Part shown: positions 1 to 64,000 of the stretch, in pieces | Layout: each line of letters starts with the position of its first letter | Position numbering within the stretch: position 1 is the first letter of the stretch | NCBI GenBank assembly: GCA_946184615.1 | Contig: CAMHFN010000008.1 | Span: forward strand, 23,148-87,147 | Reading direction: 5' to 3' | Length of the DNA: 64,000 nucleotides | Source: an uncultured Bacteroidales bacterium | Lineage (GTDB): Bacteria; Bacteroidota; Bacteroidia; Bacteroidales; F082 | Made by a program: the position numbers and the translations under genes | The notes under the pieces: generated by a model | What the model was told of the DNA's origin: nothing | What the model saw: only the letters and a program-made list of their open reading frames with translations | Databases searched by the model: none

Positions 1-1428
1 GTACGTCAGAAAGAATTGGTAAAACTATTAACCGACGGCCTTCAACCAGATTTGGGTGAATGTTTGGTTTATGGTCTAGGCGAAATATTGAGTAAACCTA
101 ATAATGAACAATTTCAGACAATACTATTATGGGCCAGAGCTTATATTGGTACACAGTTAATGAGATTGGATCCGATGTTGGCCGGATTCCAGAAAAAAAC
201 ATTTACAGATAAGATATATATATTGGATACGGATTTTGTTCTCAATTGCTTGGTTGAATATGGCACATATAGCGATATATACTCTATTCTTCTAAAAGAG
301 CTGTTAAATAATGGGTGTAAGGTGTACATACCAAGAAGTGTTGTCGAAGAGGTTGTTGTACATGCCAGTTTCGCTAGAAGAAACTACAACTATTTTAGAA
401 ACTCCTTTACTTCAATAGATGAGGTTTTAGTTTATGAAGAATTGTCCAATGTTTTTGTTATAGACTATTATATCAAGAATCTACGAAATGATCAGGATTA
501 TTCAATAGAGTCATTTTTGAATTATATGCAGAATGTATACGAACCTGAGGATTCGTATGATTTTATGATTGAGGTGATGGAAACAAGATTGCCAAAAGGC
601 ATTATAATAGGAGATGATGAGTTTGTCTGCAACGTGGATATCAATGAATCAGATTGTGATGCCTTGACTCAATTGGTTTATATCGAGACGTTAAAAACGC
701 CTAAAGCAGCTTATAGAACGGATGAGGAAAATTGGCGTATTGCAAAAACAGATGCTGAACTATACTTGATGGCAAAAGACCTTAATAAGAGTATACCAGA
801 AACAAACAAAAAGATACTATCTGGGAATGCATATCTTGTAACAAATTCAAGTCGTGCATTGCGATGTGCTAAGGAACTTCAACTTTATAGTTCGGTTGTG
901 TCAAGGCCAAAAGTTCTTGTCGCTTTATTGTCTGAAATTGGGTTGTTTGACTCTTCGAACAAGGCAATAATAAATCTTTTAGGGAATCCTTTTTTGGCAG
1001 AGGCTGTAAATCAAAATTGGAGTGGAATCAAGTCATTGATTGATGCTGGCGTAGATCTGAGAGGAAAAGAACTTCCTAGACTGAAAAGGGAACTGAAGAA
1101 AGAAATACACAGTCTAATGACCCAAGAAGATGTGTTCGCTGATAAGTGCGATTATGATAATTCAAATAAGGTTAATAAAATGGCGGATTCTGGTTCCGAG
1201 AAAGAATTGGATGAATTTGTAAAATTTGCTAGAGAAATACAAATCAAAGGATACAAATTAATTCCTGCTGCAGAAAAAATGATTAAGCGTTTTGAGGATA
1301 TAAAAACCAAGCAGGAGGAACAAGAACATCGGAATGACCAAATAGAAAAAGAACTTCAAAAAGTTGGAAAGAAAAAACAAAATTACATAAGAAGAGTAAC
1401 TGAAGCAGGTGCAAATAAAAAAAAGTAA
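1..1428 (+). CDS. PIN-like domain protein, 5'-truncated by the window edge
   Basis: Frame open from base 1; YILDTDFVLNCL...YIPRSVVEEV resembles a PIN-like nuclease core; coiled-coil C-terminus. Confidence 0.5.
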   Translation, partial: VRQKELVKLLTDGLQPDLGECLVYGLGEILSKPNNEQFQTILLWARAYIGTQLMRLDPMLAGFQKKTFTDKIYILDTDFVLNCLVEYGTYSDIYSILLKELLNNGCKVYIPRSVVEEVVVHASFARRNYNYFRNSFTSIDEVLVYEELSNVFVIDYYIKNLRNDQDYSIESFLNYMQNVYEPEDSYDFMIEVMETRLPKGIIIGDDEFVCNVDINESDCDALTQLVYIETLKTPKAAYRTDEENWRIAKTDAELYLMAKDLNKSIPETNKKILSGNAYLVTNSSRALRCAKELQLYSSVVSRPKVLVALLSEIGLFDSSNKAIINLLGNPFLAEAVNQNWSGIKSLIDAGVDLRGKELPRLKRELKKEIHSLMTQEDVFADKCDYDNSNKVNKMADSGSEKELDEFVKFAREIQIKGYKLIPAAEKMIKRFEDIKTKQEEQEHRNDQIEKELQKVGKKKQNYIRRVTEAGANKKK

Positions 1429-1541
1429 AGGGAAACCAAATTTGCCATTGATTTGCCGATCAATCGTCGAAGAATTTTCGAGGTAACATAGAAGGATCAT
1501 TGGACCCTATAAGAAGAGAGACTGACAAAAAATGATAAATT

Positions 1542-2561
1542 ATGGCTAGAAAAAAAACAGAAACATATAATGGCTACAAGCCGCCTTTTACGCTGTCTGC
1601 AAAGGCGGTGGGGATGATTGCGGACATCTCCGCGCAGATGGAATGTTTCGCCATACGGATGGAGCAAGACGATGCGCTGCGGCTGTGCAAGGCCAACCGC
1701 ATCAAGACCATACACAGCTCTTTGGCCATAGAGGGCAACCACCTTCTGGAAAGCGAGGTGGCGGACATCATTGACGGCAAGACTGTCGTTGCTCCCATCC
1801 GCGAGATTCAGGAGGTGAAGAACGCCATCCGAGTGTATGATGCGTTTGAAAAGCTCGACCCGTTCTCGATGGACGACCTGCTGCGTGCCCACAGCATGAT
1901 GATGTCGGCCTTGACCGATGACGCAGGCCATTTCCGCAGAGGTGGAGTGGGTGTGTACTCCGAAAACGGCTTGGTTCACATGGCACCGCCTGCCGAAAGG
2001 GTGTATCCCTTGATGTCCGACCTGTTCGACTGGCTGAAGAATGCCGATGACCACCTGCTGGTACGTAGCTGCGTATTCCACTATGAGTTTGAGTTTATCC
2101 ATCCCTTTATCGACGGCAACGGCAGGATGGGACGCCTGTGGCAGTCGCTCATCCTCAGCCGCTGGCATCCTGCCTTTGCGCACCTGCCTGTGGAGAATAT
2201 GGTCTATTCCAACCAACAGGCCTATTATGATGCCATCGCCCAAAGTACCAAACAGGGAGAAAGCGGCCCTTTTATTGAGTTTATGCTGGAAGAGATCTTT
2301 AAGTCCGTGCTCCAACATAAAGGTGAGCCTCTGGATGATACTGTAAATGATACTGTAAATGATACTGTAAAAACAACTCCTACCCAAGATGGTATTATTG
2401 ATTTGGTGAGGAAGAATCCTTCGTTCACATACGATGAACTGGCAGCACAACTTGGTGTTGGAAGAGCTACGATTGCACGTAATATTGCCATACTTAAAGA
2501 CAGAGGAGTTTTGGAACGTGTTGGAGAAGATAAAAACGGATATTGGAAACTTAACAAATAG
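1542..2561 (+). CDS. Fic family protein with C-terminal winged HTH
   Basis: HPFIDGNGRMGRLW Fic motif; C-terminal ELAAQLGVGRATIARNIAILKDRGVLERVG wHTH. Confidence 0.93.
   Translation: MARKKTETYNGYKPPFTLSAKAVGMIADISAQMECFAIRMEQDDALRLCKANRIKTIHSSLAIEGNHLLESEVADIIDGKTVVAPIREIQEVKNAIRVYDAFEKLDPFSMDDLLRAHSMMMSALTDDAGHFRRGGVGVYSENGLVHMAPPAERVYPLMSDLFDWLKNADDHLLVRSCVFHYEFEFIHPFIDGNGRMGRLWQSLILSRWHPAFAHLPVENMVYSNQQAYYDAIAQSTKQGESGPFIEFMLEEIFKSVLQHKGEPLDDTVNDTVNDTVKTTPTQDGIIDLVRKNPSFTYDELAAQLGVGRATIARNIAILKDRGVLERVGEDKNGYWKLNK
2335..2373 (+). repeat. 12-bp tandem repeat (GATACTGTAAAT, about 3 copies) in the Fic linker
   Basis: Encodes DTVNDTVNDTVK between the Fic and wHTH regions; boundaries approximate. 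Confidence 0.8.
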
Positions 2562-2566
2562 CCACT

Positions 2567-5500
2567 ATGACCCAACTCCACGAATCTGACATAGAGCAGA
2601 TGCTCATCGAGCAACTGAAAGCCAAAGGCTACCAATACCTCTATGGCCCCGACATTGCGCCTGATGGCGAGACTCCCATGCGTGCTAGCTTTGAGGAGGT
2701 GGTGTTGCGCGACAAGTTGGAAAAGGCGGTGAAACGGCTCAATCCATCATTGCCCTATTCGGTGCAGGACGAGGCGGTGAAAACCGTGTTGCGTATCAGC
2801 TCGCCCGATGTGCTGGCCAACAACGAGGATTTTCATCGCTTGCTGACTGAAGGCGTTCCTGTGTCGGTGTTCAAAGACGGAGTGGAGCGTGGCGAAAGGG
2901 TGTGGCTCGTCGACTTCAACGACCCTTGGAACAACGAATTTACTGTGGTCAACCAGTTCACCATCATCGAGAACGGCCACAATCGCCGCCCCGATGTGCT
3001 GTTGTTTGTGAACGGTCTGCCCTTGGTCATCTTCGAACTGAAAAATGCCGCCGACGAGAATGCCACGCTGCAAAGTGCATATCGGCAGATTGAGACCTAC
3101 AAGCAACAGATTCCATCGCTGTTCACTTATAATGCCCTTGTGGTCATTTCTGATGGATTGGAGGCACGGGCAGGCTCGCTTTCGGCGGGTTTCAGCCGCT
3201 TCACGGCATGGAAGAGTGAGGACGGCGAGAATGTGGCTTCGAATCTGGTGAGCGAGTTGGAAGTGTTGGTCAACGGTATGTTGCAGAAGGACACTCTGCT
3301 GGATTTGGTGCAGTCGTTCACTGTGTTTGAGAAACAGAAACAAGAAGACTTAAAGACGGGTCTCACCACCATCAAAACGGTGAAGAAGATTGCCGCCTAT
3401 CACCAATACTATGCCGTCAACAAGGCGGTGGAATCGACTTTACGAGCCACGGGCATCAATGCTACTAGTTTGTTCGCCGAATCACCTGCCAATTATGGCT
3501 TCAAGACGGTGAAAGAGCAACGGCCTGGCGACCATCGTGCTGGTGTGGTGTGGCACACGCAGGGTAGTGGCAAGTCATTGACCATGGTGTTCTATACGGG
3601 CAAAATCGTGCAGCGGCTCAACAACCCGACCATTGTGGTCATCACCGACCGCAACGATTTGGATGACCAGCTTTTCGATACCTTTACGGGCGCAAAGCAA
3701 CTCTTGAGGCAGACACCTGTCCAAGCCGAAAGTCGTGAGCACTTGAAGAAGCTTTTGTCGGTGCAGTCAGGCGGTGTTATCTTCACAACCATTCAGAAGT
3801 TTCAACCCGAGTCGGGCAATGTTTACGACACACTTACCGACCGCAGCAATGTCATCGTGATGGCTGACGAGGCACACCGCACGCAATACGGCTTCAAGGC
3901 CAAGACGGTGGACGTGCGCAACGAGGCAGATGAAGTGATTGGCTCGGAAATCAAATACGGTTTTGCCAAGTATTTACGTGATGCGCTGCCTAATGCCACC
4001 TATCTTGGTTTCACAGGAACACCCATTGAGAAAGAGGACAAGAACACGCCAGCGGTGTTCGGCAATTACATTGACGTTTACGACATTGCACAGGCGGTGG
4101 AGGATGGTGCCACGGTGCGCATCTACTATGAAAGCCGTCTCGCCAAAGTGGAACTCAGCGATGAAGGCCGCCAGTTGGTGGAAGACCTCGACAAGGAGTT
4201 GGAAACCGAGGATATGAACGATGTCCAAAAGGCCAAGGCGAAGTGGACACAGCTGGAAGCACTGATTGGCAGTCCCAACCGTTTGAAAAACATTGCCAAG
4301 GATATTGTCACGCATTTCGAGGAGCGACAGAAAGTGTTTGAAGGCAAGGCGATGGTAGTGGCGATGAGCCGCCGTATCGCCGCCGAGTTGTACGATGAAA
4401 TTATCAAATTGCGTCCCGAGTGGCATTCCGATGACCTGGCCAAAGGTGCCGTAAAGGTGGTGATGACCTCTTCGGCATCCGATGGTGCAAAGATAGCCAA
4501 GCACCATACCACCAAGGAGCAACGCCGTGCGTTGGCCGAGCGTATGAAAGATCCCGACGATGAGCTGAAGCTCGTCATTGTGCGCGATATGTGGCTCACC
4601 GGTTTCGATGTGCCATGCCTGCACACGCTTTACATCGACAAGCCCATGCAGGGTCACAACCTGATGCAGGCTATCGCCCGCGTGAACCGTGTTTATAAAG
4701 ACAAGCCTGGCGGTTTGGTGGTCGATTATTTGGGCATCGCGGCAGACTTGAAAAAGGCCTTGTCGTTCTATTCCGACTCGGGTGGTAAAGGCGACCCGAC
4801 ACAACAACAGGAACAGGCCGTGGCCTTGATGCAGGAGAAGCTGGAAGTGGTGGAGCAGATGTTCTATGGCTTTGACTACAAGCAATACTTCACTGCCGAC
4901 ACCGCTGGGAAGCTCTCGTGGATTCTAAAAGCCGAAGATTTCATTTTAAGTTTGGACGATGGCAAGAAGCGTTTTGTCAACGAAGTGACAGCCTTGGGCA
5001 AAGCCTTCGCTTTGGCCATCCCGCAGGATGCCGCCATGGATGTGAAGGATGAGGTGGCATTCTTCCAAGCTGTGAAAGCCCGTCTTTGCAAGTTTGACCA
5101 GACTAACTCTGGTAAAACAGATGAGGAGATAGAAACCACTATACGCCAAGTCATTGATAAGGCATTGATTTCAGAAAAAGTCATCGATTTATTTGATGCG
5201 GCAGGTATCAAGAAACCCGATATTTCCATTCTTTCAGAAGAGTTCCTGATGGAATTGAAAGGCATGGAGCATAAGAACATCGCCTTGGAGGTGTTACGAA
5301 AGCTGTTGGAAGGTGAAATCAAGGCACGTTCCAAGTTCAATGTGGTGGAAGGGCGCACGTTGATGGAGATGCTTGACGGCTCCATCACGCGTTATCACAA
5401 CAAAATCATCACTGCCGCCGAAGTTATCGATGAGCTGATCAAACTCAGCAAAACCATTGTGGAGAAAGACAAAGAGGCTGATGACATGGGCTTGACCACC

Positions 5501-5782
5501 TACGAATATGCATTCTATTCTGCCGTTGCCGACAACGAAAGCGCGAAAGAGCTGATGGGGAAGGACAAACTCCGTGAATTGGCGGTGGTATTGACCGAAA
5601 CCATCCGCAAGAATTCATCCATTGACTGGACCATCAAGGAGAATGTTCGGGCAAAGATGAAAGTGGCTGTAAAACGGCTGTTGCGCAAATACGGTTATCC
5701 ACCCGATATGCAACAATTAGCTACTGAGACAGTTTTGAAACAAGCCGAGAAAATTGCAGAAGAGATTCTTGCTTCTTTTTAA
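2567..5782 (+). CDS. hsdR: Type I restriction enzyme R subunit (HsdR)
   Basis: HTQGSGKSLTM Walker A, ADEAHRTQYG DEAH box, FTGTPIEKEDKNT, N-terminal nuclease domain PDVLLFVNGLPLVIFELKN. Confidence 0.95.
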   Translation: MTQLHESDIEQMLIEQLKAKGYQYLYGPDIAPDGETPMRASFEEVVLRDKLEKAVKRLNPSLPYSVQDEAVKTVLRISSPDVLANNEDFHRLLTEGVPVSVFKDGVERGERVWLVDFNDPWNNEFTVVNQFTIIENGHNRRPDVLLFVNGLPLVIFELKNAADENATLQSAYRQIETYKQQIPSLFTYNALVVISDGLEARAGSLSAGFSRFTAWKSEDGENVASNLVSELEVLVNGMLQKDTLLDLVQSFTVFEKQKQEDLKTGLTTIKTVKKIAAYHQYYAVNKAVESTLRATGINATSLFAESPANYGFKTVKEQRPGDHRAGVVWHTQGSGKSLTMVFYTGKIVQRLNNPTIVVITDRNDLDDQLFDTFTGAKQLLRQTPVQAESREHLKKLLSVQSGGVIFTTIQKFQPESGNVYDTLTDRSNVIVMADEAHRTQYGFKAKTVDVRNEADEVIGSEIKYGFAKYLRDALPNATYLGFTGTPIEKEDKNTPAVFGNYIDVYDIAQAVEDGATVRIYYESRLAKVELSDEGRQLVEDLDKELETEDMNDVQKAKAKWTQLEALIGSPNRLKNIAKDIVTHFEERQKVFEGKAMVVAMSRRIAAELYDEIIKLRPEWHSDDLAKGAVKVVMTSSASDGAKIAKHHTTKEQRRALAERMKDPDDELKLVIVRDMWLTGFDVPCLHTLYIDKPMQGHNLMQAIARVNRVYKDKPGGLVVDYLGIAADLKKALSFYSDSGGKGDPTQQQEQAVALMQEKLEVVEQMFYGFDYKQYFTADTAGKLSWILKAEDFILSLDDGKKRFVNEVTALGKAFALAIPQDAAMDVKDEVAFFQAVKARLCKFDQTNSGKTDEEIETTIRQVIDKALISEKVIDLFDAAGIKKPDISILSEEFLMELKGMEHKNIALEVLRKLLEGEIKARSKFNVVEGRTLMEMLDGSITRYHNKIITAAEVIDELIKLSKTIVEKDKEADDMGLTTYEYAFYSAVADNESAKELMGKDKLRELAVVLTETIRKNSSIDWTIKENVRAKMKVAVKRLLRKYGYPPDMQQLATETVLKQAEKIAEEILASF

Positions 5783-7872
5783 TTGCTCCTTGAGATCATC
5801 ACCAAACTCACCTCCACATCATCGTTCTCTGAGATCAGCTCGATCCAGGTGTTGTTCTCGCTAAACCATTTATATTGGCCGCCGATGCGGAAGATGTAGG
5901 TCTTCTCTTCTTCATTCTCGGAGATGGCCAGCACGAAACCGCCGTTCTTGCCAGCGTCACTGCCGAACGAGACGATCATCGGGAAGCTCTTGCCAGGAGT
6001 GATGTTACGGGCTTTGATGACGACGTAGTTGGAACGACGTGAGGCCACATCAACAGGATTGAAGGTGAAACGACGTGGTGTGTTGGCCGTCATGGTGAAG
6101 GCTTCGGAGTTTAGCTCGTACAACTTGTTTTCTTCAATGAGTCGGTTGATGCGGTCGATCATCTCAACAGGGTAGGGTTCGCCTAAACCAAGGTCGACGG
6201 CTTTGGTGTAGTTCTCCACTGCCTTGTCGAGGGCTTTAGCGTTGTATTGTTTGTCGCCTTCTTTGATGAAGGTGTTATATTGGGTGCGCAGTGCGGCCAT
6301 CTTTTGGGTGTTGAGACGCTCTGCCTCAACCAATTTGGCGGAAGCTTCTGCATCACCGGGCTTGGCCACCAAGGCGAGGTTGTATTGAGAAACGGCATCG
6401 CTGTAGTTCTCGTCGTTCATGAAACGGCTTGCGGCGGCCATGGCTTCGTCGTAACGTTGCTGGGCTTCAGCGGCGATTCGGGCAAAGATACCGTCAATTT
6501 CTGCGATTTTTGCTGTAGCTGTAGCGTTCTCTGCGTCAATGGTGAACACCTCTTGGTATTTGGTCTTTGCTTCCACGAGTTTCTCTTCGGCGAAGAGTCC
6601 GTCGGCGATGCCAAGCATCTCTTGGATTCTTGCTTGGCGTTCCGCTTCAGCGGCGGCGGCAGCTTCAGCGGCCAAGCGAGCAGCCTCGGCTTCAGCGGCT
6701 AGTCTTGCGGCTTCTTCTTCAGCGGCGATACGTGCGGCTTCAGCTTCTGCTGCCAGTCTTGCGGCTTCCTCTTCGGCGGCGATACGGGCGGCCTCCTCGG
6801 CGGCTAACCTTGCGGCTTCTTCTTCGGCGGCGATACGAGCTGCTTCTGCTTCTGCTGCGAGTCTTGCTGCTTCTGCTTCTGCTGCTAAACGAGCAGCCTC
6901 GGCTTCAGCTGCCAGTCGTGCTGCTTCTTCTTCAGCAGCGATACGGGCGGCCTCCTCGGCATCTTGTTGGGCGATGAGGGGGTCAAGGCGTGAAATCATT
7001 TCGGTGGCGTATGCATCGCCAGCAATGACACTTAGTGCACTTTGATAGTGCGACTTGGCATCTTTGTAGGCCTTGTTTTCATAAAGACGGTCAGCTTCGG
7101 CAATGTAAGCGTTGTAACGGTCGTTGGTGGCTTTGGAGCCTTGCAGTTCTTGAAGTCTTGCCATCACTTGACCATCGTTGGGGAAGATTTCCAGTGCTTG
7201 GTTCAATTTTTGGATGGCTCCATCGTAGTTTTTGCGAAGGGCAAGGTTGTTGGCTTCATCCACCAGGGTGTTGAAGCGTGTCACCTTTTCGTTATAGACC
7301 GATTGGAGGCGTTTGGCTTCGGCGATACGCTCTTTGGGCAGGTTGTCACTAGGGAAGATGTCCTTGGCGATTTCAAACTGCATGATGGCGGCATCGAAGT
7401 TCTCTTCCTCCAACAACGTGTTGCCTTGAGCGATAGCGGTATCGTAAGCCTCCTGTTTGTCATGACGTTCTTGAAGGATGGCCCGGATGGCATCGGCTTG
7501 AGCGCTCACGTATTTGTCGCCAGGGAAGATGGCAAGTGCTTGTTCGTATTGGGCAAGGGCTTCTTCGTATTTGTTCTGGGCATTGAGGGCATCACCAGCA
7601 TCGAGGTGTGCATAGAAAACCTCTTGGCGCTCGCTGTCTTGTTGGATCTTCACCAAGGTCTCGTCAAGTTTCTTCTTGGCCTCAGCGTCTTTGGGTTTTT
7701 GTTTCAGCGCCATCTCGTAATAGGTCTTGGCACTGATATAGTCCTTGGCGGCGAATTTGGTATTTCCACTACGCATCAACGATTCATAGCTCTCAGCGTT
7801 CTGTGCTTGGACTCCCGTCGAGCAGAGCACCGCCGCTCCAAACAATAATCCAAATATAATGTGTCGTTTCAT
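5779..7872 (-). CDS. TPR-repeat protein with Ala/Glu-rich repeat region
   Basis: Signal peptide MKRHIIFGLLFGAAVLCSTGVQAQ; multiple TPR motifs; 3' end overlaps hsdR by 4 bp (convergent). Confidence 0.85.
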   Translation of the reverse strand: MKRHIIFGLLFGAAVLCSTGVQAQNAESYESLMRSGNTKFAAKDYISAKTYYEMALKQKPKDAEAKKKLDETLVKIQQDSERQEVFYAHLDAGDALNAQNKYEEALAQYEQALAIFPGDKYVSAQADAIRAILQERHDKQEAYDTAIAQGNTLLEEENFDAAIMQFEIAKDIFPSDNLPKERIAEAKRLQSVYNEKVTRFNTLVDEANNLALRKNYDGAIQKLNQALEIFPNDGQVMARLQELQGSKATNDRYNAYIAEADRLYENKAYKDAKSHYQSALSVIAGDAYATEMISRLDPLIAQQDAEEAARIAAEEEAARLAAEAEAARLAAEAEAARLAAEAEAARIAAEEEAARLAAEEAARIAAEEEAARLAAEAEAARIAAEEEAARLAAEAEAARLAAEAAAAAEAERQARIQEMLGIADGLFAEEKLVEAKTKYQEVFTIDAENATATAKIAEIDGIFARIAAEAQQRYDEAMAAASRFMNDENYSDAVSQYNLALVAKPGDAEASAKLVEAERLNTQKMAALRTQYNTFIKEGDKQYNAKALDKAVENYTKAVDLGLGEPYPVEMIDRINRLIEENKLYELNSEAFTMTANTPRRFTFNPVDVASRRSNYVVIKARNITPGKSFPMIVSFGSDAGKNGGFVLAISENEEEKTYIFRIGGQYKWFSENNTWIELISENDDVEVSLVMISRSN
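6660..6965 (-). repeat. Coding tandem repeat: 9-aa units AAR(L/I)AAE(A/E)E, about 11 copies
   Basis: Read from the translation of 5779..7872; one unit is 8 aa. Confidence 0.85.
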
Positions 7873-7897
7873 ATTCTTGTTTCTTACTTCTGTCTTC

Positions 7898-8548
7898 TTA
7901 ACTTATTAATCCATCTTTTATTGTAATGGTTCTGTCCGACATAGCGGCCAATTCTGGGTTGTGTGTCACAATAACGAAAGTCTGTCCCAACTCGTCCCTC
8001 AGTTTAAAAAAGAGATGATGCAGTTCCTTTGCCGAGGTGGAATCGAGGTTGCCTGAGGGCTCGTCAGCCAATACCACGGCGGGTTTGTTGATCAAGGCAC
8101 GGGCTACAGCGATGCGTTGCTGCTCGCCACCTGAGAGTTGCGAAGGCTTATGGTCTTTTCGTTCTGTAAGATTAAGGTAATCAAGTAGTTGCATAGCATG
8201 TTCTGTGGCTTTTTCTTTGGAGGTCCCTCCGATATAGGCGGGGATACAGATGTTCTCCAAGGCGGTAAACTCAGGCAGCAGGTGATGGAACTGAAACACA
8301 AATCCGATTTTTTTGTTTCTGAATTCGGCCAACGCCCTGTCGTTAAGTTGGTTGACTTCTTTGTCGTCGATAAGCAACGAACCTTTGTTCGCGCGATCCA
8401 GGGTGCCCAAGATGTGGAGTAGGGTGGATTTGCCCGCCCCGGAAGCTCCCACAATGCTCACAATCTCTTTTTTCTCGATATGGAGGTCGATGCCTTTCAA
8501 CACTTCAAGACTGCCGAACGATTTGTGTATGCCTGTTGCTCTGATCAT
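7898..8548 (-). CDS. LolD-like ABC transporter ATP-binding protein
   Basis: [12 protein letters not shown] Walker [16 protein letters not shown] signature, ADEPSGNLD; start set at [11 protein letters not shown]. Confidence 0.93.
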
Positions 8549-8579
8549 GCTTTGCGATTTGGGCGCAAAGATACGCAAA

Positions 8580-9500
8580 TTATTTCTCTTTCTCCACGTT
8601 AAGCATAACAATTGCAAAAAGCATCACAAAAATTGCAGTCCACTGTACCGGGGAATACACTGTTTTGTTGACGAAGTAGTCCAAGACAACGGCCGTGATC
8701 GGGTACATCAGCTCCAGGAAGGTTGAGAGCGAAGCTTTTACATGTCGCAGACCGTAATAATAAAGGAAGATGGCACCTGAGCCAGTGGTTAAACCAATGA
8801 GTGCGATGAAGAGCCAGTTGCGCGGTGTGATTTGTGAGAAATCTCCGATATGGCCAGTGAACAACACGATGAAAAGCATGATCAAGGTGGTGAAACCATA
8901 GCGGAAAAAGGTGGAGCTGACGAAGGAATAGTTGCCCAGGATTTTCTTTGAGAACACGGTTGAACTGCCGAAGGAAAACGCTGCAAGAAGCGAAAGAAAG
9001 GCCGCATAAAGGGTGGTGATGCCCTCGGTGGTGAAGTCAGGTAGTGCCCAACCAAACGTCATGAAATATCCGGCAATAAGTGCGATGGAAGCCCATAACA
9101 AGAAATGCCTTTTGATACGTTCTTTCAAGATGATACGGGCCAAGATGACGGCGAAGACAGGCTGTAGTTTTTGCAGGAGCACAATGACAGAAAGACTGTT
9201 GAAGTGCATGAGGAACAGCGATTTCACGATGGCCAAGGTGCCTAATGCGCCACCGAATAGGGCGATCAGGGTGAAATAGAGCAGGTCGGACTTCGACATG
9301 GTCTTCAGATGGCGGTATTCCCTGAAAAAGAATACGTTCATCAACAGGAATGGGAAGAGGTGGATGACGAAGACCACAAAAGCCGTATTGAGATTGTAAA
9401 GCTGTGGGGTGAGCAAAATGCCGTCCACACCCCAGAGCATGGCGGAAAGGGCCACGGCCAAAGCCCCGATTAATTTAGTGTTCTGTTGTTGATCTTTCAT
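8580..9500 (-). CDS. EamA/DMT-family transporter
   Basis: About 10 hydrophobic TM segments; start [12 protein letters not shown] overlaps the pnuC stop by 4 bp. Confidence 0.85.
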
Positions 9501-10210
9501 CTTTGTAGCTTGTCGTTCGCGATGGCTTCCTTTTCCCAACGCACACACATGATGAGAGAATTCACTAAATAGACGATATACATCATTGTGATTGGGAAAT
9601 TGCCTGCCTTGATATACATGAAAATGCTGATGCAGTTGATGGCAATCCAAATCCACCATTGTTCGCTGAACATCTTGACCATCAGGATCATGGCAATGAC
9701 TTGCATGACCGCCTTGGCTGCATCGGCGAATGGTGCCAAATCGTTGGTGAATCGCTTCATGATCAAACCAACGGCGACCGTGCCAATCAGGATAGCCATG
9801 AGGCTGACCATACGGACCTTGTTCGACGCATGTCGTTTTATGACCTCATGGGTCTCTTTGTTCATGTTTTTCGCCCAAGTGAAGAACCCGACAAACTGCA
9901 TGATGAAGTTGTAAATCGTCACCCCCATGTCAGCGTAGAGCCTGGATATCAGTGTGATGTAAATCATTAAGCTACAGTGGATAAATCCAAAGAGATAGTT
10001 GGAGAGTTTGCCTTTGCCTCCCAACACCACGTTGATGATCCCGCAAGCCGAAGCCACGATATGTATCCAATAAAAACGGTCGTCACTCTTGTCGTACTTG
10101 AATAGGATGGACATGATGGTGATGATGGCACAGACGGATACCAGCCAGATGACATCAAACGGTTTCCAACCTGAGAGTTCTTCTTTTACAAGGGCTTTGA
10201 TTTTTTGCAT
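9497..10210 (-). CDS. pnuC: PnuC-like nicotinamide mononucleotide transporter
   Basis: Multi-TM; WIWIAINCISIFMYIKAGNFPITMMYIVYLVNS typical PnuC region. Confidence 0.82.
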   Translation of the reverse strand: MQKIKALVKEELSGWKPFDVIWLVSVCAIITIMSILFKYDKSDDRFYWIHIVASACGIINVVLGGKGKLSNYLFGFIHCSLMIYITLISRLYADMGVTIYNFIMQFVGFFTWAKNMNKETHEVIKRHASNKVRMVSLMAILIGTVAVGLIMKRFTNDLAPFADAAKAVMQVIAMILMVKMFSEQWWIWIAINCISIFMYIKAGNFPITMMYIVYLVNSLIMCVRWEKEAIANDKLQR

Positions 10211-10250
10211 TTTCCTTGTCTTTTAGACTGCAAAAGTAGGAAATATTCTG

Positions 10251-10258
10251 TATCTTTG
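10251..10258 (+). promoter_or_regulatory. Bacteroidetes -7 box TATCTTTG upstream of nth
   Basis: TATCTTTGCA ends 2 nt before the first ATG. Confidence 0.6.
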
Positions 10259-10261
10259 CAC

Positions 10262-10921
10262 ATGGCAATGAAAAACACAAAGATTCAACAGAAATACGAT
10301 GCTTTTGTGGATTATTTCCAGGAGCACATGCCTTTGGCGGCGTCGGAATTGAAGTATCATAACCCTTACGAGTTGCTCGTTGCGGTGATTCTGTCGGCAC
10401 AATGTACTGACAAACGGGTGAACATGACCACTCCGGCTTTGTTTGAGCGATTCCCCAATCCGGAAACCATGGCGGCTTCCACTGTTGAGGAGATCTATAC
10501 CTATATCAAGTCGATTTCGTATCCGAACAACAAATCGAAAAACCTCCTAGGCATGGCTCAAAGTTTGGTGAGCGACTTTGGTGGTGTTGTACCCGACAAT
10601 AGGGAAGACCTTCAACGTTTGCCAGGGGTGGGGCGTAAGACCGCCAACGTGATGATGGCAGTGGCCTTTCAGCAGCCCGCCATGCCGGTTGATACACACG
10701 TGTTTCGCGTGTCTAACCGTATCGGGCTGACCAAAAACTCCAAGAATGTCACCGAAACGGAACGAACACTGGTGAAACATTTCCCTCAAGAGGTGCTTTC
10801 CAATGCGCATCATTGGCTTATCCTTCATGGACGTTATGTGTGCCATGCTAGGAAACCGCTTTGTGAAAAATGTGGAATTACAGCTATTTGTGATTATTAT
10901 AAAAAAGAATTTGGAAAATAA
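10262..10921 (+). CDS. nth: Endonuclease III
   Basis: LPGVGRKTANVMMAVAF HhH, VDTHVFRVSNR, C-terminal 4-Cys FeS cluster CHARKPLCEKCGITAICDYY. Confidence 0.96.
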   Translation: MAMKNTKIQQKYDAFVDYFQEHMPLAASELKYHNPYELLVAVILSAQCTDKRVNMTTPALFERFPNPETMAASTVEEIYTYIKSISYPNNKSKNLLGMAQSLVSDFGGVVPDNREDLQRLPGVGRKTANVMMAVAFQQPAMPVDTHVFRVSNRIGLTKNSKNVTETERTLVKHFPQEVLSNAHHWLILHGRYVCHARKPLCEKCGITAICDYYKKEFGK

Positions 10922-10955
10922 TTCAACATTTTGAACAATTCCTAGATAGTTTTGT

Positions 10956-10963
10956 TATCTTTG
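10956..10963 (+). promoter_or_regulatory. Bacteroidetes -7 box TATCTTTG upstream of recA
   Basis: TATCTTTGC with TTTG about 22 bp upstream. Confidence 0.65.
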
Positions 10964-11013
10964 CTGCTTGGATAAATAGCGAAATAATTAGTAATAATAA
11001 AAAATAAACAGTT

Positions 11014-12039
11014 ATGACAACAGAAAAATCACAAGAAGATGCTCAAAAAATCAAGCAGGAGAAGCTAAAAGCTTTGGAAGCTACTTTGGGCAACATTGAA
11101 AAGAATTTTGGTAAAGGTAGCATCATGCGCCTGGGTGCCGAGGCGGAAAAGATGGAATCCATCTCCACGGGTTCCATTGGTCTTGACTACGCCCTTGGCG
11201 TGGGAGGGCTACCCAAAGGAAGAATCATTGAAATTTACGGACCTGAAAGTTCGGGTAAGACCACTTTGGCGTTGCATGTCGTCGCCGAAGCGCAAAAGAA
11301 AGGTGGCATTGCTGCCTTTATCGATGCAGAACATGCGTTCGACCGTTTTTATGCTGCCAAACTCGGAGTCGATGTTGAAAACCTGCTGATTTCGCAGCCC
11401 GACTATGGTGAGCAAGCTTTGGAGATTGCCGAGAATTTGATTCGTTCCGGGGCTATCGATGTTATCGTGGTGGACTCCGTGGCAGCCCTCACGCCTAAGA
11501 GCGAATTGGAAGGGGAGATGGGCGACAGCAAGATGGGTCTTCAGGCACGACTGATGTCCCAAGCGATGCGTAAACTTACCGCCACCATCAACAAAACGGG
11601 ATGTATCTGTATTTTTATCAATCAGTTGCGTGAGAAACTTGGGGTGTTATTTGGCAATCCCGAAACGACCACAGGCGGTAATGCGCTTAAGTTCTACAGC
11701 TCAGTGCGTCTTGATATCCGTAAGGTCAGCCAGATCAAAGACGGTGAGAATGTCACAGGAAGCCGTGTGAAGGTCAAAGTGGTGAAAAACAAGGTGGCTC
11801 CTCCGTTCCGTAAAGCGGAATTCGACATCCTCTATGGCGAAGGCATCTCCCGTACGGGTGAGATTATCGATCTTGGCGTAGAGACAGGTGTCATCAAAAA
11901 GAGTGGCTCCTGGTTCAGTTATGGCGACTCCAAGCTGGCGCAAGGTCGTGATGCTGCAAAACGCCTCATCGAAGACAATCCTGAGTTGGCGGAGGAGTTG
12001 TCACAGAAAATTCTGGAAGCACTGGAAAAAACCGAATGA
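11014..12039 (+). CDS. recA: RecA recombinase
   Basis: [35 protein letters not shown]. Confidence 0.98.
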
Positions 12040-12065
12040 GTGTGAATTTAGATTTTAGGGTTTGA

Positions 12066-13097
12066 ATGAAGAGAAACGTTTTATTTGTTTTTTTGTTTGC
12101 CGTGGTGATGACGGCATGTCACAACAACCCTCCTAAGGAGAATCCAGGAACGATTGAACAGGGTGAACAAGTGGGTTCCTCAAAGGACCCACTTGAGCTC
12201 CTGAATGATTCCATCTCTAGAGATGAAAACAATGCCGACCTCTATCTGCGAAGGGCAGTGATGTATGTGGATAGGGAGCAAGTGGGTCAAGCTATGGTGG
12301 ATGTCAACAAAGCCATCCAGTTGGATCCCAATAACGTGGATGCTCTCTTGCTTTTGTCAGATATCTATTATCTCCTAGGGGATGATGCCAATATCACTGC
12401 CGCTTTGAACCGTGCTTTGGAGGTTGACCCGTTCGACACCCGTCCGATGGTGAAATTAGCAGAGTTGAATCTCTTGCAGCAGAACTTCAACCTTGCTTTT
12501 GGATTCATCGACAATGCCTTGAAAGTCAATACCTTCAATCCCAAGGCCTACTTTGTGAGGGGAATGACCTACATGGCGAAACAGGATACTGTGTCGGCCA
12601 TGAAGAACTTTATGATTTCCCGTGAACAGGATCCCAGTTTTTATGACCCACAGCGTGAGATATGCGCCATTTATTGGGCGCAACATGATCCGTTGACGGA
12701 GAGCTTTATGCGTTCCATGCTCTTCAATTTCCCAGACCAGCCTATGGTGCGTTACGACCTGGCCTTGTTCTTGCAGGATAACGGAGCTCCAGAAGAAGCT
12801 TTGGCACATTATGATACCTTGCTGATGCTGCAACCAGGCAACAGCCGTCTGCTCTTCAATAAAGGGTATGTCTATTTCGTTTATCTCGGTGAAAACCAAA
12901 TCGCACTGGATTACTTCAACCGGTCATTGGAAAGCGACCCCGGGTATGTTGACGCACTTTACAATAAAGGACATGTGTTGGAGCGGATGGGCGATTATGC
13001 GCAAGCTAAAACCATCTACCGGCAGGTATTGAGCCAATATCCCAACTACCGCTTGGCCATTGAGGGGATGAACCGGATCGCGAACCAAGCGGAGTAA
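12066..13097 (+). CDS. TPR-repeat lipoprotein
   Basis: Lipobox MTACHNN; repeated TPR motifs. Confidence 0.85.
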   Translation: MKRNVLFVFLFAVVMTACHNNPPKENPGTIEQGEQVGSSKDPLELLNDSISRDENNADLYLRRAVMYVDREQVGQAMVDVNKAIQLDPNNVDALLLLSDIYYLLGDDANITAALNRALEVDPFDTRPMVKLAELNLLQQNFNLAFGFIDNALKVNTFNPKAYFVRGMTYMAKQDTVSAMKNFMISREQDPSFYDPQREICAIYWAQHDPLTESFMRSMLFNFPDQPMVRYDLALFLQDNGAPEEALAHYDTLLMLQPGNSRLLFNKGYVYFVYLGENQIALDYFNRSLESDPGYVDALYNKGHVLERMGDYAQAKTIYRQVLSQYPNYRLAIEGMNRIANQAE

Positions 13098-13123
13098 GGA
13101 GATGGATAAGGGACTCAAGTCTC

Positions 13124-14845
13124 TTAACTTAATTGTGAAGCTGCCGTATTGAGTTTCTCGTCGAGACGGCTCATCGATTCTTCAATCGTGCCCTCGATTT
13201 TGCCTTTCATGCTGAAATAGAATTTGATCTTCGGTTCAGTACCGGAAGGACGGATGCTGATTTTTGAACCCGTTTCAGTGAAGAACTGAAGTACGTCAGA
13301 TTTCGGAAGGTTAATGGGATGAGTATTTCCTGTTCTTAAATCTTTGGTTTCCAAAATCTTATAGTCTCTTATTTCAACTATTTTCTCACCTGCGATTTCC
13401 GTGGGAGGGGTTTCACGGAAACGTGCCATCATGGCTTTGATTTCTTCGGTTCCGCTAATGCCTTTCTTGGTGAGGGAGACGAGTTTCTCTTTGTAGAGTC
13501 CGAATTCGCGGTAGATGTCACAGAGCAGTTCATAGAAGGTCTTGCCTTGTTCAGCGGCCCATGCCATGGCCTCTGCCAAGAGGCTGGTAGCGATGACGGC
13601 ATCTTTGTCGCGGACAAAGTCGCCTGCAAGGTAACCATAGCTTTCTTCACCTCCGCCAATGAATTGCTTCTTTCCTTCGAGTTCCAAGATCTTATCGGCG
13701 ATGAACTTGAATCCAGTCAGCACATCATAGCGGTCTACATCGTATTTTTTGGCGATTTCAAAAAGCAACTCAGTGGTGACGATCGTCTTTACCACGAATT
13801 CCTTACCGGTGAGTTTGCCCAGTTCATGCCAACGAGTGAGGAGATAGTAGAGGAATACGCTGGCGGCTTGGTTGCCGTTGAGCAGAATGAACTCACCCTT
13901 CTCGTTCTTGACGGCAACGCCCACGCGGTCGGCATCGGGGTCGGTGGCTAGCACGAGGTCGGCGTTGATTTCCTGTGCTTTCTTCACGGCGAGTGCCATG
14001 GCGGCGGGCTCTTCGGGGTTGGGTGACTTTACCGTCGGGAAGTCGCCATCGACCACCATCTGTTCCTCTACGCAGTAAACGTTCTCGAAGCCTTTGCGTT
14101 TCAAAATTTCAGGGACTAGGCGACGTCCGGTGCCGTGTATGGGGGTGTAGACAATTTTCAGGTCTTTATGTTTCTTGATGAGATCCAAAGAGAGGGACAG
14201 GCCAAACACCTTGTTCAGATAGATGTCGTCAAACTCTTCGCCCAAAACAGTGATGAGCTCTGGATTGCGTTTGAAGTTGACCATGGAGGGGTCGGCAATC
14301 TTTTCCACTTCGGCAATGACGTTTTTGTCATGAGGGCTGACCAGTTGTCCGCCATCGTTCCAGTAGGCCTTGTAGCCGTTGTATTCCTTGGGGTTGTGTG
14401 AAGCGGTGACCATTACTCCAGCATGGCAATGTAGCTCACGCACGGCGAACGAGAGTTCAGGGGTGGGGCGTAGACAATCGAAAATGAAGACCTTGATGCC
14501 GTTGGCCGACATCACATCAGCGGTGATGTTGGCAAATGCAGGGCTGTTGTTGCGGCAGTCGTAGGCGATGGCCACACGCAACTCTTTCTCATTAGGATTC
14601 ATTTTCTTGATGTAGTTGGCAAAACCTTGAGTGGCCATTGCCACGGTGTAGATGTTCATTCGGTTGGTGCCGACACCCATGATGCCACGCAGTCCGCCCG
14701 TGCCGAATTCCAGATTGCGGTAGAAGCTCTCTGTCAATTCGTTCGGGTCGTTGTCGATGAGTTCTTGGACCTTCTTGCGGGTCTCTTCATCATATTGTTC
14801 AGTGAGCCATGCTTGAGCTCTTTCCAAGATTTGTTTTTCCATCAT
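13124..14845 (-). CDS. Phosphoglucomutase/phosphomannomutase
   Basis: TASHNPKEYNGYKAY, ATDPDADRVG, GGEESYG, RPSGTEPKIKFY. Confidence 0.96.
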   Translation of the reverse strand: MMEKQILERAQAWLTEQYDEETRKKVQELIDNDPNELTESFYRNLEFGTGGLRGIMGVGTNRMNIYTVAMATQGFANYIKKMNPNEKELRVAIAYDCRNNSPAFANITADVMSANGIKVFIFDCLRPTPELSFAVRELHCHAGVMVTASHNPKEYNGYKAYWNDGGQLVSPHDKNVIAEVEKIADPSMVNFKRNPELITVLGEEFDDIYLNKVFGLSLSLDLIKKHKDLKIVYTPIHGTGRRLVPEILKRKGFENVYCVEEQMVVDGDFPTVKSPNPEEPAAMALAVKKAQEINADLVLATDPDADRVGVAVKNEKGEFILLNGNQAASVFLYYLLTRWHELGKLTGKEFVVKTIVTTELLFEIAKKYDVDRYDVLTGFKFIADKILELEGKKQFIGGGEESYGYLAGDFVRDKDAVIATSLLAEAMAWAAEQGKTFYELLCDIYREFGLYKEKLVSLTKKGISGTEEIKAMMARFRETPPTEIAGEKIVEIRDYKILETKDLRTGNTHPINLPKSDVLQFFTETGSKISIRPSGTEPKIKFYFSMKGKIEGTIEESMSRLDEKLNTAASQLS

Positions 14846-15712
14846 TTATACGTTTTTTGAGATTTCTTCAATACACTTTTTTAGGCTATCTTTCCAGAAA
14901 GGGATTTCCATACCAGTATAGGTCTTGATTTTGCTCAGATCCAGAACGCTGTAGGCTGGGCGATGGGCTTTGGCGGGGTATTGGTCGGTGGTGATTGGGT
15001 TCACCTTGCAGTTCTTTCCAGCCAAGTCCATAATGGCGCAAGCAAAGTCGTACCAGGTGATGTTGCCTTCGTTGGTGAAGTGGAAGGTTTCCTGAAGGGG
15101 TAGATCCTCTTTTTTGTTGAGTATACTTAGGAGAGCGATGGCCAAGTCATGTGCCCAGGTGGGGCAGCCGCGTTGGTCGCTCACCACATGGATTTCGTCG
15201 TGTGTTTCGGCGAGGCGCAACATGGTTTTTACGAAATTCTTTCCCGAGGAAGAATAGAGCCATGCGGTGCGGACGATGATGTAGTTGCAGCCCGTTTCGC
15301 GGATGAGACGTTCTCCTTCGGCTTTGGTGCTTCCATATACCGATTGGGGGTTGATGGGATCGCTTTCCTTGTAGGGCATGGTGCCGTTGCCGTCGAAGAC
15401 ATAATCGGTGGAGACATGGATTAGTAGGGCCTGATGTTTCAAGCAGGTTTTGGCAAGAAGTTGGGGTGCCAATGCGTTAATGCGTGCCGCGGTTTCGGGC
15501 TCGTCTTCAGCGAGGTCGACAGCGGTATAGGCGGCACAATTAATGCAAACCCCGATGTGGTGTTCGTTGAAACAACGTTCCACTGCATCGGGGCTGGTTA
15601 TGTCGAGCGTGTCGACATCGGTGAAAAACCATTGATGGTCGCCATCACAGTTGGCGAGCTTATGAAGCTCCCTGCCTAGCTGTCCGTAGCATCCTGTCAC
15701 CAATATGTTCAT
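14846..15712 (-). CDS. rfbD: dTDP-4-dehydrorhamnose reductase
   Basis: MNILVTGCYGQLGREL, STDYVFDGNGTMPYKESDPINPQSVYGSTKAEGE. Confidence 0.94.
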   Translation of the reverse strand: MNILVTGCYGQLGRELHKLANCDGDHQWFFTDVDTLDITSPDAVERCFNEHHIGVCINCAAYTAVDLAEDEPETAARINALAPQLLAKTCLKHQALLIHVSTDYVFDGNGTMPYKESDPINPQSVYGSTKAEGERLIRETGCNYIIVRTAWLYSSSGKNFVKTMLRLAETHDEIHVVSDQRGCPTWAHDLAIALLSILNKKEDLPLQETFHFTNEGNITWYDFACAIMDLAGKNCKVNPITTDQYPAKAHRPAYSVLDLSKIKTYTGMEIPFWKDSLKKCIEEISKNV

Positions 15713-15721
15713 AAAAATACA

Positions 15722-16453
15722 TTATTTCTCCTCAATTTCTCCCCCTTCGAATGATCTGTGGAAGTTGGTTTGATAAAGGTGGTGTTTGACATTATCGAGC
15801 TGGTAGGATACTCGAGTCCAAATATCCACGCTTTTCTTAATGCCCAAGATACGCTTTGTCGTTTTGAGCAAATCCTCATTCAGATGGTGGAAAACGGTGC
15901 CGGAGACGCCCACAAAGAAAGGTCTCTGACACAGACCACTGATGACGGCGGCTTTTTCGATGGCATGACCGAACCATACGGTCTGCGTGTACTTGTTTTC
16001 ACAGCAGGTCTTGGTTCCTAGCACGTTGCCAAAGTCGATTCCCATGGAGAAGTTGTTGTGGGTATGTTTTTCGATACAATCTCGGAGGCCGACGCTGATG
16101 AGGTCGGCGGTTTTGATGGCGACATCCACAACGTAGGATATGTCATACTTTTCTTTGGGATAGATCATCAGAAAACTGGTCGGAGAATAGCAGTTGAAAT
16201 AACCACCGGTGTTTCTGCAAACATCTTGCAGGGCATGTTGGTAGATTTTGTAAACTCTCGCTGCCAGGCGTTTTCCAGTTTTCAAAAGACTTTGGATGTT
16301 CTTGAACTCAAAATAAACCACGGTGGCTTCTAGGACGATGGCGCTGCATCCGTCGTCGAGGGTGTTGATGTAACTAAAGTCGCTCGTTGTGGAGTAGACG
16401 AAATCGACATCAGAAAGCTCGTTTGTTTTTTGAGAAATAAGCGTGGTATCCAT
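15722..16453 (-). CDS. Class III nucleotidyl cyclase-homology domain protein, apparently non-catalytic
   Basis: VVYFEFKNIQSLL...GGYFNCYSPTSFLMIYP...MGIDFGNVLG...VWFGHAIEKAAVISGL follows the class III cyclase fold pattern but lacks the metal-binding Asp residues. Confidence 0.55.
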   Translation of the reverse strand: MDTTLISQKTNELSDVDFVYSTTSDFSYINTLDDGCSAIVLEATVVYFEFKNIQSLLKTGKRLAARVYKIYQHALQDVCRNTGGYFNCYSPTSFLMIYPKEKYDISYVVDVAIKTADLISVGLRDCIEKHTHNNFSMGIDFGNVLGTKTCCENKYTQTVWFGHAIEKAAVISGLCQRPFFVGVSGTVFHHLNEDLLKTTKRILGIKKSVDIWTRVSYQLDNVKHHLYQTNFHRSFEGGEIEEK

Positions 16454-16464
16454 GGTGAGGGTTT

Positions 16465-17193
16465 TTATTCCATATTGGTGTACACGGCTTGGACGTCTTC
16501 GTCTTCGTCGAGTTTGTCGAGGAACTTCTCGATTTCTACCATTTGTTCATCGGTGAAACTTACGGTGCTGTTGGGGAAACGTTGCAGGTTGGCTTTGATG
16601 ATATTGATGTGGCGTTCTTCAAGCGCGTCGTGCATCGTGCCATAGTCCGTCCATGCGGTGTAGACGGTGGTAGTGGTGGTGCCTTCTTCTTCGTCGGTCT
16701 CGGAAACGATCTCATCCAGGCCGAAATCGATGAGTTCCAGTTCCAGCTCGTCTTTGTCCATGCCAGAGGGCATCTCAATTTCGAAGACGGCTTTGCGGGT
16801 GAACATGAACTCGAGTGAGCCCATGGGCAGGAATGAGCCGCCGCACTTGTTGAAGTACGACTTCACATTGGCCACGGTACGCGTCGTGTTGTCAGTGGCG
16901 CATTCCACCATGCACTGGATGCCGAAGGGTCCTTTGCCTTCATAGGTGACTTCCACGAGGTTGGCAGCGTCCTTATCGGTAGCGCGCTTGATAGCGGCAT
17001 CGATGTTGTCCTTGGGCATGTTCTCAGCCTTGGCGTTCAAGATGGCCTGGCGGAGTTTAGGGTTCATATCAGGATCGGGACCGCCTTCTTTGGCAGCGAT
17101 AGTGATTAACTTCCCTAGTTTCGGGAACACTCTTGACATGTGTCCCCATCTTTTCATTTTGGCCGCTTTGCGGTATTCAAATGCTCTTCCCAT
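16465..17193 (-). CDS. yebC: YebC/PmpR family regulator
   Basis: MGRAFEYRKAAKMKRWGHMSRVFPKLGKLI; PGGSFLPMGSLEFMF-like region. Confidence 0.95.
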   Translation of the reverse strand: MGRAFEYRKAAKMKRWGHMSRVFPKLGKLITIAAKEGGPDPDMNPKLRQAILNAKAENMPKDNIDAAIKRATDKDAANLVEVTYEGKGPFGIQCMVECATDNTTRTVANVKSYFNKCGGSFLPMGSLEFMFTRKAVFEIEMPSGMDKDELELELIDFGLDEIVSETDEEEGTTTTTVYTAWTDYGTMHDALEERHINIIKANLQRFPNSTVSFTDEQMVEIEKFLDKLDEDEDVQAVYTNME

Positions 17194-17269
17194 GAGTGTA
17201 ATTTTGTTTGTTTTGATTTGAAAATGCAAAGTTAAAAAAAAATCTTTTATTTTCGCAAAGAAAATAGAA

Positions 17270-17620
17270 ATGATGAAAATCTTGGTTTTGAGTGAGCATG
17301 ACGATGGCTGCGGTCCGATGGCGGCGGCTTTTTTGCGAGACTATTCTTCGCGTTTGGAGGTGGTGTCGGCTGGGAGGCATCCTGTGGACAGGTTGCCGTT
17401 TTGGGTTGTGGAGGTCATGCGTGAATGTTTGATTGATATGGCGGGTTATCAGCCGTGTGGTATGGCCTCGGTGGATTTGTCGGAATTCGACGTGGTGTAT
17501 GAATGCCCGGATTCTCCTTGTCCAACAGGTCTTCAAGCCTGTCGTGAACTCCGTGACTTCATCAAAAACGAATCGTTTTTGTTCTTTCGGACAATAATGA
17601 ATAAAAAAAGCCGCTCATGA
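17270..17620 (+). CDS. Low-molecular-weight protein-tyrosine-phosphatase-like protein with altered P-loop
   Basis: ILVLSEHDDGCGPMAAAFL aligns with VLFLCxxNxCRSxMAEA. Confidence 0.5.
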   Translation: MMKILVLSEHDDGCGPMAAAFLRDYSSRLEVVSAGRHPVDRLPFWVVEVMRECLIDMAGYQPCGMASVDLSEFDVVYECPDSPCPTGLQACRELRDFIKNESFLFFRTIMNKKSRS

Positions 17621-17635
17621 AAGCGGCTTTTATTT
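17607..17635. terminator. Rho-independent bidirectional terminator
   Basis: AAAGCCGCT-catgaa-AGCGGCTTT followed by TATTTT, A-tract on the other side; contains the stop codon of 17270..17620. Confidence 0.85.
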
Positions 17636-17680
17636 TAAAGACTTAGGGAGGAATCCTCCTCGCTTCACGCTCTTAATGGA

Positions 17681-18247
17681 TTAAGCTTCGGCGTTTTCAG
17701 CGGGAGTTTCTTCAGTGGCAGGAGCCTCTTCGGCAGGGGTCTCAGCAGCCTGAGCGGCAGCTTCCTCAGCCTTTTTGGCTTCAAGCTCGGCAAGTCTTTT
17801 CTTTGCGAGTTCCTCAGCGCGGGCTTCATTGACTTTCTTTTCGGCTTCCAAGCGGGTCTTCTTTTCGCCTCTGGCTTTTTCTTCCTTAGTCTTGGCAATT
17901 TCAGCCATCTTGGCTTCCTTTTCCTTTATCCAGGCCTGGAACTTGACTTCGGCTTGTTCTTCAGTCATAGCACCTTTCTTTACGCCTTGGAGGAGGTGGT
18001 ACTTCAACATGACACCCTTCTTGGAGAGCAGGGAGCGCACCGTGTCTGTCGGGACGGCGCCAACGCTGTACCAATACAGGGCGCGGTCGAACTTCAGGTT
18101 GATCTGAGCAGGCTCAGTCAGGGGGTTGTAGGTACCGATTTTCTCAATGAATCTACCGTCACGTGGTGAACGGCCATCAGCAATTACAATGTGATAGAAA
18201 GGTTGGCCTTTCTTACCATGTCTTTGCAATCTGATTTTTGCTGGCAT
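17681..18247 (-). CDS. rpsP: 30S ribosomal protein S16 with Ala/Glu-rich C-terminal extension
   Basis: [43 protein letters not shown]. Confidence 0.97.
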
Positions 18248-18363
18248 AATTTAATGTTTTAAGTTGATTATGAATGAATTAACTAAAACCTACCCGAGGT
18301 TTCGGCTGCAAAAGTACAACTTTTTCCCGAAACCGCAAGCATTTGGCCTTAAAAATCAACTAT

Positions 18364-21123
18364 TTATTCTTTTTCATCCCTGATGACATGAATGTCGCGT
18401 TGTGGGAATGGGATAGTGATGCCATTCTCGTTCAAGGCGTTGTAGATTACTTCTTTGGCTTTGTCGATGTATGGGATTTGCTCAGAAGCCAGAATGTACT
18501 GTTTTACGGCGATGTTGACAGAGCTATCACCAAAGTCGCCCACCCTTACATAGATGCCGTGCTGAGGCTCCACGATGTCGCGGCCGAAGGCGTCTTTCGT
18601 ACACATGACCTGCATGGCGTTTTCAAGCACTTCGCGCACACGTTGTACATCGGTGCCGTAAGCCACTCCGACAATGATTTTGAGGAACTCGTAGGGATTG
18701 CCTTTGGTCAGGTTGGTGAAGTTTTTGGCGAACAAGTTGGCGTTGAGGAACGATACGGTGGTGTTGTTGATCGTATCCACTTGGGTGGTCTGGTAGTTGA
18801 TGCTGGACACCCGGCCTCGGATGCCGTCGCATTCAATCCAGTCGCCAACCTTCAATCGGCCCGACATGAGCTGGATGCCATAGATGAAGTTGTTGATGAT
18901 GTCCTTGAGGGCGAGACCGACACCAGCGGAGAAGCCACCTGCGATAATGCTCAACGATCCGGTGGGGATATGCAGGGTTAGGATGATGACTACTGCGTAG
19001 ATGGTCCACACCAGGAAGTTGATGATGCTATTGCCTAAGGAAAGGTTGATCTCATCTCTGTGAATGGTCTCTCGCTTGGTTTTTTTCAAATAGCGGTTAT
19101 ACTTGCTTTGTTGCCAAATGGCGTGGATGGCGTGGTTGATGTACTTGAAAATGAAGAACAGGTTGACCAGCAAGAGGATCGAATGGACTGAGATTATGAA
19201 TCGGTTGGTGCCGTTTTCGCTGGAAAAGTTGATGAAAGGCTTGTATATCAGGCTCTCAAAAAGGTCGTCGAAGTCGAACACATCCATCGACCAGTAGAGG
19301 CAGAGCGGGAAAGAGGTGAGCATCAGTATGGGCATGACGACCTCTCGTACCAGATCGTAGAACCAGGTTACTCTGAACAGGAAGGTTTTCTTGTCTTGGC
19401 CGCTTACTTTGGTGATCTTGTCGAGATACCTGCTGATTCTCGGGTTCATGCGTCGCTCCTTGTAACGGATGACCAAATGCCAGATGGTCATCATGGTGAG
19501 GATGGCGGCCATTTGGAAGTACCACCATACCAAGACCAGCAATGAGGCGAAAATGAATCCAGAAATGGCAATCAACATGGAGAATCCCGTTAGGGCAAGC
19601 GAAACCCAACTGAATATGCGGTCGCGTCGGTCGACTTTCTTGGCCCATCTGAGGCAAGCTAACAGTTGCCAGCAGAAGAACAAGATGAGGAAAGGCGGGA
19701 AGATGATGTTCATCATTGTGTTTGGGATGAAGAGCACCCGACATCCGATAACGACGATGGCAAGGAAGACAATGGGCCTATAGAGCCTGACGCTAATTTT
19801 GAGCTGGTCGGGCCTCACCCTGATGAGCAGCGAGGCGATAATGGCGGCGAGCAGCCACAGGAATGTATTGGCCAGGGTGACAGCTTTCGCGAAAATCGTG
19901 GGGTTGGCCTTATCGCCACCGTTAAGGAAGATGGTGACGATGATAGCCACCAAGAGGGCGATATAGCGTTTCTGTTCCTTGGCCACGTTCCGCTTGACGG
20001 GTTTGACCCATTTGAAGACGGGGATGAGCAGCAGCCAGACCAGAAGCCAGATGAGCAACAACTCAGCGAACAAAAACAACAGGATGATGAGTTGCAACGA
20101 GTATTCATAACGCTTGAAAGCGCCAAATTCCATGGTGTCATCTTCCAAATAAACCGTGGACAGCGTGTCGTGAACCGGTGTCGCCAGTGAGTCAATGGCA
20201 ACAAGTGAAAGTGAATCAACGGCACCCAGCGAAAGTGAGTCGATGGATGGAAGGCTCTCAATAGGGCGTTCCTGGAAGTCCTCGATATCGTATAGTCCGT
20301 ATTTTTCCTTCGCGTCTTCTTTGGCTTCTGCCCAATAGTAATCGAAGTTGGAAAGTATGGTTGGCCAAGGCGTCTGACCCTCAATAAAAATGCGGTGTTG
20401 CAACAGCTTATAGTAGTTGCTTGCATAGTCGTACGACTCTTTCAGGCGTAGGTAGGTCTCGTTGTAGTGGATGCTGTCGGCCACCACGATGGCTTTGCTT
20501 TCAAAATACATCTGCATGAGTTCCTTGGCGTAGAAGATGCACGAGTCACGATCCCGCTCGCCTTGTTCATCGAGTACAAACGGCATGGCCAGGGAGTCAG
20601 ACAAGGTGGCTTCCTCGATGGTGCGTTCCAATTGCGTGGCACTGAGGAGATGATGCTGTTCGAGAGAGTCATTTCGGTAGTACAGGCTGTCGTTCAGACC
20701 ATAGATAGTGTCTAGTTCGGGAGGGAGACGGCGTAGCGCTTCGATGAGGCGGGCATAACGGTCGATCTCAAGGTCAAGGTTTCGGACAATACGTTCGTAG
20801 GGCATTTTGTCACGTTCGAATTCGTTGAACTCTTTTTTAACCTTCTCCAGGGTAAAGCTGAGATCGAAGGTGAACTCCTGCTTTTGCGAGTACAGCTTCA
20901 GCGAGAGTTCGTTGCATTGTTTCATGATGTTGACCATCATTTGGTGCTGTTCCTCATAGTTCTTGGCGAGGTCGGTTCTCGTTTCAGCCATCTGCTGATA
21001 GTCGTGTTTCATGTTTCTCCGCAGTTCTTTGAGCGTGGCACTAAGGCTCTCTTTGGTGGGCTCGGCGAACAGCTGGCATGCGAAAAGCAGTAAAATGAAT
21101 AGGGTAAGGTGTTTTTTGCCCAT
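18364..21123 (-). CDS. Mechanosensitive ion channel (MscS-like) with long N-terminal extracytoplasmic domain
   Basis: GFSAGVGLALKDIINNFIYGIQLMSGRLKVGDWIECDGIRGRVSSINYQTTQV. Confidence 0.93.
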   Translation of the reverse strand: MGKKHLTLFILLLFACQLFAEPTKESLSATLKELRRNMKHDYQQMAETRTDLAKNYEEQHQMMVNIMKQCNELSLKLYSQKQEFTFDLSFTLEKVKKEFNEFERDKMPYERIVRNLDLEIDRYARLIEALRRLPPELDTIYGLNDSLYYRNDSLEQHHLLSATQLERTIEEATLSDSLAMPFVLDEQGERDRDSCIFYAKELMQMYFESKAIVVADSIHYNETYLRLKESYDYASNYYKLLQHRIFIEGQTPWPTILSNFDYYWAEAKEDAKEKYGLYDIEDFQERPIESLPSIDSLSLGAVDSLSLVAIDSLATPVHDTLSTVYLEDDTMEFGAFKRYEYSLQLIILLFLFAELLLIWLLVWLLLIPVFKWVKPVKRNVAKEQKRYIALLVAIIVTIFLNGGDKANPTIFAKAVTLANTFLWLLAAIIASLLIRVRPDQLKISVRLYRPIVFLAIVVIGCRVLFIPNTMMNIIFPPFLILFFCWQLLACLRWAKKVDRRDRIFSWVSLALTGFSMLIAISGFIFASLLVLVWWYFQMAAILTMMTIWHLVIRYKERRMNPRISRYLDKITKVSGQDKKTFLFRVTWFYDLVREVVMPILMLTSFPLCLYWSMDVFDFDDLFESLIYKPFINFSSENGTNRFIISVHSILLLVNLFFIFKYINHAIHAIWQQSKYNRYLKKTKRETIHRDEINLSLGNSIINFLVWTIYAVVIILTLHIPTGSLSIIAGGFSAGVGLALKDIINNFIYGIQLMSGRLKVGDWIECDGIRGRVSSINYQTTQVDTINNTTVSFLNANLFAKNFTNLTKGNPYEFLKIIVGVAYGTDVQRVREVLENAMQVMCTKDAFGRDIVEPQHGIYVRVGDFGDSSVNIAVKQYILASEQIPYIDKAKEVIYNALNENGITIPFPQRDIHVIRDEKE

Positions 21124-21160
21124 AGTGTGATTGTTTTATTGAGCAAAAATAGAAAAAAAC

Positions 21161-21168
21161 TATTTTTG
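21161..21168 (+). promoter_or_regulatory. -7 box TATTTTTG upstream of the DMT gene
   Basis: TATTTTTGCA with the ATG only 9 nt downstream. Confidence 0.6.
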
Positions 21169-21176
21169 CAGCCGAA

Positions 21177-22058
21177 ATGGAAAAGAAAAAAGGACTACAT
21201 TGGGGTTATCTTGCGGGCATCGTCTCCGGCATCACCTACGGAATGAACCCGCTGTTTGGCGTCCCTGTCATCAACAAGGGACTGGACGTGAATTCGTTGT
21301 TATTTTATCGCTACGGTGTGGCAACGCTGCTGATGCTGGCCTTTATGTTGGTGGCGAAGAAACAGATCCGTATCAGCTGGAAACAGTTTGGACTGATGAC
21401 GATCCTGGGCGTCTTGTTCACCGGCTGTAGCATCACCCTGTTTGAGGCCTACAAATACATCCCTTCGGGGATTGCCACGAGTATCCTTTACGTGTATCCC
21501 ATCATGGTGGCACTCATCATGATGTTTTTCAAGCAATTTCCCACGTGGCAAACCTGGGTTTCCATCTTTGCTGGCGTGGCGGGAGCCGTGTTGTTGTCCA
21601 TGAAGGGAGGAGGCGGTTTCATCGATTGGAAGGGCATCACCTTGGTGGTGGCCTCGGGCTTGTGCTATACCATTTTCATTGTGATGGTCAACCTTAGCAA
21701 GCAGGTAAAAGCCATTCCTAACCTCACGCTGACGTTTTACTGTTTCTTCATTGGGTCACTGATGCTGTTCGCCCTTTCGGGCTTCGGCCTCCAACTGAAT
21801 CCTGTGCCCGATGCCGTGAGCTGGCTCAATGTGCTGGGCCTGGCGGTGTTGCCCACGGCAGTGGCTACCATCACGTTAGCTGCTTCGAGTAAAGCGGTGG
21901 GTGCCACCAAGACCTCGGTCCTTGGTATCTTGGAACCCCTGACGGCCATCGTCATTGGCACGCTGGTCTTCAAGGAAGCCTTCACGCTGAATGTTGCCAT
22001 CGGTGTCGCCTTGATTTTGTTTGCCATTTTGTTTATGATCTTAACTGAAAAGAAATAG
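21177..22058 (+). CDS. EamA/DMT-family transporter
   Basis: 10 TM hydrophobic pattern; EamA repeats. Confidence 0.88.
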   Translation: MEKKKGLHWGYLAGIVSGITYGMNPLFGVPVINKGLDVNSLLFYRYGVATLLMLAFMLVAKKQIRISWKQFGLMTILGVLFTGCSITLFEAYKYIPSGIATSILYVYPIMVALIMMFFKQFPTWQTWVSIFAGVAGAVLLSMKGGGGFIDWKGITLVVASGLCYTIFIVMVNLSKQVKAIPNLTLTFYCFFIGSLMLFALSGFGLQLNPVPDAVSWLNVLGLAVLPTAVATITLAASSKAVGATKTSVLGILEPLTAIVIGTLVFKEAFTLNVAIGVALILFAILFMILTEKK

Positions 22059-22064
22059 CCTTTT

Positions 22065-22379
22065 ATGAACAAAGTCCGTATCACCGCTATCCGCCAGACC
22101 ATCTATCCCGACCTGATGGCCCGTTTTGAGAATCCCATCGAGCATACTTGTGATGTGAAGGAAGGAGATCAGTGGATCTCTGTCGATGGCCAGTGCCCTG
22201 AAGGATTATGCCCCTCTGCTTGGGAGTCGATGCGACCTTTTGTGGAAGCTTTGGCCCGTGGAGAAGGCAATTTTTATGACGGCTGGATGCAGAATCCCAT
22301 GAGTGCCATGATCAGCTGCAACGACGGGTTCAGGCCGTTCAGTTTTTATATCGAGGTTTTAGAGAAAACCAAGTGCTAA
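22065..22379 (+). CDS. TIGR04076-like small protein
   Basis: CPEGLCPSAWESMRPFVEALARGE...GWM. Confidence 0.65.
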   Translation: MNKVRITAIRQTIYPDLMARFENPIEHTCDVKEGDQWISVDGQCPEGLCPSAWESMRPFVEALARGEGNFYDGWMQNPMSAMISCNDGFRPFSFYIEVLEKTKC

Positions 22380-22386
22380 CACCTGC

Positions 22387-24213
22387 TTAGCGTCTTTTAA
22401 AAGAATAGCCCTTTCGTTCCCAATTCGGCATTTCTCGTTTGACAATAATGCTGTAAAACCGACCGAAATCGCTTGTGTTGCTATTCCAGCCCCGTTCGGC
22501 CACGCCAAGGGCTTTCGGCAACATTTGGTAGGTAACATCCATGAAACTCCGGAGTTGTGACGACCATAGTGCTGCTTCCACCCCGATGACATCGCCCAGG
22601 TAATCGTTGGGTTGGAGTTCGAAAGTTTTCCGTTCGTCCACATAACCCGCCCAGTGGAGGCCGATCTCATGGGGGTCTGCGCTGTAGGCCAAGTCGAGGT
22701 AGGTGAACGGGGCGGGGGAGAGCACGACGGGGAAACCTTCGATGCCTTTGGTGTTCCACACGTTGATAAAGTAAAGCGAGCGTTTGAGCCGTGCTTCGGT
22801 TTCTGGTTTCAGGCCTCGGGCAATGTCTTCCCACCCAGCCAGACGGATGCCTTTTTGTTCGGCAAGGTCCAAGATGCCGTTGATGAACTGTTCCTTCATC
22901 TCACGGCGGTCTTTGCCAGCCCAAGCTCCATCGGGGACTTCATCGCCACCGATATGAATGGCGGGCAAAGGAACGTTGGCTTCACGATGCAGCCGGATGA
23001 CCTCATCGAATACTATGTCGTAAAAATGGTAAACGCTGGGCAGATCGACGCTGAGCACGTTGTCGGTGAAGTCTTGTGCCGACCAGTAATGCGAAGTGTC
23101 GGCAGGGTCTTGCAAACGGAAGCTGTTGTCGCTTGTGCGCTGCTCGTAGGCTTGCATCGCTTTGATGGAGGCACGTGAATGGCCAGGGGTGTCGAACTCG
23201 GGAATCACACGGATGTGGCGTTCCCAAGCGTATTGGATGATTTGTTGGTATTCCTCCGCCGTGTAGAAGGTGGCGTTGCCGATGCGACCGTTGATGGTGG
23301 GCTTCAAGGCTTGAGTTTCTTGGAGATCCCAATCGGGGAGGGCGTGACGGCCACCAAACTCGGTGAGTTCAGGTAGCTCCTTGATCTCCAGGCACCATGA
23401 CTCGTCATCGGCGATGTGGAAGTGAAGAGCGTTCATCTTCCATGAGGCTATCAAGTCAAGGATTTGGAGCACTTCATCCACCGTGCGGAAGTCCCGAGCT
23501 ACGTCGAGCATGAAGCCGCGGTAGGCGTGGTCGGGCCAGTCTTCGAGGGTCATGGGATTTTGGGAAGCCTGTTCTGAGCCTTCAGAACCTTTGGTCTGCG
23601 ATAGTTTTTCCAAGGTGACTTGAGCATAAAAGGCCCCATCTTCGTCATCGGCTTCTATGATGGGAAGGCCTTCGTCATCGATGGTGATGCGGTACCATCC
23701 AGCTGGATGTTGGCTGGTGGGCTCCATCAGCTCGGTGCCATATTGGATGCACTTGATTTGAGGGATGATGTCGGCAGGTTGAACCTCGTAAAGGCCTGAG
23801 AAATCTTTAGGAGTGGCTCCTTCGGGAGGAAGCGTTTGGAAGTGATAGGTCGTTTCAAGCGGAAGGTCGGGCTTGCCTTGTTGTTGTAGGATGAAAGCCT
23901 CGGGGGCCCAGCGTTGGCGGGGCAGGGGACGGCCGTAGTATTTCAGCGTGACGGTGCCATGATGGGGAACGTCGATATACCAGGAAGTGCCTTGATAGTG
24001 ATGCATTTCGGGGCCTTCCACCATGGTCTTGCCGTCGAAGAGTTCCTGGAACCATACACGAGAGCCTGCTGGCATGTTATGGAGTACCAAGGTTTGCAGG
24101 GCACGACCATCGTTTCCCGTAGGGCCTTCAAACCATTCCACTGTTGGAAGTTGTGGACTGCAAGCTGCCGTGAGCAGCAAAAGGAGGAAGGACAGGATGA
24201 ACTTGTGCATCAT
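22387..24213 (-). CDS. Beta-N-acetylhexosaminidase (GH20)
   Basis: RGFMLDVARDFRTVDEVLQILDLIASWKMNALHFHIADDESW; HIGGDEVPDGAW catalytic DE pair; lipobox TAACS. Confidence 0.94.
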   Translation of the reverse strand: MMHKFILSFLLLLLTAACSPQLPTVEWFEGPTGNDGRALQTLVLHNMPAGSRVWFQELFDGKTMVEGPEMHHYQGTSWYIDVPHHGTVTLKYYGRPLPRQRWAPEAFILQQQGKPDLPLETTYHFQTLPPEGATPKDFSGLYEVQPADIIPQIKCIQYGTELMEPTSQHPAGWYRITIDDEGLPIIEADDEDGAFYAQVTLEKLSQTKGSEGSEQASQNPMTLEDWPDHAYRGFMLDVARDFRTVDEVLQILDLIASWKMNALHFHIADDESWCLEIKELPELTEFGGRHALPDWDLQETQALKPTINGRIGNATFYTAEEYQQIIQYAWERHIRVIPEFDTPGHSRASIKAMQAYEQRTSDNSFRLQDPADTSHYWSAQDFTDNVLSVDLPSVYHFYDIVFDEVIRLHREANVPLPAIHIGGDEVPDGAWAGKDRREMKEQFINGILDLAEQKGIRLAGWEDIARGLKPETEARLKRSLYFINVWNTKGIEGFPVVLSPAPFTYLDLAYSADPHEIGLHWAGYVDERKTFELQPNDYLGDVIGVEAALWSSQLRSFMDVTYQMLPKALGVAERGWNSNTSDFGRFYSIIVKREMPNWERKGYSFKRR

Positions 24214-24238
24214 CGTGTTATTAGGTGAGTCTTTGAGG

Positions 24239-24724
24239 TCAGCCGCAAAGGTCAGCCACCGTCATGCTAGCGGCTTTGATGAGGTCTTGTGGGTTGATCT
24301 TGAATTGGAGTCCACGCACACCGGCGCTCACGTAGATGATGTCGAACAGTTCGCAGGTCTCATGGATGAAGGTGGGGAAGGGCTTTTTCATGCCGATGGG
24401 GGAGCATCCCCCGCGGATGTAACCCGTCAGGGGCAGCAGTTCCTTCATCGGAATCAGGTCGCAACTTTTGTTGCCTGTGACTTTGGCAGTCTTTTTCAGG
24501 TCCACTTCCTCGTTGCCCGGGATGACGCAAACGAAATGCCCCGTTTTGTCTCCTTTCAGCACTAGCGTCTTGAACACTTGGTCGATGTCCTCGCCCAGTT
24601 GGTCGGCGATATGTTGTGCCCCGAGGTCGTTTTCATCGACTTCGTAGGGTATCAGCTCATACTGGATTTTCTTTTGGTCCAGGAGTCGGCACGCGTTGGT
24701 TTTGTTGATTTTGTCTTTGGGCAC
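24239..24724 (-). CDS. ybaK: Cys-tRNA(Pro)/Cys-tRNA(Cys) deacylase YbaK
   Basis: TGYIRGGCSPIGMKKPFPTFIHE; GTG start inferred at VPKDKINKTNACRLL. Confidence 0.93.
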   Translation of the reverse strand: MPKDKINKTNACRLLDQKKIQYELIPYEVDENDLGAQHIADQLGEDIDQVFKTLVLKGDKTGHFVCVIPGNEEVDLKKTAKVTGNKSCDLIPMKELLPLTGYIRGGCSPIGMKKPFPTFIHETCELFDIIYVSAGVRGLQFKINPQDLIKAASMTVADLCG

Positions 24725-24752
24725 GATGGATTGGATTAATTGCTGTGATATG

Positions 24753-24932
24753 TTATTTTGCCGGTTCCCATTTGCAGCGGACGGGCGACACGATGGCGCC
24801 TTCTTTCTTGAGCGCTTCAAAGGCTTTGTCGACCACTTTACGGTCGAGGCCGGTCACTTCGGCGATTTTACCAGCGTTGACGGGTGCGCCGATTTCGCGC
24901 ATTGCTTGGAGTACTTGTTCTTTTGCTTCCAT
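24753..24932 (-). CDS. Small winged-HTH protein (59 aa)
   Basis: MEAKEQVLQAMREIGAPVNAGKIAEVTGLDRKVVDKAFEALKKEGAIVSPVRCKWEPAK. Confidence 0.7.
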   Translation of the reverse strand: MEAKEQVLQAMREIGAPVNAGKIAEVTGLDRKVVDKAFEALKKEGAIVSPVRCKWEPAK

Positions 24933-25033
24933 ATCGATACTTGTTATTAGGTTGAAAATAAGATTACAAGGCAAATCAAATTGCAAACATAATGAAAAGG
25001 AGTGAAAGTTTCATCGAGTAGGTTTTGAAAAAT

Positions 25034-25050
25034 TTTCATTCTGAATGAAA
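25034..25050. promoter_or_regulatory. Palindrome TTTCATTC-T-GAATGAAA (copy 1)
   Basis: Near-identical 17-mer recurs at 29613..29629. Confidence 0.7.
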
Positions 25051-25117
25051 CATTTCCATAATTCAAGCTACATAACAACAGAAATGTTTGTTATAAAACC
25101 TTTTAAAAAGTTTAATT

Positions 25118-26083
25118 ATGGAAAACCAAATTGTTATTTATCAGGCAGAAAATGGTCAGACTTCGATTGAGGTTCGTTTAGAAAATGAAAATGTGTGGCT
25201 GAGTGCTAATCAGATGTCCGTTTTATTTGACCGTGATGAGAAGACGATACGAAAGCACATCAACAATGTCTTTTCAGAAAAGGAATTGGTCAAAGAAAAC
25301 AACACGCATTTTTTGCGTGTTGATGGTGTGAAACAACCTCTGGCTTTTTATTCTCTTGATGTTATCATTTCCGTCGGCTACCGGGTCAAAAGCCAACGAG
25401 GTGTCCAATTTCGCCAATGGGCAAATAAAGTTTTGAAAGCTTATTTGTTGAAAGGTTTTGTGGTCAATGAAAAGATCCGGAAAAGACAGATAGGGGAACT
25501 GCGTCAATTAGTTCAAATGTTGGGACGAACGATCCAAAACCAACCCTTGTTGAAAATCGATGAGAACCAAGCCCTGTTTGACATCGTTGTGGATTACACA
25601 TACGCCCTCGACACACTTGACGACTATGATTACCAACGCTTGGGCGTGAAAGAGACCACGCAAGAGGAGAAGTTTCAGGCCACATACGACAACGCCATGC
25701 AAGCCATAACGGCCTTGCGCGAGAAGTTTGGTGGCAGCACGTTGTTCGGTAACGAGAAAGACGACTCTTTCAAAAGCAGCATAGGTCAAATCTATCAGAC
25801 GTTTGACGGCAATGACCTTTACCCCAGCGTGGAAGAGAAAGCTGCCATGCTGCTGTATCTTGTCACCAAGAATCATTCGTTCAGCGATGGCAACAAACGC
25901 ATTGCGGCCACCTTGTTCCTTTGGTTCCTCAATAACAACGGCATCCTCTACCGCGAGGACGGCAGCAAACGTATTGCCGATAACACCTTGGTTGCATTGA
26001 CCTTGATGATTGCCGAGAGCAAACCCGAGGAAAAGGATGTGATGGTGAAGGTGGTGGTGAACTTGATTAATCAGAGGAATTAG
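25118..26083 (+). CDS. RhuM-family N-terminus fused to Fic/Doc domain
   Basis: Bacteriophage/virulence RhuM-like N-terminus; HSFSDGNKRIAATLFLWFL Doc/Fic motif. Confidence 0.88.
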   Translation: MENQIVIYQAENGQTSIEVRLENENVWLSANQMSVLFDRDEKTIRKHINNVFSEKELVKENNTHFLRVDGVKQPLAFYSLDVIISVGYRVKSQRGVQFRQWANKVLKAYLLKGFVVNEKIRKRQIGELRQLVQMLGRTIQNQPLLKIDENQALFDIVVDYTYALDTLDDYDYQRLGVKETTQEEKFQATYDNAMQAITALREKFGGSTLFGNEKDDSFKSSIGQIYQTFDGNDLYPSVEEKAAMLLYLVTKNHSFSDGNKRIAATLFLWFLNNNGILYREDGSKRIADNTLVALTLMIAESKPEEKDVMVKVVVNLINQRN

Positions 26084-26095
26084 TTTTGTTTTAAT

Positions 26096-26139
26096 AGCCT
26101 ATGCTTTGATTTGGCATAGGCTTTTGTTTTCTTTGCAGC
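26096..26139 (+). repeat. Hairpin/T-tract spacer repeat, copy 1
   Basis: CCTATGC-tttgatttg-GCATAGG-CTTTTGTTTTCTTTGCAGC. Confidence 0.8.
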
Positions 26140-26212
26140 TGAAAACAGCAATTGCGACCTCCACATCCAAGAAACTATACTATTTTTGCATTACTAAACA
26201 AACAACACTTCC

Positions 26213-26734
26213 ATGTTGAAACTCATCACCGATTCTGCCCATTACACCGAAGTTCTCGCCCGAGTTCCCAAGGTCAAGCGCAGCCTTTGGATTGGCACCG
26301 CCGACATCAAGGACCTGTATGTCAAGGTCGGCACGCAAACGAAGCCCTTCTTGGCCGTTTTGGCGCAGCTCATCAAAAAAGGCGTTGAGATAAGGCTCAT
26401 CCATGCCAAGGAGCCGGGTCCAGCGTTTCGTGAAGACTTCGACAAATACCCAGCCTTGTTTGATGGCTTGGAGAGGGCGCTTTGTCCGAGGGTGCATTTC
26501 AAGATCTTGGTCTTCGATGGCCAAGTGGCCTATATTGGCAGCGCCAACCTCACCGGCGCAGGCATCGGCATGAAAGGCGATGGTACGCGCAACTTCGAAG
26601 CGGGCATCCTCACCGACAATCCCGAACTGGTTGAGCAAGCCATGAACCAATTTGATGATGTTTGGATAGGGAAGCACTGCAAGGCATGTAAACGGAAGGA
26701 GTTTTGTGGAGACCCAATAGCACTTCAATCATGA
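26213..26734 (+). CDS. Phospholipase D-like (single HKD) protein
   Basis: VHFKILVFDGQVAYIGSANLTGAGIG HxK(x4)D...GSxN motif. Confidence 0.88.
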   Translation: MLKLITDSAHYTEVLARVPKVKRSLWIGTADIKDLYVKVGTQTKPFLAVLAQLIKKGVEIRLIHAKEPGPAFREDFDKYPALFDGLERALCPRVHFKILVFDGQVAYIGSANLTGAGIGMKGDGTRNFEAGILTDNPELVEQAMNQFDDVWIGKHCKACKRKEFCGDPIALQS

Positions 26735-27462
26735 GCAACATCTATCTCGCTGAAATTGTCAATCTTCATGAGCCTAGCCCAAACGATGGCTATCCGTTTA
26801 ATATCCATGCCATTAAGAGGTTGAGGTCATTAAGCTTTACCACCGATGTGACATATTTCATTGGTGAAAACGGTAGTGGCAAATCGACCTTGTTAGAGGC
26901 CATTGCCATCAAAATGGGGATGAATGCCGAGGGCGGTGGACGGAATTTCAATTTCAGTACCAATGCAACCCATTCAAACTTGGAGGAAGAACTGAAATGC
27001 GTAAGGACGCCTTATCGCCTTTACGATAATTTCTTCTATAGGGCTGAAAGTTTCTACAATGCCGTTACCTATCTTGAGAGCCTCAAAGATGGGGGAAACC
27101 CATTTTTTGCCTATGGCGGCGAAAGCCTTCACCATTGTAGTCATGGCGAAGGAATGGTTCGCTTGATTGAAAATCGATTGGAATGTGGTTTCTATATATT
27201 TGACGAACCCGAAGCCGCTTTGTCCTATCAAAACCAATTGAGGTTCTTATTGTGGATGCACCGGGCCGTGAAAGCGGGCAGTCAACTGATTGTCAGCACC
27301 CACTCGCCAGTCCTTCTCGCTTATCCAGGAGCGGCGATTTATCATCTGAACGCCGAAGGCATTACCAAGACATCCTTCGAGGATAGCTATATCTATAACG
27401 ACATGCGGTCGTTTGTCAACAATGTATCTTTAGTTCAAAAAGAGCTCGGCCTTTTGGATTGA
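26731..27462 (+). CDS. AAA/ABC-type ATPase
   Basis: FIGENGSGKSTLLEAIA Walker A, YIFDEPEAALSYQNQLRF Walker B, STHSP; ATGA overlap with the PLD gene. Confidence 0.9.
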   Translation: MSNIYLAEIVNLHEPSPNDGYPFNIHAIKRLRSLSFTTDVTYFIGENGSGKSTLLEAIAIKMGMNAEGGGRNFNFSTNATHSNLEEELKCVRTPYRLYDNFFYRAESFYNAVTYLESLKDGGNPFFAYGGESLHHCSHGEGMVRLIENRLECGFYIFDEPEAALSYQNQLRFLLWMHRAVKAGSQLIVSTHSPVLLAYPGAAIYHLNAEGITKTSFEDSYIYNDMRSFVNNVSLVQKELGLLD

Positions 27463-27483
27463 AACAAAGTTGGTGTTCTTTTA

Positions 27484-27527
27484 GCCTGTGCTTCAATTCG
27501 GCACAGGCTTTTGTTTTCTTCGCAGCG
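27484..27527 (+). repeat. Hairpin/T-tract spacer repeat, copy 2
   Basis: CCTGTGC-ttcaattcg-GCACAGG-CTTTTGTTTTCTTCGCAGCG. Confidence 0.8.
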
Positions 27528-27546
27528 AATCTCAAAACAAAGCACA

Positions 27547-27808
27547 ATGAACATCAAAGACTTATTACAAGACGATGCCTTAAAGGCACTTGAAAACCAA
27601 ATCATCATGTCGTTTGAAGGGCTTTGGAGCAAAGACCACGACTACACCGACGAGCGTAGTCTTATCCGGGTCAGGAAAACCATCATCAACCCACTTCTAC
27701 AACCTGTTCGACCACACCGATTTTGCCATCACTGACTTTATCTATTGCCGTGATTTTTACTATGAAATCAAAGTTGAGTTCAGGAATGAAGCACAGCAAA
27801 GCCATTGA
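27547..27808 (+). pseudogene. Frameshifted small ORF, unknown family
   Basis: MNIKDLLQDDALKALENQ...RKTIIN in one frame continues as THFYNLFDHTDFAITDFIYCRDFYYEIKVEFRNE in another. Confidence 0.5.
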
Positions 27809-27938
27809 TACAACCACCATCGCCACGTATAACATATTAGTGTATTATATGCTAAATAGAATCAATTTATATATTTAAGGATAAAAACAATTATGTTTTA
27901 AATATTAATGTATCTTTGCACTCATAATCGTTGAAATT

Positions 27939-28388
27939 ATGAGTGAATCATATAATCCCGATTGGCGATATGCCAATATGTCACAGACTGATATTGAAAA
28001 GCATGTGAAGGCAAGGAGCTCTTTGCTGCTTTCACACCAACATGTTATTCCCCAAAGTAGTGGGAAGAAGGTGAAATTCAGTGTGACGGAGAAAGATATT
28101 GAGCATCTTGTTGCCGATGCATTGCACAGAGCAAAAGGCGTGTTATATATTAGCGACATCAGCAACCTGCCAAGATATTTCGGTGATGCCAAATACATAC
28201 AATCAGCAAATGAAATCAAAAAGCATCTGAAAGGTGTCAAATTCCATTATTATGAAATCACTATTGATGGGAGAAAGATGTTCCTGAATATCAGAGTTGA
28301 TAGGAACAAAAAGAAGACTACTCTATATTCGATAACCCCAGAAATAAAAATGCCAAACCCGCAGAATGGGATTGGCACTATTCAATAA
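27939..28388 (+). CDS. LPD3-like polyvalent-protein-associated domain ORF
   Basis: NLPRYFGDAKYIQSANEIKKHLKGVKFHYYEITIDGRKMFLNIRVDRNKKKTTLYSITPEI; family recognition tentative. Confidence 0.45.
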   Translation: MSESYNPDWRYANMSQTDIEKHVKARSSLLLSHQHVIPQSSGKKVKFSVTEKDIEHLVADALHRAKGVLYISDISNLPRYFGDAKYIQSANEIKKHLKGVKFHYYEITIDGRKMFLNIRVDRNKKKTTLYSITPEIKMPNPQNGIGTIQ

Positions 28389-28499
28389 AAACCAAGCGTC
28401 CGGGTGGGTTAGATACTCCCTGTCGGTCTGCCTTGTATTTTCATTGTGCAAAAATATAACAATTTTTTGACATGTGCAATTTTTTTTTGAAAAAAACAT

Positions 28500-28542
28500 C
28501 CTGTGCATCAATTCGGCACAGGCTTTTGTTTTCTTTGCAGCG
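28500..28542 (+). repeat. Hairpin/T-tract spacer repeat, copy 3
   Basis: CCTGTGC-atcaattcg-GCACAGG-CTTTTGTTTTCTTTGCAGCG. Confidence 0.8.
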
Positions 28543-28566
28543 ACAAAACAACAAAACCTAACTGCG

Positions 28567-28838
28567 ATGAACGATTATTATGGAAGCGTCCCTTTAGAGG
28601 AATACGAACAAATCCTGGCCAACCGTGAGTATTGGGACAACATTTCAGGCGAATGGGAAATGTGTTCAAAAATGGAAGACAAACTTGTGCGATTAGGGAC
28701 ATTCGTGCAAAGAGGCGGCGACCTGAACCGTGTGATTGCACTTTATGCGGTGATGCGTTAGAGGTGTTGGAACCGCTGTGGCTTCGGAAAGAAATGGCCG
28801 CTAAAATCAAGCAGATGGGCGACAATTACAAAAAATGA
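28567..28838 (+). pseudogene. Composite remnant: short ORF running out of frame into a WYL-domain C-terminal tail
   Basis: MNDYYGSVPLEEYEQILANREYWDN... stops at 28761; DALEVLEPLWLRKEMAAKIKQMGDNYKK is in another frame. Confidence 0.6.
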
Positions 28839-28859
28839 CTTTGGACGGTTTGATACTGC

Positions 28860-29552
28860 TCAAAGCCATTCAAAATTTCCCTTTTGTGCGCCGATTTCGA
28901 AATGGCATTTGGCGATGCCGAGGTCGATGGGAGCGTAGCCGTTGAGCAGGGTAAAACGGGTGCGGGCCTCCACCTTGTTGTCGTCGTGGAGAATGAATAC
29001 GAACTTCTGTTGGTTGATGGCCGTGGGCGCCAGCAAGGCAGCCTCCATTCCGCGGGTGAACCAATCGGGGAGGGGAAACCCTTTTTCTGTTGAACGTTTG
29101 TCTTCTGTCACATCGGCAATTGTTTTCCGCTGAGGATGTGGCCTTCCCTGGTTTTCTCCATAGCCAAGCGACACCACGCAAACGAGCTTTTCGTCGGGTA
29201 GTACTTGGTATTGGTCAGGTTGCTTGCTGAACGACATCGCCACCCAACAGGTGTTCAGTCCGAGGCATTGGGCCAGTAGCACTACTTTTTCGCCGTAATA
29301 GCCGAGATTGACGTCGTCGCCTTTTTTGCCGATCATGGCGATATAATTGCTCACGCCACGGAATTTGCTGTAATGTGCAATGCCGCTGGCGAAGGCCTTC
29401 GGCTCGTTGGTGATCAACTGGATGTGTAGGCCTCCTTCGCGGTTGCATTCGTCGATGAGGTCTTGCAATTGTTGGATCTTTTCTGCCTCAATGGGCTTTT
29501 CGAGGTATTGTCGCACGCTGTGTCGGGTGCGGATGGCTTCTTCGAGAGTCAT
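28860..29552 (-). CDS. Nitroreductase family protein
   Basis: RTRHSVRQYLEKPI; LLAPTAINQQKFVF; GLNTCWVAM. Confidence 0.9.
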   Translation of the reverse strand: MTLEEAIRTRHSVRQYLEKPIEAEKIQQLQDLIDECNREGGLHIQLITNEPKAFASGIAHYSKFRGVSNYIAMIGKKGDDVNLGYYGEKVVLLAQCLGLNTCWVAMSFSKQPDQYQVLPDEKLVCVVSLGYGENQGRPHPQRKTIADVTEDKRSTEKGFPLPDWFTRGMEAALLAPTAINQQKFVFILHDDNKVEARTRFTLLNGYAPIDLGIAKCHFEIGAQKGNFEWL

Positions 29553-29612
29553 AGGTAATCAATTGAAAATGCAAACATAATGAAAAGCGGGGAATGCTTT
29601 GCCAAAATTTAT

Positions 29613-29629
29613 TTTCATTTTGAATGAAA
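29613..29629. promoter_or_regulatory. Palindrome TTTCATT-TTG-AATGAAA (copy 2)
   Basis: One base different from 25034..25050. Confidence 0.7.
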
Positions 29630-29681
29630 CATTTTTGAAATACTGCTACTTAAGGGTGAATTAAAACTATAAAAACTAAGT

Positions 29682-31325
29682 ATGTCAAGAATAAGTCTTA
29701 CGATTCCGCTGATGGAGCGGGCAGAATGTGGAAACCAGGAACTGAACGGGATTTGTGTATCGGGTCGGTCGTTGGAATTGTTGATGGAGATTAAGGGTAT
29801 TCTTGACGTGTTTGCTCCTTCGGGGGATGATTATCGCCATTCACTATGGATTGAGGTACCGAGAGGAAAACCATCAGATTGGTGCTCATTCAACTATGCA
29901 AAGAAATGGTCGGATGAAAAGCCTTACACACGTTCGGATTATTTGAAGGAGTGGAAGTCTAATTATCCGATGGAGTCACAGTGGTATCATCTGTCTGTGA
30001 CACAGTATCGTGGGCATATCTATCTACACATGGTGGAAAATGTACACTGGTGGTGTCAGATTCATGATGAAGAAGACAAACACACGCATTCCATGGATAT
30101 GGAGTGGCTGTTGGAACCGCTGGCAGAGTTCCTTCGGAAGAAGATTCCAGAGATTGCGGCTAATGTGAGAAACTATAATCAATATGTGGATGAACATTTG
30201 CCCAAGAGGCAGCGTACCGGGCGGATTGCACGAAAGGATCTGGATCGGATTGTGCCATGGCAGAAGTGTAAGCCGAGGAATCTGAAAAAGGTTATTAAAA
30301 TGTTGAAAGAATGCATTGCGAACGAGGAAGTTTACAGGAGATCAGAGCCGAAATACCTTGACGGAGCGTATAAAAAACCAGAAATGTCAACTGAGGTTGT
30401 GTCTTTACCAGCGTTTTATCGGGAGCCATTGCCCAAGATGAGCATTCGAATTTATTCCAAGTATTACCGAGTGGCATATATGACCTATAAAGAGCACTTC
30501 CGGCGTATGTATCGGCAAAGCAAGAGAGAGAAACAGGAATATGCGGAATTCTTTGAGGAAACCTTGACGTTGACAGATATAGAGTTTTATAGGCGTTATC
30601 AGTTGGGAAACCACGGCCCAATTACTGACGAGACGGATTTTGACAGCGAGGAGGCATTCAAGGAAATGGCTTTTGACCACTATGGCGAGCTAGGTTTATC
30701 GCGCAATGATGTGCATGCGACTGACTATTATACACCTGGAGGTTGGCTAATTACCTTTGGCGTGAGCTATTCGTCCTGGGTGGATGCGGGCTGTGAGATT
30801 GCGTTGGCACTTTTCGAATCAGGAGCACCACTGTTGGTGCATAATGCGCAGAAAATACTTGATATCCTAGAAGGTAAGGACGATGTGAAGTTAACGCCGC
30901 ACACCTTTCACGATTATCTGAATCATCACGAGGAAGGAAGCGTTTTTGACTTGCCGTATGAATGCTATTTAGGGAACGAAGACGAACTAACACGTGAGCA
31001 GTACGATGAGATTGTGTCGTTGGCAGAGTGGATGCCAGAGGAACAATTGGAACTGGATAAACCAGTGCCATTGGAAGATACGGTGTATGACCCAATTCGG
31101 GAAGAAGTCTCAGAACCGATCACTGTTTGTGCGATACTTTCACGATTGTATAAGAAATATGGCATCGGCGTGGGAATCAGTGATTATAATGACCGTTGGC
31201 ACTGTTATCTTTACGGCTGGAAGAAAGGAGAAGACAAAATTCAAATCAACGACCGGAAGTTTGATTCAGCCAATGAGGCCACTTTGGCGGTTTTGAGGCT
31301 GTTTGCGAAAGAGATAAAAGGATAA
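29682..31325 (+). CDS. Hypothetical 547-aa protein, no recognised domain
   Basis: Intact long ORF with ATG; no match to a family I can name. Confidence 0.75.
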   Translation: MSRISLTIPLMERAECGNQELNGICVSGRSLELLMEIKGILDVFAPSGDDYRHSLWIEVPRGKPSDWCSFNYAKKWSDEKPYTRSDYLKEWKSNYPMESQWYHLSVTQYRGHIYLHMVENVHWWCQIHDEEDKHTHSMDMEWLLEPLAEFLRKKIPEIAANVRNYNQYVDEHLPKRQRTGRIARKDLDRIVPWQKCKPRNLKKVIKMLKECIANEEVYRRSEPKYLDGAYKKPEMSTEVVSLPAFYREPLPKMSIRIYSKYYRVAYMTYKEHFRRMYRQSKREKQEYAEFFEETLTLTDIEFYRRYQLGNHGPITDETDFDSEEAFKEMAFDHYGELGLSRNDVHATDYYTPGGWLITFGVSYSSWVDAGCEIALALFESGAPLLVHNAQKILDILEGKDDVKLTPHTFHDYLNHHEEGSVFDLPYECYLGNEDELTREQYDEIVSLAEWMPEEQLELDKPVPLEDTVYDPIREEVSEPITVCAILSRLYKKYGIGVGISDYNDRWHCYLYGWKKGEDKIQINDRKFDSANEATLAVLRLFAKEIKG

Positions 31326-31329
31326 AACT

Positions 31330-31506
31330 ATGATTAAAGTTGTATTACGCCAGTTTTTAGGGAGGGAAAAGTATAAAGACTTCCACTTGTGTTACGTTGA
31401 TGCTATTCCAGAAACTGTATTTGACTTGACACCGGAAAGCAAGGCTTGGGAACGCTCTGTGGAATACAGAACTATCCTTATGAACCAGAGGAGGAGTAGT
31501 TGGTGA
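31330..31506 (+). CDS. Small ORF (58 aa) coupled to the 547-aa gene
   Basis: MIKVVLRQFLGREKYKDFHLCYVDAIPETVFDLTPESKAWERSVEYRTILMNQRRSSW; starts 5 nt after the upstream stop. Confidence 0.45.
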   Translation: MIKVVLRQFLGREKYKDFHLCYVDAIPETVFDLTPESKAWERSVEYRTILMNQRRSSW

Positions 31507-31551
31507 GAAAAAAGACATTTTAAGATGAAAAACAACTTAAATCAAGAATAA

Positions 31552-31671
31552 ATGGTTTCTTGCTACGCTGCCTTCAAGGTGATGCGTGAGCGTGCTGAGA
31601 ATGGTGAAACCCCAGACTTGACGATGGAAGTGATTGACAAAGAGATTCAGAAGGCAAGAGCGGCGAGGTGA
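31552..31671 (+). pseudogene. Possible antitoxin C-terminal remnant
   Basis: MVSCYAAFKVMRERAENGETPDLTMEVIDKEIQKARAAR resembles type II antitoxin tails; joined to a PLD tail. Confidence 0.3.
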
Positions 31672-31816
31672 TGGTACGCGCAACTTCGAGGCGGGCATCC
31701 TCGCCCACAACCCCGAGCTGGTCAAGCAAGCCATGAACCGATTCGATGATGTTTGGATTGGAAAGTACTGCAAGAATTGTAAAAGGAAGGGTTTTTATGG
31801 GGACCCAATTGGGTGA
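31667..31816 (+). pseudogene. 3' fragment of a PLD-like gene paralogous to 26213..26734
   Basis: GDGTRNFEAGILAHNPELVKQAMNRFDDVWIGKYCKNCKRKGFYGDPIG vs GDGTRNFEAGILTDNPELVEQAMNQFDDVWIGKHCKACKRKEFCGDPIA. Confidence 0.9.
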
Positions 31817-31859
31817 GTGTTTAAAAATGAAAATAACGTGAGTATTATGCACGTTAATA

Positions 31860-32060
31860 GACAAATTTGAGTTTCATGAGGATGACGGCCTGCAACGCAA
31901 TGATGATTACAGCATCTTCACCTTGCAAGTCAGGCCAACTTTCGACTTCCAACAGGAACTTCTTTGGAATGGTGATGCGCTTGAAGTGCTGGAACCGCTG
32001 TGGCTTCGCAAAGAAATCGCCGGTAAGGTCAAGCAGATGTGGAACCACTACAAAAAGTGA
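31860..32060 (+). pseudogene. WYL-domain regulator C-terminal fragment
   Basis: DKFEFHEDDGLQRNDDYSIFTLQVRPTFDFQQELLWNGDALEVLEPLWLRKEIAGKVKQMWNHYKK*. Confidence 0.8.
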
Positions 32061-32075
32061 TTTCAACACAAAAAC

Positions 32076-32091
32076 TTGCCGATATCGGCAA
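32076..32091. promoter_or_regulatory. 16-bp perfect palindrome TTGCCGATATCGGCAA (operator candidate)
   Basis: Followed by -7 box TATCTTTG at 32099 and a second ACTTGCCGATA half-site at about 32126. Confidence 0.75.
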
Positions 32092-32157
32092 AAACTGCTA
32101 TCTTTGCAACGAAATCTAAAGAAAAACTTGCCGATAGATGGAATAGGTCTTGGAATC

Positions 32158-32958
32158 ATGAAAAAGCACTATACATTTAGCACAGGCGAAACCATCGAAG
32201 CCGACCTTGACGACCTGCGTCGGCTCTTGGCGGAGAATCAGCAATATCTGGACAATTATGAAGAGGTTTACAGTTCCCTTGAAGACGATGACTATATAGC
32301 CCGCGGCAATGGCTTTTGTGACCGCAAATACAGCGATGACTTCATTGAGGGACAGATAGAGAAGTATTCCCAACGAGTGAAGGAAATCAACGGGTGGATT
32401 GAAAACAACAAGAGAATGGACGCCCACCAAGCCATAGTGCTTTTAAAGGAAGGCAACGCCCGCTTTGTTTCGGGTCAGCTTGCTCCGAAAGACCATTATG
32501 CTGAGGATCGCTTGAAACTCAGCGAGGGACAACATCCCTTTGCGGTGGTGCTTTGTTGCTCCGATAGTCGGGTGTCTCCTGAAATTTTGTTTGACCAACA
32601 GCTGGGCGACTTGTTCGTAATTCGCAACGCGGGCAATGTGGTGTATGAGGATGTACTCGGTTCCATTGAATATGCCGTGGAACATCTGGAATCGCCATTG
32701 GTGGTGGTCTTGGGTCACTCCAGCTGCGGGGCCGTGACGGCTGCTTGTCAGGGTGGGGAACTTCCAGGGCATCTGGTGGATATCGCCAAGCGCATCAAGC
32801 CTTCCATCATTTCGGATTGCTGTATCAACGACAATGCCCGTCGTCATGCCGAGCGGATGGCGCAACTAGTCCGTGAAAACCCCATCGTTGAACATTTGGA
32901 AGTCACGGTGGTGGCGGCATTCTACGATCTCACCAGCGGGGTGGTGGAGTGGATGTAA
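32158..32958 (+). CDS. Beta-carbonic anhydrase with 86-aa N-terminal extension
   Basis: CCSDSRVSPEILFDQQLGDLFVIRNAGN, GHSSCGAV zinc ligands; CA-like start MDAHQAIVLLKEGNARFVSG at internal Met 32416. Confidence 0.92.
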   Translation: MKKHYTFSTGETIEADLDDLRRLLAENQQYLDNYEEVYSSLEDDDYIARGNGFCDRKYSDDFIEGQIEKYSQRVKEINGWIENNKRMDAHQAIVLLKEGNARFVSGQLAPKDHYAEDRLKLSEGQHPFAVVLCCSDSRVSPEILFDQQLGDLFVIRNAGNVVYEDVLGSIEYAVEHLESPLVVVLGHSSCGAVTAACQGGELPGHLVDIAKRIKPSIISDCCINDNARRHAERMAQLVRENPIVEHLEVTVVAAFYDLTSGVVEWM

Positions 32959-32968
32959 AATCAATACT

Positions 32969-33463
32969 ATGAAGAATTTCGCCGCCATCGATTTTGAGAC
33001 CGCCAACAACCAGCCTACCAGCGTGTGTAGCGTCGGCGTGGTCATCGTCAAAAACAACGAGTTCGTGGACTCGTTTTATTCGTTGATTCAGCCTGAGCCG
33101 AATTATTACCTTTATTGGAATACGCTCGTTCACGGCATTACCCAAGCAGATACCGAGGATGCGCCCGTGTTTCCTTACGTCTGGGAAAAGATCGAGCCGT
33201 TGATTGAAGGCTTGCCCTTGGTGGCGCATAACAGCCCTTTCGACCAGGGATGTCTGAAAGCGGTGATGCGATGCTATCAGATGGATTACCCTGACTATCA
33301 GTTTTACTGCACCTGTCGTGCCTCAAGGAAGCACTTCGGCAAACAACTTCCCAACCACCAGCTTCATACGGTCGCCGAAGCCTGTGGCTATCACCTGGTC
33401 AACCACCATCACGCCTTGGCCGATGCCGAAGCGTGCGCCTGGATTGCAAGGGAAATCTTATAA
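32969..33463 (+). CDS. DEDDh-type 3'-5' exonuclease
   Basis: AAIDFETANNQPTSVCSVGVV; VAHNSPFDQGCL; HHALADAEA. Confidence 0.92.
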   Translation: MKNFAAIDFETANNQPTSVCSVGVVIVKNNEFVDSFYSLIQPEPNYYLYWNTLVHGITQADTEDAPVFPYVWEKIEPLIEGLPLVAHNSPFDQGCLKAVMRCYQMDYPDYQFYCTCRASRKHFGKQLPNHQLHTVAEACGYHLVNHHHALADAEACAWIAREIL

Positions 33464-33466
33464 ACA

Positions 33467-33498
33467 AAAAGAGCACCCCGTCGTTGAGGTGCTCTTTT
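33467..33498. terminator. Rho-independent terminator
   Basis: AAAAGAGCACC ... GGTGCTCTTTT. Confidence 0.9.
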
Positions 33499-33520
33499 AA
33501 TCGTGACCATACTTTAAGGC

Positions 33521-34048
33521 TTACTTCACCTTGATGGAGTAGATGATCGGTTTGACGAGGGCGTCGTACTCGGCAGCCATCTCCTTGTCGTATTTCACCG
33601 AACCGGAAACGCTGTGGCCTTCATCGTTAGAAACGATGAAGAAGTTGTTGATCTGGCTTTCGTTCTTAAGGACACAGGTCCCGATGTAGTCGTTCACAAT
33701 CACATCACCATCGGCTTTCCAGCCTTGGTTCTCGAGCAGTCCAACAAAGTTCTTGACACCTTCCTTGAGTTGGCTCTTCTTGGTGCCCCATGAGCTGAAG
33801 GTGGCGTCGATGAACACGCTGCCGTCATCGTTGCTGAGGTTGACCATCTCGTCGCCGTCCCAAGTGACGTGCAAGTCCTTTGGATAACTGATGGTTAAGC
33901 CAGAGCAATCGTATTGTAAGAAATCAGCGGGGATGACCACCTCTTCTTTGGGTTGGTTGTTGGCCTCTTTGGTGCCACCACCGTTGTTACCACATGCAGC
34001 AAACATCATCAAGCAGGCTGCAACTGCCATAAACATTACTTTTTTCAT
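33521..34048 (-). CDS. Hypothetical lipoprotein
   Basis: Lipobox MMFAACGNNGGG. Confidence 0.8.
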   Translation of the reverse strand: MKKVMFMAVAACLMMFAACGNNGGGTKEANNQPKEEVVIPADFLQYDCSGLTISYPKDLHVTWDGDEMVNLSNDDGSVFIDATFSSWGTKKSQLKEGVKNFVGLLENQGWKADGDVIVNDYIGTCVLKNESQINNFFIVSNDEGHSVSGSVKYDKEMAAEYDALVKPIIYSIKVK

Positions 34049-34209
34049 TGTTTTGATATTTTAAGTTGATTGGTTGTTATCAGATTGAATGGTGCAAAGA
34101 TAAAAAAGTAATGAACACTCTTGCATCATCTCTAAAAACTTTCTATCTTTGAAAAACGAAAGCAAAGTCATCCGACTTCTGTCTTCTGAATTCTAACTTC
34201 TTAAAACAC

Positions 34210-37200
34210 ATGTTTTTAATATTCGATACTGAGACCACGGGTCTCCCGAAAAACTATAACGCCCCCTTAACGGATTTCGACAACTGGCCACGGCTGGTAC
34301 AGTTGGCCTGGCAGCTTCATGACGACAAAGGACGCCTCGTGGAAAACCATAACCTCCTCGTCAAACCCGATGGTTTTATCATTCCCATTGAGGTGCAGGT
34401 GGTACACGGAATCTCCACCGAACACGCTACCAAATACGGGCTTCCGCTGCATGAGGTGCTTGATACTTTCCTCAAGTCGGCCGAGAAAGCAAAGTATTTT
34501 GTGGGACACAATATCGATTTTGACCTCAACATCGTTGGTTGTGAGTTCCTTCGTGACTGTGGATCCAATCCACTTCTGGCTTGGCCTCGTGTGGATACCT
34601 GCACCGAAAAAACCGCTGAGTTCTGCAAGCTGCCCGGGGGAAAAGGAGGAAAGTTTAAGCTCCCAAAACTGAACGAGTTCCACGAAATCCTCTTTGGGTC
34701 CAAGTTCGACTCTGCCCATAATGCTTCTGCCGATGTTCAGGCAACCGCCCGCATCTTCCTTGAACTCATCCGCATAGGGGTCCTCGGTAGAAACGAGATG
34801 CCCGAAAGCGAACAGTTCTTTGAAGACTTCCGTGCTGCAAATCCTGATAAGATCCAACCCGCTGATATCGAGATCACCAGTAACTACGATGCAGCCGAAA
34901 TGGAAGCGGAACGCCTCGAAGAATTACGCGAGATGGGGGACTATGTCCCGCAACACTTCACCCATCTCCATGTCCACTCGCATTACTCCATCCTCGACGG
35001 CATGTCGAAAGTGCCAGATCTGGTGGATAAGTGCATCAAAAACGGGATGTATTCCATAGCCCTCACCGATCATGGCAACATGTTCGGCATCAAGGAATTT
35101 GCTGATTATGTCAACAAGGTCAACGGGAAAGTCAAGGACAAGATAAAGGAACAGGAAGCTCTCCTTAAAAAGGAAGAGGCTACAGAAGAAGAGAAGCAAC
35201 AGGCCCAGGCGGAGATCGAAAAGCTGAAGGGTCAATTTTTCAAGCCTATTTATGGCATCGAGACGTATTGTGCACCGGTGAGCATCGACAAACGCGATGG
35301 GCGACAGGACCGGGGCTGGCACCTCATCCTGCTGGCCAAGAACAAACAGGGTTACCACAGCCTCTGCAAGTTAAGCTCCATCGCCTATACCGACGGTTTC
35401 TACTATAATCCTCGTATCGACCACAGCCTGCTTGAGAAATATCACGAGGGGCTCATTTGCTGTTCTGCCTGTCTGGGTGGCGAACTGCCTCAAAAGATCA
35501 TGAATGGCGACATGGTGGGCGCCGGGCAGACCGTCATGTGGTTCAAGAACTTGTTTGGAGATGACTATTATATTGAGTTGCAACGCCATAAGACGGATAA
35601 GCCTGGGGGCGATACCACGGTGTATGAACGTCAGAAAGAGGTAAATAAGGTGCTGCTTGACTTGGCTCGCAAGACCAACACCAAGATCATTGCCACCAAT
35701 GACGTGCATTTTGTGGAAGAGGAACATGCCGAAGCGCATGACCGCCTCATCTGCCTTAGCACGGGAAAGGATCTCGACGACCCATCCCGCATGCACTATA
35801 CCAAGCAAGAATGGCTCAAGACACCGACTGAGATGGGAGCCATTTTCAGCGATATCCCTGAGGCACTTGAAAACACCCAAGAGATTGTCGACAAAGTGGA
35901 GGCCTATAGCATTGACTCCGACCCCATCATGCCTGAATTTCCCATCCCAGAGGACTTCGGTACGGTGGAGTCTTATCGCCAGAAGTTCACGGAAGAGGAT
36001 CTCTTCAATGAATTCACACGTGATGAGCACGGCAAGGTGATCATGAGCCAAGAAGATGCGGAGAAGAAGATCAAAAAACTGGGTGGTTACAACCGTCTCT
36101 ACCGCATCAAGCTGGAGGCGGACTATTTGGCCAAACTCACCTGGGAAGGGGCCAAGATGCGTTATGGCGATCCCCTCACCGACGAGCAGAAGGAACGCAT
36201 TATCTTTGAGCTCCATGTGATGAAGACCATGGGCTTCCCGGGTTACTTCCTGATTGTGAGCGACTACATCCGTGCGGCTCGTGAGGAACTAGGCGTCTCA
36301 GTCGGCCCAGGACGTGGTTCGGCAGCAGGTTCTGTAGTAGCATACTGCCTCAAAATCACCGACCTCGACCCGTTGAAATACGACTTGCTGTTTGAGCGTT
36401 TCCTGAACCCCGACCGTATCTCGTTACCCGATATCGACGTGGACTTTGACGACGACGGAAGAGGCCGTGTGCTCGACTGGATCACCAAGAAATATGGCAA
36501 GGAGAAGGTGGCGCACATCATCACCTACGGTACCATGGCAGCCAAATCGGCTATCCAAGACGTAGGTCGCGTGCAGAAAGTGCCGCTGTCGGAGGTGGCT
36601 CAGATCAAGAGCTTTATTCCTGATCGTGAGTTCGATGAAGCCTCTGTGAAGGCTGTGGAAGGGGAGGTCCCTAAGAAAATACCTAAGGTCAACCTGAAGA
36701 ACTGCTACAAATATGTCAAACCGTTGAAGGATCTCCTTGAAGGCGAAGACCCCAATATTTCAACGATGCTGACCTATGCCTCAGAATTGGAAGGCACAAA
36801 CCGTCAGATCGGTATCCACGCCTGTGGGGTCATCATCGGCGCCTCTGACCTCACCGATGTGGCCCCCGTGGCTACGATCAAAGACAAGGAAACCAATGAA
36901 GATGTCGTGGTCACCCAATACGAAGGTCAAGTCATCGAGAATGTGGGACTTATCAAAATGGACTTTCTGGGACTCAAAACTTTGACGCTCATCAAGGATG
37001 CCTTGAAGAATATCAAGAAGACCCGAGGCATCGACATCGACATCGACCATATCCCTATCGATGACCCGCAGACCTACGCCCTGTATTCCGCGGGCAATAC
37101 CATCGGCACCTTTCAGTTTGAGTCGCCTGGAATGCAGAAATACCTCCGCGAGCTGCAACCTTCGGTCATCGGTGACATCATCGCTATGAACGCCCTCTAC

Positions 37201-38835
37201 CGCCCGGGACCGATGGACAACATTCCTGATTTCATCGCCCGCAAGCAGGGTAGGCAAGAGATCAAGTACGACTTCGCCTGCATGGAGAAATATCTCAAGG
37301 ACACCTACGGCATCTGTGTGTATCAGGAGCAGGTGATGTTGCTCTCGCGTGAGTTGGCGAACTTCACTAGAGGTGAGTCGGATACTTTGCGTAAGGCCAT
37401 GGGTAAGAAGCAACTGGCTAAGATGGAGGAACTCTACGGCAAGTTTATGAAACAAGGTGTGGAGAAACTCACCAAGACCGAAGGGCTGCCTGAAGAGGAG
37501 GTTCGCAAGCGTTTGGAGAAGATTTGGGAAGAATGGAAGAAGTTCGCTTCCTACGCCTTCAACAAATCTCATGCTGCCTGTTATAGCTGGGTTTCCTACC
37601 AAACGGCCTATCTCAAGGCGCACTACCCAGCCGAGTTCATGGCTGCGGTGCTCAACAACGAGTTAGGCGACATCAAACAGGTGACCTTCATGATGGAGGA
37701 GTGCAAACGGATGCGCCTCGAAGTGCTTGGCCCTGACGTGAACGAATCGGAATACGAGTTCTCCGTCAACGACAAAGGCCAGATCCGTTTTGGAATGGGT
37801 GGCATCCGTAACGTGGGCGAGGCGGCTATCTCGGGCATCATCGAGGAACGTACTGCCAACGGCAAGTTCAAGGACTTCACTGATTTCCTGTTGCGTTGTG
37901 CCGACAAGGGCGTCAACCGCAGGGCTTTGGAAAGCATGGACACCGCAGGGTGTTTTGACTCGTTCCCCAATTTCCATCGGGCCATGCTGTTCTACATGCC
38001 TATGAACGACTCGGTGCCTTTCAGCGAAAGGGCCTTGCGCATGGTGGCCTCCTATAACGAACGCAAGAACTCTGCCCAGATGGACCTCTTTGGAATGGGA
38101 GGCTCTGATGGAGCGGTCGAGGCACTCACCTTGCCGCTGCCTGACTGCGAACGCTGGTCGAAACTCAAGGAATTGCAAATGGAACTCGAAAGTATCGGCT
38201 TTTACATCAGTTCGCATCCCATGGACTCGTTCAAGATTCCCCTGAAATTCTTCACCAACACCACCGTGGAAGCCATGAAGACGGCCATGACCAATCCGGA
38301 GAAATACAACGGTTTCTCGGTGAGGCTCGGAGGACAGATCACCAAGGCTGAACATGCGGTTTCCAAAAACAATGTGCCTTACGGTCGCTTTACCATCGAA
38401 GATAAGACAGGGGCGTTTACCTTTGGCCTCTTCAAAGAGAATTATTTGAATTTCAAGAATTTGCTTGTTGAAGGCCAATTTGTATTGGTGATTGGCACTT
38501 TGTCGGCTCCGTTTTGGAAAGGCAAGGAGCCCGATGCAGTCCCCAAAGACCTGGAACTGCGTGTCAGTGAGGTGCGGCTGCTCGACTCCCTGCTTGAGAA
38601 TACGGGCAAACGGGTCGTCTTCAAATTGGATGTGGCTCAGATGAACGCCGAAGCCATCGAATCCTTTATTAAGATCATCAAGGAACACCCTGGGAAACAA
38701 TCGTATGGCGTGCATCTTTATGACTCCCTGACGAACATGGCCTGCAATATGACTCCATTCAGCGGCAGTATCAACGCTCATGATGTGTTGCCCATCGTTG
38801 ACGGTTTGCAATATGCCGACTTCGACTTGAAATAA
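34210..38835 (+). CDS. dnaE: DNA polymerase III alpha subunit with N-terminal DnaQ-like exonuclease domain
   Basis: MFLIFDTETTGLP exonuclease start; PHP HLHVHSHYSILDGM; PDIDVDFDDDGR; GPGRGSAAGS. Confidence 0.96.
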   Translation: MFLIFDTETTGLPKNYNAPLTDFDNWPRLVQLAWQLHDDKGRLVENHNLLVKPDGFIIPIEVQVVHGISTEHATKYGLPLHEVLDTFLKSAEKAKYFVGHNIDFDLNIVGCEFLRDCGSNPLLAWPRVDTCTEKTAEFCKLPGGKGGKFKLPKLNEFHEILFGSKFDSAHNASADVQATARIFLELIRIGVLGRNEMPESEQFFEDFRAANPDKIQPADIEITSNYDAAEMEAERLEELREMGDYVPQHFTHLHVHSHYSILDGMSKVPDLVDKCIKNGMYSIALTDHGNMFGIKEFADYVNKVNGKVKDKIKEQEALLKKEEATEEEKQQAQAEIEKLKGQFFKPIYGIETYCAPVSIDKRDGRQDRGWHLILLAKNKQGYHSLCKLSSIAYTDGFYYNPRIDHSLLEKYHEGLICCSACLGGELPQKIMNGDMVGAGQTVMWFKNLFGDDYYIELQRHKTDKPGGDTTVYERQKEVNKVLLDLARKTNTKIIATNDVHFVEEEHAEAHDRLICLSTGKDLDDPSRMHYTKQEWLKTPTEMGAIFSDIPEALENTQEIVDKVEAYSIDSDPIMPEFPIPEDFGTVESYRQKFTEEDLFNEFTRDEHGKVIMSQEDAEKKIKKLGGYNRLYRIKLEADYLAKLTWEGAKMRYGDPLTDEQKERIIFELHVMKTMGFPGYFLIVSDYIRAAREELGVSVGPGRGSAAGSVVAYCLKITDLDPLKYDLLFERFLNPDRISLPDIDVDFDDDGRGRVLDWITKKYGKEKVAHIITYGTMAAKSAIQDVGRVQKVPLSEVAQIKSFIPDREFDEASVKAVEGEVPKKIPKVNLKNCYKYVKPLKDLLEGEDPNISTMLTYASELEGTNRQIGIHACGVIIGASDLTDVAPVATIKDKETNEDVVVTQYEGQVIENVGLIKMDFLGLKTLTLIKDALKNIKKTRGIDIDIDHIPIDDPQTYALYSAGNTIGTFQFESPGMQKYLRELQPSVIGDIIAMNALYRPGPMDNIPDFIARKQGRQEIKYDFACMEKYLKDTYGICVYQEQVMLLSRELANFTRGESDTLRKAMGKKQLAKMEELYGKFMKQGVEKLTKTEGLPEEEVRKRLEKIWEEWKKFASYAFNKSHAACYSWVSYQTAYLKAHYPAEFMAAVLNNELGDIKQVTFMMEECKRMRLEVLGPDVNESEYEFSVNDKGQIRFGMGGIRNVGEAAISGIIEERTANGKFKDFTDFLLRCADKGVNRRALESMDTAGCFDSFPNFHRAMLFYMPMNDSVPFSERALRMVASYNERKNSAQMDLFGMGGSDGAVEALTLPLPDCERWSKLKELQMELESIGFYISSHPMDSFKIPLKFFTNTTVEAMKTAMTNPEKYNGFSVRLGGQITKAEHAVSKNNVPYGRFTIEDKTGAFTFGLFKENYLNFKNLLVEGQFVLVIGTLSAPFWKGKEPDAVPKDLELRVSEVRLLDSLLENTGKRVVFKLDVAQMNAEAIESFIKIIKEHPGKQSYGVHLYDSLTNMACNMTPFSGSINAHDVLPIVDGLQYADFDLK

Positions 38836-38895
38836 TCTATGGGTATCAAAAAAAATATTTATTTTTGCATCTCAATGTCTGAACTTTAAAAACAA

Positions 38896-39216
38896 ATGAA
38901 TATGATCGAATTAACAAACGAAATTTTCGAAGAAACCGTTTTGAAATCGGAACTTCCTGTATTGGTAGACTTTTCTGCTACTTGGTGCGGCCCCTGCAAA
39001 AAGGTGGCTCCCATCGTCGAGAAAATTGGTGAAGACTACGCTGGTAAGGTCGTAGTGGTGAAATGCGATGTGGAAGAGTGTGAAGAGGTGGCTCGTCGCT
39101 ATGGCATCATGAACATCCCTACTGTGCTTTATTTCAAGAACGGTGAGGTCGTCGACAAGAACGTCGGTGCCGCCCCAGAGAAGGTTTTCATTGAGAAACT
39201 TGAAAAGTTGCTGTAA
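38896..39216 (+). CDS. trxA: Thioredoxin
   Basis: SATWCGPCKKVAP active site. Confidence 0.95.
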   Translation: MNMIELTNEIFEETVLKSELPVLVDFSATWCGPCKKVAPIVEKIGEDYAGKVVVVKCDVEECEEVARRYGIMNIPTVLYFKNGEVVDKNVGAAPEKVFIEKLEKLL

Positions 39217-39227
39217 ATTCAACAACT

Positions 39228-40163
39228 TTGGACTTTAGCATTGATAGGAATCGGCTTGCCCAATTCGGGAGCCTTGAGTTTTTAGCGCGACAGATTGTGG
39301 AGGGGTTCATCACAGGCCTCCACAAGAGTCCGTTTCATGGCTTCTCGGTAGAGTTTGCAGAGCATCGTCTCTACAACACGGGCGAACCGATTCGTCATAT
39401 TGACTGGAAACTATACGGTCGTACGGAGAAGCTCTTCGTGAAGCGTTATGAGGAGGAAACCAACTTGCGTTGCCAGCTAGTCATCGACAAAAGTTCCAGC
39501 ATGTGTTTTCCGGTGCGAAACAGCATTGATTTTGAGCATCCCAACAAGTTGTTTTTCAGCGTTTATGCCGCTGCCTCTCTGATGGAACTGATGCGTCGTC
39601 AGCGTGATGCCGTGGGATTGGATTTGTTTGACGAAACCATCGCTTTCCATGAGCCTGCCAAGATGTCAGCAGTGCATAACAAGTTGATTTATACCGAACT
39701 GGAGAAGCTTATCGATACCTATAATAAGGATCAAAAGAAAACCACTTCCACCGTCCAATGTCTGCATCAGATTGCCGAGATGACTCACAAACGCAGTCTG
39801 GTGGTGATCTTCACCGACATGCTTGACCATCTTGAGGATTACAACAAACTGTTTGAGGCGTTGGAACACTTGAAATACAACAAACACGAGGTGATCCTGT
39901 TTCACGTCTACGATGGACAGCTGGAACAGAACCTCGACTTTGAAAACCGCCCGTATCGTTTTGTCGATTTGGAGACGGGCGACACCCTTAAACTGAACCC
40001 TGCGGAAATACAGGGGCGTTATCGCCAGCTCATGGAGCAGCGCAAGGCCGACATCCTCAAGCATTGTTACCAGTATCAAATCGATTATGTCGAAGCCGAC
40101 ATCAACAAAGACTACAGCCAGATACTGACGAGTTACCTCATCAAGCGGTCCAAACTTTATTGA
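39228..40163 (+). CDS. DUF58 domain protein (TTG start)
   Basis: GEPIRHIDWKLYGRTEKLFVKRYEEETNL; VIDKSSSM vWA-like. Confidence 0.88.
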   Translation: MDFSIDRNRLAQFGSLEFLARQIVEGFITGLHKSPFHGFSVEFAEHRLYNTGEPIRHIDWKLYGRTEKLFVKRYEEETNLRCQLVIDKSSSMCFPVRNSIDFEHPNKLFFSVYAAASLMELMRRQRDAVGLDLFDETIAFHEPAKMSAVHNKLIYTELEKLIDTYNKDQKKTTSTVQCLHQIAEMTHKRSLVVIFTDMLDHLEDYNKLFEALEHLKYNKHEVILFHVYDGQLEQNLDFENRPYRFVDLETGDTLKLNPAEIQGRYRQLMEQRKADILKHCYQYQIDYVEADINKDYSQILTSYLIKRSKLY

Positions 40164-40172
40164 GGAATTCGG

Positions 40173-40982
40173 TCAAAGATTCAGCTTCAACTGTATTTCT
40201 TCCACCTTTCGTTGTAGCTCTTGCACGGTCTGTGCCAGTTGTTCCTCCCTAAATCTGTTCTCTTGGCGTTCAGGCATTTGGGCACTGATGTAGTGTACAA
40301 ACTGCCATACCTCTTTAATATCGGCAGCTGCCAAATCGTAAGGTTTATACAAGGGGTTGAGCGAGCTGAGGGTGATCCGCCCTTCGGCTTCGATTTTGTT
40401 TTCCACGATTTTGAAGACAATACCGTCATCGTGCGTGAGGATGATGTAAGGTCGTCCGGTGCGGATGTAGGTCCAATCAAGCACATATTCGCCGGTCACG
40501 TAGGAGCCGTCGGGAATGGGCAGCATGGAGTCGCCGCTGATCTGGAAAGTGCGGTACTTGCGGTCGCGCGACAGGAAGGGGATTGAGAACGTGGGCAGCA
40601 CCTTGATGTACTCGGGATCAGCAAAGCCTGTGGCATAGCCCGCCTTGGCGCGTTCAGTGACCAGTTCGATGTTCTCCACATTGTCGGGCGTGACGGTGGT
40701 AGCCAGCACGCGCAGGTTGCTCCCCTTCAAATAAGGATCGAAACCCCGTTCCAGCTGCGAGAGCTGCCCCTCGCTGAGTTGGCTTAGGTCGACCTTCACC
40801 AAAGTGTCGATGGCAATGCCGAAATATTTGGAGAAAGCCACCAAGGCCTCAAGGTTGGGCTCGGAGACCTCGTTTTCGTAACCGCTTAGGGTGGAACGCT
40901 TCATATCCAGGGAGAAAGCTACATCGTCCTGCGTGCGGCCACGATGCTTGCGCAAAAATTTGATGTTCGAACTGAAATACAT
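40173..40982 (-). CDS. XRE HTH plus S24 peptidase repressor (LexA-like)
   Basis: HTH TQDDVAFSLDMKRSTLSGYEN; Ala-Gly KAGYATG; QISGDSMLPIPDGSYV Ser; DGIVFKIVEN Lys. Confidence 0.92.
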   Translation of the reverse strand: MYFSSNIKFLRKHRGRTQDDVAFSLDMKRSTLSGYENEVSEPNLEALVAFSKYFGIAIDTLVKVDLSQLSEGQLSQLERGFDPYLKGSNLRVLATTVTPDNVENIELVTERAKAGYATGFADPEYIKVLPTFSIPFLSRDRKYRTFQISGDSMLPIPDGSYVTGEYVLDWTYIRTGRPYIILTHDDGIVFKIVENKIEAEGRITLSSLNPLYKPYDLAAADIKEVWQFVHYISAQMPERQENRFREEQLAQTVQELQRKVEEIQLKLNL

Positions 40983-41125
40983 TTTTTAAGAATTTAGAAG
41001 AAAGAAGTAAGAAGATTTTGTTGCGGATTTAAAAAGTATGATTAAATTTACGTCGTTGATTTTGATTAAAAACTCGTCAAAGATACAACGAATTTTTGAA
41101 TTGTCAAGTGTTAAGGAGAAAAAAA

Positions 41126-42256
41126 ATGGAACGAACTGTGTTGCATTTGGATTTGGACACCTTTTTCGTGTCGGTGGAACGGCTCTTGCATCCTGAGCTA
41201 GAGGGCCGTCCGGTGGTGGTGGGTGGTATGGGTGACCGAGGGGTGGTGTCGACGTGCAGCTATGAGGCGCGTCGCTTCGGGGTACATTCGGCCATGCCGA
41301 TGCGTATGGCCCGGCAATTGTGTGCACAGGCAGTGTTCATCCGTGGCGACATGGAACTCTACAGCCGCTATTCACGTCTGGTGACGGACATCATCGCCGA
41401 TGCGGCACCCGTGTACGAGAAGATGTCGATCGATGAGCATTACCTCGACCTGACGGGCATGGACCGCTTCCACGACTGCCAGCTGTGGTCGCATGAGCTG
41501 CGGCAACGGATCATCCACGAGTCGGGACTGCCAATCTCATTCGGCTTGTCAGAAAACAAGACGGTGGCCAAGATCGCTACGGGCGAAGCCAAGCCCAATG
41601 GCGAGAAGCAAGTACCCATACCTTATATCAACAGTTTCCTCGACCCGCTTTCAATCCAGAAAATCCCCATGGTGGGGGCGAAGACCTATACCTTGCTGAG
41701 TTCCATGGGGGTGGAACTCATTGGTACGCTGCGCCGGATACCGCCGCAGGCCATGGAACAGGTGTTGGGCAAGCATGGCATCGACATCTGGAAGAAAGCC
41801 AACGGGCACGACAATACACCAGTGTGCCCCTATCAAGAACGGAAGTCGATCAGTAAGGAACGCACCTTCGAACAGGATACCATCGATGTGACCGCCGTCC
41901 GTCAGTGCCTGTCCCACATGGTGGAGAGTCTGGGTTTCGAGCTGCGCTCGCAACGTAAGTTGGCGGGTTGCGTGACGGTGAAGATCCGCTATTCGAGTTT
42001 CGATACACACGACATGCAGCAGCGCATCCCTTATACGGCCTTCGACCATGTATTGCGCGATGCCGTCAACAGCCTTTTCAATCGGCTCTTCAACCGTCGA
42101 CTGATGATCCGTTTGGTAGGGGTGAGGCTGAGCGAGCTGGTGAGCGGGATGCCCCAACTCAACTTGTTTGACGACAACATCGAGATGACCCAACTCTATG
42201 CCGCGATGGACAAAATCAAAAGACGCTTTGGCGAAAAAGCCATCATGAGATGCTGA
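41126..42256 (+). CDS. dinB: DNA polymerase IV (Y-family)
   Basis: LHLDLDTFFVSVER; KMSIDEHYLDLTGM; FGLSENKTVAKIA. Confidence 0.96.
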   Translation: MERTVLHLDLDTFFVSVERLLHPELEGRPVVVGGMGDRGVVSTCSYEARRFGVHSAMPMRMARQLCAQAVFIRGDMELYSRYSRLVTDIIADAAPVYEKMSIDEHYLDLTGMDRFHDCQLWSHELRQRIIHESGLPISFGLSENKTVAKIATGEAKPNGEKQVPIPYINSFLDPLSIQKIPMVGAKTYTLLSSMGVELIGTLRRIPPQAMEQVLGKHGIDIWKKANGHDNTPVCPYQERKSISKERTFEQDTIDVTAVRQCLSHMVESLGFELRSQRKLAGCVTVKIRYSSFDTHDMQQRIPYTAFDHVLRDAVNSLFNRLFNRRLMIRLVGVRLSELVSGMPQLNLFDDNIEMTQLYAAMDKIKRRFGEKAIMRC

Positions 42257-45102
42257 TTGACGTGCATTCATATAACAGCCTGTGTTACGGCACGATGCCG
42301 GTGGCGGACTTGGTAGGCAGAGCTGCCTCGTATGGTTATGGCACCTTGCCGTTGACCGACATCAACACCACCATGGGTGCCGTCGACTTTGTGATGGAAT
42401 GCCGGCAACAAGGCATCAGGCCGGTGGTGGGGGTGGAGGTGCGCAACGGCAACGAGTTGTTGTATGTGGCGTTGGCCCGAGATAATGTAGGCTTTGCCGA
42501 GATTAACCGTTTCCTTACCCGGCACAACTTGACCCGACAGCCTTATCCTATGGCGGCACCTGCTTGGGAGCGTGTCTTTGTGGTCTATCCTTGGGGGAAG
42601 CGCAAGCCTGCCCAGCTGAAGGCCAACGAGTTCTTGGGCGTGCGTTTTGCCCAGCTCACCAAGATGTTTCGGATGGAGTCGTTCGACAAGCTGGTGGCGA
42701 TGCAGCCCGCCACTTTTGCTGTGGCCGAAGATTTTCAGTTGCATCAATGCTTGCGGGCCATTGATGAGAATGTGCTGATCACCCGTCTCGATCCCATAGC
42801 TTGTGCCGGTCCCGACGAGATCCTGCTGCCGTTGGAGCGGGTCAAGACGGGCTATGCCTTGTATCCCCAACTGGTGGAGAATGCCGAGCGTCTTTTGGAA
42901 CATTGCGAGATTAATCTGGACGATAGCCCCAAAAACAAACGCTGCTTCACGGGTAATGTCCGTGACGACCGTGAATTGCTGCGTCAGCTAGCCTTCGAAG
43001 GGATGGCCTATCGTTATGGAACAACCAACAAGACGGCACGTGCTCGTATCGAAAAAGAACTGGAAATCATTGAGCAGATGGGCTTCTGCGCCTATTTCCT
43101 CATCGCCTGGGACATCGTGCATTTTGCCATGAAACAAGGTTTCTACCATGTAGGCAGGGGCAGTGGTGCCAACAGTGTGGTGGCGTACTGCCTGAAGATT
43201 ACCGATGTCGATCCGATTGAGTTGGATCTCTACTTCGAGCGTTTTCTCAACCCCAAGCGGAGTAGCCCGCCCGACTTCGACCTCGACTTTTCGTGGAAGG
43301 AACGTGACTGGGTGATCGAACACATCTTTAAAAGGTACGGCTCCGACCATGTGGCGTTGCTGGGAGCGACGGTCACCTTTCAGGAAGACTCCATCAGCCG
43401 AGAGACGGGCAAGGTGTTCGGTCTGCCCAAGGGAGAGGCCGATCCGCTGGAACGTATCCGCGACTTTCCCCGTCAGCGTTCCATCCATGCTGGAGGCGTG
43501 CTGATCACCGAGGAACCCATTACCGACTATGCGGCACTCGACCTGCCCCCAAAAGGTTTTCCGACCACGCAATACGACATGTATTCAGCCGAGAAGCTGG
43601 GCCTGGTGAAAATCGATGTGCTTAGCCAGCGGGGTATCGCCCACATCCGCGATGCCGTGGAACTAGTGGAACGCCATCACAAGGTGCACCTCGACATCCA
43701 TCAGGTGGAGGCTCTTAAAGAAGATGCGCTGGTAAAGCAACAACTGCTTCAGGCGGAGACTTGCGGCTGTTTCTATATCGAGAGTCCTGCAATGCGAGGT
43801 TTGTTGCGTAAGCTGCGTTGTTCCGACTACAAGACCTTGGTGGCCGCCAGTTCCATCATCCGTCCTGGAGTGGCGCGGTCGGGGATGATGAAGGAATACA
43901 TCCACCGCTTCCATCATCCTGAGACTGTGGACTACAAGCATCCGTTGCTGAAACAGCTCCTTAAGGAGACCTACGGTGTGATGATTTACCAAGAGGATGT
44001 GCTCAAGGTGGGACATTGTTTTGCGGGGCTGGACTTGGCCGACGCCGATGTGCTGCGTCGTATGATGGGCCACAAGATGCGCGACAAGCGTGAGTTTGAG
44101 CAAGTGACGAAACGCTTCTTCGACAACTGCAAGGCCCGAGGCTATCCCGATGCGTTGGTACAGGAACTCTGGCGGCAGATTGAGTCGTTCTCAGGCTATT
44201 CGTTTTCCAAGGCCCACTCGGCTTCTTACGCTGTGGAGAGCTACCAAAGCCTCTATCTGAAAAGCCATTATCCCTTGGAGTTTCAGGTGGCGGTGATCAA
44301 TAATTTCGGCGGTTTTTACCGGCCGTGGTTCTACTTCAACGAGGCGAAACGCATGGGGGCAACCGTCCAGTTGCCTTGTGTCAACCATAGCGAATACCTC
44401 ACCGTGTTGGAAGGGAAGACGATCTACATGGGCTTTGTGTTTCTCCAAGGCATTGAGCGTCAGTTTGTGGAACACATCGTTGCCGAGCGTAAGGCCAGAG
44501 GCCCTTTCGCTGACTTGGAAGATTTCACCCAGCGGGTGCCGTTCCACCTGGAGCAGCTCGTCTTGCTCATTCGTGGCGGGGCATTCGGGTTTACCCAAAA
44601 GACCAAGGCGGAACTGCTTTGGAAGGCTCATCTGCAAAAAGGCGAGGCCCGAAAAGCACAGCCAGAGACGCTTTTCAAGTCGGAAAGCCAGCGTTTTGCG
44701 TTTCCGGATTTCAAGGCCAATGCCTTGCACGATGCTTACGAAGAGATTGAATTGTATGGATTTCCTGTCACGATGAGTTGGTTTGACTTGTTGGAAACCT
44801 CCTTCCGGGGTGAACTGATGGCTGTGCAGATGTTGCCGTTCAAAGGCCGTCGCTTCAGGATGCTGGGCAAGCTGATCACCATCAAATACGTGCGGACCTG
44901 CAAGGGTGAGCCGATGGCGTTGGGCACCTTTGTCGATGCCACCGGCGAGCCTTTCGACACGGTGCATTTCCCTCAGGTGTTCAAGGGCTATCCCTTCCAA
45001 GGAGACGGGGTGTATCTGTTGTTGGGCCTCGTGACGGAGGAATTCGGCCAACCCTCCTTGCAGGTGGAGAAAATGGCGAAGATGCCTTACAAAACCGTCT
45101 AG
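42250..45102 (+). CDS. Second DNA polymerase III alpha-like protein (DnaE2-type)
   Basis: 950 aa; GRGSGANSVVAYCLKITDVDPIELDLYFERFLNPKRSSPPDFDLDF; PHP motifs altered (LTDINTTMG); overlaps dinB by 7 bp. Confidence 0.9.
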   Translation: MLIDVHSYNSLCYGTMPVADLVGRAASYGYGTLPLTDINTTMGAVDFVMECRQQGIRPVVGVEVRNGNELLYVALARDNVGFAEINRFLTRHNLTRQPYPMAAPAWERVFVVYPWGKRKPAQLKANEFLGVRFAQLTKMFRMESFDKLVAMQPATFAVAEDFQLHQCLRAIDENVLITRLDPIACAGPDEILLPLERVKTGYALYPQLVENAERLLEHCEINLDDSPKNKRCFTGNVRDDRELLRQLAFEGMAYRYGTTNKTARARIEKELEIIEQMGFCAYFLIAWDIVHFAMKQGFYHVGRGSGANSVVAYCLKITDVDPIELDLYFERFLNPKRSSPPDFDLDFSWKERDWVIEHIFKRYGSDHVALLGATVTFQEDSISRETGKVFGLPKGEADPLERIRDFPRQRSIHAGGVLITEEPITDYAALDLPPKGFPTTQYDMYSAEKLGLVKIDVLSQRGIAHIRDAVELVERHHKVHLDIHQVEALKEDALVKQQLLQAETCGCFYIESPAMRGLLRKLRCSDYKTLVAASSIIRPGVARSGMMKEYIHRFHHPETVDYKHPLLKQLLKETYGVMIYQEDVLKVGHCFAGLDLADADVLRRMMGHKMRDKREFEQVTKRFFDNCKARGYPDALVQELWRQIESFSGYSFSKAHSASYAVESYQSLYLKSHYPLEFQVAVINNFGGFYRPWFYFNEAKRMGATVQLPCVNHSEYLTVLEGKTIYMGFVFLQGIERQFVEHIVAERKARGPFADLEDFTQRVPFHLEQLVLLIRGGAFGFTQKTKAELLWKAHLQKGEARKAQPETLFKSESQRFAFPDFKANALHDAYEEIELYGFPVTMSWFDLLETSFRGELMAVQMLPFKGRRFRMLGKLITIKYVRTCKGEPMALGTFVDATGEPFDTVHFPQVFKGYPFQGDGVYLLLGLVTEEFGQPSLQVEKMAKMPYKTV

Positions 45103-45112
45103 ATGTTAATTA

Positions 45113-46285
45113 TTATTCACAGAGTTCTTCGACTTCACTTAGATTGCCGAAATGGAATTCTTCAATGACGCGGAGCGGTCGTATGGGGAAGTCAACGGTG
45201 GTCTCGGGCTCGTCGTCCACCTGTTCGGTCCTTTTGCCATTGACAAAATCAATATACTGGTAATAGGAGCCGCCACCATCAGGCCAATACATGGACTGGT
45301 CGAACGAAAGGAGGTGGCAATAGCCCCTGTCGTCATAGCGGAAGGTGTATGTTTTTGAAGATTCCGTGAAGGCATATACCATCAAGTTCCCATCTTGGAT
45401 ATATGCATCCACATCAGTCCAGTCATCAATGCTTTTGCCTTGGAACTCAAGATGGTATTCTCCATTGCTATCCTTGAAATAGATGGCGAACCGCGAACTA
45501 TGCACATTAATGACCAGATCGTCGATACCGTCGCCGTTGAGGTCACCTTCATCGTAGGTAGGATCAAGTTCAGTGGAGCAGAGCGCTTCTTTGGTGTTTC
45601 CTGAATATTCAAAGATGTCTTCGTCAATTTGGTCGACCTCGTCGTAGAAATTGCAAACCTCATCACCAATCCTGAAAGCGGAAAGTTTTTTCAGTGGCGT
45701 GTCTTTCAGTTCGTAAGTGTCGGTCCTGTAGTGGTAATTGTCCGAGTCCATCTCGTGCCACTCGATTTCTGTCGTTAAGGTTTTGTTGACTAAATCATAG
45801 TGTTCGACATGGTCGTCATCGACACCGTATTCCATGATGAAGTCTGTCAGATAGAAATCATCGTCTTGATATTGTAAAACGTAGCTTTGGTACACTTCAT
45901 CGTCGGTGCGGTATAGGTCCTCGATGGTTAGATAGCCGTCTTCGTCAATGACAATGCCCTCCCAGTTGGCATAGAGCTCATCTGGGTGGTTGTTGATGGG
46001 ATAGCTGCGAAACAGGGAATACTTGCCTTGCTTGTCGCCGAAATAGATCTTTAACCCGTCGCCCTTGGTTGGGACGATGTTTTCTTCGGGATCACGAAGC
46101 ACTTCTTTCAATGCGATTACCGCTGAGTCCATGAAACCGTCTTGGTTGAGGTCGCCTATTCCGAACAGGACCTCTTCTTCGGGTTGCTCAGCGGTTTGAG
46201 TTGTTTGATTATTGTTATCGCCATTGTTGCGGCAGGAACAAAATGCAACTGCAAGGGCAGTCATAATGATGAAACTGTTTTTCAT
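45113..46285 (-). CDS. Hypothetical lipoprotein with VCBS/FG-GAP-like repeats
   Basis: MKNSFIIMTALAVAFCSCRNNGD lipobox; GDLNQDGFMDSAVI and GDLNGDGIDDLVINV. Confidence 0.8.
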   Translation of the reverse strand: MKNSFIIMTALAVAFCSCRNNGDNNNQTTQTAEQPEEEVLFGIGDLNQDGFMDSAVIALKEVLRDPEENIVPTKGDGLKIYFGDKQGKYSLFRSYPINNHPDELYANWEGIVIDEDGYLTIEDLYRTDDEVYQSYVLQYQDDDFYLTDFIMEYGVDDDHVEHYDLVNKTLTTEIEWHEMDSDNYHYRTDTYELKDTPLKKLSAFRIGDEVCNFYDEVDQIDEDIFEYSGNTKEALCSTELDPTYDEGDLNGDGIDDLVINVHSSRFAIYFKDSNGEYHLEFQGKSIDDWTDVDAYIQDGNLMVYAFTESSKTYTFRYDDRGYCHLLSFDQSMYWPDGGGSYYQYIDFVNGKRTEQVDDEPETTVDFPIRPLRVIEEFHFGNLSEVEELCE

Positions 46286-46384
46286 GGTGAAGATCGAATT
46301 GGTATTTTGAGGCAAAGATAAAAAAGTTTTTGTGATGGGAGAGGGGGAATGATAGATGACTTTTCTCGTGGCCATTTTCCTCAA

Positions 46385-46418
46385 AAAACAAGGAGTCACG
46401 AACATTCGTAACTCCTTC
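46385..46418 (-). terminator. Terminator 3' of the tRNA-Pro remnant
   Basis: Minus strand: AGGAGTTACGAA-tgt-TCGTGACTCCTTGTTTTTT. Confidence 0.75.
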
Positions 46419-46430
46419 ATTTTCAATTTG

Positions 46431-46474
46431 TCGGGGCAAAAGGACTTGAACCTTCGACCCCCTGCTCCCAAAGC
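46431..46474 (-). other. Attachment-site scar: 3' half of tRNA-Pro(TGG)
   Basis: Minus strand GCTTTGGGAGCAGGGGGTCGAAGGTTCAAGTCCTTTTGCCCCGA = anticodon loop, variable, T-arm and acceptor; no D-arm upstream. Confidence 0.85.
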
Positions 46475-46565
46475 ATGAAAAACCACTTTTCACACATAAT
46501 CAACAACTTACATTTTTATTTAATTATTTCTATATCAAATACTTGCGTATATGGATATTTATACC

Positions 46566-46573
46566 TATTTTTG
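46566..46573 (+). promoter_or_regulatory. -7 box TATTTTTG upstream of integrase
   Basis: TATTTTTGC. Confidence 0.6.
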
Positions 46574-46590
46574 CATGGTTTTAGAAGTCT

Positions 46591-46622
46591 GAGTGCAAAT
46601 GGAGTGCAAATTTTTTGCACTC
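46591..46622. promoter_or_regulatory. GAGTGCAAA repeats (two direct, one inverted) upstream of integrase
   Basis: GAGTGCAAATGGAGTGCAAATTTTTTGCACTC. Confidence 0.8.
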
Positions 46623-46673
46623 AGAACGAAAAAATCAAACGCGCAACTAATAGATAATTAAACCTTTAGAGAA

Positions 46674-48014
46674 ATGAAACTCACACCATCCATGTACGAA
46701 CCTCTCTTCGTCAGTGTCACTGAACATGTCACAGTGAACACTCTCTACGACGTAAGACGAGTAAAAAAAGATGGCACTTACCCTGTATATATTAGGGTTT
46801 GCTGCCGTCACGACAAGCTGTATTTACCCACGGGCATCTCGCTCACTCCTGAAGACTATGCCAAGGCGCTCATCGTCAAGACTGGCTCCACTAAAATCTG
46901 TAAAGCCAAGGCGCAAGTCGGCCAGGTCTTCAAAAAAGTCAACGACGCAGTCGACTCCCTCAATGCCGAGAACAATTTCACCTTTGAGAATCTGAAGAAC
47001 ATCCTCGCTGGCCCTCAAAAGACCCAGCCCAAGTCGGTCACCCTTCTTGAATACTGGATGGAGTTTGGCGAAAGCAAAAACACAGAAAAGACCCGCGAGC
47101 AATACCTCAACGCGCTGAAGAGCTTTTATCGCTTCCTCGGTTGCACCGTCACTTGTCACATTAAGAGACGTTCCAAGGAAAGAGTCTTCACCGTCAAGGG
47201 CAAGAAAGCCAAGGTCACTCCCTCCTTCGTGAATGAGACAATTATCAAGCAATGGGATGCCTCGATGGAAGAAGCTGGTTTATCCATTTCCACCCGTAGC
47301 ATCTATCTCCGTGCCCTTCGTGCCGTCATGAACAACCTTGGCCAAAACAACGTCATCAGCAAGACCCCCAAGTTCTCCATCAAGTCTGGCACCCGCCGCA
47401 AAGAGGATTTCATCCCTGTCTCTGATATTGTGAAAATCCGCGACTATAAGAAAAGAGAAGGAAAGAAGGCCGCTGATTGGTGGCTCATCCTCTATCTCTG
47501 CAACGGCAGCAATCTGAAGGACCTGTCCACCCTCGTATGGAACGACGACTACTTCTATAATAAGGAGTTGTCCTACATTCGTGGCAAGATAGCCGACAAG
47601 GTGAAGGTCACCGTCCGTATTCCCGTCACGGAACCATTGGAGAAGCTGCTCGGCAAATACGCCAGCAAGCCCGTGAAAGGCAAGCTCGTCTTCCCGCAGA
47701 TCCTCCGTGATGCCAAGTATGAGCCGGAAATGGAAAGCCGCACCCACGACTTCAACCGCCAAATCCGCAAAGGCATGAAAGGCGTTTGTGAAAAGCTCGG
47801 CATCCGTCCCGTCACCGCTTCCACCGCTCGTAATTCCTACATCACCACGCTAACCTGGCATGGCATCTCCGATGCCTTCATCGACTCCATGGTCGGCCAC
47901 GTCGATTCCAAGAACGTCCTCCGAGGCTATCAAGGCACCATCAGCCCAAAGAAGCGATTGAAGGTAAACAACCTCCTCTTCATCGATCCAGAGATTGACG
48001 AAGACGAAGAATGA
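46674..48014 (+). CDS. Tyrosine recombinase/integrase
   Basis: TASTARNSYITTLTWHGISDAFIDSMVGHVDSKNVLRGYQG; SAM-like N-terminal domain; adjacent to the tRNA att scar. Confidence 0.93.
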   Translation: MKLTPSMYEPLFVSVTEHVTVNTLYDVRRVKKDGTYPVYIRVCCRHDKLYLPTGISLTPEDYAKALIVKTGSTKICKAKAQVGQVFKKVNDAVDSLNAENNFTFENLKNILAGPQKTQPKSVTLLEYWMEFGESKNTEKTREQYLNALKSFYRFLGCTVTCHIKRRSKERVFTVKGKKAKVTPSFVNETIIKQWDASMEEAGLSISTRSIYLRALRAVMNNLGQNNVISKTPKFSIKSGTRRKEDFIPVSDIVKIRDYKKREGKKAADWWLILYLCNGSNLKDLSTLVWNDDYFYNKELSYIRGKIADKVKVTVRIPVTEPLEKLLGKYASKPVKGKLVFPQILRDAKYEPEMESRTHDFNRQIRKGMKGVCEKLGIRPVTASTARNSYITTLTWHGISDAFIDSMVGHVDSKNVLRGYQGTISPKKRLKVNNLLFIDPEIDEDEE

Positions 48015-48017
48015 ATC

Positions 48018-48045
48018 AAAAGCCCGGCGCTCCGCTGGGCTTTTT
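48018..48045 (+). terminator. Rho-independent terminator after integrase
   Basis: AAAAGCCCggcgctccgctGGGCTTTTT. Confidence 0.88.
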
Positions 48046-48098
48046 CTATATCTTCGCCGCACCTTAATAATATAGGCATTCATCAAACTCCATTAAAT

Positions 48099-49169
48099 AT
48101 GACAGCATCAATGTTTAAGATCCACGCCGATTTGGACGGCTATCTCGAAGACCCCGTTTTCGGGCCACTCAATGAAAAAATCTATGCGACCATCTTGGAT
48201 GTCAGCGAACCCAACTACGCTGATGGCCGACTCTACCGCTTGACCCGCACGCCCTTCTTAGTGATGCGCGATGCCTATAGGCAGCTCAATAAAATCGTCC
48301 TCGAACGTCATCCCGAAGAGTCCTTCAAAGCCAAGTACCTTCGACCACTCAAAGACGAATACGAAGACTCCCACTATGCCCAGCTCGTTTTCTCCGTGGT
48401 CTATGTCGTTTTCTCCATTCTGGGCACCAAGCAAAGCGAGCGCATGATGATGGCCATCGAACGCTCCATGGCGGCTGAGTCAAACTATTTCCCCATCTTC
48501 AAGCGGCTTGCCAGTGAGCTTGCCAGCTCTGGCTTCGCCTTCGATGTCAACGCCAAATCACCCATGCCGCCCGACTGGCATTTTGAATACATCAAGCTGA
48601 ATGAAAGATACAACGCGCTGCAGCATGATTATGAAGAGCTGCAAATGGCCGCTTTCAAGGATAAAGACAACCAGCTAAGCTTTGGCTTCACCAATGCGCC
48701 TGACGGCTCTGATATCCCACGCGATAGCATCATTCAGGTCGTTGACCTGCTTAATTCCACATTGGAGGCCAAAACCTCGAATGTCTTCAAGCTGCTGCGC
48801 TATATCTTCTCCAAGACACAAGGCGACCTCGTTGAGTTGGTGAAGTTCAAAGAGGAAATGTTTGATGCCAATACCGTCACATCCTACACCTCCAACCTGG
48901 CCTTCAATAGGGAGTTCTCAAAAATCGACCTTATCCGTGTTTTTCGTGCCATCTATGATTTGCGTATGATCATCTCTCGCGACGGTCAAGACCTCTCGCT
49001 CGATGAGTATTTCAACACCCTTGGCGACCTGCTTGATTACAAGCTCTCCGATGCCAACAAATACTTCAGCAACTCCATCGGTGAAGGCTGCTCCGAAGCT
49101 ACTATCACAGCCATTTTCGACACCCTCGCACAAGCACTTCTAAATAAGTCAGTTAGGAAAATAGGATGA
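48099..49169 (+). CDS. Hypothetical island protein (356 aa)
   Basis: Intact ORF between integrase and HTH genes. Confidence 0.75.
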   Translation: MTASMFKIHADLDGYLEDPVFGPLNEKIYATILDVSEPNYADGRLYRLTRTPFLVMRDAYRQLNKIVLERHPEESFKAKYLRPLKDEYEDSHYAQLVFSVVYVVFSILGTKQSERMMMAIERSMAAESNYFPIFKRLASELASSGFAFDVNAKSPMPPDWHFEYIKLNERYNALQHDYEELQMAAFKDKDNQLSFGFTNAPDGSDIPRDSIIQVVDLLNSTLEAKTSNVFKLLRYIFSKTQGDLVELVKFKEEMFDANTVTSYTSNLAFNREFSKIDLIRVFRAIYDLRMIISRDGQDLSLDEYFNTLGDLLDYKLSDANKYFSNSIGEGCSEATITAIFDTLAQALLNKSVRKIG

Positions 49170-49206
49170 AAAAATCATCCATGAATCATATATGACTCCT
49201 GCATTC

Positions 49207-49259
49207 ACGTGATTGTTTACCCGTTTCTTCGCCGACGGATAACCCTAAAACAATCACGT
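49207..49259. promoter_or_regulatory. 12-bp perfect inverted repeat abutting the Xis-like start codon
   Basis: ACGTGATTGTTT-29 nt-AAACAATCACGT; inner CCGT/ACGG. Confidence 0.8.
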
Positions 49260-49260
49260 C

Positions 49261-49626
49261 ATGTATCAACCTAACGAAACTGTGACTTTCGACAGCCTTC
49301 CTGATGCCGTCTCTAAGCTGATGAAGGATGTTGGCGAAATGAAGTCCATGCTGCAAACCATCGCCAAGCGCGATGGCCAGCCCCAAAAAGAATGGATGAG
49401 CGTCGAAGACCTCATCATCTACCTTCCTGGCAAGCCCGCCCGTCAGACCATTTATTCGTGGGTCTGGAAAAAGGCCATCCCTTACCACAAAGCCGGAGCC
49501 AAGCTCCAATTTCTTAAATCCGAAATTGATGCCTGGATCCTTGGTGAGGATTTCACCGTCAACGACGATGAAACCATCACCGTGCCCCTAAAGGCTCGCA
49601 AGGCCACGAAAGGAGGCCGTCAATGA
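49261..49626 (+). CDS. HTH (excisionase/MerR-like) DNA-binding protein
   Basis: EWMSVEDLIIYLPGKPARQTIYSWVWKKAIPYHKAGAKLQFLKSEIDAWI. Confidence 0.85.
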   Translation: MYQPNETVTFDSLPDAVSKLMKDVGEMKSMLQTIAKRDGQPQKEWMSVEDLIIYLPGKPARQTIYSWVWKKAIPYHKAGAKLQFLKSEIDAWILGEDFTVNDDETITVPLKARKATKGGRQ

Positions 49627-49871
49627 ACAATCCCAAAGGTTTTGTCAAAAAAGAGGATGTCGTCTTGACCCATCCCGACCTCTCCAAGCTATGGCTCGAC
49701 TCTGGCGATGTCCTTCGCTTGCTCCATTGCTCGATGCGCACCCTCTGCAAGCTCCGCGCCAAAGGCTTGCCTTATTACAAGGTTCACACCCATTATTGCC
49801 TCTACAAGCTCGATGAGATCATTGCCTTCATCGAAAACCAAAAGAGAAAGGAGGACGACGATGAGCAGTGA
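49623..49871 (+). CDS. Second small HTH protein
   Basis: LDSGDVLRLLHCSMRTLCKLRAKGLPYYKVHTHYCLYKLDEIIAFIE; ATGA overlap with upstream gene. Confidence 0.8.
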   Translation: MNNPKGFVKKEDVVLTHPDLSKLWLDSGDVLRLLHCSMRTLCKLRAKGLPYYKVHTHYCLYKLDEIIAFIENQKRKEDDDEQ

Positions 49872-50454
49872 TTTCCTCGATTTCTTGCCCCGTTTCTCTT
49901 ACTTCAGCAGACCAATCACCAACACCCAGCCATCCATGGAATACACCCTTCTGGATGCCTATCACTACATCATTGGAGGCGTTTCTGAGTTGGCCACCGA
50001 AACCTGCCGCTCGTTGCCTGAAGACCGCCGCAAAGTCTTCAAGAAGACCCATTTCGACTACTGCACTTTCTCAGGCATCTTCACAGGGCGCAACTCGGAA
50101 AACCTCGTTCGCCATTCCATGCTGTTCTGCTTCGACTTCGACCACCTTCAGGATGTCGAAGCCACCTTTGGCCAGCTCATCAACGACCGCTATTTTGAGA
50201 CCATGCTGCTCTTCCGTAGTCCTTCAGGCGATGGCCTCAAATGGGTCGTGTCGATGGAGCAAAACTACTTGCGCCGTGAGAAGTATTTCCCCGACGACAC
50301 ACCAGCCAAATATCACCCCATCTTCTTCGAGGCTGTCAAACAATACTTGTTTTCCACCTACCAGCTCGAAGCCGATGGCAAATGCAAAGATGTCGCCCGC
50401 GCCTGTTTCCTGCCATACGACCCGCAGGCCTATATCAATCCCAAACTGTCATGA
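49861..50454 (+). CDS. VirE N-terminal/BT4734-like domain protein
   Basis: GIFTGRNSENLVRHSMLFCFDFDHLQD...LLFRSPSGDGLKWVV. Confidence 0.85.
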   Translation: MSSDFLDFLPRFSYFSRPITNTQPSMEYTLLDAYHYIIGGVSELATETCRSLPEDRRKVFKKTHFDYCTFSGIFTGRNSENLVRHSMLFCFDFDHLQDVEATFGQLINDRYFETMLLFRSPSGDGLKWVVSMEQNYLRREKYFPDDTPAKYHPIFFEAVKQYLFSTYQLEADGKCKDVARACFLPYDPQAYINPKLS

Positions 50455-52268
50455 CCGCTCCGCTCAACATTTCCTCATCCTATTCCTCCGTCGAGGCCCT
50501 GACCGTCCTGATTGAACGGTCGGGCATCGATATCACCGCCGATTATGGCGACTGGTGCAGCATCGGCTTCGCCCTCGCTTACGAGTTCGGTGCCGATGGT
50601 GAGCACTTTTTCCACAGAATTTCGGCTTTTTACCCCAATTATGACTACAAAACAGCCTCAAAACAATACGCTTCTTGTGTCCGTCACAAGGTGCCGTCCG
50701 GCAAGGCTCCCATCACCATCGCCACCCTCTTCCATATCGCCAAATCCCACGGAATCAACTTGCCAGCACCATCTTCCGATGGTCTTGGCTCGTTGCTCCG
50801 TCCCGACCTCATTGCGGGCTGCGCCCCGCAATCTCACCCATTTTCCTCACGAAATCCGAATGAGGAAATGAGGAATGAGGAAAACCCCGGGCTTGCGGAC
50901 GGCTCGTCCGCACAACCCGTACCCCTTCCAACCTTCTCCCAGGCAGTCAAAAAAGACCTCCCCACCATCATGCAGCGCATCATCGCCGACTCGGTTTCGG
51001 ATGTCGATGCCGACATCCTCATCCTCGGCTCTCTGACAGTCTTTTCGGCTTGCATCCCGAATGTCTATGGCATGTATGACTGTCGCGAAGTCTTCGCCAA
51101 TCTCTTCCTCTTTGTCACGGCACGAGCATCGGCTGGCAAAGGACGGCTCTCCCTGTGCCGTCATCTCGCTGCGCCGTTGCATCAGGCGCTCCGCGACAAA
51201 TACCGCAAGCAGCTGAAGAAGTTTGAAGCTGCCCAAGTGGCCTATGCCATCAACCGCAAGAACTCTCTTGAAGTGCCACCAAAAGAACCGCCGTTCCTCA
51301 CGTTGTTCGTCCCTGCCAACAGCACGGCCACAGTCGTCTATCAGACCCTCGCCCAAAACAACGGTGTCGGCCTTCTGTTCGAGACAGAAGGCGACACCTT
51401 GGCCAACGCCTTCAATTCAGACCTCGGCAACTATTCTGACGGATTCAGGAAAGCGTTTCACCACGAAACGATTTCCTATCTCCGCAAGAAAGATCATGAA
51501 TACGTCGAGATTGTGAAGCCCAAATTCTCCGCTGTCCTGTCCGGCACACCGCAGCAAATCTTCAATCTCATTCCTGATGCAGAAAACGGCTTGTTCAGCC
51601 GTTTCATCTTCTATGTCATGGAAACCGAACTGGTCTGGCACAACATGTTTGCCTCCCATGGTGGTACCACCGCCGATGAGAAGTTCAAGGAAATTGGCCG
51701 CGACTTCTTCACCTTCCTGAAGAAGTTCCCCAAGCGGCCAGTCCAGTTCACTCTCAGCCTCTCCCAAATGGACCAGTTCAACGACTTCTTTGAAGCCACG
51801 CAGCTTCGCTTCGCTCAGCTGCTCGGCGACGAAATCGTGGCCACCGTTCGTCGCCTCGGCCTCATCCTCTTTCGCTTCGCGATGATCCTCAGCGTCCTTC
51901 GCCTCATCGATAAGGCACCAGGCAAAAGCCTGAAAGACATAAAGCGGCTGGTCTGCTCCGATGCCGACTTCGACACTGCCTTGGCCATGGTCAAAGTCCT
52001 GCTGCAGCACTCGGCAGCTGTCTTTCAGGCGCTGCCTCGCAACGCCAAGGCACCTGTCTTGAAAGGCCGTCAGGTAATCGCAGCCGAAACCCGCGAAAAG
52101 TTCCTGGCAGCATTGCCAGAAACTTTCGACCGCCCAACCTACCTCAATACCGCCGCTGCGCTCAACATCACCGAAAAAACCGCTGAGCGTTACCTGCAAT
52201 TCTTCATCAAGTCTGGCCAGTTGGCGCATCCCGCCAATGGCCAATACATCAAAACCAACGCACTATGA
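50451..52268 (+). CDS. PriCT-2 plus DUF3987 primase/helicase-like protein
   Basis: YGDWCSIGFALAYEFGADGEHFFHRISAFYPNYDYKTASKQY; DUF3987 FVTARASAGKGRLS, LLFETEGDTLANAF. Confidence 0.88.
   Translation: MTAPLNISSSYSSVEALTVLIERSGIDITADYGDWCSIGFALAYEFGADGEHFFHRISAFYPNYDYKTASKQYASCVRHKVPSGKAPITIATLFHIAKSHGINLPAPSSDGLGSLLRPDLIAGCAPQSHPFSSRNPNEEMRNEENPGLADGSSAQPVPLPTFSQAVKKDLPTIMQRIIADSVSDVDADILILGSLTVFSACIPNVYGMYDCREVFANLFLFVTARASAGKGRLSLCRHLAAPLHQALRDKYRKQLKKFEAAQVAYAINRKNSLEVPPKEPPFLTLFVPANSTATVVYQTLAQNNGVGLLFETEGDTLANAFNSDLGNYSDGFRKAFHHETISYLRKKDHEYVEIVKPKFSAVLSGTPQQIFNLIPDAENGLFSRFIFYVMETELVWHNMFASHGGTTADEKFKEIGRDFFTFLKKFPKRPVQFTLSLSQMDQFNDFFEATQLRFAQLLGDEIVATVRRLGLILFRFAMILSVLRLIDKAPGKSLKDIKRLVCSDADFDTALAMVKVLLQHSAAVFQALPRNAKAPVLKGRQVIAAETREKFLAALPETFDRPTYLNTAAALNITEKTAERYLQFFIKSGQLAHPANGQYIKTNAL
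50841..50884 (-). repeat. Inverted, coding copy of the TTCCTCA repeat
   Basis: TTTTCCTCACGAAATCCGAATGAGGAAATGAGGAATGAGGAAAA; related to 52882 and 53339 copies. Confidence 0.75.
50889..50918. repeat. Coding palindrome GGGcTTGCGGAC-GGCTC-GTCCGCAcAACCC
   Basis: Near-perfect inverted repeat inside the DUF3987 ORF linker. Confidence 0.8.
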
Positions 52269-52507
52269 ACTACACAATACAAATCGAAACCCACTCCATA
52301 AATGCCTATGCAGCCATCCATGCCATCATGGTAAAATCCAATGTCGTTAAACGCCTTTGGCGGTTTTTCTGCTATTCAGCCACCATCAGAACGCGCAAAG
52401 GGCCTCAAACATACGAGGCCATCAAAACCGCTTTACAAAAAGCCGGCATCCGCGAGTCAGCCTACAAACTGACCATCGACCCACCAATCCCAACCCCGAA
52501 GGGGTGA
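52265..52507 (+). CDS. Small ORF, paralog A (80 aa)
   Basis: MNYTIQIETHSINAYAAIHAIMVKSNVVKRLWRFFCYSATIRT... Confidence 0.6.
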   Translation: MNYTIQIETHSINAYAAIHAIMVKSNVVKRLWRFFCYSATIRTRKGPQTYEAIKTALQKAGIRESAYKLTIDPPIPTPKG

Positions 52508-52513
52508 CCCGTC

Positions 52514-52553
52514 TCTTCCCCCTCTGAGAGGGGGTGGCCGCAGGCCGGGGGAG
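52514..52553 (+). repeat. REP-like repeat, intergenic copy 1
   Basis: TTCCCCCTCTGAGAGGGGGTGGCCGCAGGCCGGGGGAGTC. Confidence 0.85.
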
Positions 52554-52589
52554 TCAACTCCTAACTTCTAACTTCAAACTTCTAACTAT

Positions 52590-52838
52590 ATGAAAGCAAT
52601 CATCCACATCGAAACCTACACCAAAGCCGCCTACCGTGCCATCCGTCCCGCCGTGGTGGCCACAAACCTCGGCTTCTTTGGCGTGTGTGGCCTCACCATT
52701 TCGGCCACCATCAAACAGTCCGATTACGCCTACCTCGTCGATGTCGTCAACCACGCCGCACAAAGCGCAGGTGTCCACCGCACAGAGTACGCCATCATCA
52801 ACCTGCAAAACATCCTAAAACCAAAAGGAAATGATTGA
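52590..52838 (+). CDS. Small ORF, paralog B (82 aa)
   Basis: MKAIIHIETYTKAAYRAIRPAVVATNLGFFGVCGLTISATIKQ... parallels paralog A. Confidence 0.6.
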   Translation: MKAIIHIETYTKAAYRAIRPAVVATNLGFFGVCGLTISATIKQSDYAYLVDVVNHAAQSAGVHRTEYAIINLQNILKPKGND

Positions 52839-52881
52839 AAAATAGCCCCGCCATCTTGCGATGCGCGGGGCTATTTTTCAA

Positions 52882-52926
52882 TTTTCCTCATTTCCTCATT
52901 CCTCACTCACTTTTTTCGTGAGGAAA
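52882..52926 (+). repeat. TTCCTCA repeat copy A
   Basis: TTTTCCTCATTTCCTCATTCCTCACTCACTTTTTTCGTGAGGAAA. Confidence 0.9.
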
Positions 52927-53286
52927 TCAGCTATTATCTGCCTCCAAATCCTCCAAATCAATCTGACACTGTGCTTCGCCATCCCTGACAACCCAGCAAA
53001 CAGAAACAACCCTGCCTAAAGTATCAAAACACAATCCCTTCCATAATTGCTCCTTCGTTGGCTTGGGCTGCGTCTTTTGTTTTTCAGGATTTAAATACCA
53101 TTCGGCCAGCTCGCTTGGCAGATACTCCCAATAGTCAAACAGGTCGTCATTCTCTATGATAGCTTTCTTGACAGGATCCCAATCTGCCGTCACAATGTCC
53201 CCAATTCTTGGAGCGCATGGGAACTCTGCTTCAAGATGGTAACGGAAAGAACAGCATTGGTTCCTAATGAACATCTTTACTTTCAT
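52927..53286 (-). CDS. Hypothetical protein
   Basis: MKVKMFIRNQCCSFRYHLEAEFPCAPRIGDIVTADW... Confidence 0.6.
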   Translation of the reverse strand: MKVKMFIRNQCCSFRYHLEAEFPCAPRIGDIVTADWDPVKKAIIENDDLFDYWEYLPSELAEWYLNPEKQKTQPKPTKEQLWKGLCFDTLGRVVSVCWVVRDGEAQCQIDLEDLEADNS

Positions 53287-53338
53287 ATCGCTGATTTTTC
53301 GACAAAAATACAACAATTTCGGAATCCTCAAATTCCTC

Positions 53339-53383
53339 TTTTCCTCATTTCCTCATTCCTCACTCACTTTTTTCGTGAGGAAT
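53339..53383 (+). repeat. TTCCTCA repeat copy B
   Basis: 44 of 45 positions match copy A. Confidence 0.9.
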
Positions 53384-53603
53384 TTCCCTGCAAACGGTCT
53401 ATTTCAGCCATTATGTCGGCAGCTTCCTGATGAAGCCTTACAACCTCTTTCAGCGCGTCGGCTTGACTTTGCAGGTCATCTTCATCCACATCATTGAGGC
53501 TATCCAAAAGCGATTGTGCAGCCTTCAATTTTGCCTTGATGTCAGCGTACTTTTGTTTGATTTCCTCCCGTGTCATGGAATAGGGTTTTGCGGCTTCCAG
53601 CAT
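53364..53603 (-). CDS. Small coiled-coil protein
   Basis: MTREEIKQKYADIKAKLKAAQSLLDSLNDVDEDDLQSQADALKEVVRLHQEAADIMAEIDRLQG; last residues come from repeat copy B. Confidence 0.55.
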   Translation of the reverse strand: MLEAAKPYSMTREEIKQKYADIKAKLKAAQSLLDSLNDVDEDDLQSQADALKEVVRLHQEAADIMAEIDRLQGNSSRKK

Positions 53604-53632
53604 AAAAGAAGGCGCAGCCTTCTCGTTCTATA

Positions 53633-53744
53633 GTACTAAGGCTCTGGCAAGCCCTCACAATACAGAAGCGAAGAAGTCTACGCCTATGGCGCAGACTTCA
53701 CAGCTCTGCTTCCTTTGTGAGTGAATTTTGCCAGATTCTAGTAC
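53633..53744. other. 112-nt nested imperfect hairpin
   Basis: Arms GTACTA/TAGTAC, TCTGGCAA/TTGCCAGA, CTCACAA/TTGTGAG, GAAGC/GCTTC, GAAGTCT/AGACTTC, CGCC-tat-GGCG, all collinear and nested. Confidence 0.9.
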
Positions 53745-53877
53745 AGGAAAACAAAGCGTAAAGCCTATTTTTCTATGTCTTTTCGATTAAAAAACGCCGC
53801 AAATTTACAACTTTTTTCAAACTATCGTAAGCACGATAGCACGTTAGTACAAATAACGAATTCTGTCCGATTCTTCT

Positions 53878-53909
53878 TCTCCGCTCGGAGAGGATTGGGC
53901 TGAGGCCGC
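53878..53909. repeat. Palindromic unit TCTCCGCTCGGAGAGGATTGGGCTGAGG
   Basis: TCTCCG-CT-CGGAGA, directly 3' of the DUF4143 stop. Confidence 0.6.
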
Positions 53910-55184
53910 TTAATCCTTCAAGCACCCAATGGGCACAACAAACACTCCGTCTTCACGGCGGTAAGCATACATTCCCACGCCCACCAGCACCATCATGAAT
54001 GACGGCTCCTTCATTTTATCCGTGTCAATCTTGCCTGCAAGATCCGTCAATGATGCCGCGCCTTCATTGATGAGGTCATCGCCACCCAGCTTTATCTCAA
54101 CCAGACCATAACGCCCATCCCTCAGATGCACCACCGCATCACATTCCAGACCGTTCTTGTCCCTGAAGTGATACACCTTACCGTTGAGTGCCTCGGCGTA
54201 GGCTCGCAGGTCTCGCACGGCCAGCGTCTCAAACATCAACCCGAAAGTGTTCAAGTCGTTCACCAAGTCACGAGGGCCTATGCCTAATGCAGCGGTGGCA
54301 ATCGATGGGTCGGTATAATACCGCGTGTCACTCGTCCGTATCGCCGTCTTACTCCGCAAGTTCGGATTCCATGCCTCGCTGTCCTCTACCACAAAAATCT
54401 CTTTCAGAGCCTTGATATACGATGCGATGGTATCTTCCGACAAAGCGTCCGACTCATTCGCTAACAAGTCTGCCCTGATGGTGCCACACGATGCCTGGCT
54501 GCCTTGGTTACGCGCCAGCGAGCGTAACAGACGGTGAACCCTTACGGGGTCGCGCTCCACACCGTCCACCTTCGAAATATCACGTTTCTCAACTGCCTCC
54601 ACATAGTCAAACGCCTGGTCTAAGGCTATCTCGTTTTCCATGTCAACTGCCAATGGCCATCCTCCGCGGCAGGTCAAGAAAGCCAATCGGTCAATGTCCA
54701 TATTGTTGATGGCTCCAACCTGTTTGGGTGTTTCAAACAATTCGGCCAGCGACACCTCTCCGGTCGATTCCTGCGATTCCCATAGGCTCATGGGGCGCAT
54801 CCTCAGCCACCCAATGCGTCCCGTTCCCGAATGAACCACTTTGCTCATATCGGCCGGGACGGCAGAGCCTGTCAGAATAAACTGACCTAATGGGCCGTGG
54901 TCTGATTCAAAACGAATGCTGTCCCACAGTTGAGGGGCAATCTGCCACTCGTCGATAAGCCGGGGAAACTCACCTGTCAACAGAAGCTTTGGATTTAGCG
55001 TCGCCATCTTGATGTTTTGCTCAACCATTCCTGTTTCCGACATATACTTCACGCTCTTGGCAATCTGCTCCGCTGTGGTGGTCTTTCCGCACCACTTCGC
55101 GCCCTCTATAAGCACAGCCCCTTTGCCTGCTAACTTACGCTCTAACAGCCTGTCAGCTATTCTTTTCTTATAGGTCTTGTCCAT
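53910..55184 (-). CDS. AAA_14/DUF4143 ATPase
   Basis: LIEGAKWCGKTTTAEQIAKS; RLIDEWQIAPQLWDSIR; FILTGSA; C-terminal DUF4143 VEIKLGGDD. Confidence 0.93.
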   Translation of the reverse strand: MDKTYKKRIADRLLERKLAGKGAVLIEGAKWCGKTTTAEQIAKSVKYMSETGMVEQNIKMATLNPKLLLTGEFPRLIDEWQIAPQLWDSIRFESDHGPLGQFILTGSAVPADMSKVVHSGTGRIGWLRMRPMSLWESQESTGEVSLAELFETPKQVGAINNMDIDRLAFLTCRGGWPLAVDMENEIALDQAFDYVEAVEKRDISKVDGVERDPVRVHRLLRSLARNQGSQASCGTIRADLLANESDALSEDTIASYIKALKEIFVVEDSEAWNPNLRSKTAIRTSDTRYYTDPSIATAALGIGPRDLVNDLNTFGLMFETLAVRDLRAYAEALNGKVYHFRDKNGLECDAVVHLRDGRYGLVEIKLGGDDLINEGAASLTDLAGKIDTDKMKEPSFMMVLVGVGMYAYRREDGVFVVPIGCLKD

Positions 55185-55207
55185 ACTTTTTTGTTTAAAT
55201 TGTGACG

Positions 55208-55215
55208 CAAAAATA
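55208..55215 (-). promoter_or_regulatory. -7 box TATTTTTG for the DUF4143 gene
   Basis: Minus strand TATTTTTGCGTCAC. Confidence 0.6.
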
Positions 55216-55231
55216 CAAAAATCCTTTTTGC

Positions 55232-55307
55232 GTTCACCCGTTTGGCCAAAAATTGTTCACCCATTTGGCCAAAATCTGTTCACCCGTTTGGCCAAAAATC
55301 GTTCGCC
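55232..55307. repeat. 23-bp tandem array, 3 units plus a partial
   Basis: GTTCACCCgTTTGGCCAAAAATt / GTTCACCCaTTTGGCCAAAAtct / GTTCACCCgTTTGGCCAAAAATc / GTTCgCC. Confidence 0.9.
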
Positions 55308-55363
55308 ACATTTGTAATTTTGTCAATTTTTCAAAGGTAAGGGTAAGATAATCACACCTTCGT

Positions 55364-55535
55364 AAGCACGTAAGCACGTCAGCACGCATACCGAAATCAC
55401 CTCATTATCCGTCCCATCTGTCCCATTTGTCCTATAACTCCCAACTGAACAACTGAATAACTGAACAACTCCAAACTCCCCACTCTCAACTAAAAACAAC
55501 TCTAAACTCTCAACTCTAAACTCTCAACTTACATC
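55364..55535 (+). repeat. Simple-phrase repeats upstream of brxA
   Basis: CGTAAGCACGTAAGCACGTCAGCACG; AACTGAACAACTGAATAACTGAACAACT; AACTCTAAACTCTCAACTCTAAACTCTCAACTT. Confidence 0.8.
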
Positions 55536-55585
55536 TTTTTACACCTATTTATAAAAATACTCCTCCAAATTCACCATTTTTTACA

Positions 55586-55593
55586 TAAATTTG
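55586..55593 (+). promoter_or_regulatory. -7 box TAAATTTG upstream of brxA
   Basis: TAAATTTGCAC 27 nt before the brxA ATG. Confidence 0.65.
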
Positions 55594-55620
55594 CACCCTC
55601 CATACCCAAACGCAATTTAG

Positions 55621-56253
55621 ATGAAAAATACCAGTCCTTACAGCGCGGCAATAACAGGATGCGGCTTCATGATCAACGAAATGACAGCCGTTCTGCCTCT
55701 CCTCATGAGCGACGATGCCGATGCGCTGTTGAAAGATGAAATCATAAATAACAACCTTCTTAAAATCAATACAGAGACCACTCGTCGCCGTGCCGTCGCC
55801 GAGTTCGTCCGTCGCTATAAAGCTATGCCTGTCTCGTTCTGGAACGACTATTTGGCCATGTCCGAGGATGAGCAGCGCATCGCCATGTTTTTCGTAATAC
55901 TCAAAACCTACCGCATTTGTTTCGATTTCCAAATCAACGTGGTGCTGAAGAACTGGCGTTCCGTCTCACAAACTGTCTCAAGGGCTGATTTGTTGATGTG
56001 CATTGACGACATCGCCGCTCAGGATGCCTTTGTGGATAGCTGGTCTGAAAAGACCTATGTCAAAATCGCTGCAGCTTATATGGGCATCCTTCGTCATGCT
56101 GGCTTCGTCGAACGTGATGGCCACCAAATCAAGCGCGTCACCCTTCCGGCATCCAGCTGGCAATACTACCTTCGCATTGGTGAAGCCTGGTTCCTCGATG
56201 CTTGCCTGCTGCCACCCTATGAAATCGAATCCATTAAAAACGCTGCCCTATGA
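55621..56253 (+). CDS. brxA: BREX protein BrxA (DUF1819)
   Basis: DUF1819-like sequence; first gene of a brxA-brxB-brxC-pglX order. Confidence 0.88.
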   Translation: MKNTSPYSAAITGCGFMINEMTAVLPLLMSDDADALLKDEIINNNLLKINTETTRRRAVAEFVRRYKAMPVSFWNDYLAMSEDEQRIAMFFVILKTYRICFDFQINVVLKNWRSVSQTVSRADLLMCIDDIAAQDAFVDSWSEKTYVKIAAAYMGILRHAGFVERDGHQIKRVTLPASSWQYYLRIGEAWFLDACLLPPYEIESIKNAAL

Positions 56254-56852
56254 CACCAATGACCATCCCACAGCTTTGCGAAAAGCTCACTTCCGAGCCT
56301 TTCCAAAACCCGCGCAATATCGTCTACTACAACTATTATATTTTCCTTTATGACCCTGCCAAGGAATACGAAATCCGTCAGCAGATTCACGACATGAAGG
56401 ACAGCCTCAAACGGCCTGCCAACTTCATCGATATTCCAGCCCTCAATCTCTTCGATGAGTTCTGCCGTTTCCTCGATAAGCAACCCTTTGGCAAGTTCGA
56501 CAGCTCCTATCTTCATTATATGCTGGAGAACGAAACGCCAGAATACTCTCGCATCCTCACCATCAAGGCAGGAAGTAAGGAGTTTATGAGCTATATCCAG
56601 CAACGCATCAACGAGGAAATCGACAAAGCGGATGAATACATTCATCCTTATGTCTTCATTTATGGTATCGGCTCCATGTACCCTTATCTCCGTGCCAATG
56701 ACTTCCTCACCAAATACGAGGGCTACAACGACCCCAGCCGCTACAAAATCATCCTGTTCTATCCAGGCTCCATCGATGGCAATTCTTACAGCCTCTTCAA
56801 TCGGCTGCATGACCAGCACGGCTATCGCTCCATCAACCTAATCAACAAGTGA
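56250..56852 (+). CDS. brxB: BREX protein BrxB (DUF1788)
   Basis: YDPAKEYEIRQQI...IYGIGSMYPYLRANDFLTKYE...ILFYPGSIDGNSYSLF; ATGA overlap with brxA. Confidence 0.92.
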   Translation: MTPMTIPQLCEKLTSEPFQNPRNIVYYNYYIFLYDPAKEYEIRQQIHDMKDSLKRPANFIDIPALNLFDEFCRFLDKQPFGKFDSSYLHYMLENETPEYSRILTIKAGSKEFMSYIQQRINEEIDKADEYIHPYVFIYGIGSMYPYLRANDFLTKYEGYNDPSRYKIILFYPGSIDGNSYSLFNRLHDQHGYRSINLINK

Positions 56853-56874
56853 AATACAAAAACAACGTCGAGAT

Positions 56875-59800
56875 ATGAAACTTCAACAAATCTACAAGAA
56901 AGACATTACCCGTAATGTGAACCCTGCCGTTTATATGGAGGACATCAACCCTGAAACGGCTCGTGTCGAAATCAAGGAATATGTGTTCACCGACGACATC
57001 ATCAAGCAGATGTATGAAGTCCTTTCTGCCATCAAGGAGAAGAAATACAGTCAGGATGGCATTTGGGTGTCCGGCTATTTCGGCTCGGGTAAGTCTCACT
57101 TCCTGAAATATATCAGCTATTGCCTGCATAAGGACTACCAAAACGAAGCCTTGCAACGCCTCGAAGAGGAAACCGTCGCTCGCGACCCTCTGGAGCATCC
57201 CGAAAGCACCATCGGCATTGAGCCGTCTGAAATCCGCGACCTCTGCAACTGGTTCAAGGCCGCTGAGGTCGAGACGCTGCGCTTCAACCTGGGCAAACGC
57301 GCCAACGAAGACGAGGACGAGCACCAAAAGGCCAAGTCCTTTGTGTCGCTCTTCTGGAACGCCTTCAATGGCCATCTTGGTTACAACCACTACAACATCC
57401 ACATGGCCATGCTCCTCGAACGCCTCCTTGATAAGCGCGGAGTCTATGAGCAATTCAAGGAGAAAATCGCCGAAAAGACGGGCATGGATTGGCTCGAAGA
57501 GTCCGAAACCATCATCATCGCCTTGCCAAGCTTCATCGCCGAAACCGTCAAGGAACTGGCTCCCGATTTGAATGTGGATGACATCCTAGCCAACATCAAG
57601 GCCAATGGCCTCACCATTTCGGTCGATACCTTCGCCACCATGCTGAAAAACCACCTCGCCACCAAGTCCGACAACTACCGTTTGCTTTTCATAGCCGACG
57701 AGGTTTCCATGTTCATCGCCAACAATCAGCAGTTGCTCCTTCAGCTGCAGAGCATCGTGGAGGAAATGCACACCGCTTGTGGCGATAAGATTTGGGTCGC
57801 TTGCTCCGCTCAGCAGGAACTCACCGAAATCCTCGACAACTGCCAAATCAATAAGCAGAATCCCAACTATGGCCAAATCACTGGCCGTTTCCCCGTCAAA
57901 GTCTCTCTGAAGAGTACCAAGCTTGAATATATCACCCAGCAGCGCATCCTCGAAAAGGAAGCCAACGCTCAGGCCGAATTGGGCAGACTCTACGACGAAA
58001 AGCAGCTGGCCATCACCGAGCAGTTCAATTCACTGCCCAAGGGCTACAGCAAGTTTGCAGACCGTCAAAACTTCATTGACTTCTATCCCTTCGTGCCTTA
58101 TCAGTTTGCCTTGGTCACCAAGGTCTTCGATGCCTTCCAAAACAAGGAATTTATCGAAGTCGAAGTCAAGGGCAACCAGCGTTCCGTGCTTCGTGTCACT
58201 CATGCCACGGCACAGAACACGAAAGACCAGCCTGTGGGCAGCTTCATCTCCTTCGACCAGTTCTATAAGCCGATGTTCGCACAGCTCACCAACAAAGGCA
58301 CCAACGCCATCTCCAATGCCGAGAGCGTCATCCAAACCTATTCCGATACGGAGTTTGGCCTTCGCGTGGTGCGTGTTCTGTTTATGATCTGCAACCTCAA
58401 CGAGTCCGACAGGGCTGTGTTCGGTGCCACCGCTGCCAATGTCGTCACCCTGCTCATGCAGAATGTCGACACCCAGAAGCAAGTCCTCGTCGATAAGGTC
58501 AACGATGTCCTGAGCTATCTGGTCGACAATAATGTGCTTCAAGAAATCACTTCGCCCACCAAGGCCACCATCTATCAGTTCTACACCGACGATGAGCGTG
58601 AAGTCGTCACGGCCATCAAGCACCAGCAAATCGACAACAACTTTATGGCCACCATGCTCGAAGGCATCTTCCGTAAGTATTCAGGCATCAATCCGCGTGA
58701 AAACTATATGACGGGTAGCTTTAATATCGCGGCCAACATCATGAATAAGAATTTCTGGACCAACACCAACGCGCCTGTGTCCGTCGAGTTTGTCCTTGAA
58801 AACAACTATCCTGATATGGCCAGCTTTATGTTCAACAATCCCAATAACAAACTCGTTTTCTTCTTGGCCGACCTTTACGCCGCCAACAAGAATCTGAAGA
58901 ACGAGTTCTATTGGTATTGCCAGGTGTCGAAATACCTCAGCGAAAACATGGCCAACTCAACCGAACGCGAAGCCACCAACAACCTCTTCCGCAACAAGTC
59001 CAACAACACCTTCCAGCAAACCATCCTTCCCATGTTCCACAAGATGTTCGACGATTGTCCTGTCATCAGTGGCCAACACGAAGTGATGATGGGTGCTGAT
59101 AAAGGCGATAAGCGTTACAAGTTCGCTATCCAAAACCATTTCAGCAACATCTTTACCTACGCTTCTCTGGTCAACAGTCCTTCTGTGCCTCGCGATTCCA
59201 AGGCGCTCTATGCTCGCATCATCGCGCCTAAGAAAACCAACGAGTACGAAATGATGCCGCTGTCACCAGCCGAAGAGGAAGTCAGCCGTTACCTCGACAA
59301 GCAAGGTGCCAACCCTGTTTCCATCAAGGATGTCGTCGAAAAATTCGCCGCCATCCCTTACGGCTGGAACGAAATCTGCACCATCTTCATCATGAATGAG
59401 CTGGTGCGCCGCAATCTCCGTTCTTTCTCTTATAAGAACACCCCCAATGCCGAGCGCGTCCTTGTGGCCGACAAAATCATGTCAAACAAGGCCGATTTCA
59501 CCATCTGCCCGGCTCAAACCATCCCCGCCGAGCTGGTCAACAGCTTCACCAAGGCATGGAAGTCGGTGTTCAATGATATGAATATCGATAACATGTCCGA
59601 CCCCGAAGAGCTGAAGCAATACGCTCAGGGCTTTATCAATAATATCCTTGATGCCATCGATAACTTCTACAAGGAAAAGAACATTGGCACCAGCCCGTTC
59701 GCCAAGCACATCGATGCGGCTCAAAACTTGTTGAAGCCTTGGCACATGGAGCGCGACACTGCCACTTTCTTCAATGCGGTCATCAGCCAAGAAGAGGAAG

Positions 59801-60402
59801 CCAAGCAGATCCTCGACAACTATAAGACCGTTTCGGCCTTCATCAACCGTGCCGACCGCTTCGATATCTATAAGGCTTTTGTCCGTTTCGTTCACGACAA
59901 TGAAGAGAACTGGCAGTACATCCCTGAAGAGCAAGAAACCGTGAACAACCTCCGCGCCATCCTCACGGATGATAACCCGATGCGCAATCTGGCCACATAT
60001 AAGGCTCTGAAGGAACGCTTGGAGCAAGCCTTGAACAAAGTCAAGGAAGACCTCCGTGAGCGCATCCGAGTGGCCTACACCCAAGAGGACGAACGCTTAA
60101 GCAGTATCGCCTCTGAGCAAGGCGTAACCTACCACAGCCGCGTCGATGTCCGCATCCAACAGAAAACCCAATCCAACAATATCGCTGTCTTGCAGAACAA
60201 CATCAATACCGACGAGTTCTTCCAAGAAGAATCCGCAAAGCTGTTGTCTGCTAAGACAGGCAAGACTCCGCCCACCGTCAAAATCCAAACACGCTCCAAG
60301 TCCACCTTGAAGACCGTCGAGGATGTCGACAAATACTTGGCTGGACTACGCAAACAAATCATGCCCTACATCGACAAAGGCGATGAAATCATAATCCTCT
60401 AA
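56875..60402 (+). CDS. brxC: BREX P-loop protein BrxC
   Basis: GIWVSGYFGSGKSHFLKYISY; 1175 aa; operon context. Confidence 0.94.
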   Translation: MKLQQIYKKDITRNVNPAVYMEDINPETARVEIKEYVFTDDIIKQMYEVLSAIKEKKYSQDGIWVSGYFGSGKSHFLKYISYCLHKDYQNEALQRLEEETVARDPLEHPESTIGIEPSEIRDLCNWFKAAEVETLRFNLGKRANEDEDEHQKAKSFVSLFWNAFNGHLGYNHYNIHMAMLLERLLDKRGVYEQFKEKIAEKTGMDWLEESETIIIALPSFIAETVKELAPDLNVDDILANIKANGLTISVDTFATMLKNHLATKSDNYRLLFIADEVSMFIANNQQLLLQLQSIVEEMHTACGDKIWVACSAQQELTEILDNCQINKQNPNYGQITGRFPVKVSLKSTKLEYITQQRILEKEANAQAELGRLYDEKQLAITEQFNSLPKGYSKFADRQNFIDFYPFVPYQFALVTKVFDAFQNKEFIEVEVKGNQRSVLRVTHATAQNTKDQPVGSFISFDQFYKPMFAQLTNKGTNAISNAESVIQTYSDTEFGLRVVRVLFMICNLNESDRAVFGATAANVVTLLMQNVDTQKQVLVDKVNDVLSYLVDNNVLQEITSPTKATIYQFYTDDEREVVTAIKHQQIDNNFMATMLEGIFRKYSGINPRENYMTGSFNIAANIMNKNFWTNTNAPVSVEFVLENNYPDMASFMFNNPNNKLVFFLADLYAANKNLKNEFYWYCQVSKYLSENMANSTEREATNNLFRNKSNNTFQQTILPMFHKMFDDCPVISGQHEVMMGADKGDKRYKFAIQNHFSNIFTYASLVNSPSVPRDSKALYARIIAPKKTNEYEMMPLSPAEEEVSRYLDKQGANPVSIKDVVEKFAAIPYGWNEICTIFIMNELVRRNLRSFSYKNTPNAERVLVADKIMSNKADFTICPAQTIPAELVNSFTKAWKSVFNDMNIDNMSDPEELKQYAQGFINNILDAIDNFYKEKNIGTSPFAKHIDAAQNLLKPWHMERDTATFFNAVISQEEEAKQILDNYKTVSAFINRADRFDIYKAFVRFVHDNEENWQYIPEEQETVNNLRAILTDDNPMRNLATYKALKERLEQALNKVKEDLRERIRVAYTQEDERLSSIASEQGVTYHSRVDVRIQQKTQSNNIAVLQNNINTDEFFQEESAKLLSAKTGKTPPTVKIQTRSKSTLKTVEDVDKYLAGLRKQIMPYIDKGDEIIIL

Positions 60403-60561
60403 AGCCCCGTAGGGGCGACCCAACCCTAACCAGGGGTTTCAACCCCTGGCACTTCCCCCTCTATGAGGGGGTGGCCGCAGGCCGGGGGAGTCAGCCTCGA
60501 AAGCACGTAAGCACGTAAGCACGATAACTGAACAACTGAACAACTGATAACTACCCACTGA
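60403..60561 (+). repeat. Composite repeat spacer between brxC and pglX
   Basis: GCCCC-gta-GGGGC; CCAGGGG-tttcaa-CCCCTGG; REP TTCCCCCTCTATGAGGGGGTGGCCGCAGGCCGGGGGAGTC; AAGCACGTAAGCACGTAAGCACG; AACTGAACAACTGAACAACTG. Confidence 0.85.
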
Positions 60562-63500
60562 ATGAACACCAACCAAATACAACGCTTCGCCACCCAAGCC
60601 CGTAACATCCTCCTCGCGGGTGTCAATGCAAAACTCAATCTCCTTGGATTCAATGCTGATGGATCCGACAATAATGTCACCCCACCAAGCCGCTATTCCG
60701 ATAGCACCGTCTTCCAAGGCCGTGTCATTCCTGGCACTCGTTTCTACGAACAATGGATGGAACTATATAACCGCATCAAACTTATAGGTTTTGATGATGT
60801 CTGCGAGGAAGCCGCCTACACCTGGTTCAACCGTCTTGTGGCCTTGCGCATCCTCCAAAAGAACGGCATCATTCAGCCCGTCATCGAATACGACAACCCT
60901 GCTGTCAAGGTGCCTCGCATTGTCAATGATGCACGTCGCGGCAAATACGATTTTCTTATGCCCACCGACCGCCAGCAGCTTAATGAAGTCATTGATGACG
61001 ACACTCGTCTATTCGAGCAGTTCCAAGTCCTTATCACAGCCTATTGCCACAACCATCCCATCTTGAAGGCTTGTTTCGGTGGCATCACTGGGTACACTGA
61101 ATTGCTCTTGCCAAACAACATCCTCGTCGATGGAAACTTCATCGACCTGCTCAACAACACCGACTATCTCACTGACGACGACTACCGTCAGTCAGAATTG
61201 ATTGGCTGGCTCTATCAGTTCTATATCTCGGAGAAGAAAGACGAAGTCTTCGCTTCCTTCAAAGACGGCAACAAAGCTGAAGCCGACCAAATCCCAGCGG
61301 CCACTCAAATCTTCACGCCCAACTGGATTGTGAAATACATGGTGCAAAACACCGCTGGCCGCATCTACCTCGACAACCATCCCAACAGCCCCATAAAAGA
61401 CTCATGGAAATACCTCGTCGAGGCCCCTGAGCCTGTCGAAGGGTCCCCCTCTGAGAGGGGGCAAGGGGGAGTCTTACAACTCTCTTCTCTCGAAGATCTA
61501 ACCTGCGCCGACCTCTCCTGTGGCTCTGGCCACATCCTCGGCGAGTTCTTCGACCTGCTCTTTCAAATCTACGATGAAGAGCTGTACGACCCTCGCGATG
61601 CCGTTGAGAAAATCCTTACCCATAACATCCTTGGCATCGACCTCGACACCCGTGCCAAGCAGCTCTCCATGTTCGCTTTGCTCCTGAAAGCCTGTCAGAA
61701 GGACATCAGTTTCGCCGATGCCCACTGTCTGCCTCGTGTGCTCGACATGCCCAAGCCTTTGTTGTACCGCGCTCCTGATGTCGCCATTGGTGCTGAAGCC
61801 AATATGACAAACTATGAGGGCTATGGCTTTGCAAAGACACTTATTGACAAATTTTTCTCCGGCACGGCCTCCGAAGAAACCACACAACAGGTTTTGCAAG
61901 CCTTAGCACTGATGGGCGAAGCCTACAACCTCGGCTCCATTATGCGTTTCAACATTACACCCGAAGTCCGATATTCAATCACTCAGGCTGTACAATACTG
62001 GAATACCAAAGACGAACTTCCTGTTGAGGTTCAGAACATCATGCCATCCATCCAGCTCCTTCTTGCATTGACAGACAAATATGCCGCTGTGGTGATGAAT
62101 CCTCCTTATATGGGTAATGGAAATATGAATCCGGAGCTTTCAAAATACGTAAAAGATAACTACGAAAAGGGCAAGGCCGACCTCTGCACAGTTTTTATGC
62201 TATTGCAAGCCGAGCGTACCCTAGAAGGTGGTTGTTATGCTAACATTGTTCCTCCATCATGGCTATTCCTTTCAACTATTGAGCAGTTACGCCGACAGAT
62301 TATTGATAACCAATGCATCCTGTCTATGCTTCATCTCAGCCGTGGTATTTTTGGTGCTGATTTTGGAAGCGTTTGCACAGTTATTCAGAATCGAATGGAC
62401 GAAAATGCTAAAGGTACCTATTTCCGTCTAATTGAAAGAACATTTCAAGAGTTTGATCAAAAGCATTTAAAACTGCTATTTGAAAAAACATTAGCCGACC
62501 ATGATTTCCGCTTCTATTTTGCAGACTATTCAAAGGAAGTATCAGATATTGTTTATTCTAAACATGGCACAAAGACATACTATCCTAATGTTTTGCAATC
62601 CAACTTTAAGAAAATTCCTGGCTGTCCTGTTAGTTATTGGCTGAGTGACAAAATTGTTGAGGCTTATTCAATGTCCCCTTCAAAAACAGTCATTGAATTA
62701 AAAACTGGAATAACTACAGGTGACAATGTTAAATACACAAGACTCTGGATGGAAGTCGATAAAACAAGGATACCTTCTATCTGGTGTTTTATGAGAAGTG
62801 GAGGAACTAAACGTTTATGGTATGGTTGCTTGTTAGATGTTGTATACTGGAAAAACGAAGGAGAAGAAATCAAATCATTGACAACCTCAACAATGAGAAA
62901 TCCTGAATATATGTATAGACCAGCAATAACATGGTCTAAAATATCATCAGGTAATGTCTCAGTTCGCTATTCTCCTCAACGAGTATTATTTGATGCTGTA
63001 GGATTAAGTGGATTTGCTGACAATAATACTTTGTTGTACTCAATGGCTTTGTTCAATAGTAAAGTTGGTAACTATTTCATAAGGATTACAAATTCAAGCA
63101 TGAGTATCTTAACTTCTGACTTGGGTAAAATTCCATATATCAATAAAAACCAACAAGAAATCTGTGAATTGGTGTCTAATAACATCGCCATCAGCAAAGC
63201 AGATTGGGACGCTCATGAAACCTCATGGGATTTCCAAGAGAATGAACTGATAAGATTGCAAAAACAAGGAAAAGGAACCTTTAGAATCGGTTTTGAAAAT
63301 GCTCCCAAAAACAACTATGTTACACTGGATTTATTGGTTGAAGAATATAAGGCCTATTGGATGGATAAATTCAACCAGCTCCACCATAACGAAGAGGAGC
63401 TTAACCGTCAGTTTATCGAAATCTACGGCCTTCAGGACGAGCTTTCACCCGATGTGCCTTTGGAGGAAGTCACTATCCTTCAGCAAGGCGAGTTGATGTT

Positions 63501-64000
63501 TATTCCCGCTCCTGGTTCCGAAAATTGTAAGACTCCAATTTGGTGCGAAGACAACATCATCCAGCAGCTCATCAGCTACGCCATTGGCTGCTACATGGGT
63601 CGCTACCGCTTAGACCGTCCTGGCCTCCATATCGCCCACCCCAATCCAACCGCCGAAGAGCTGGCTCCTTATCAGGTCGCTGAGCCTGTCGAAGGGTCCC
63701 CCTCAGAGAGGGGGTGGCAGCAGGCCGGGGGAGTCTTCCAAATCGACTCCGATGCCATCATCCCCATCCTTCCCATCGATGCGCCTTTCCCGGACAATGC
63801 CGTCAACCGAATCACAGATTTTGTGAAACTCGTCTTTGGCATCGACAACATCAACGGGAATATGAATTTCATTCAGGATGCCTTGGGAATGTCCGTGGCC
63901 GACTATATGACCAAGAGTTTCTACACCGACCACAAGAAGCGTTACCAGAACCGCCCCATCTATTGGCTTTTCTCGTCAAAGAAAGGCGCGTTCCAGTGCC
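60562..64000 (+). CDS. pglX: BREX-1 adenine-specific methyltransferase PglX, 3' end outside the window
   Basis: Frame read manually (absent from the ORF track because it has no stop in the window): DLSCGSGHIL motif I, VVMNPPYMGNG NPPY motif. Confidence 0.93.
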   Translation, partial: MNTNQIQRFATQARNILLAGVNAKLNLLGFNADGSDNNVTPPSRYSDSTVFQGRVIPGTRFYEQWMELYNRIKLIGFDDVCEEAAYTWFNRLVALRILQKNGIIQPVIEYDNPAVKVPRIVNDARRGKYDFLMPTDRQQLNEVIDDDTRLFEQFQVLITAYCHNHPILKACFGGITGYTELLLPNNILVDGNFIDLLNNTDYLTDDDYRQSELIGWLYQFYISEKKDEVFASFKDGNKAEADQIPAATQIFTPNWIVKYMVQNTAGRIYLDNHPNSPIKDSWKYLVEAPEPVEGSPSERGQGGVLQLSSLEDLTCADLSCGSGHILGEFFDLLFQIYDEELYDPRDAVEKILTHNILGIDLDTRAKQLSMFALLLKACQKDISFADAHCLPRVLDMPKPLLYRAPDVAIGAEANMTNYEGYGFAKTLIDKFFSGTASEETTQQVLQALALMGEAYNLGSIMRFNITPEVRYSITQAVQYWNTKDELPVEVQNIMPSIQLLLALTDKYAAVVMNPPYMGNGNMNPELSKYVKDNYEKGKADLCTVFMLLQAERTLEGGCYANIVPPSWLFLSTIEQLRRQIIDNQCILSMLHLSRGIFGADFGSVCTVIQNRMDENAKGTYFRLIERTFQEFDQKHLKLLFEKTLADHDFRFYFADYSKEVSDIVYSKHGTKTYYPNVLQSNFKKIPGCPVSYWLSDKIVEAYSMSPSKTVIELKTGITTGDNVKYTRLWMEVDKTRIPSIWCFMRSGGTKRLWYGCLLDVVYWKNEGEEIKSLTTSTMRNPEYMYRPAITWSKISSGNVSVRYSPQRVLFDAVGLSGFADNNTLLYSMALFNSKVGNYFIRITNSSMSILTSDLGKIPYINKNQQEICELVSNNIAISKADWDAHETSWDFQENELIRLQKQGKGTFRIGFENAPKNNYVTLDLLVEEYKAYWMDKFNQLHHNEEELNRQFIEIYGLQDELSPDVPLEEVTILQQGELMFIPAPGSENCKTPIWCEDNIIQQLISYAIGCYMGRYRLDRPGLHIAHPNPTAEELAPYQVAEPVEGSPSERGWQQAGGVFQIDSDAIIPILPIDAPFPDNAVNRITDFVKLVFGIDNINGNMNFIQDALGMSVADYMTKSFYTDHKKRYQNRPIYWLFSSKKGAFQC
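61422..61473 (+). repeat. REP-like repeat in-frame in pglX, copy 1
   Basis: CCTGAGCCTGTCGAAGGGTCCCCCTCTGAGAGGGGGCAAGGGGGAGTC encodes PEPVEGSPSERGQGGV. Confidence 0.9.
63680..63735 (+). repeat. REP-like repeat in-frame in pglX, copy 2
   Basis: GCTGAGCCTGTCGAAGGGTCCCCCTCAGAGAGGGGGTGGCAGCAGGCCGGGGGAGTC encodes AEPVEGSPSERGWQQAGGV. Confidence 0.9.

What the first reader, a model, noticed from the sequence alone, without database searches (positions are those of the whole stretch)
53633..53744. 112-nt nested imperfect hairpin with six collinear stems
GTACTA/TAGTAC, TCTGGCAA/TTGCCAGA, CTCACAA/TTGTGAG, GAAGC/GCTTC, GAAGTCT/AGACTTC and CGCC-tat-GGCG nest in order with small bulges, about 37 bp paired in total. 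It lies in a non-coding gap between the small-ORF cluster and the DUF4143 gene, and no protein explains it. Candidates are a structured ncRNA, a folded single-stranded DNA site (oriT or single-strand origin for the mobile element), or a MITE.
Basis: seen in the sequence. Interest (0 to 1): 0.75.

Follow-up and report, generated by a model that had tools for sequence, protein, structure and literature searches.

The report
Uncatalogued two-shape leader RNA family
The hairpin is one copy of a large RNA family, apparently not yet catalogued, that sits just before small DNA-binding-protein, cell-surface and restriction genes throughout the Bacteroidota and can fold in two mutually exclusive ways, so it probably works as an on/off switch for the gene behind it.

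Summary
The hairpin is real and far from chance (z = -7.9 on the minus strand). It is the middle of a ~162-nt RNA on the MINUS strand (53766 to 53605), with a Bacteroidota-type -7 promoter box upstream and a U-run abutting the ATG of a 79-aa ORF. Homologs show extensive compensatory change. A covariance model finds the RNA in 109/295 Bacteroidales genomes (75 genera), 96/100 genomes of the genus (up to 18 copies) and 27/298 sampled genomes across the phylum. No Rfam 15 family matches. The sense strand folds better than its complement in 39/39 diverged representatives. Besides the hairpin (strand 2:3), the pairings 1:2 and 3:4 coevolve strongly (z -10 and -12); control pairings do not; 3:4 ends directly at the U-run. 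This is attenuator-like geometry. Downstream genes: small HTH proteins (51/95), surface proteins, SusC/RagA receptors (outside Bacteroidales), restriction-modification genes and, here, a coiled-coil ORF. Best explanation: a cis-acting leader RNA that switches between a rod and a two-hairpin terminator form; signal unknown. Structure, strand and family are well supported; the switching mechanism is inferred. oriT/ssDNA-origin readings are not supported; MITE-like spread is partly true.

The parts
53605..53766 (-). the structured RNA (5' end at 53766); contains the reported hairpin 53633-53744
   Evidence: R1 cmsearch match 114 bits, E 2.6e-21, model 1-174 (the window is in the training set); fold -72.2 kcal/mol, z -6.6
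53800..53807 (-). TAAATTTG, match to the Bacteroidota -7 promoter consensus TAnnTTTG, 41 nt upstream of the RNA body; start site inferred
   Evidence: 53/95 homologs have TAnnTTTG within 90 nt upstream against 3.1 expected; consensus from PMC7366714
53743..53766 (-). strand 1: small 5' hairpin AGGC-UUUAC-GCUU plus UGUUUUCCUGU, complementary to strand 2
53737..53744 (-). outer stem, 5' side (GUACUAGA)
53727..53736 (-). core stem, 5' side (AUCUGGCAAA), the most conserved stretch
53688..53727 (-). strand 2: apical 5' arm of the hairpin
53685..53687 (-). apical loop
53651..53684 (-). strand 3: apical 3' arm; pairs with strand 2 (rod) or strand 4 (alternative)
53642..53652 (-). core stem, 3' side (GCUUGCCAGAG)
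53633..53640 (-). outer stem, 3' side (CUUAGUAC)
53605..53634 (-). strand 4 ending in CUGCGCC-UUCUUU(U): terminator-like 3' segment immediately before the next start codon
53364..53603 (-). 79-aa coiled-coil-like ORF starting directly after the U-run; presumed controlled gene
   Evidence: near-identical in L002/L030; similar-sized coiled-coil ORF at the same place in tRNA-linked relatives
52927..53331 (-). 134-aa ORF downstream of the 79-aa ORF; a homolog follows the RNA directly in L034

Best explanation
It is a structured 5' leader RNA of a family that no database used here contains, transcribed on the minus strand from its own Bacteroidota-type promoter into the small ORF behind it. SHOWN by comparison: the long rod (strand 2:strand 3 plus core and outer stems) and a second set of pairings (1:2 and 3:4) are both maintained by coevolution, and strand 4 ends in a U-run next to the start of the next gene. 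INFERRED: strand 1 can pair with strand 2 as soon as strand 2 is made; when strand 3 emerges it either captures strand 2 (rod, keeping strand 3 away from strand 4) or goes on to pair with strand 4, forming a GC-rich stem followed by U's that stops transcription and/or hides the translation start. Which shape wins sets expression of the downstream gene. The input (an HTH protein, another RNA, polymerase speed, or chance) is unknown.
For: Compensatory change in the rod (17/27 pairs). Own-versus-permuted partners in 39 representatives below 70% identity: 2:3 z -16.7, 3:4 z -12.4, 1:2 z -10.4, controls 1:3 and 2:4 nothing. The 1:2+3:4 structure counted on an alignment made without it: 81.3% paired against 74.3% shuffled and 42-50% slid; 20 against 12.4 pairs changed on both sides, 0/500 shuffles. 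Sense strand better than antisense 39/39, and in the alternative helices 36/39 each. Promoter box 53/95 against 3.1 expected. U-run in 94/95 and ATG at its end in 41/95. Seven members outside Bacteroidales not used to build the model: own partner usually better for 3:4 and 1:2, not for 1:4. Fixed polarity to HTH, coiled-coil or SusC genes. Truncated-transcript folding: 1:2 forms in 38/39 when strand 2 has just been made.
Against: No transcript data. At equilibrium the rod is usually 10-15 kcal/mol better than two separate hairpins, so switching needs kinetics or a factor. Strand 4 resembles strand 2, so part of the 3:4 signal and its strand bias could be inherited from 2:3. Relatedness inflates permutation tests. 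Downstream genes are diverse, so no single signal is suggested. The U-run is part of the search model, which favours finding it.
Confidence: 0.6

Rival explanations
1. A stand-alone small RNA with its own promoter and terminator that acts in trans; the ORF behind it is incidental or expressed by read-through. A C4- or P4-CI-like variant: strand 3 of one molecule pairs with strand 4 of another nascent transcript.
For: Own promoter box and U-run; similarity between loci often stops at the RNA's own ends while downstream genes differ; strand 3 is complementary to two places in the same transcript.
Against: Start codon of the next gene abuts the U-run in 41/95; the downstream gene is a small HTH protein in 51/95 and a SusC/RagA receptor in 6/7 copies outside Bacteroidales, too consistent for a free sRNA.
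Confidence: 0.2
2. A miniature mobile repeat (MITE-like) whose palindromic ends or whole body are recognised as DNA; the RNA features are by-products.
For: Up to 18 copies per genome; copies with unrelated flanks and ends near the RNA boundaries; hits near contig ends in fragmented genomes; a 94-95% identical 720-840 bp stretch with RNA + HTH gene at unrelated loci in three species.
Against: Copies mostly 65-85% identical, not recent; strand-biased G-U tolerance 39/39; coevolving alternative pairings; conserved upstream promoter box and polarity to the gene behind. No terminal repeat or target-site duplication was demonstrated.
Confidence: 0.1
3. A cluster of DNA operator sites for the linked HTH protein; the repeated, inverted strands 1-4 are binding half-sites that change together with the protein.
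For: 51/95 copies precede an HTH gene and several non-Bacteroidales copies have a divergent HTH gene; strands 1-4 are direct and inverted repeats of one another.
Against: G-U bias in all helices; single-copy core and outer stems also covary; copies without an HTH gene keep the structure (window, restriction and surface genes).
Confidence: 0.06
4. oriT or single-strand origin of the mobile island, folded as ssDNA.
For: In the closest relatives it sits beside a PriCT_2/DUF3987 primase gene, near the tRNA-side end of elements; also folds as ssDNA (-34.1 kcal/mol, z -4.9).
Against: No PF03432 relaxase in the MAG. Most family members lie beside HTH, surface or restriction genes, not replication genes. 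Promoter box and U-run point to transcription.
Confidence: 0.03

Closest known systems
trp-type transcription attenuators (general knowledge; terminator/antiterminator principle also in PMC3369936, abstract)
   Same: Four strands with 1:2 + 3:4 versus 2:3, and 3:4 followed by U's just before the controlled gene.
   Different: No leader peptide was identified; the 2:3 arm is a ~30-bp rod; downstream genes are HTH, surface and restriction genes rather than biosynthesis operons; the core stem lies between the strands, so that in the alternative form it could only persist as a loop-loop (kissing) contact.
C4 antisense RNA of P1/P7 and CI RNA of satellite P4 (from memory; C4 = Rfam RF01695)
   Same: An RNA with internal complementarity to a second site in its own transcription unit, next to a start codon, on mobile elements.
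   Different: No Rfam C4 match; ~160-190 nt rod; phylum Bacteroidota; trans action untested.
Structured leaders and sRNAs reported in Bacteroidota (64 structured 5' regions and Rfp sRNAs of Flavobacterium psychrophilum, PMC9723704; B. thetaiotaomicron map, PMC7366714)
   Same: Structured RNAs with the TAnnTTTG promoter in the same phylum.
   Different: No family of this architecture is described in the passages read; whether single members are listed in their tables was not tested (supplements not available).
ERIC/RUP-type intergenic palindromes (MITE-like)
   Same: ~130-170 nt imperfect palindromes dispersed between genes.
   Different: Here one-strand G-U tolerance, coevolving alternative pairings, fixed polarity to the downstream start codon and phylum-wide divergence.

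Membership tests
Any Rfam 15 family | score above the curated gathering cut-off | tested here: not met
   No match over the RNA in the window or in 20 loci of several classes; E-value scans of three members gave only weak, unrelated hits
Transcription attenuator (intrinsic terminator type) | mutually exclusive, conserved pairings | tested here: met
   2:3 versus 1:2 + 3:4
Transcription attenuator (intrinsic terminator type) | GC-rich stem followed by a U-run upstream of the controlled gene | tested here: met
   strand 4 + U-run in 94/95; motif is part of the search model
Transcription attenuator (intrinsic terminator type) | termination at the U-run controlled by a signal | not testable with these tools
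   needs transcription experiments
C4 antisense RNA (P1/P7) | match to RF01695 | tested here: not met
MITE | dispersed copies with unrelated flanks | tested here: met
MITE | terminal inverted repeats with target-site duplications and precise empty sites | not tested
   boundaries of one recent set were inspected only
oriT of a mobilisable element | cognate relaxase in the element or host | tested here: not met
   PF03432 absent from the own MAG; 79% complete, other relaxase families not searched

The most novel reading that the evidence does not exclude
A phylum-wide, uncatalogued RNA family acts as a bistable folding switch: kinetic competition between the rod (2:3) and two-hairpin (1:2 + 3:4) forms makes individual cells express or silence surface receptors, lipoproteins, restriction systems and small HTH regulators at random. 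Bacteroidota would then have a co-transcriptional, RNA-based form of phase variation that needs no DNA inversion.
Probability: 0.15. Interest if true: 0.92.

Novelty: new variant of a known kind. Interest (0 to 1): 0.75.

Why it matters
If the leader reading is right, more than a third of sampled Bacteroidales genomes carry, often many times over, a regulatory RNA that current annotation misses, in front of genes that face phages and hosts: SusC/RagA receptors, lipoproteins, restriction-modification genes and small HTH regulators. The covariance model and the explicit strand definitions make a hidden layer of control in a major gut and environmental phylum directly testable.

Tried and rejected
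oriT/ssDNA origin: no relaxase. Known RNA family: six Rfam searches, nothing over the RNA. Phage or plasmid origin: window RNA against phages, the L136 copy against plasmids, an exact-pattern scan of viral contigs and the HTH protein in viral contigs were all empty, but only fairly close similarity is covered. Attachment site: in tRNA-linked relatives the RNA is ~330 nt from the tRNA end and no integrase was recognised beside it; most family members have no such setting. Retron and bridge-RNA ideas (long hairpin, mobile setting) were dropped without a dedicated search; no reverse transcriptase or IS110 recombinase was noticed nearby. A 1:4 closing stem has only weak support (z -2.8) and none in the held-out set. 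A local hairpin within strand 4 is variable. The first CM consensus (R1) contains a spurious 3-bp helix and omits most of 2:3; it was good enough for searching. Literature: seven searches found no description; the 2017 list of 224 candidate RNAs was not held, so absence from the literature is provisional.

Full report
CHECK. The six nested arms are present at the stated coordinates. The stretch folds far better than 200 dinucleotide shuffles on either strand, and best on the minus strand (-59.1 kcal/mol, z -7.9; plus strand -52.0, z -6.6). It lies between a 79-aa minus-strand ORF (53364-53603) and a DUF4143 ATPase gene. A 181-base DNA search found one copy in the own MAG and 11 other genomes of the genus with matches of 69-100% identity.

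FIRST RELATIVES. In most of these the hairpin keeps its place, on the convergent side of a PriCT_2/DUF3987 primase gene of a mobile island. Stem arms change together (CUGGCAA/UUGCCAG with CUGGUAA/UUACCAG). In one set of relatives the island end is the 3' end of a tRNA-Glu, -Lys or -Arg gene about 330 nt beyond the hairpin; reading inward comes a TTTG...TACTTTTG promoter-like sequence, the hairpin and then a small coiled-coil ORF. That set the likely sense strand: minus in the window.

A MUCH LARGER FAMILY. A sense-strand pattern found 29 stretches in Bacteroidales MAGs, mostly from rumen, and none in viral contigs. Many of them lie upstream of a small HTH gene instead. Searching with that HTH protein in 295 Bacteroidales genomes and looking upstream gave strongly diverged copies in other families. 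An alignment of 26 members (A3) has 17 of 27 consensus pairs with compensatory changes. A covariance model (R1) finds 109 of 295 Bacteroidales genomes in 75 of 184 genera, 96 of 100 genomes of the genus with up to 18 copies and, at E <= 1e-5, 27 of 298 other genomes sampled across the phylum. Rfam 15 has no match over the RNA in the window or in 20 loci of different classes.

WHICH STRAND, RNA OR DNA. In 28 of 28 early members and 39 of 39 representatives below 70% identity the sense strand folds better than its complement, because changes pass through G-U pairs on that strand. A double-stranded DNA palindrome would show no such preference; a folded single DNA strand could show a weaker one. 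Upstream, the Bacteroidota -7 box TAnnTTTG (consensus in PMC7366714) occurs within 90 nt in 53 of 95 members against 3.1 expected; in the window it is TAAATTTG at 53807-53800. A U-run ends the RNA in 94 of 95 (this motif is part of the model). Orientation was taken from the model match, but for HTH-, coiled-coil- and SusC-linked members the downstream gene independently agrees.

TWO SHAPES. Call the segments 1 (5' end), 2 and 3 (apical arms) and 4 (3' end before the U-run). Strand 4 resembles strand 2 and can replace it as partner of strand 3; strand 1 can pair with strand 2. In the 39 representatives the real partner beats permuted partners for 2:3 (z -16.7), 3:4 (z -12.4) and 1:2 (z -10.4), while the control combinations 1:3 and 2:4 show nothing and 1:4 little (z -2.8). 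Counting the 1:2 + 3:4 structure on A3, an alignment made without it, gives 81.3% of cells paired against 74.3% in shuffles and 42-50% when slid, and 20 against 12.4 pairs with both sides changed; none of 500 shuffles reaches either value. Seven members from other orders, not used to build the model, mostly show the same preference. Folding of truncated transcripts predicts 1:2 in 38 of 39 when strand 2 has just been made, then 2:3. At equilibrium the rod usually wins by about 10-15 kcal/mol, although in L108 the two-hairpin form is the minimum-energy fold. Relatedness can inflate such tests, and part of the 3:4 signal follows from strand 4 resembling strand 2; the flat control pairings and the held-out set argue that this is not the whole story.

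WHAT IS DOWNSTREAM. Of 95 members, 51 are followed by a small (roughly 65-105 aa) HTH protein, 9 by the coiled-coil ORF, 31 by other genes and 4 by no clear ORF (classes assigned by a simple sequence rule). The other genes include restriction-modification components (EcoRI-type methylase, N6 methylases, HsdR_N, ResIII) and BspA-, WG-, T9SS- and C10-type surface or secreted proteins. A crude signal-peptide rule is met by 30 of 49 genes that follow the HTH gene and 19 of 31 first genes, against 14 of 135 upstream genes (upstream genes are often truncated, so the contrast is exaggerated). Outside Bacteroidales, 6 of 7 inspected copies precede SusC/RagA-type TonB-dependent receptors, at least three with an HTH gene on the other side. 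In three species a 94-95% identical stretch running from just upstream of the RNA through the HTH gene into a lipoprotein signal peptide ends in different mature proteins, suggesting that the leader travels as an expression cassette.

MECHANISM. The geometry is that of an attenuator: 1:2 lets 3 pair with 4, which ends in a U-run at the next gene's start; 2:3 prevents it. Termination at the U-run, or hiding of the start region, is inferred. The signal is not known. A trans-acting, terminated sRNA cannot be excluded without transcript data. oriT and DNA-operator readings fit poorly; a mobile-repeat origin is compatible with, but does not replace, an RNA function. In the window the presumed target is the 79-aa ORF, perhaps with the 134-aa ORF behind it; their function is unknown, and the nearby BREX genes are transcribed away from the RNA.

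NOVELTY. I know of no description, and seven searches of the open-access library found none, but that library lacks many papers, including the 2017 list of 224 candidate RNAs. The kind (a switching leader RNA) is known; the family, its phylum-wide spread and its gene set appear new.

Noticed in passing
window 55621-63999: brxA, brxB, brxC and a PglX-like methylase of a BREX defence system follow the DUF4143 gene; in the close relative L030 the same leader/primase module is followed by a different BREX version (BrxA 68%, BrxB 47% identical).
   Followed up: partly
window 49708-50454 and 50382-52268: A BT4734-like_N (PrimPol-like) frame overlaps the start of the PriCT_2/DUF3987 gene, suggesting a split primase-helicase; the split recurs in relatives.
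   Followed up: no
L031-L045: Roughly 4.5-7 kb relatives of the primase module sit 3' of tRNA-Glu/Lys/Arg genes with GTGTCAACC repeats next to the tRNA, but no integrase was recognised; they may use an integrase in trans.
   Followed up: partly
L176, L177, L178: A 94-95% identical promoter-RNA-HTH-lipoprotein-signal-peptide stretch is joined to different mature lipoprotein sequences in three species, as if the 5' cassette were exchanged.
   Followed up: partly
L196, L197, L143, L148, L208: Family members directly upstream of restriction-modification genes; in their genomes other copies with similar tips precede small HTH genes, which resemble controller proteins in size.
   Followed up: partly
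G189 and G347 copies (L152, L155, L228-L243): Many 70-85% identical copies per genome, several close to contig ends, pointing to a dispersed repeat that disturbs assembly.
   Followed up: partly
window 52265-52838: Two adjacent small ORFs (80 and 82 aa) are paralogs (30% identity), and the 82-aa one is conserved behind the primase in relatives.
   Followed up: no
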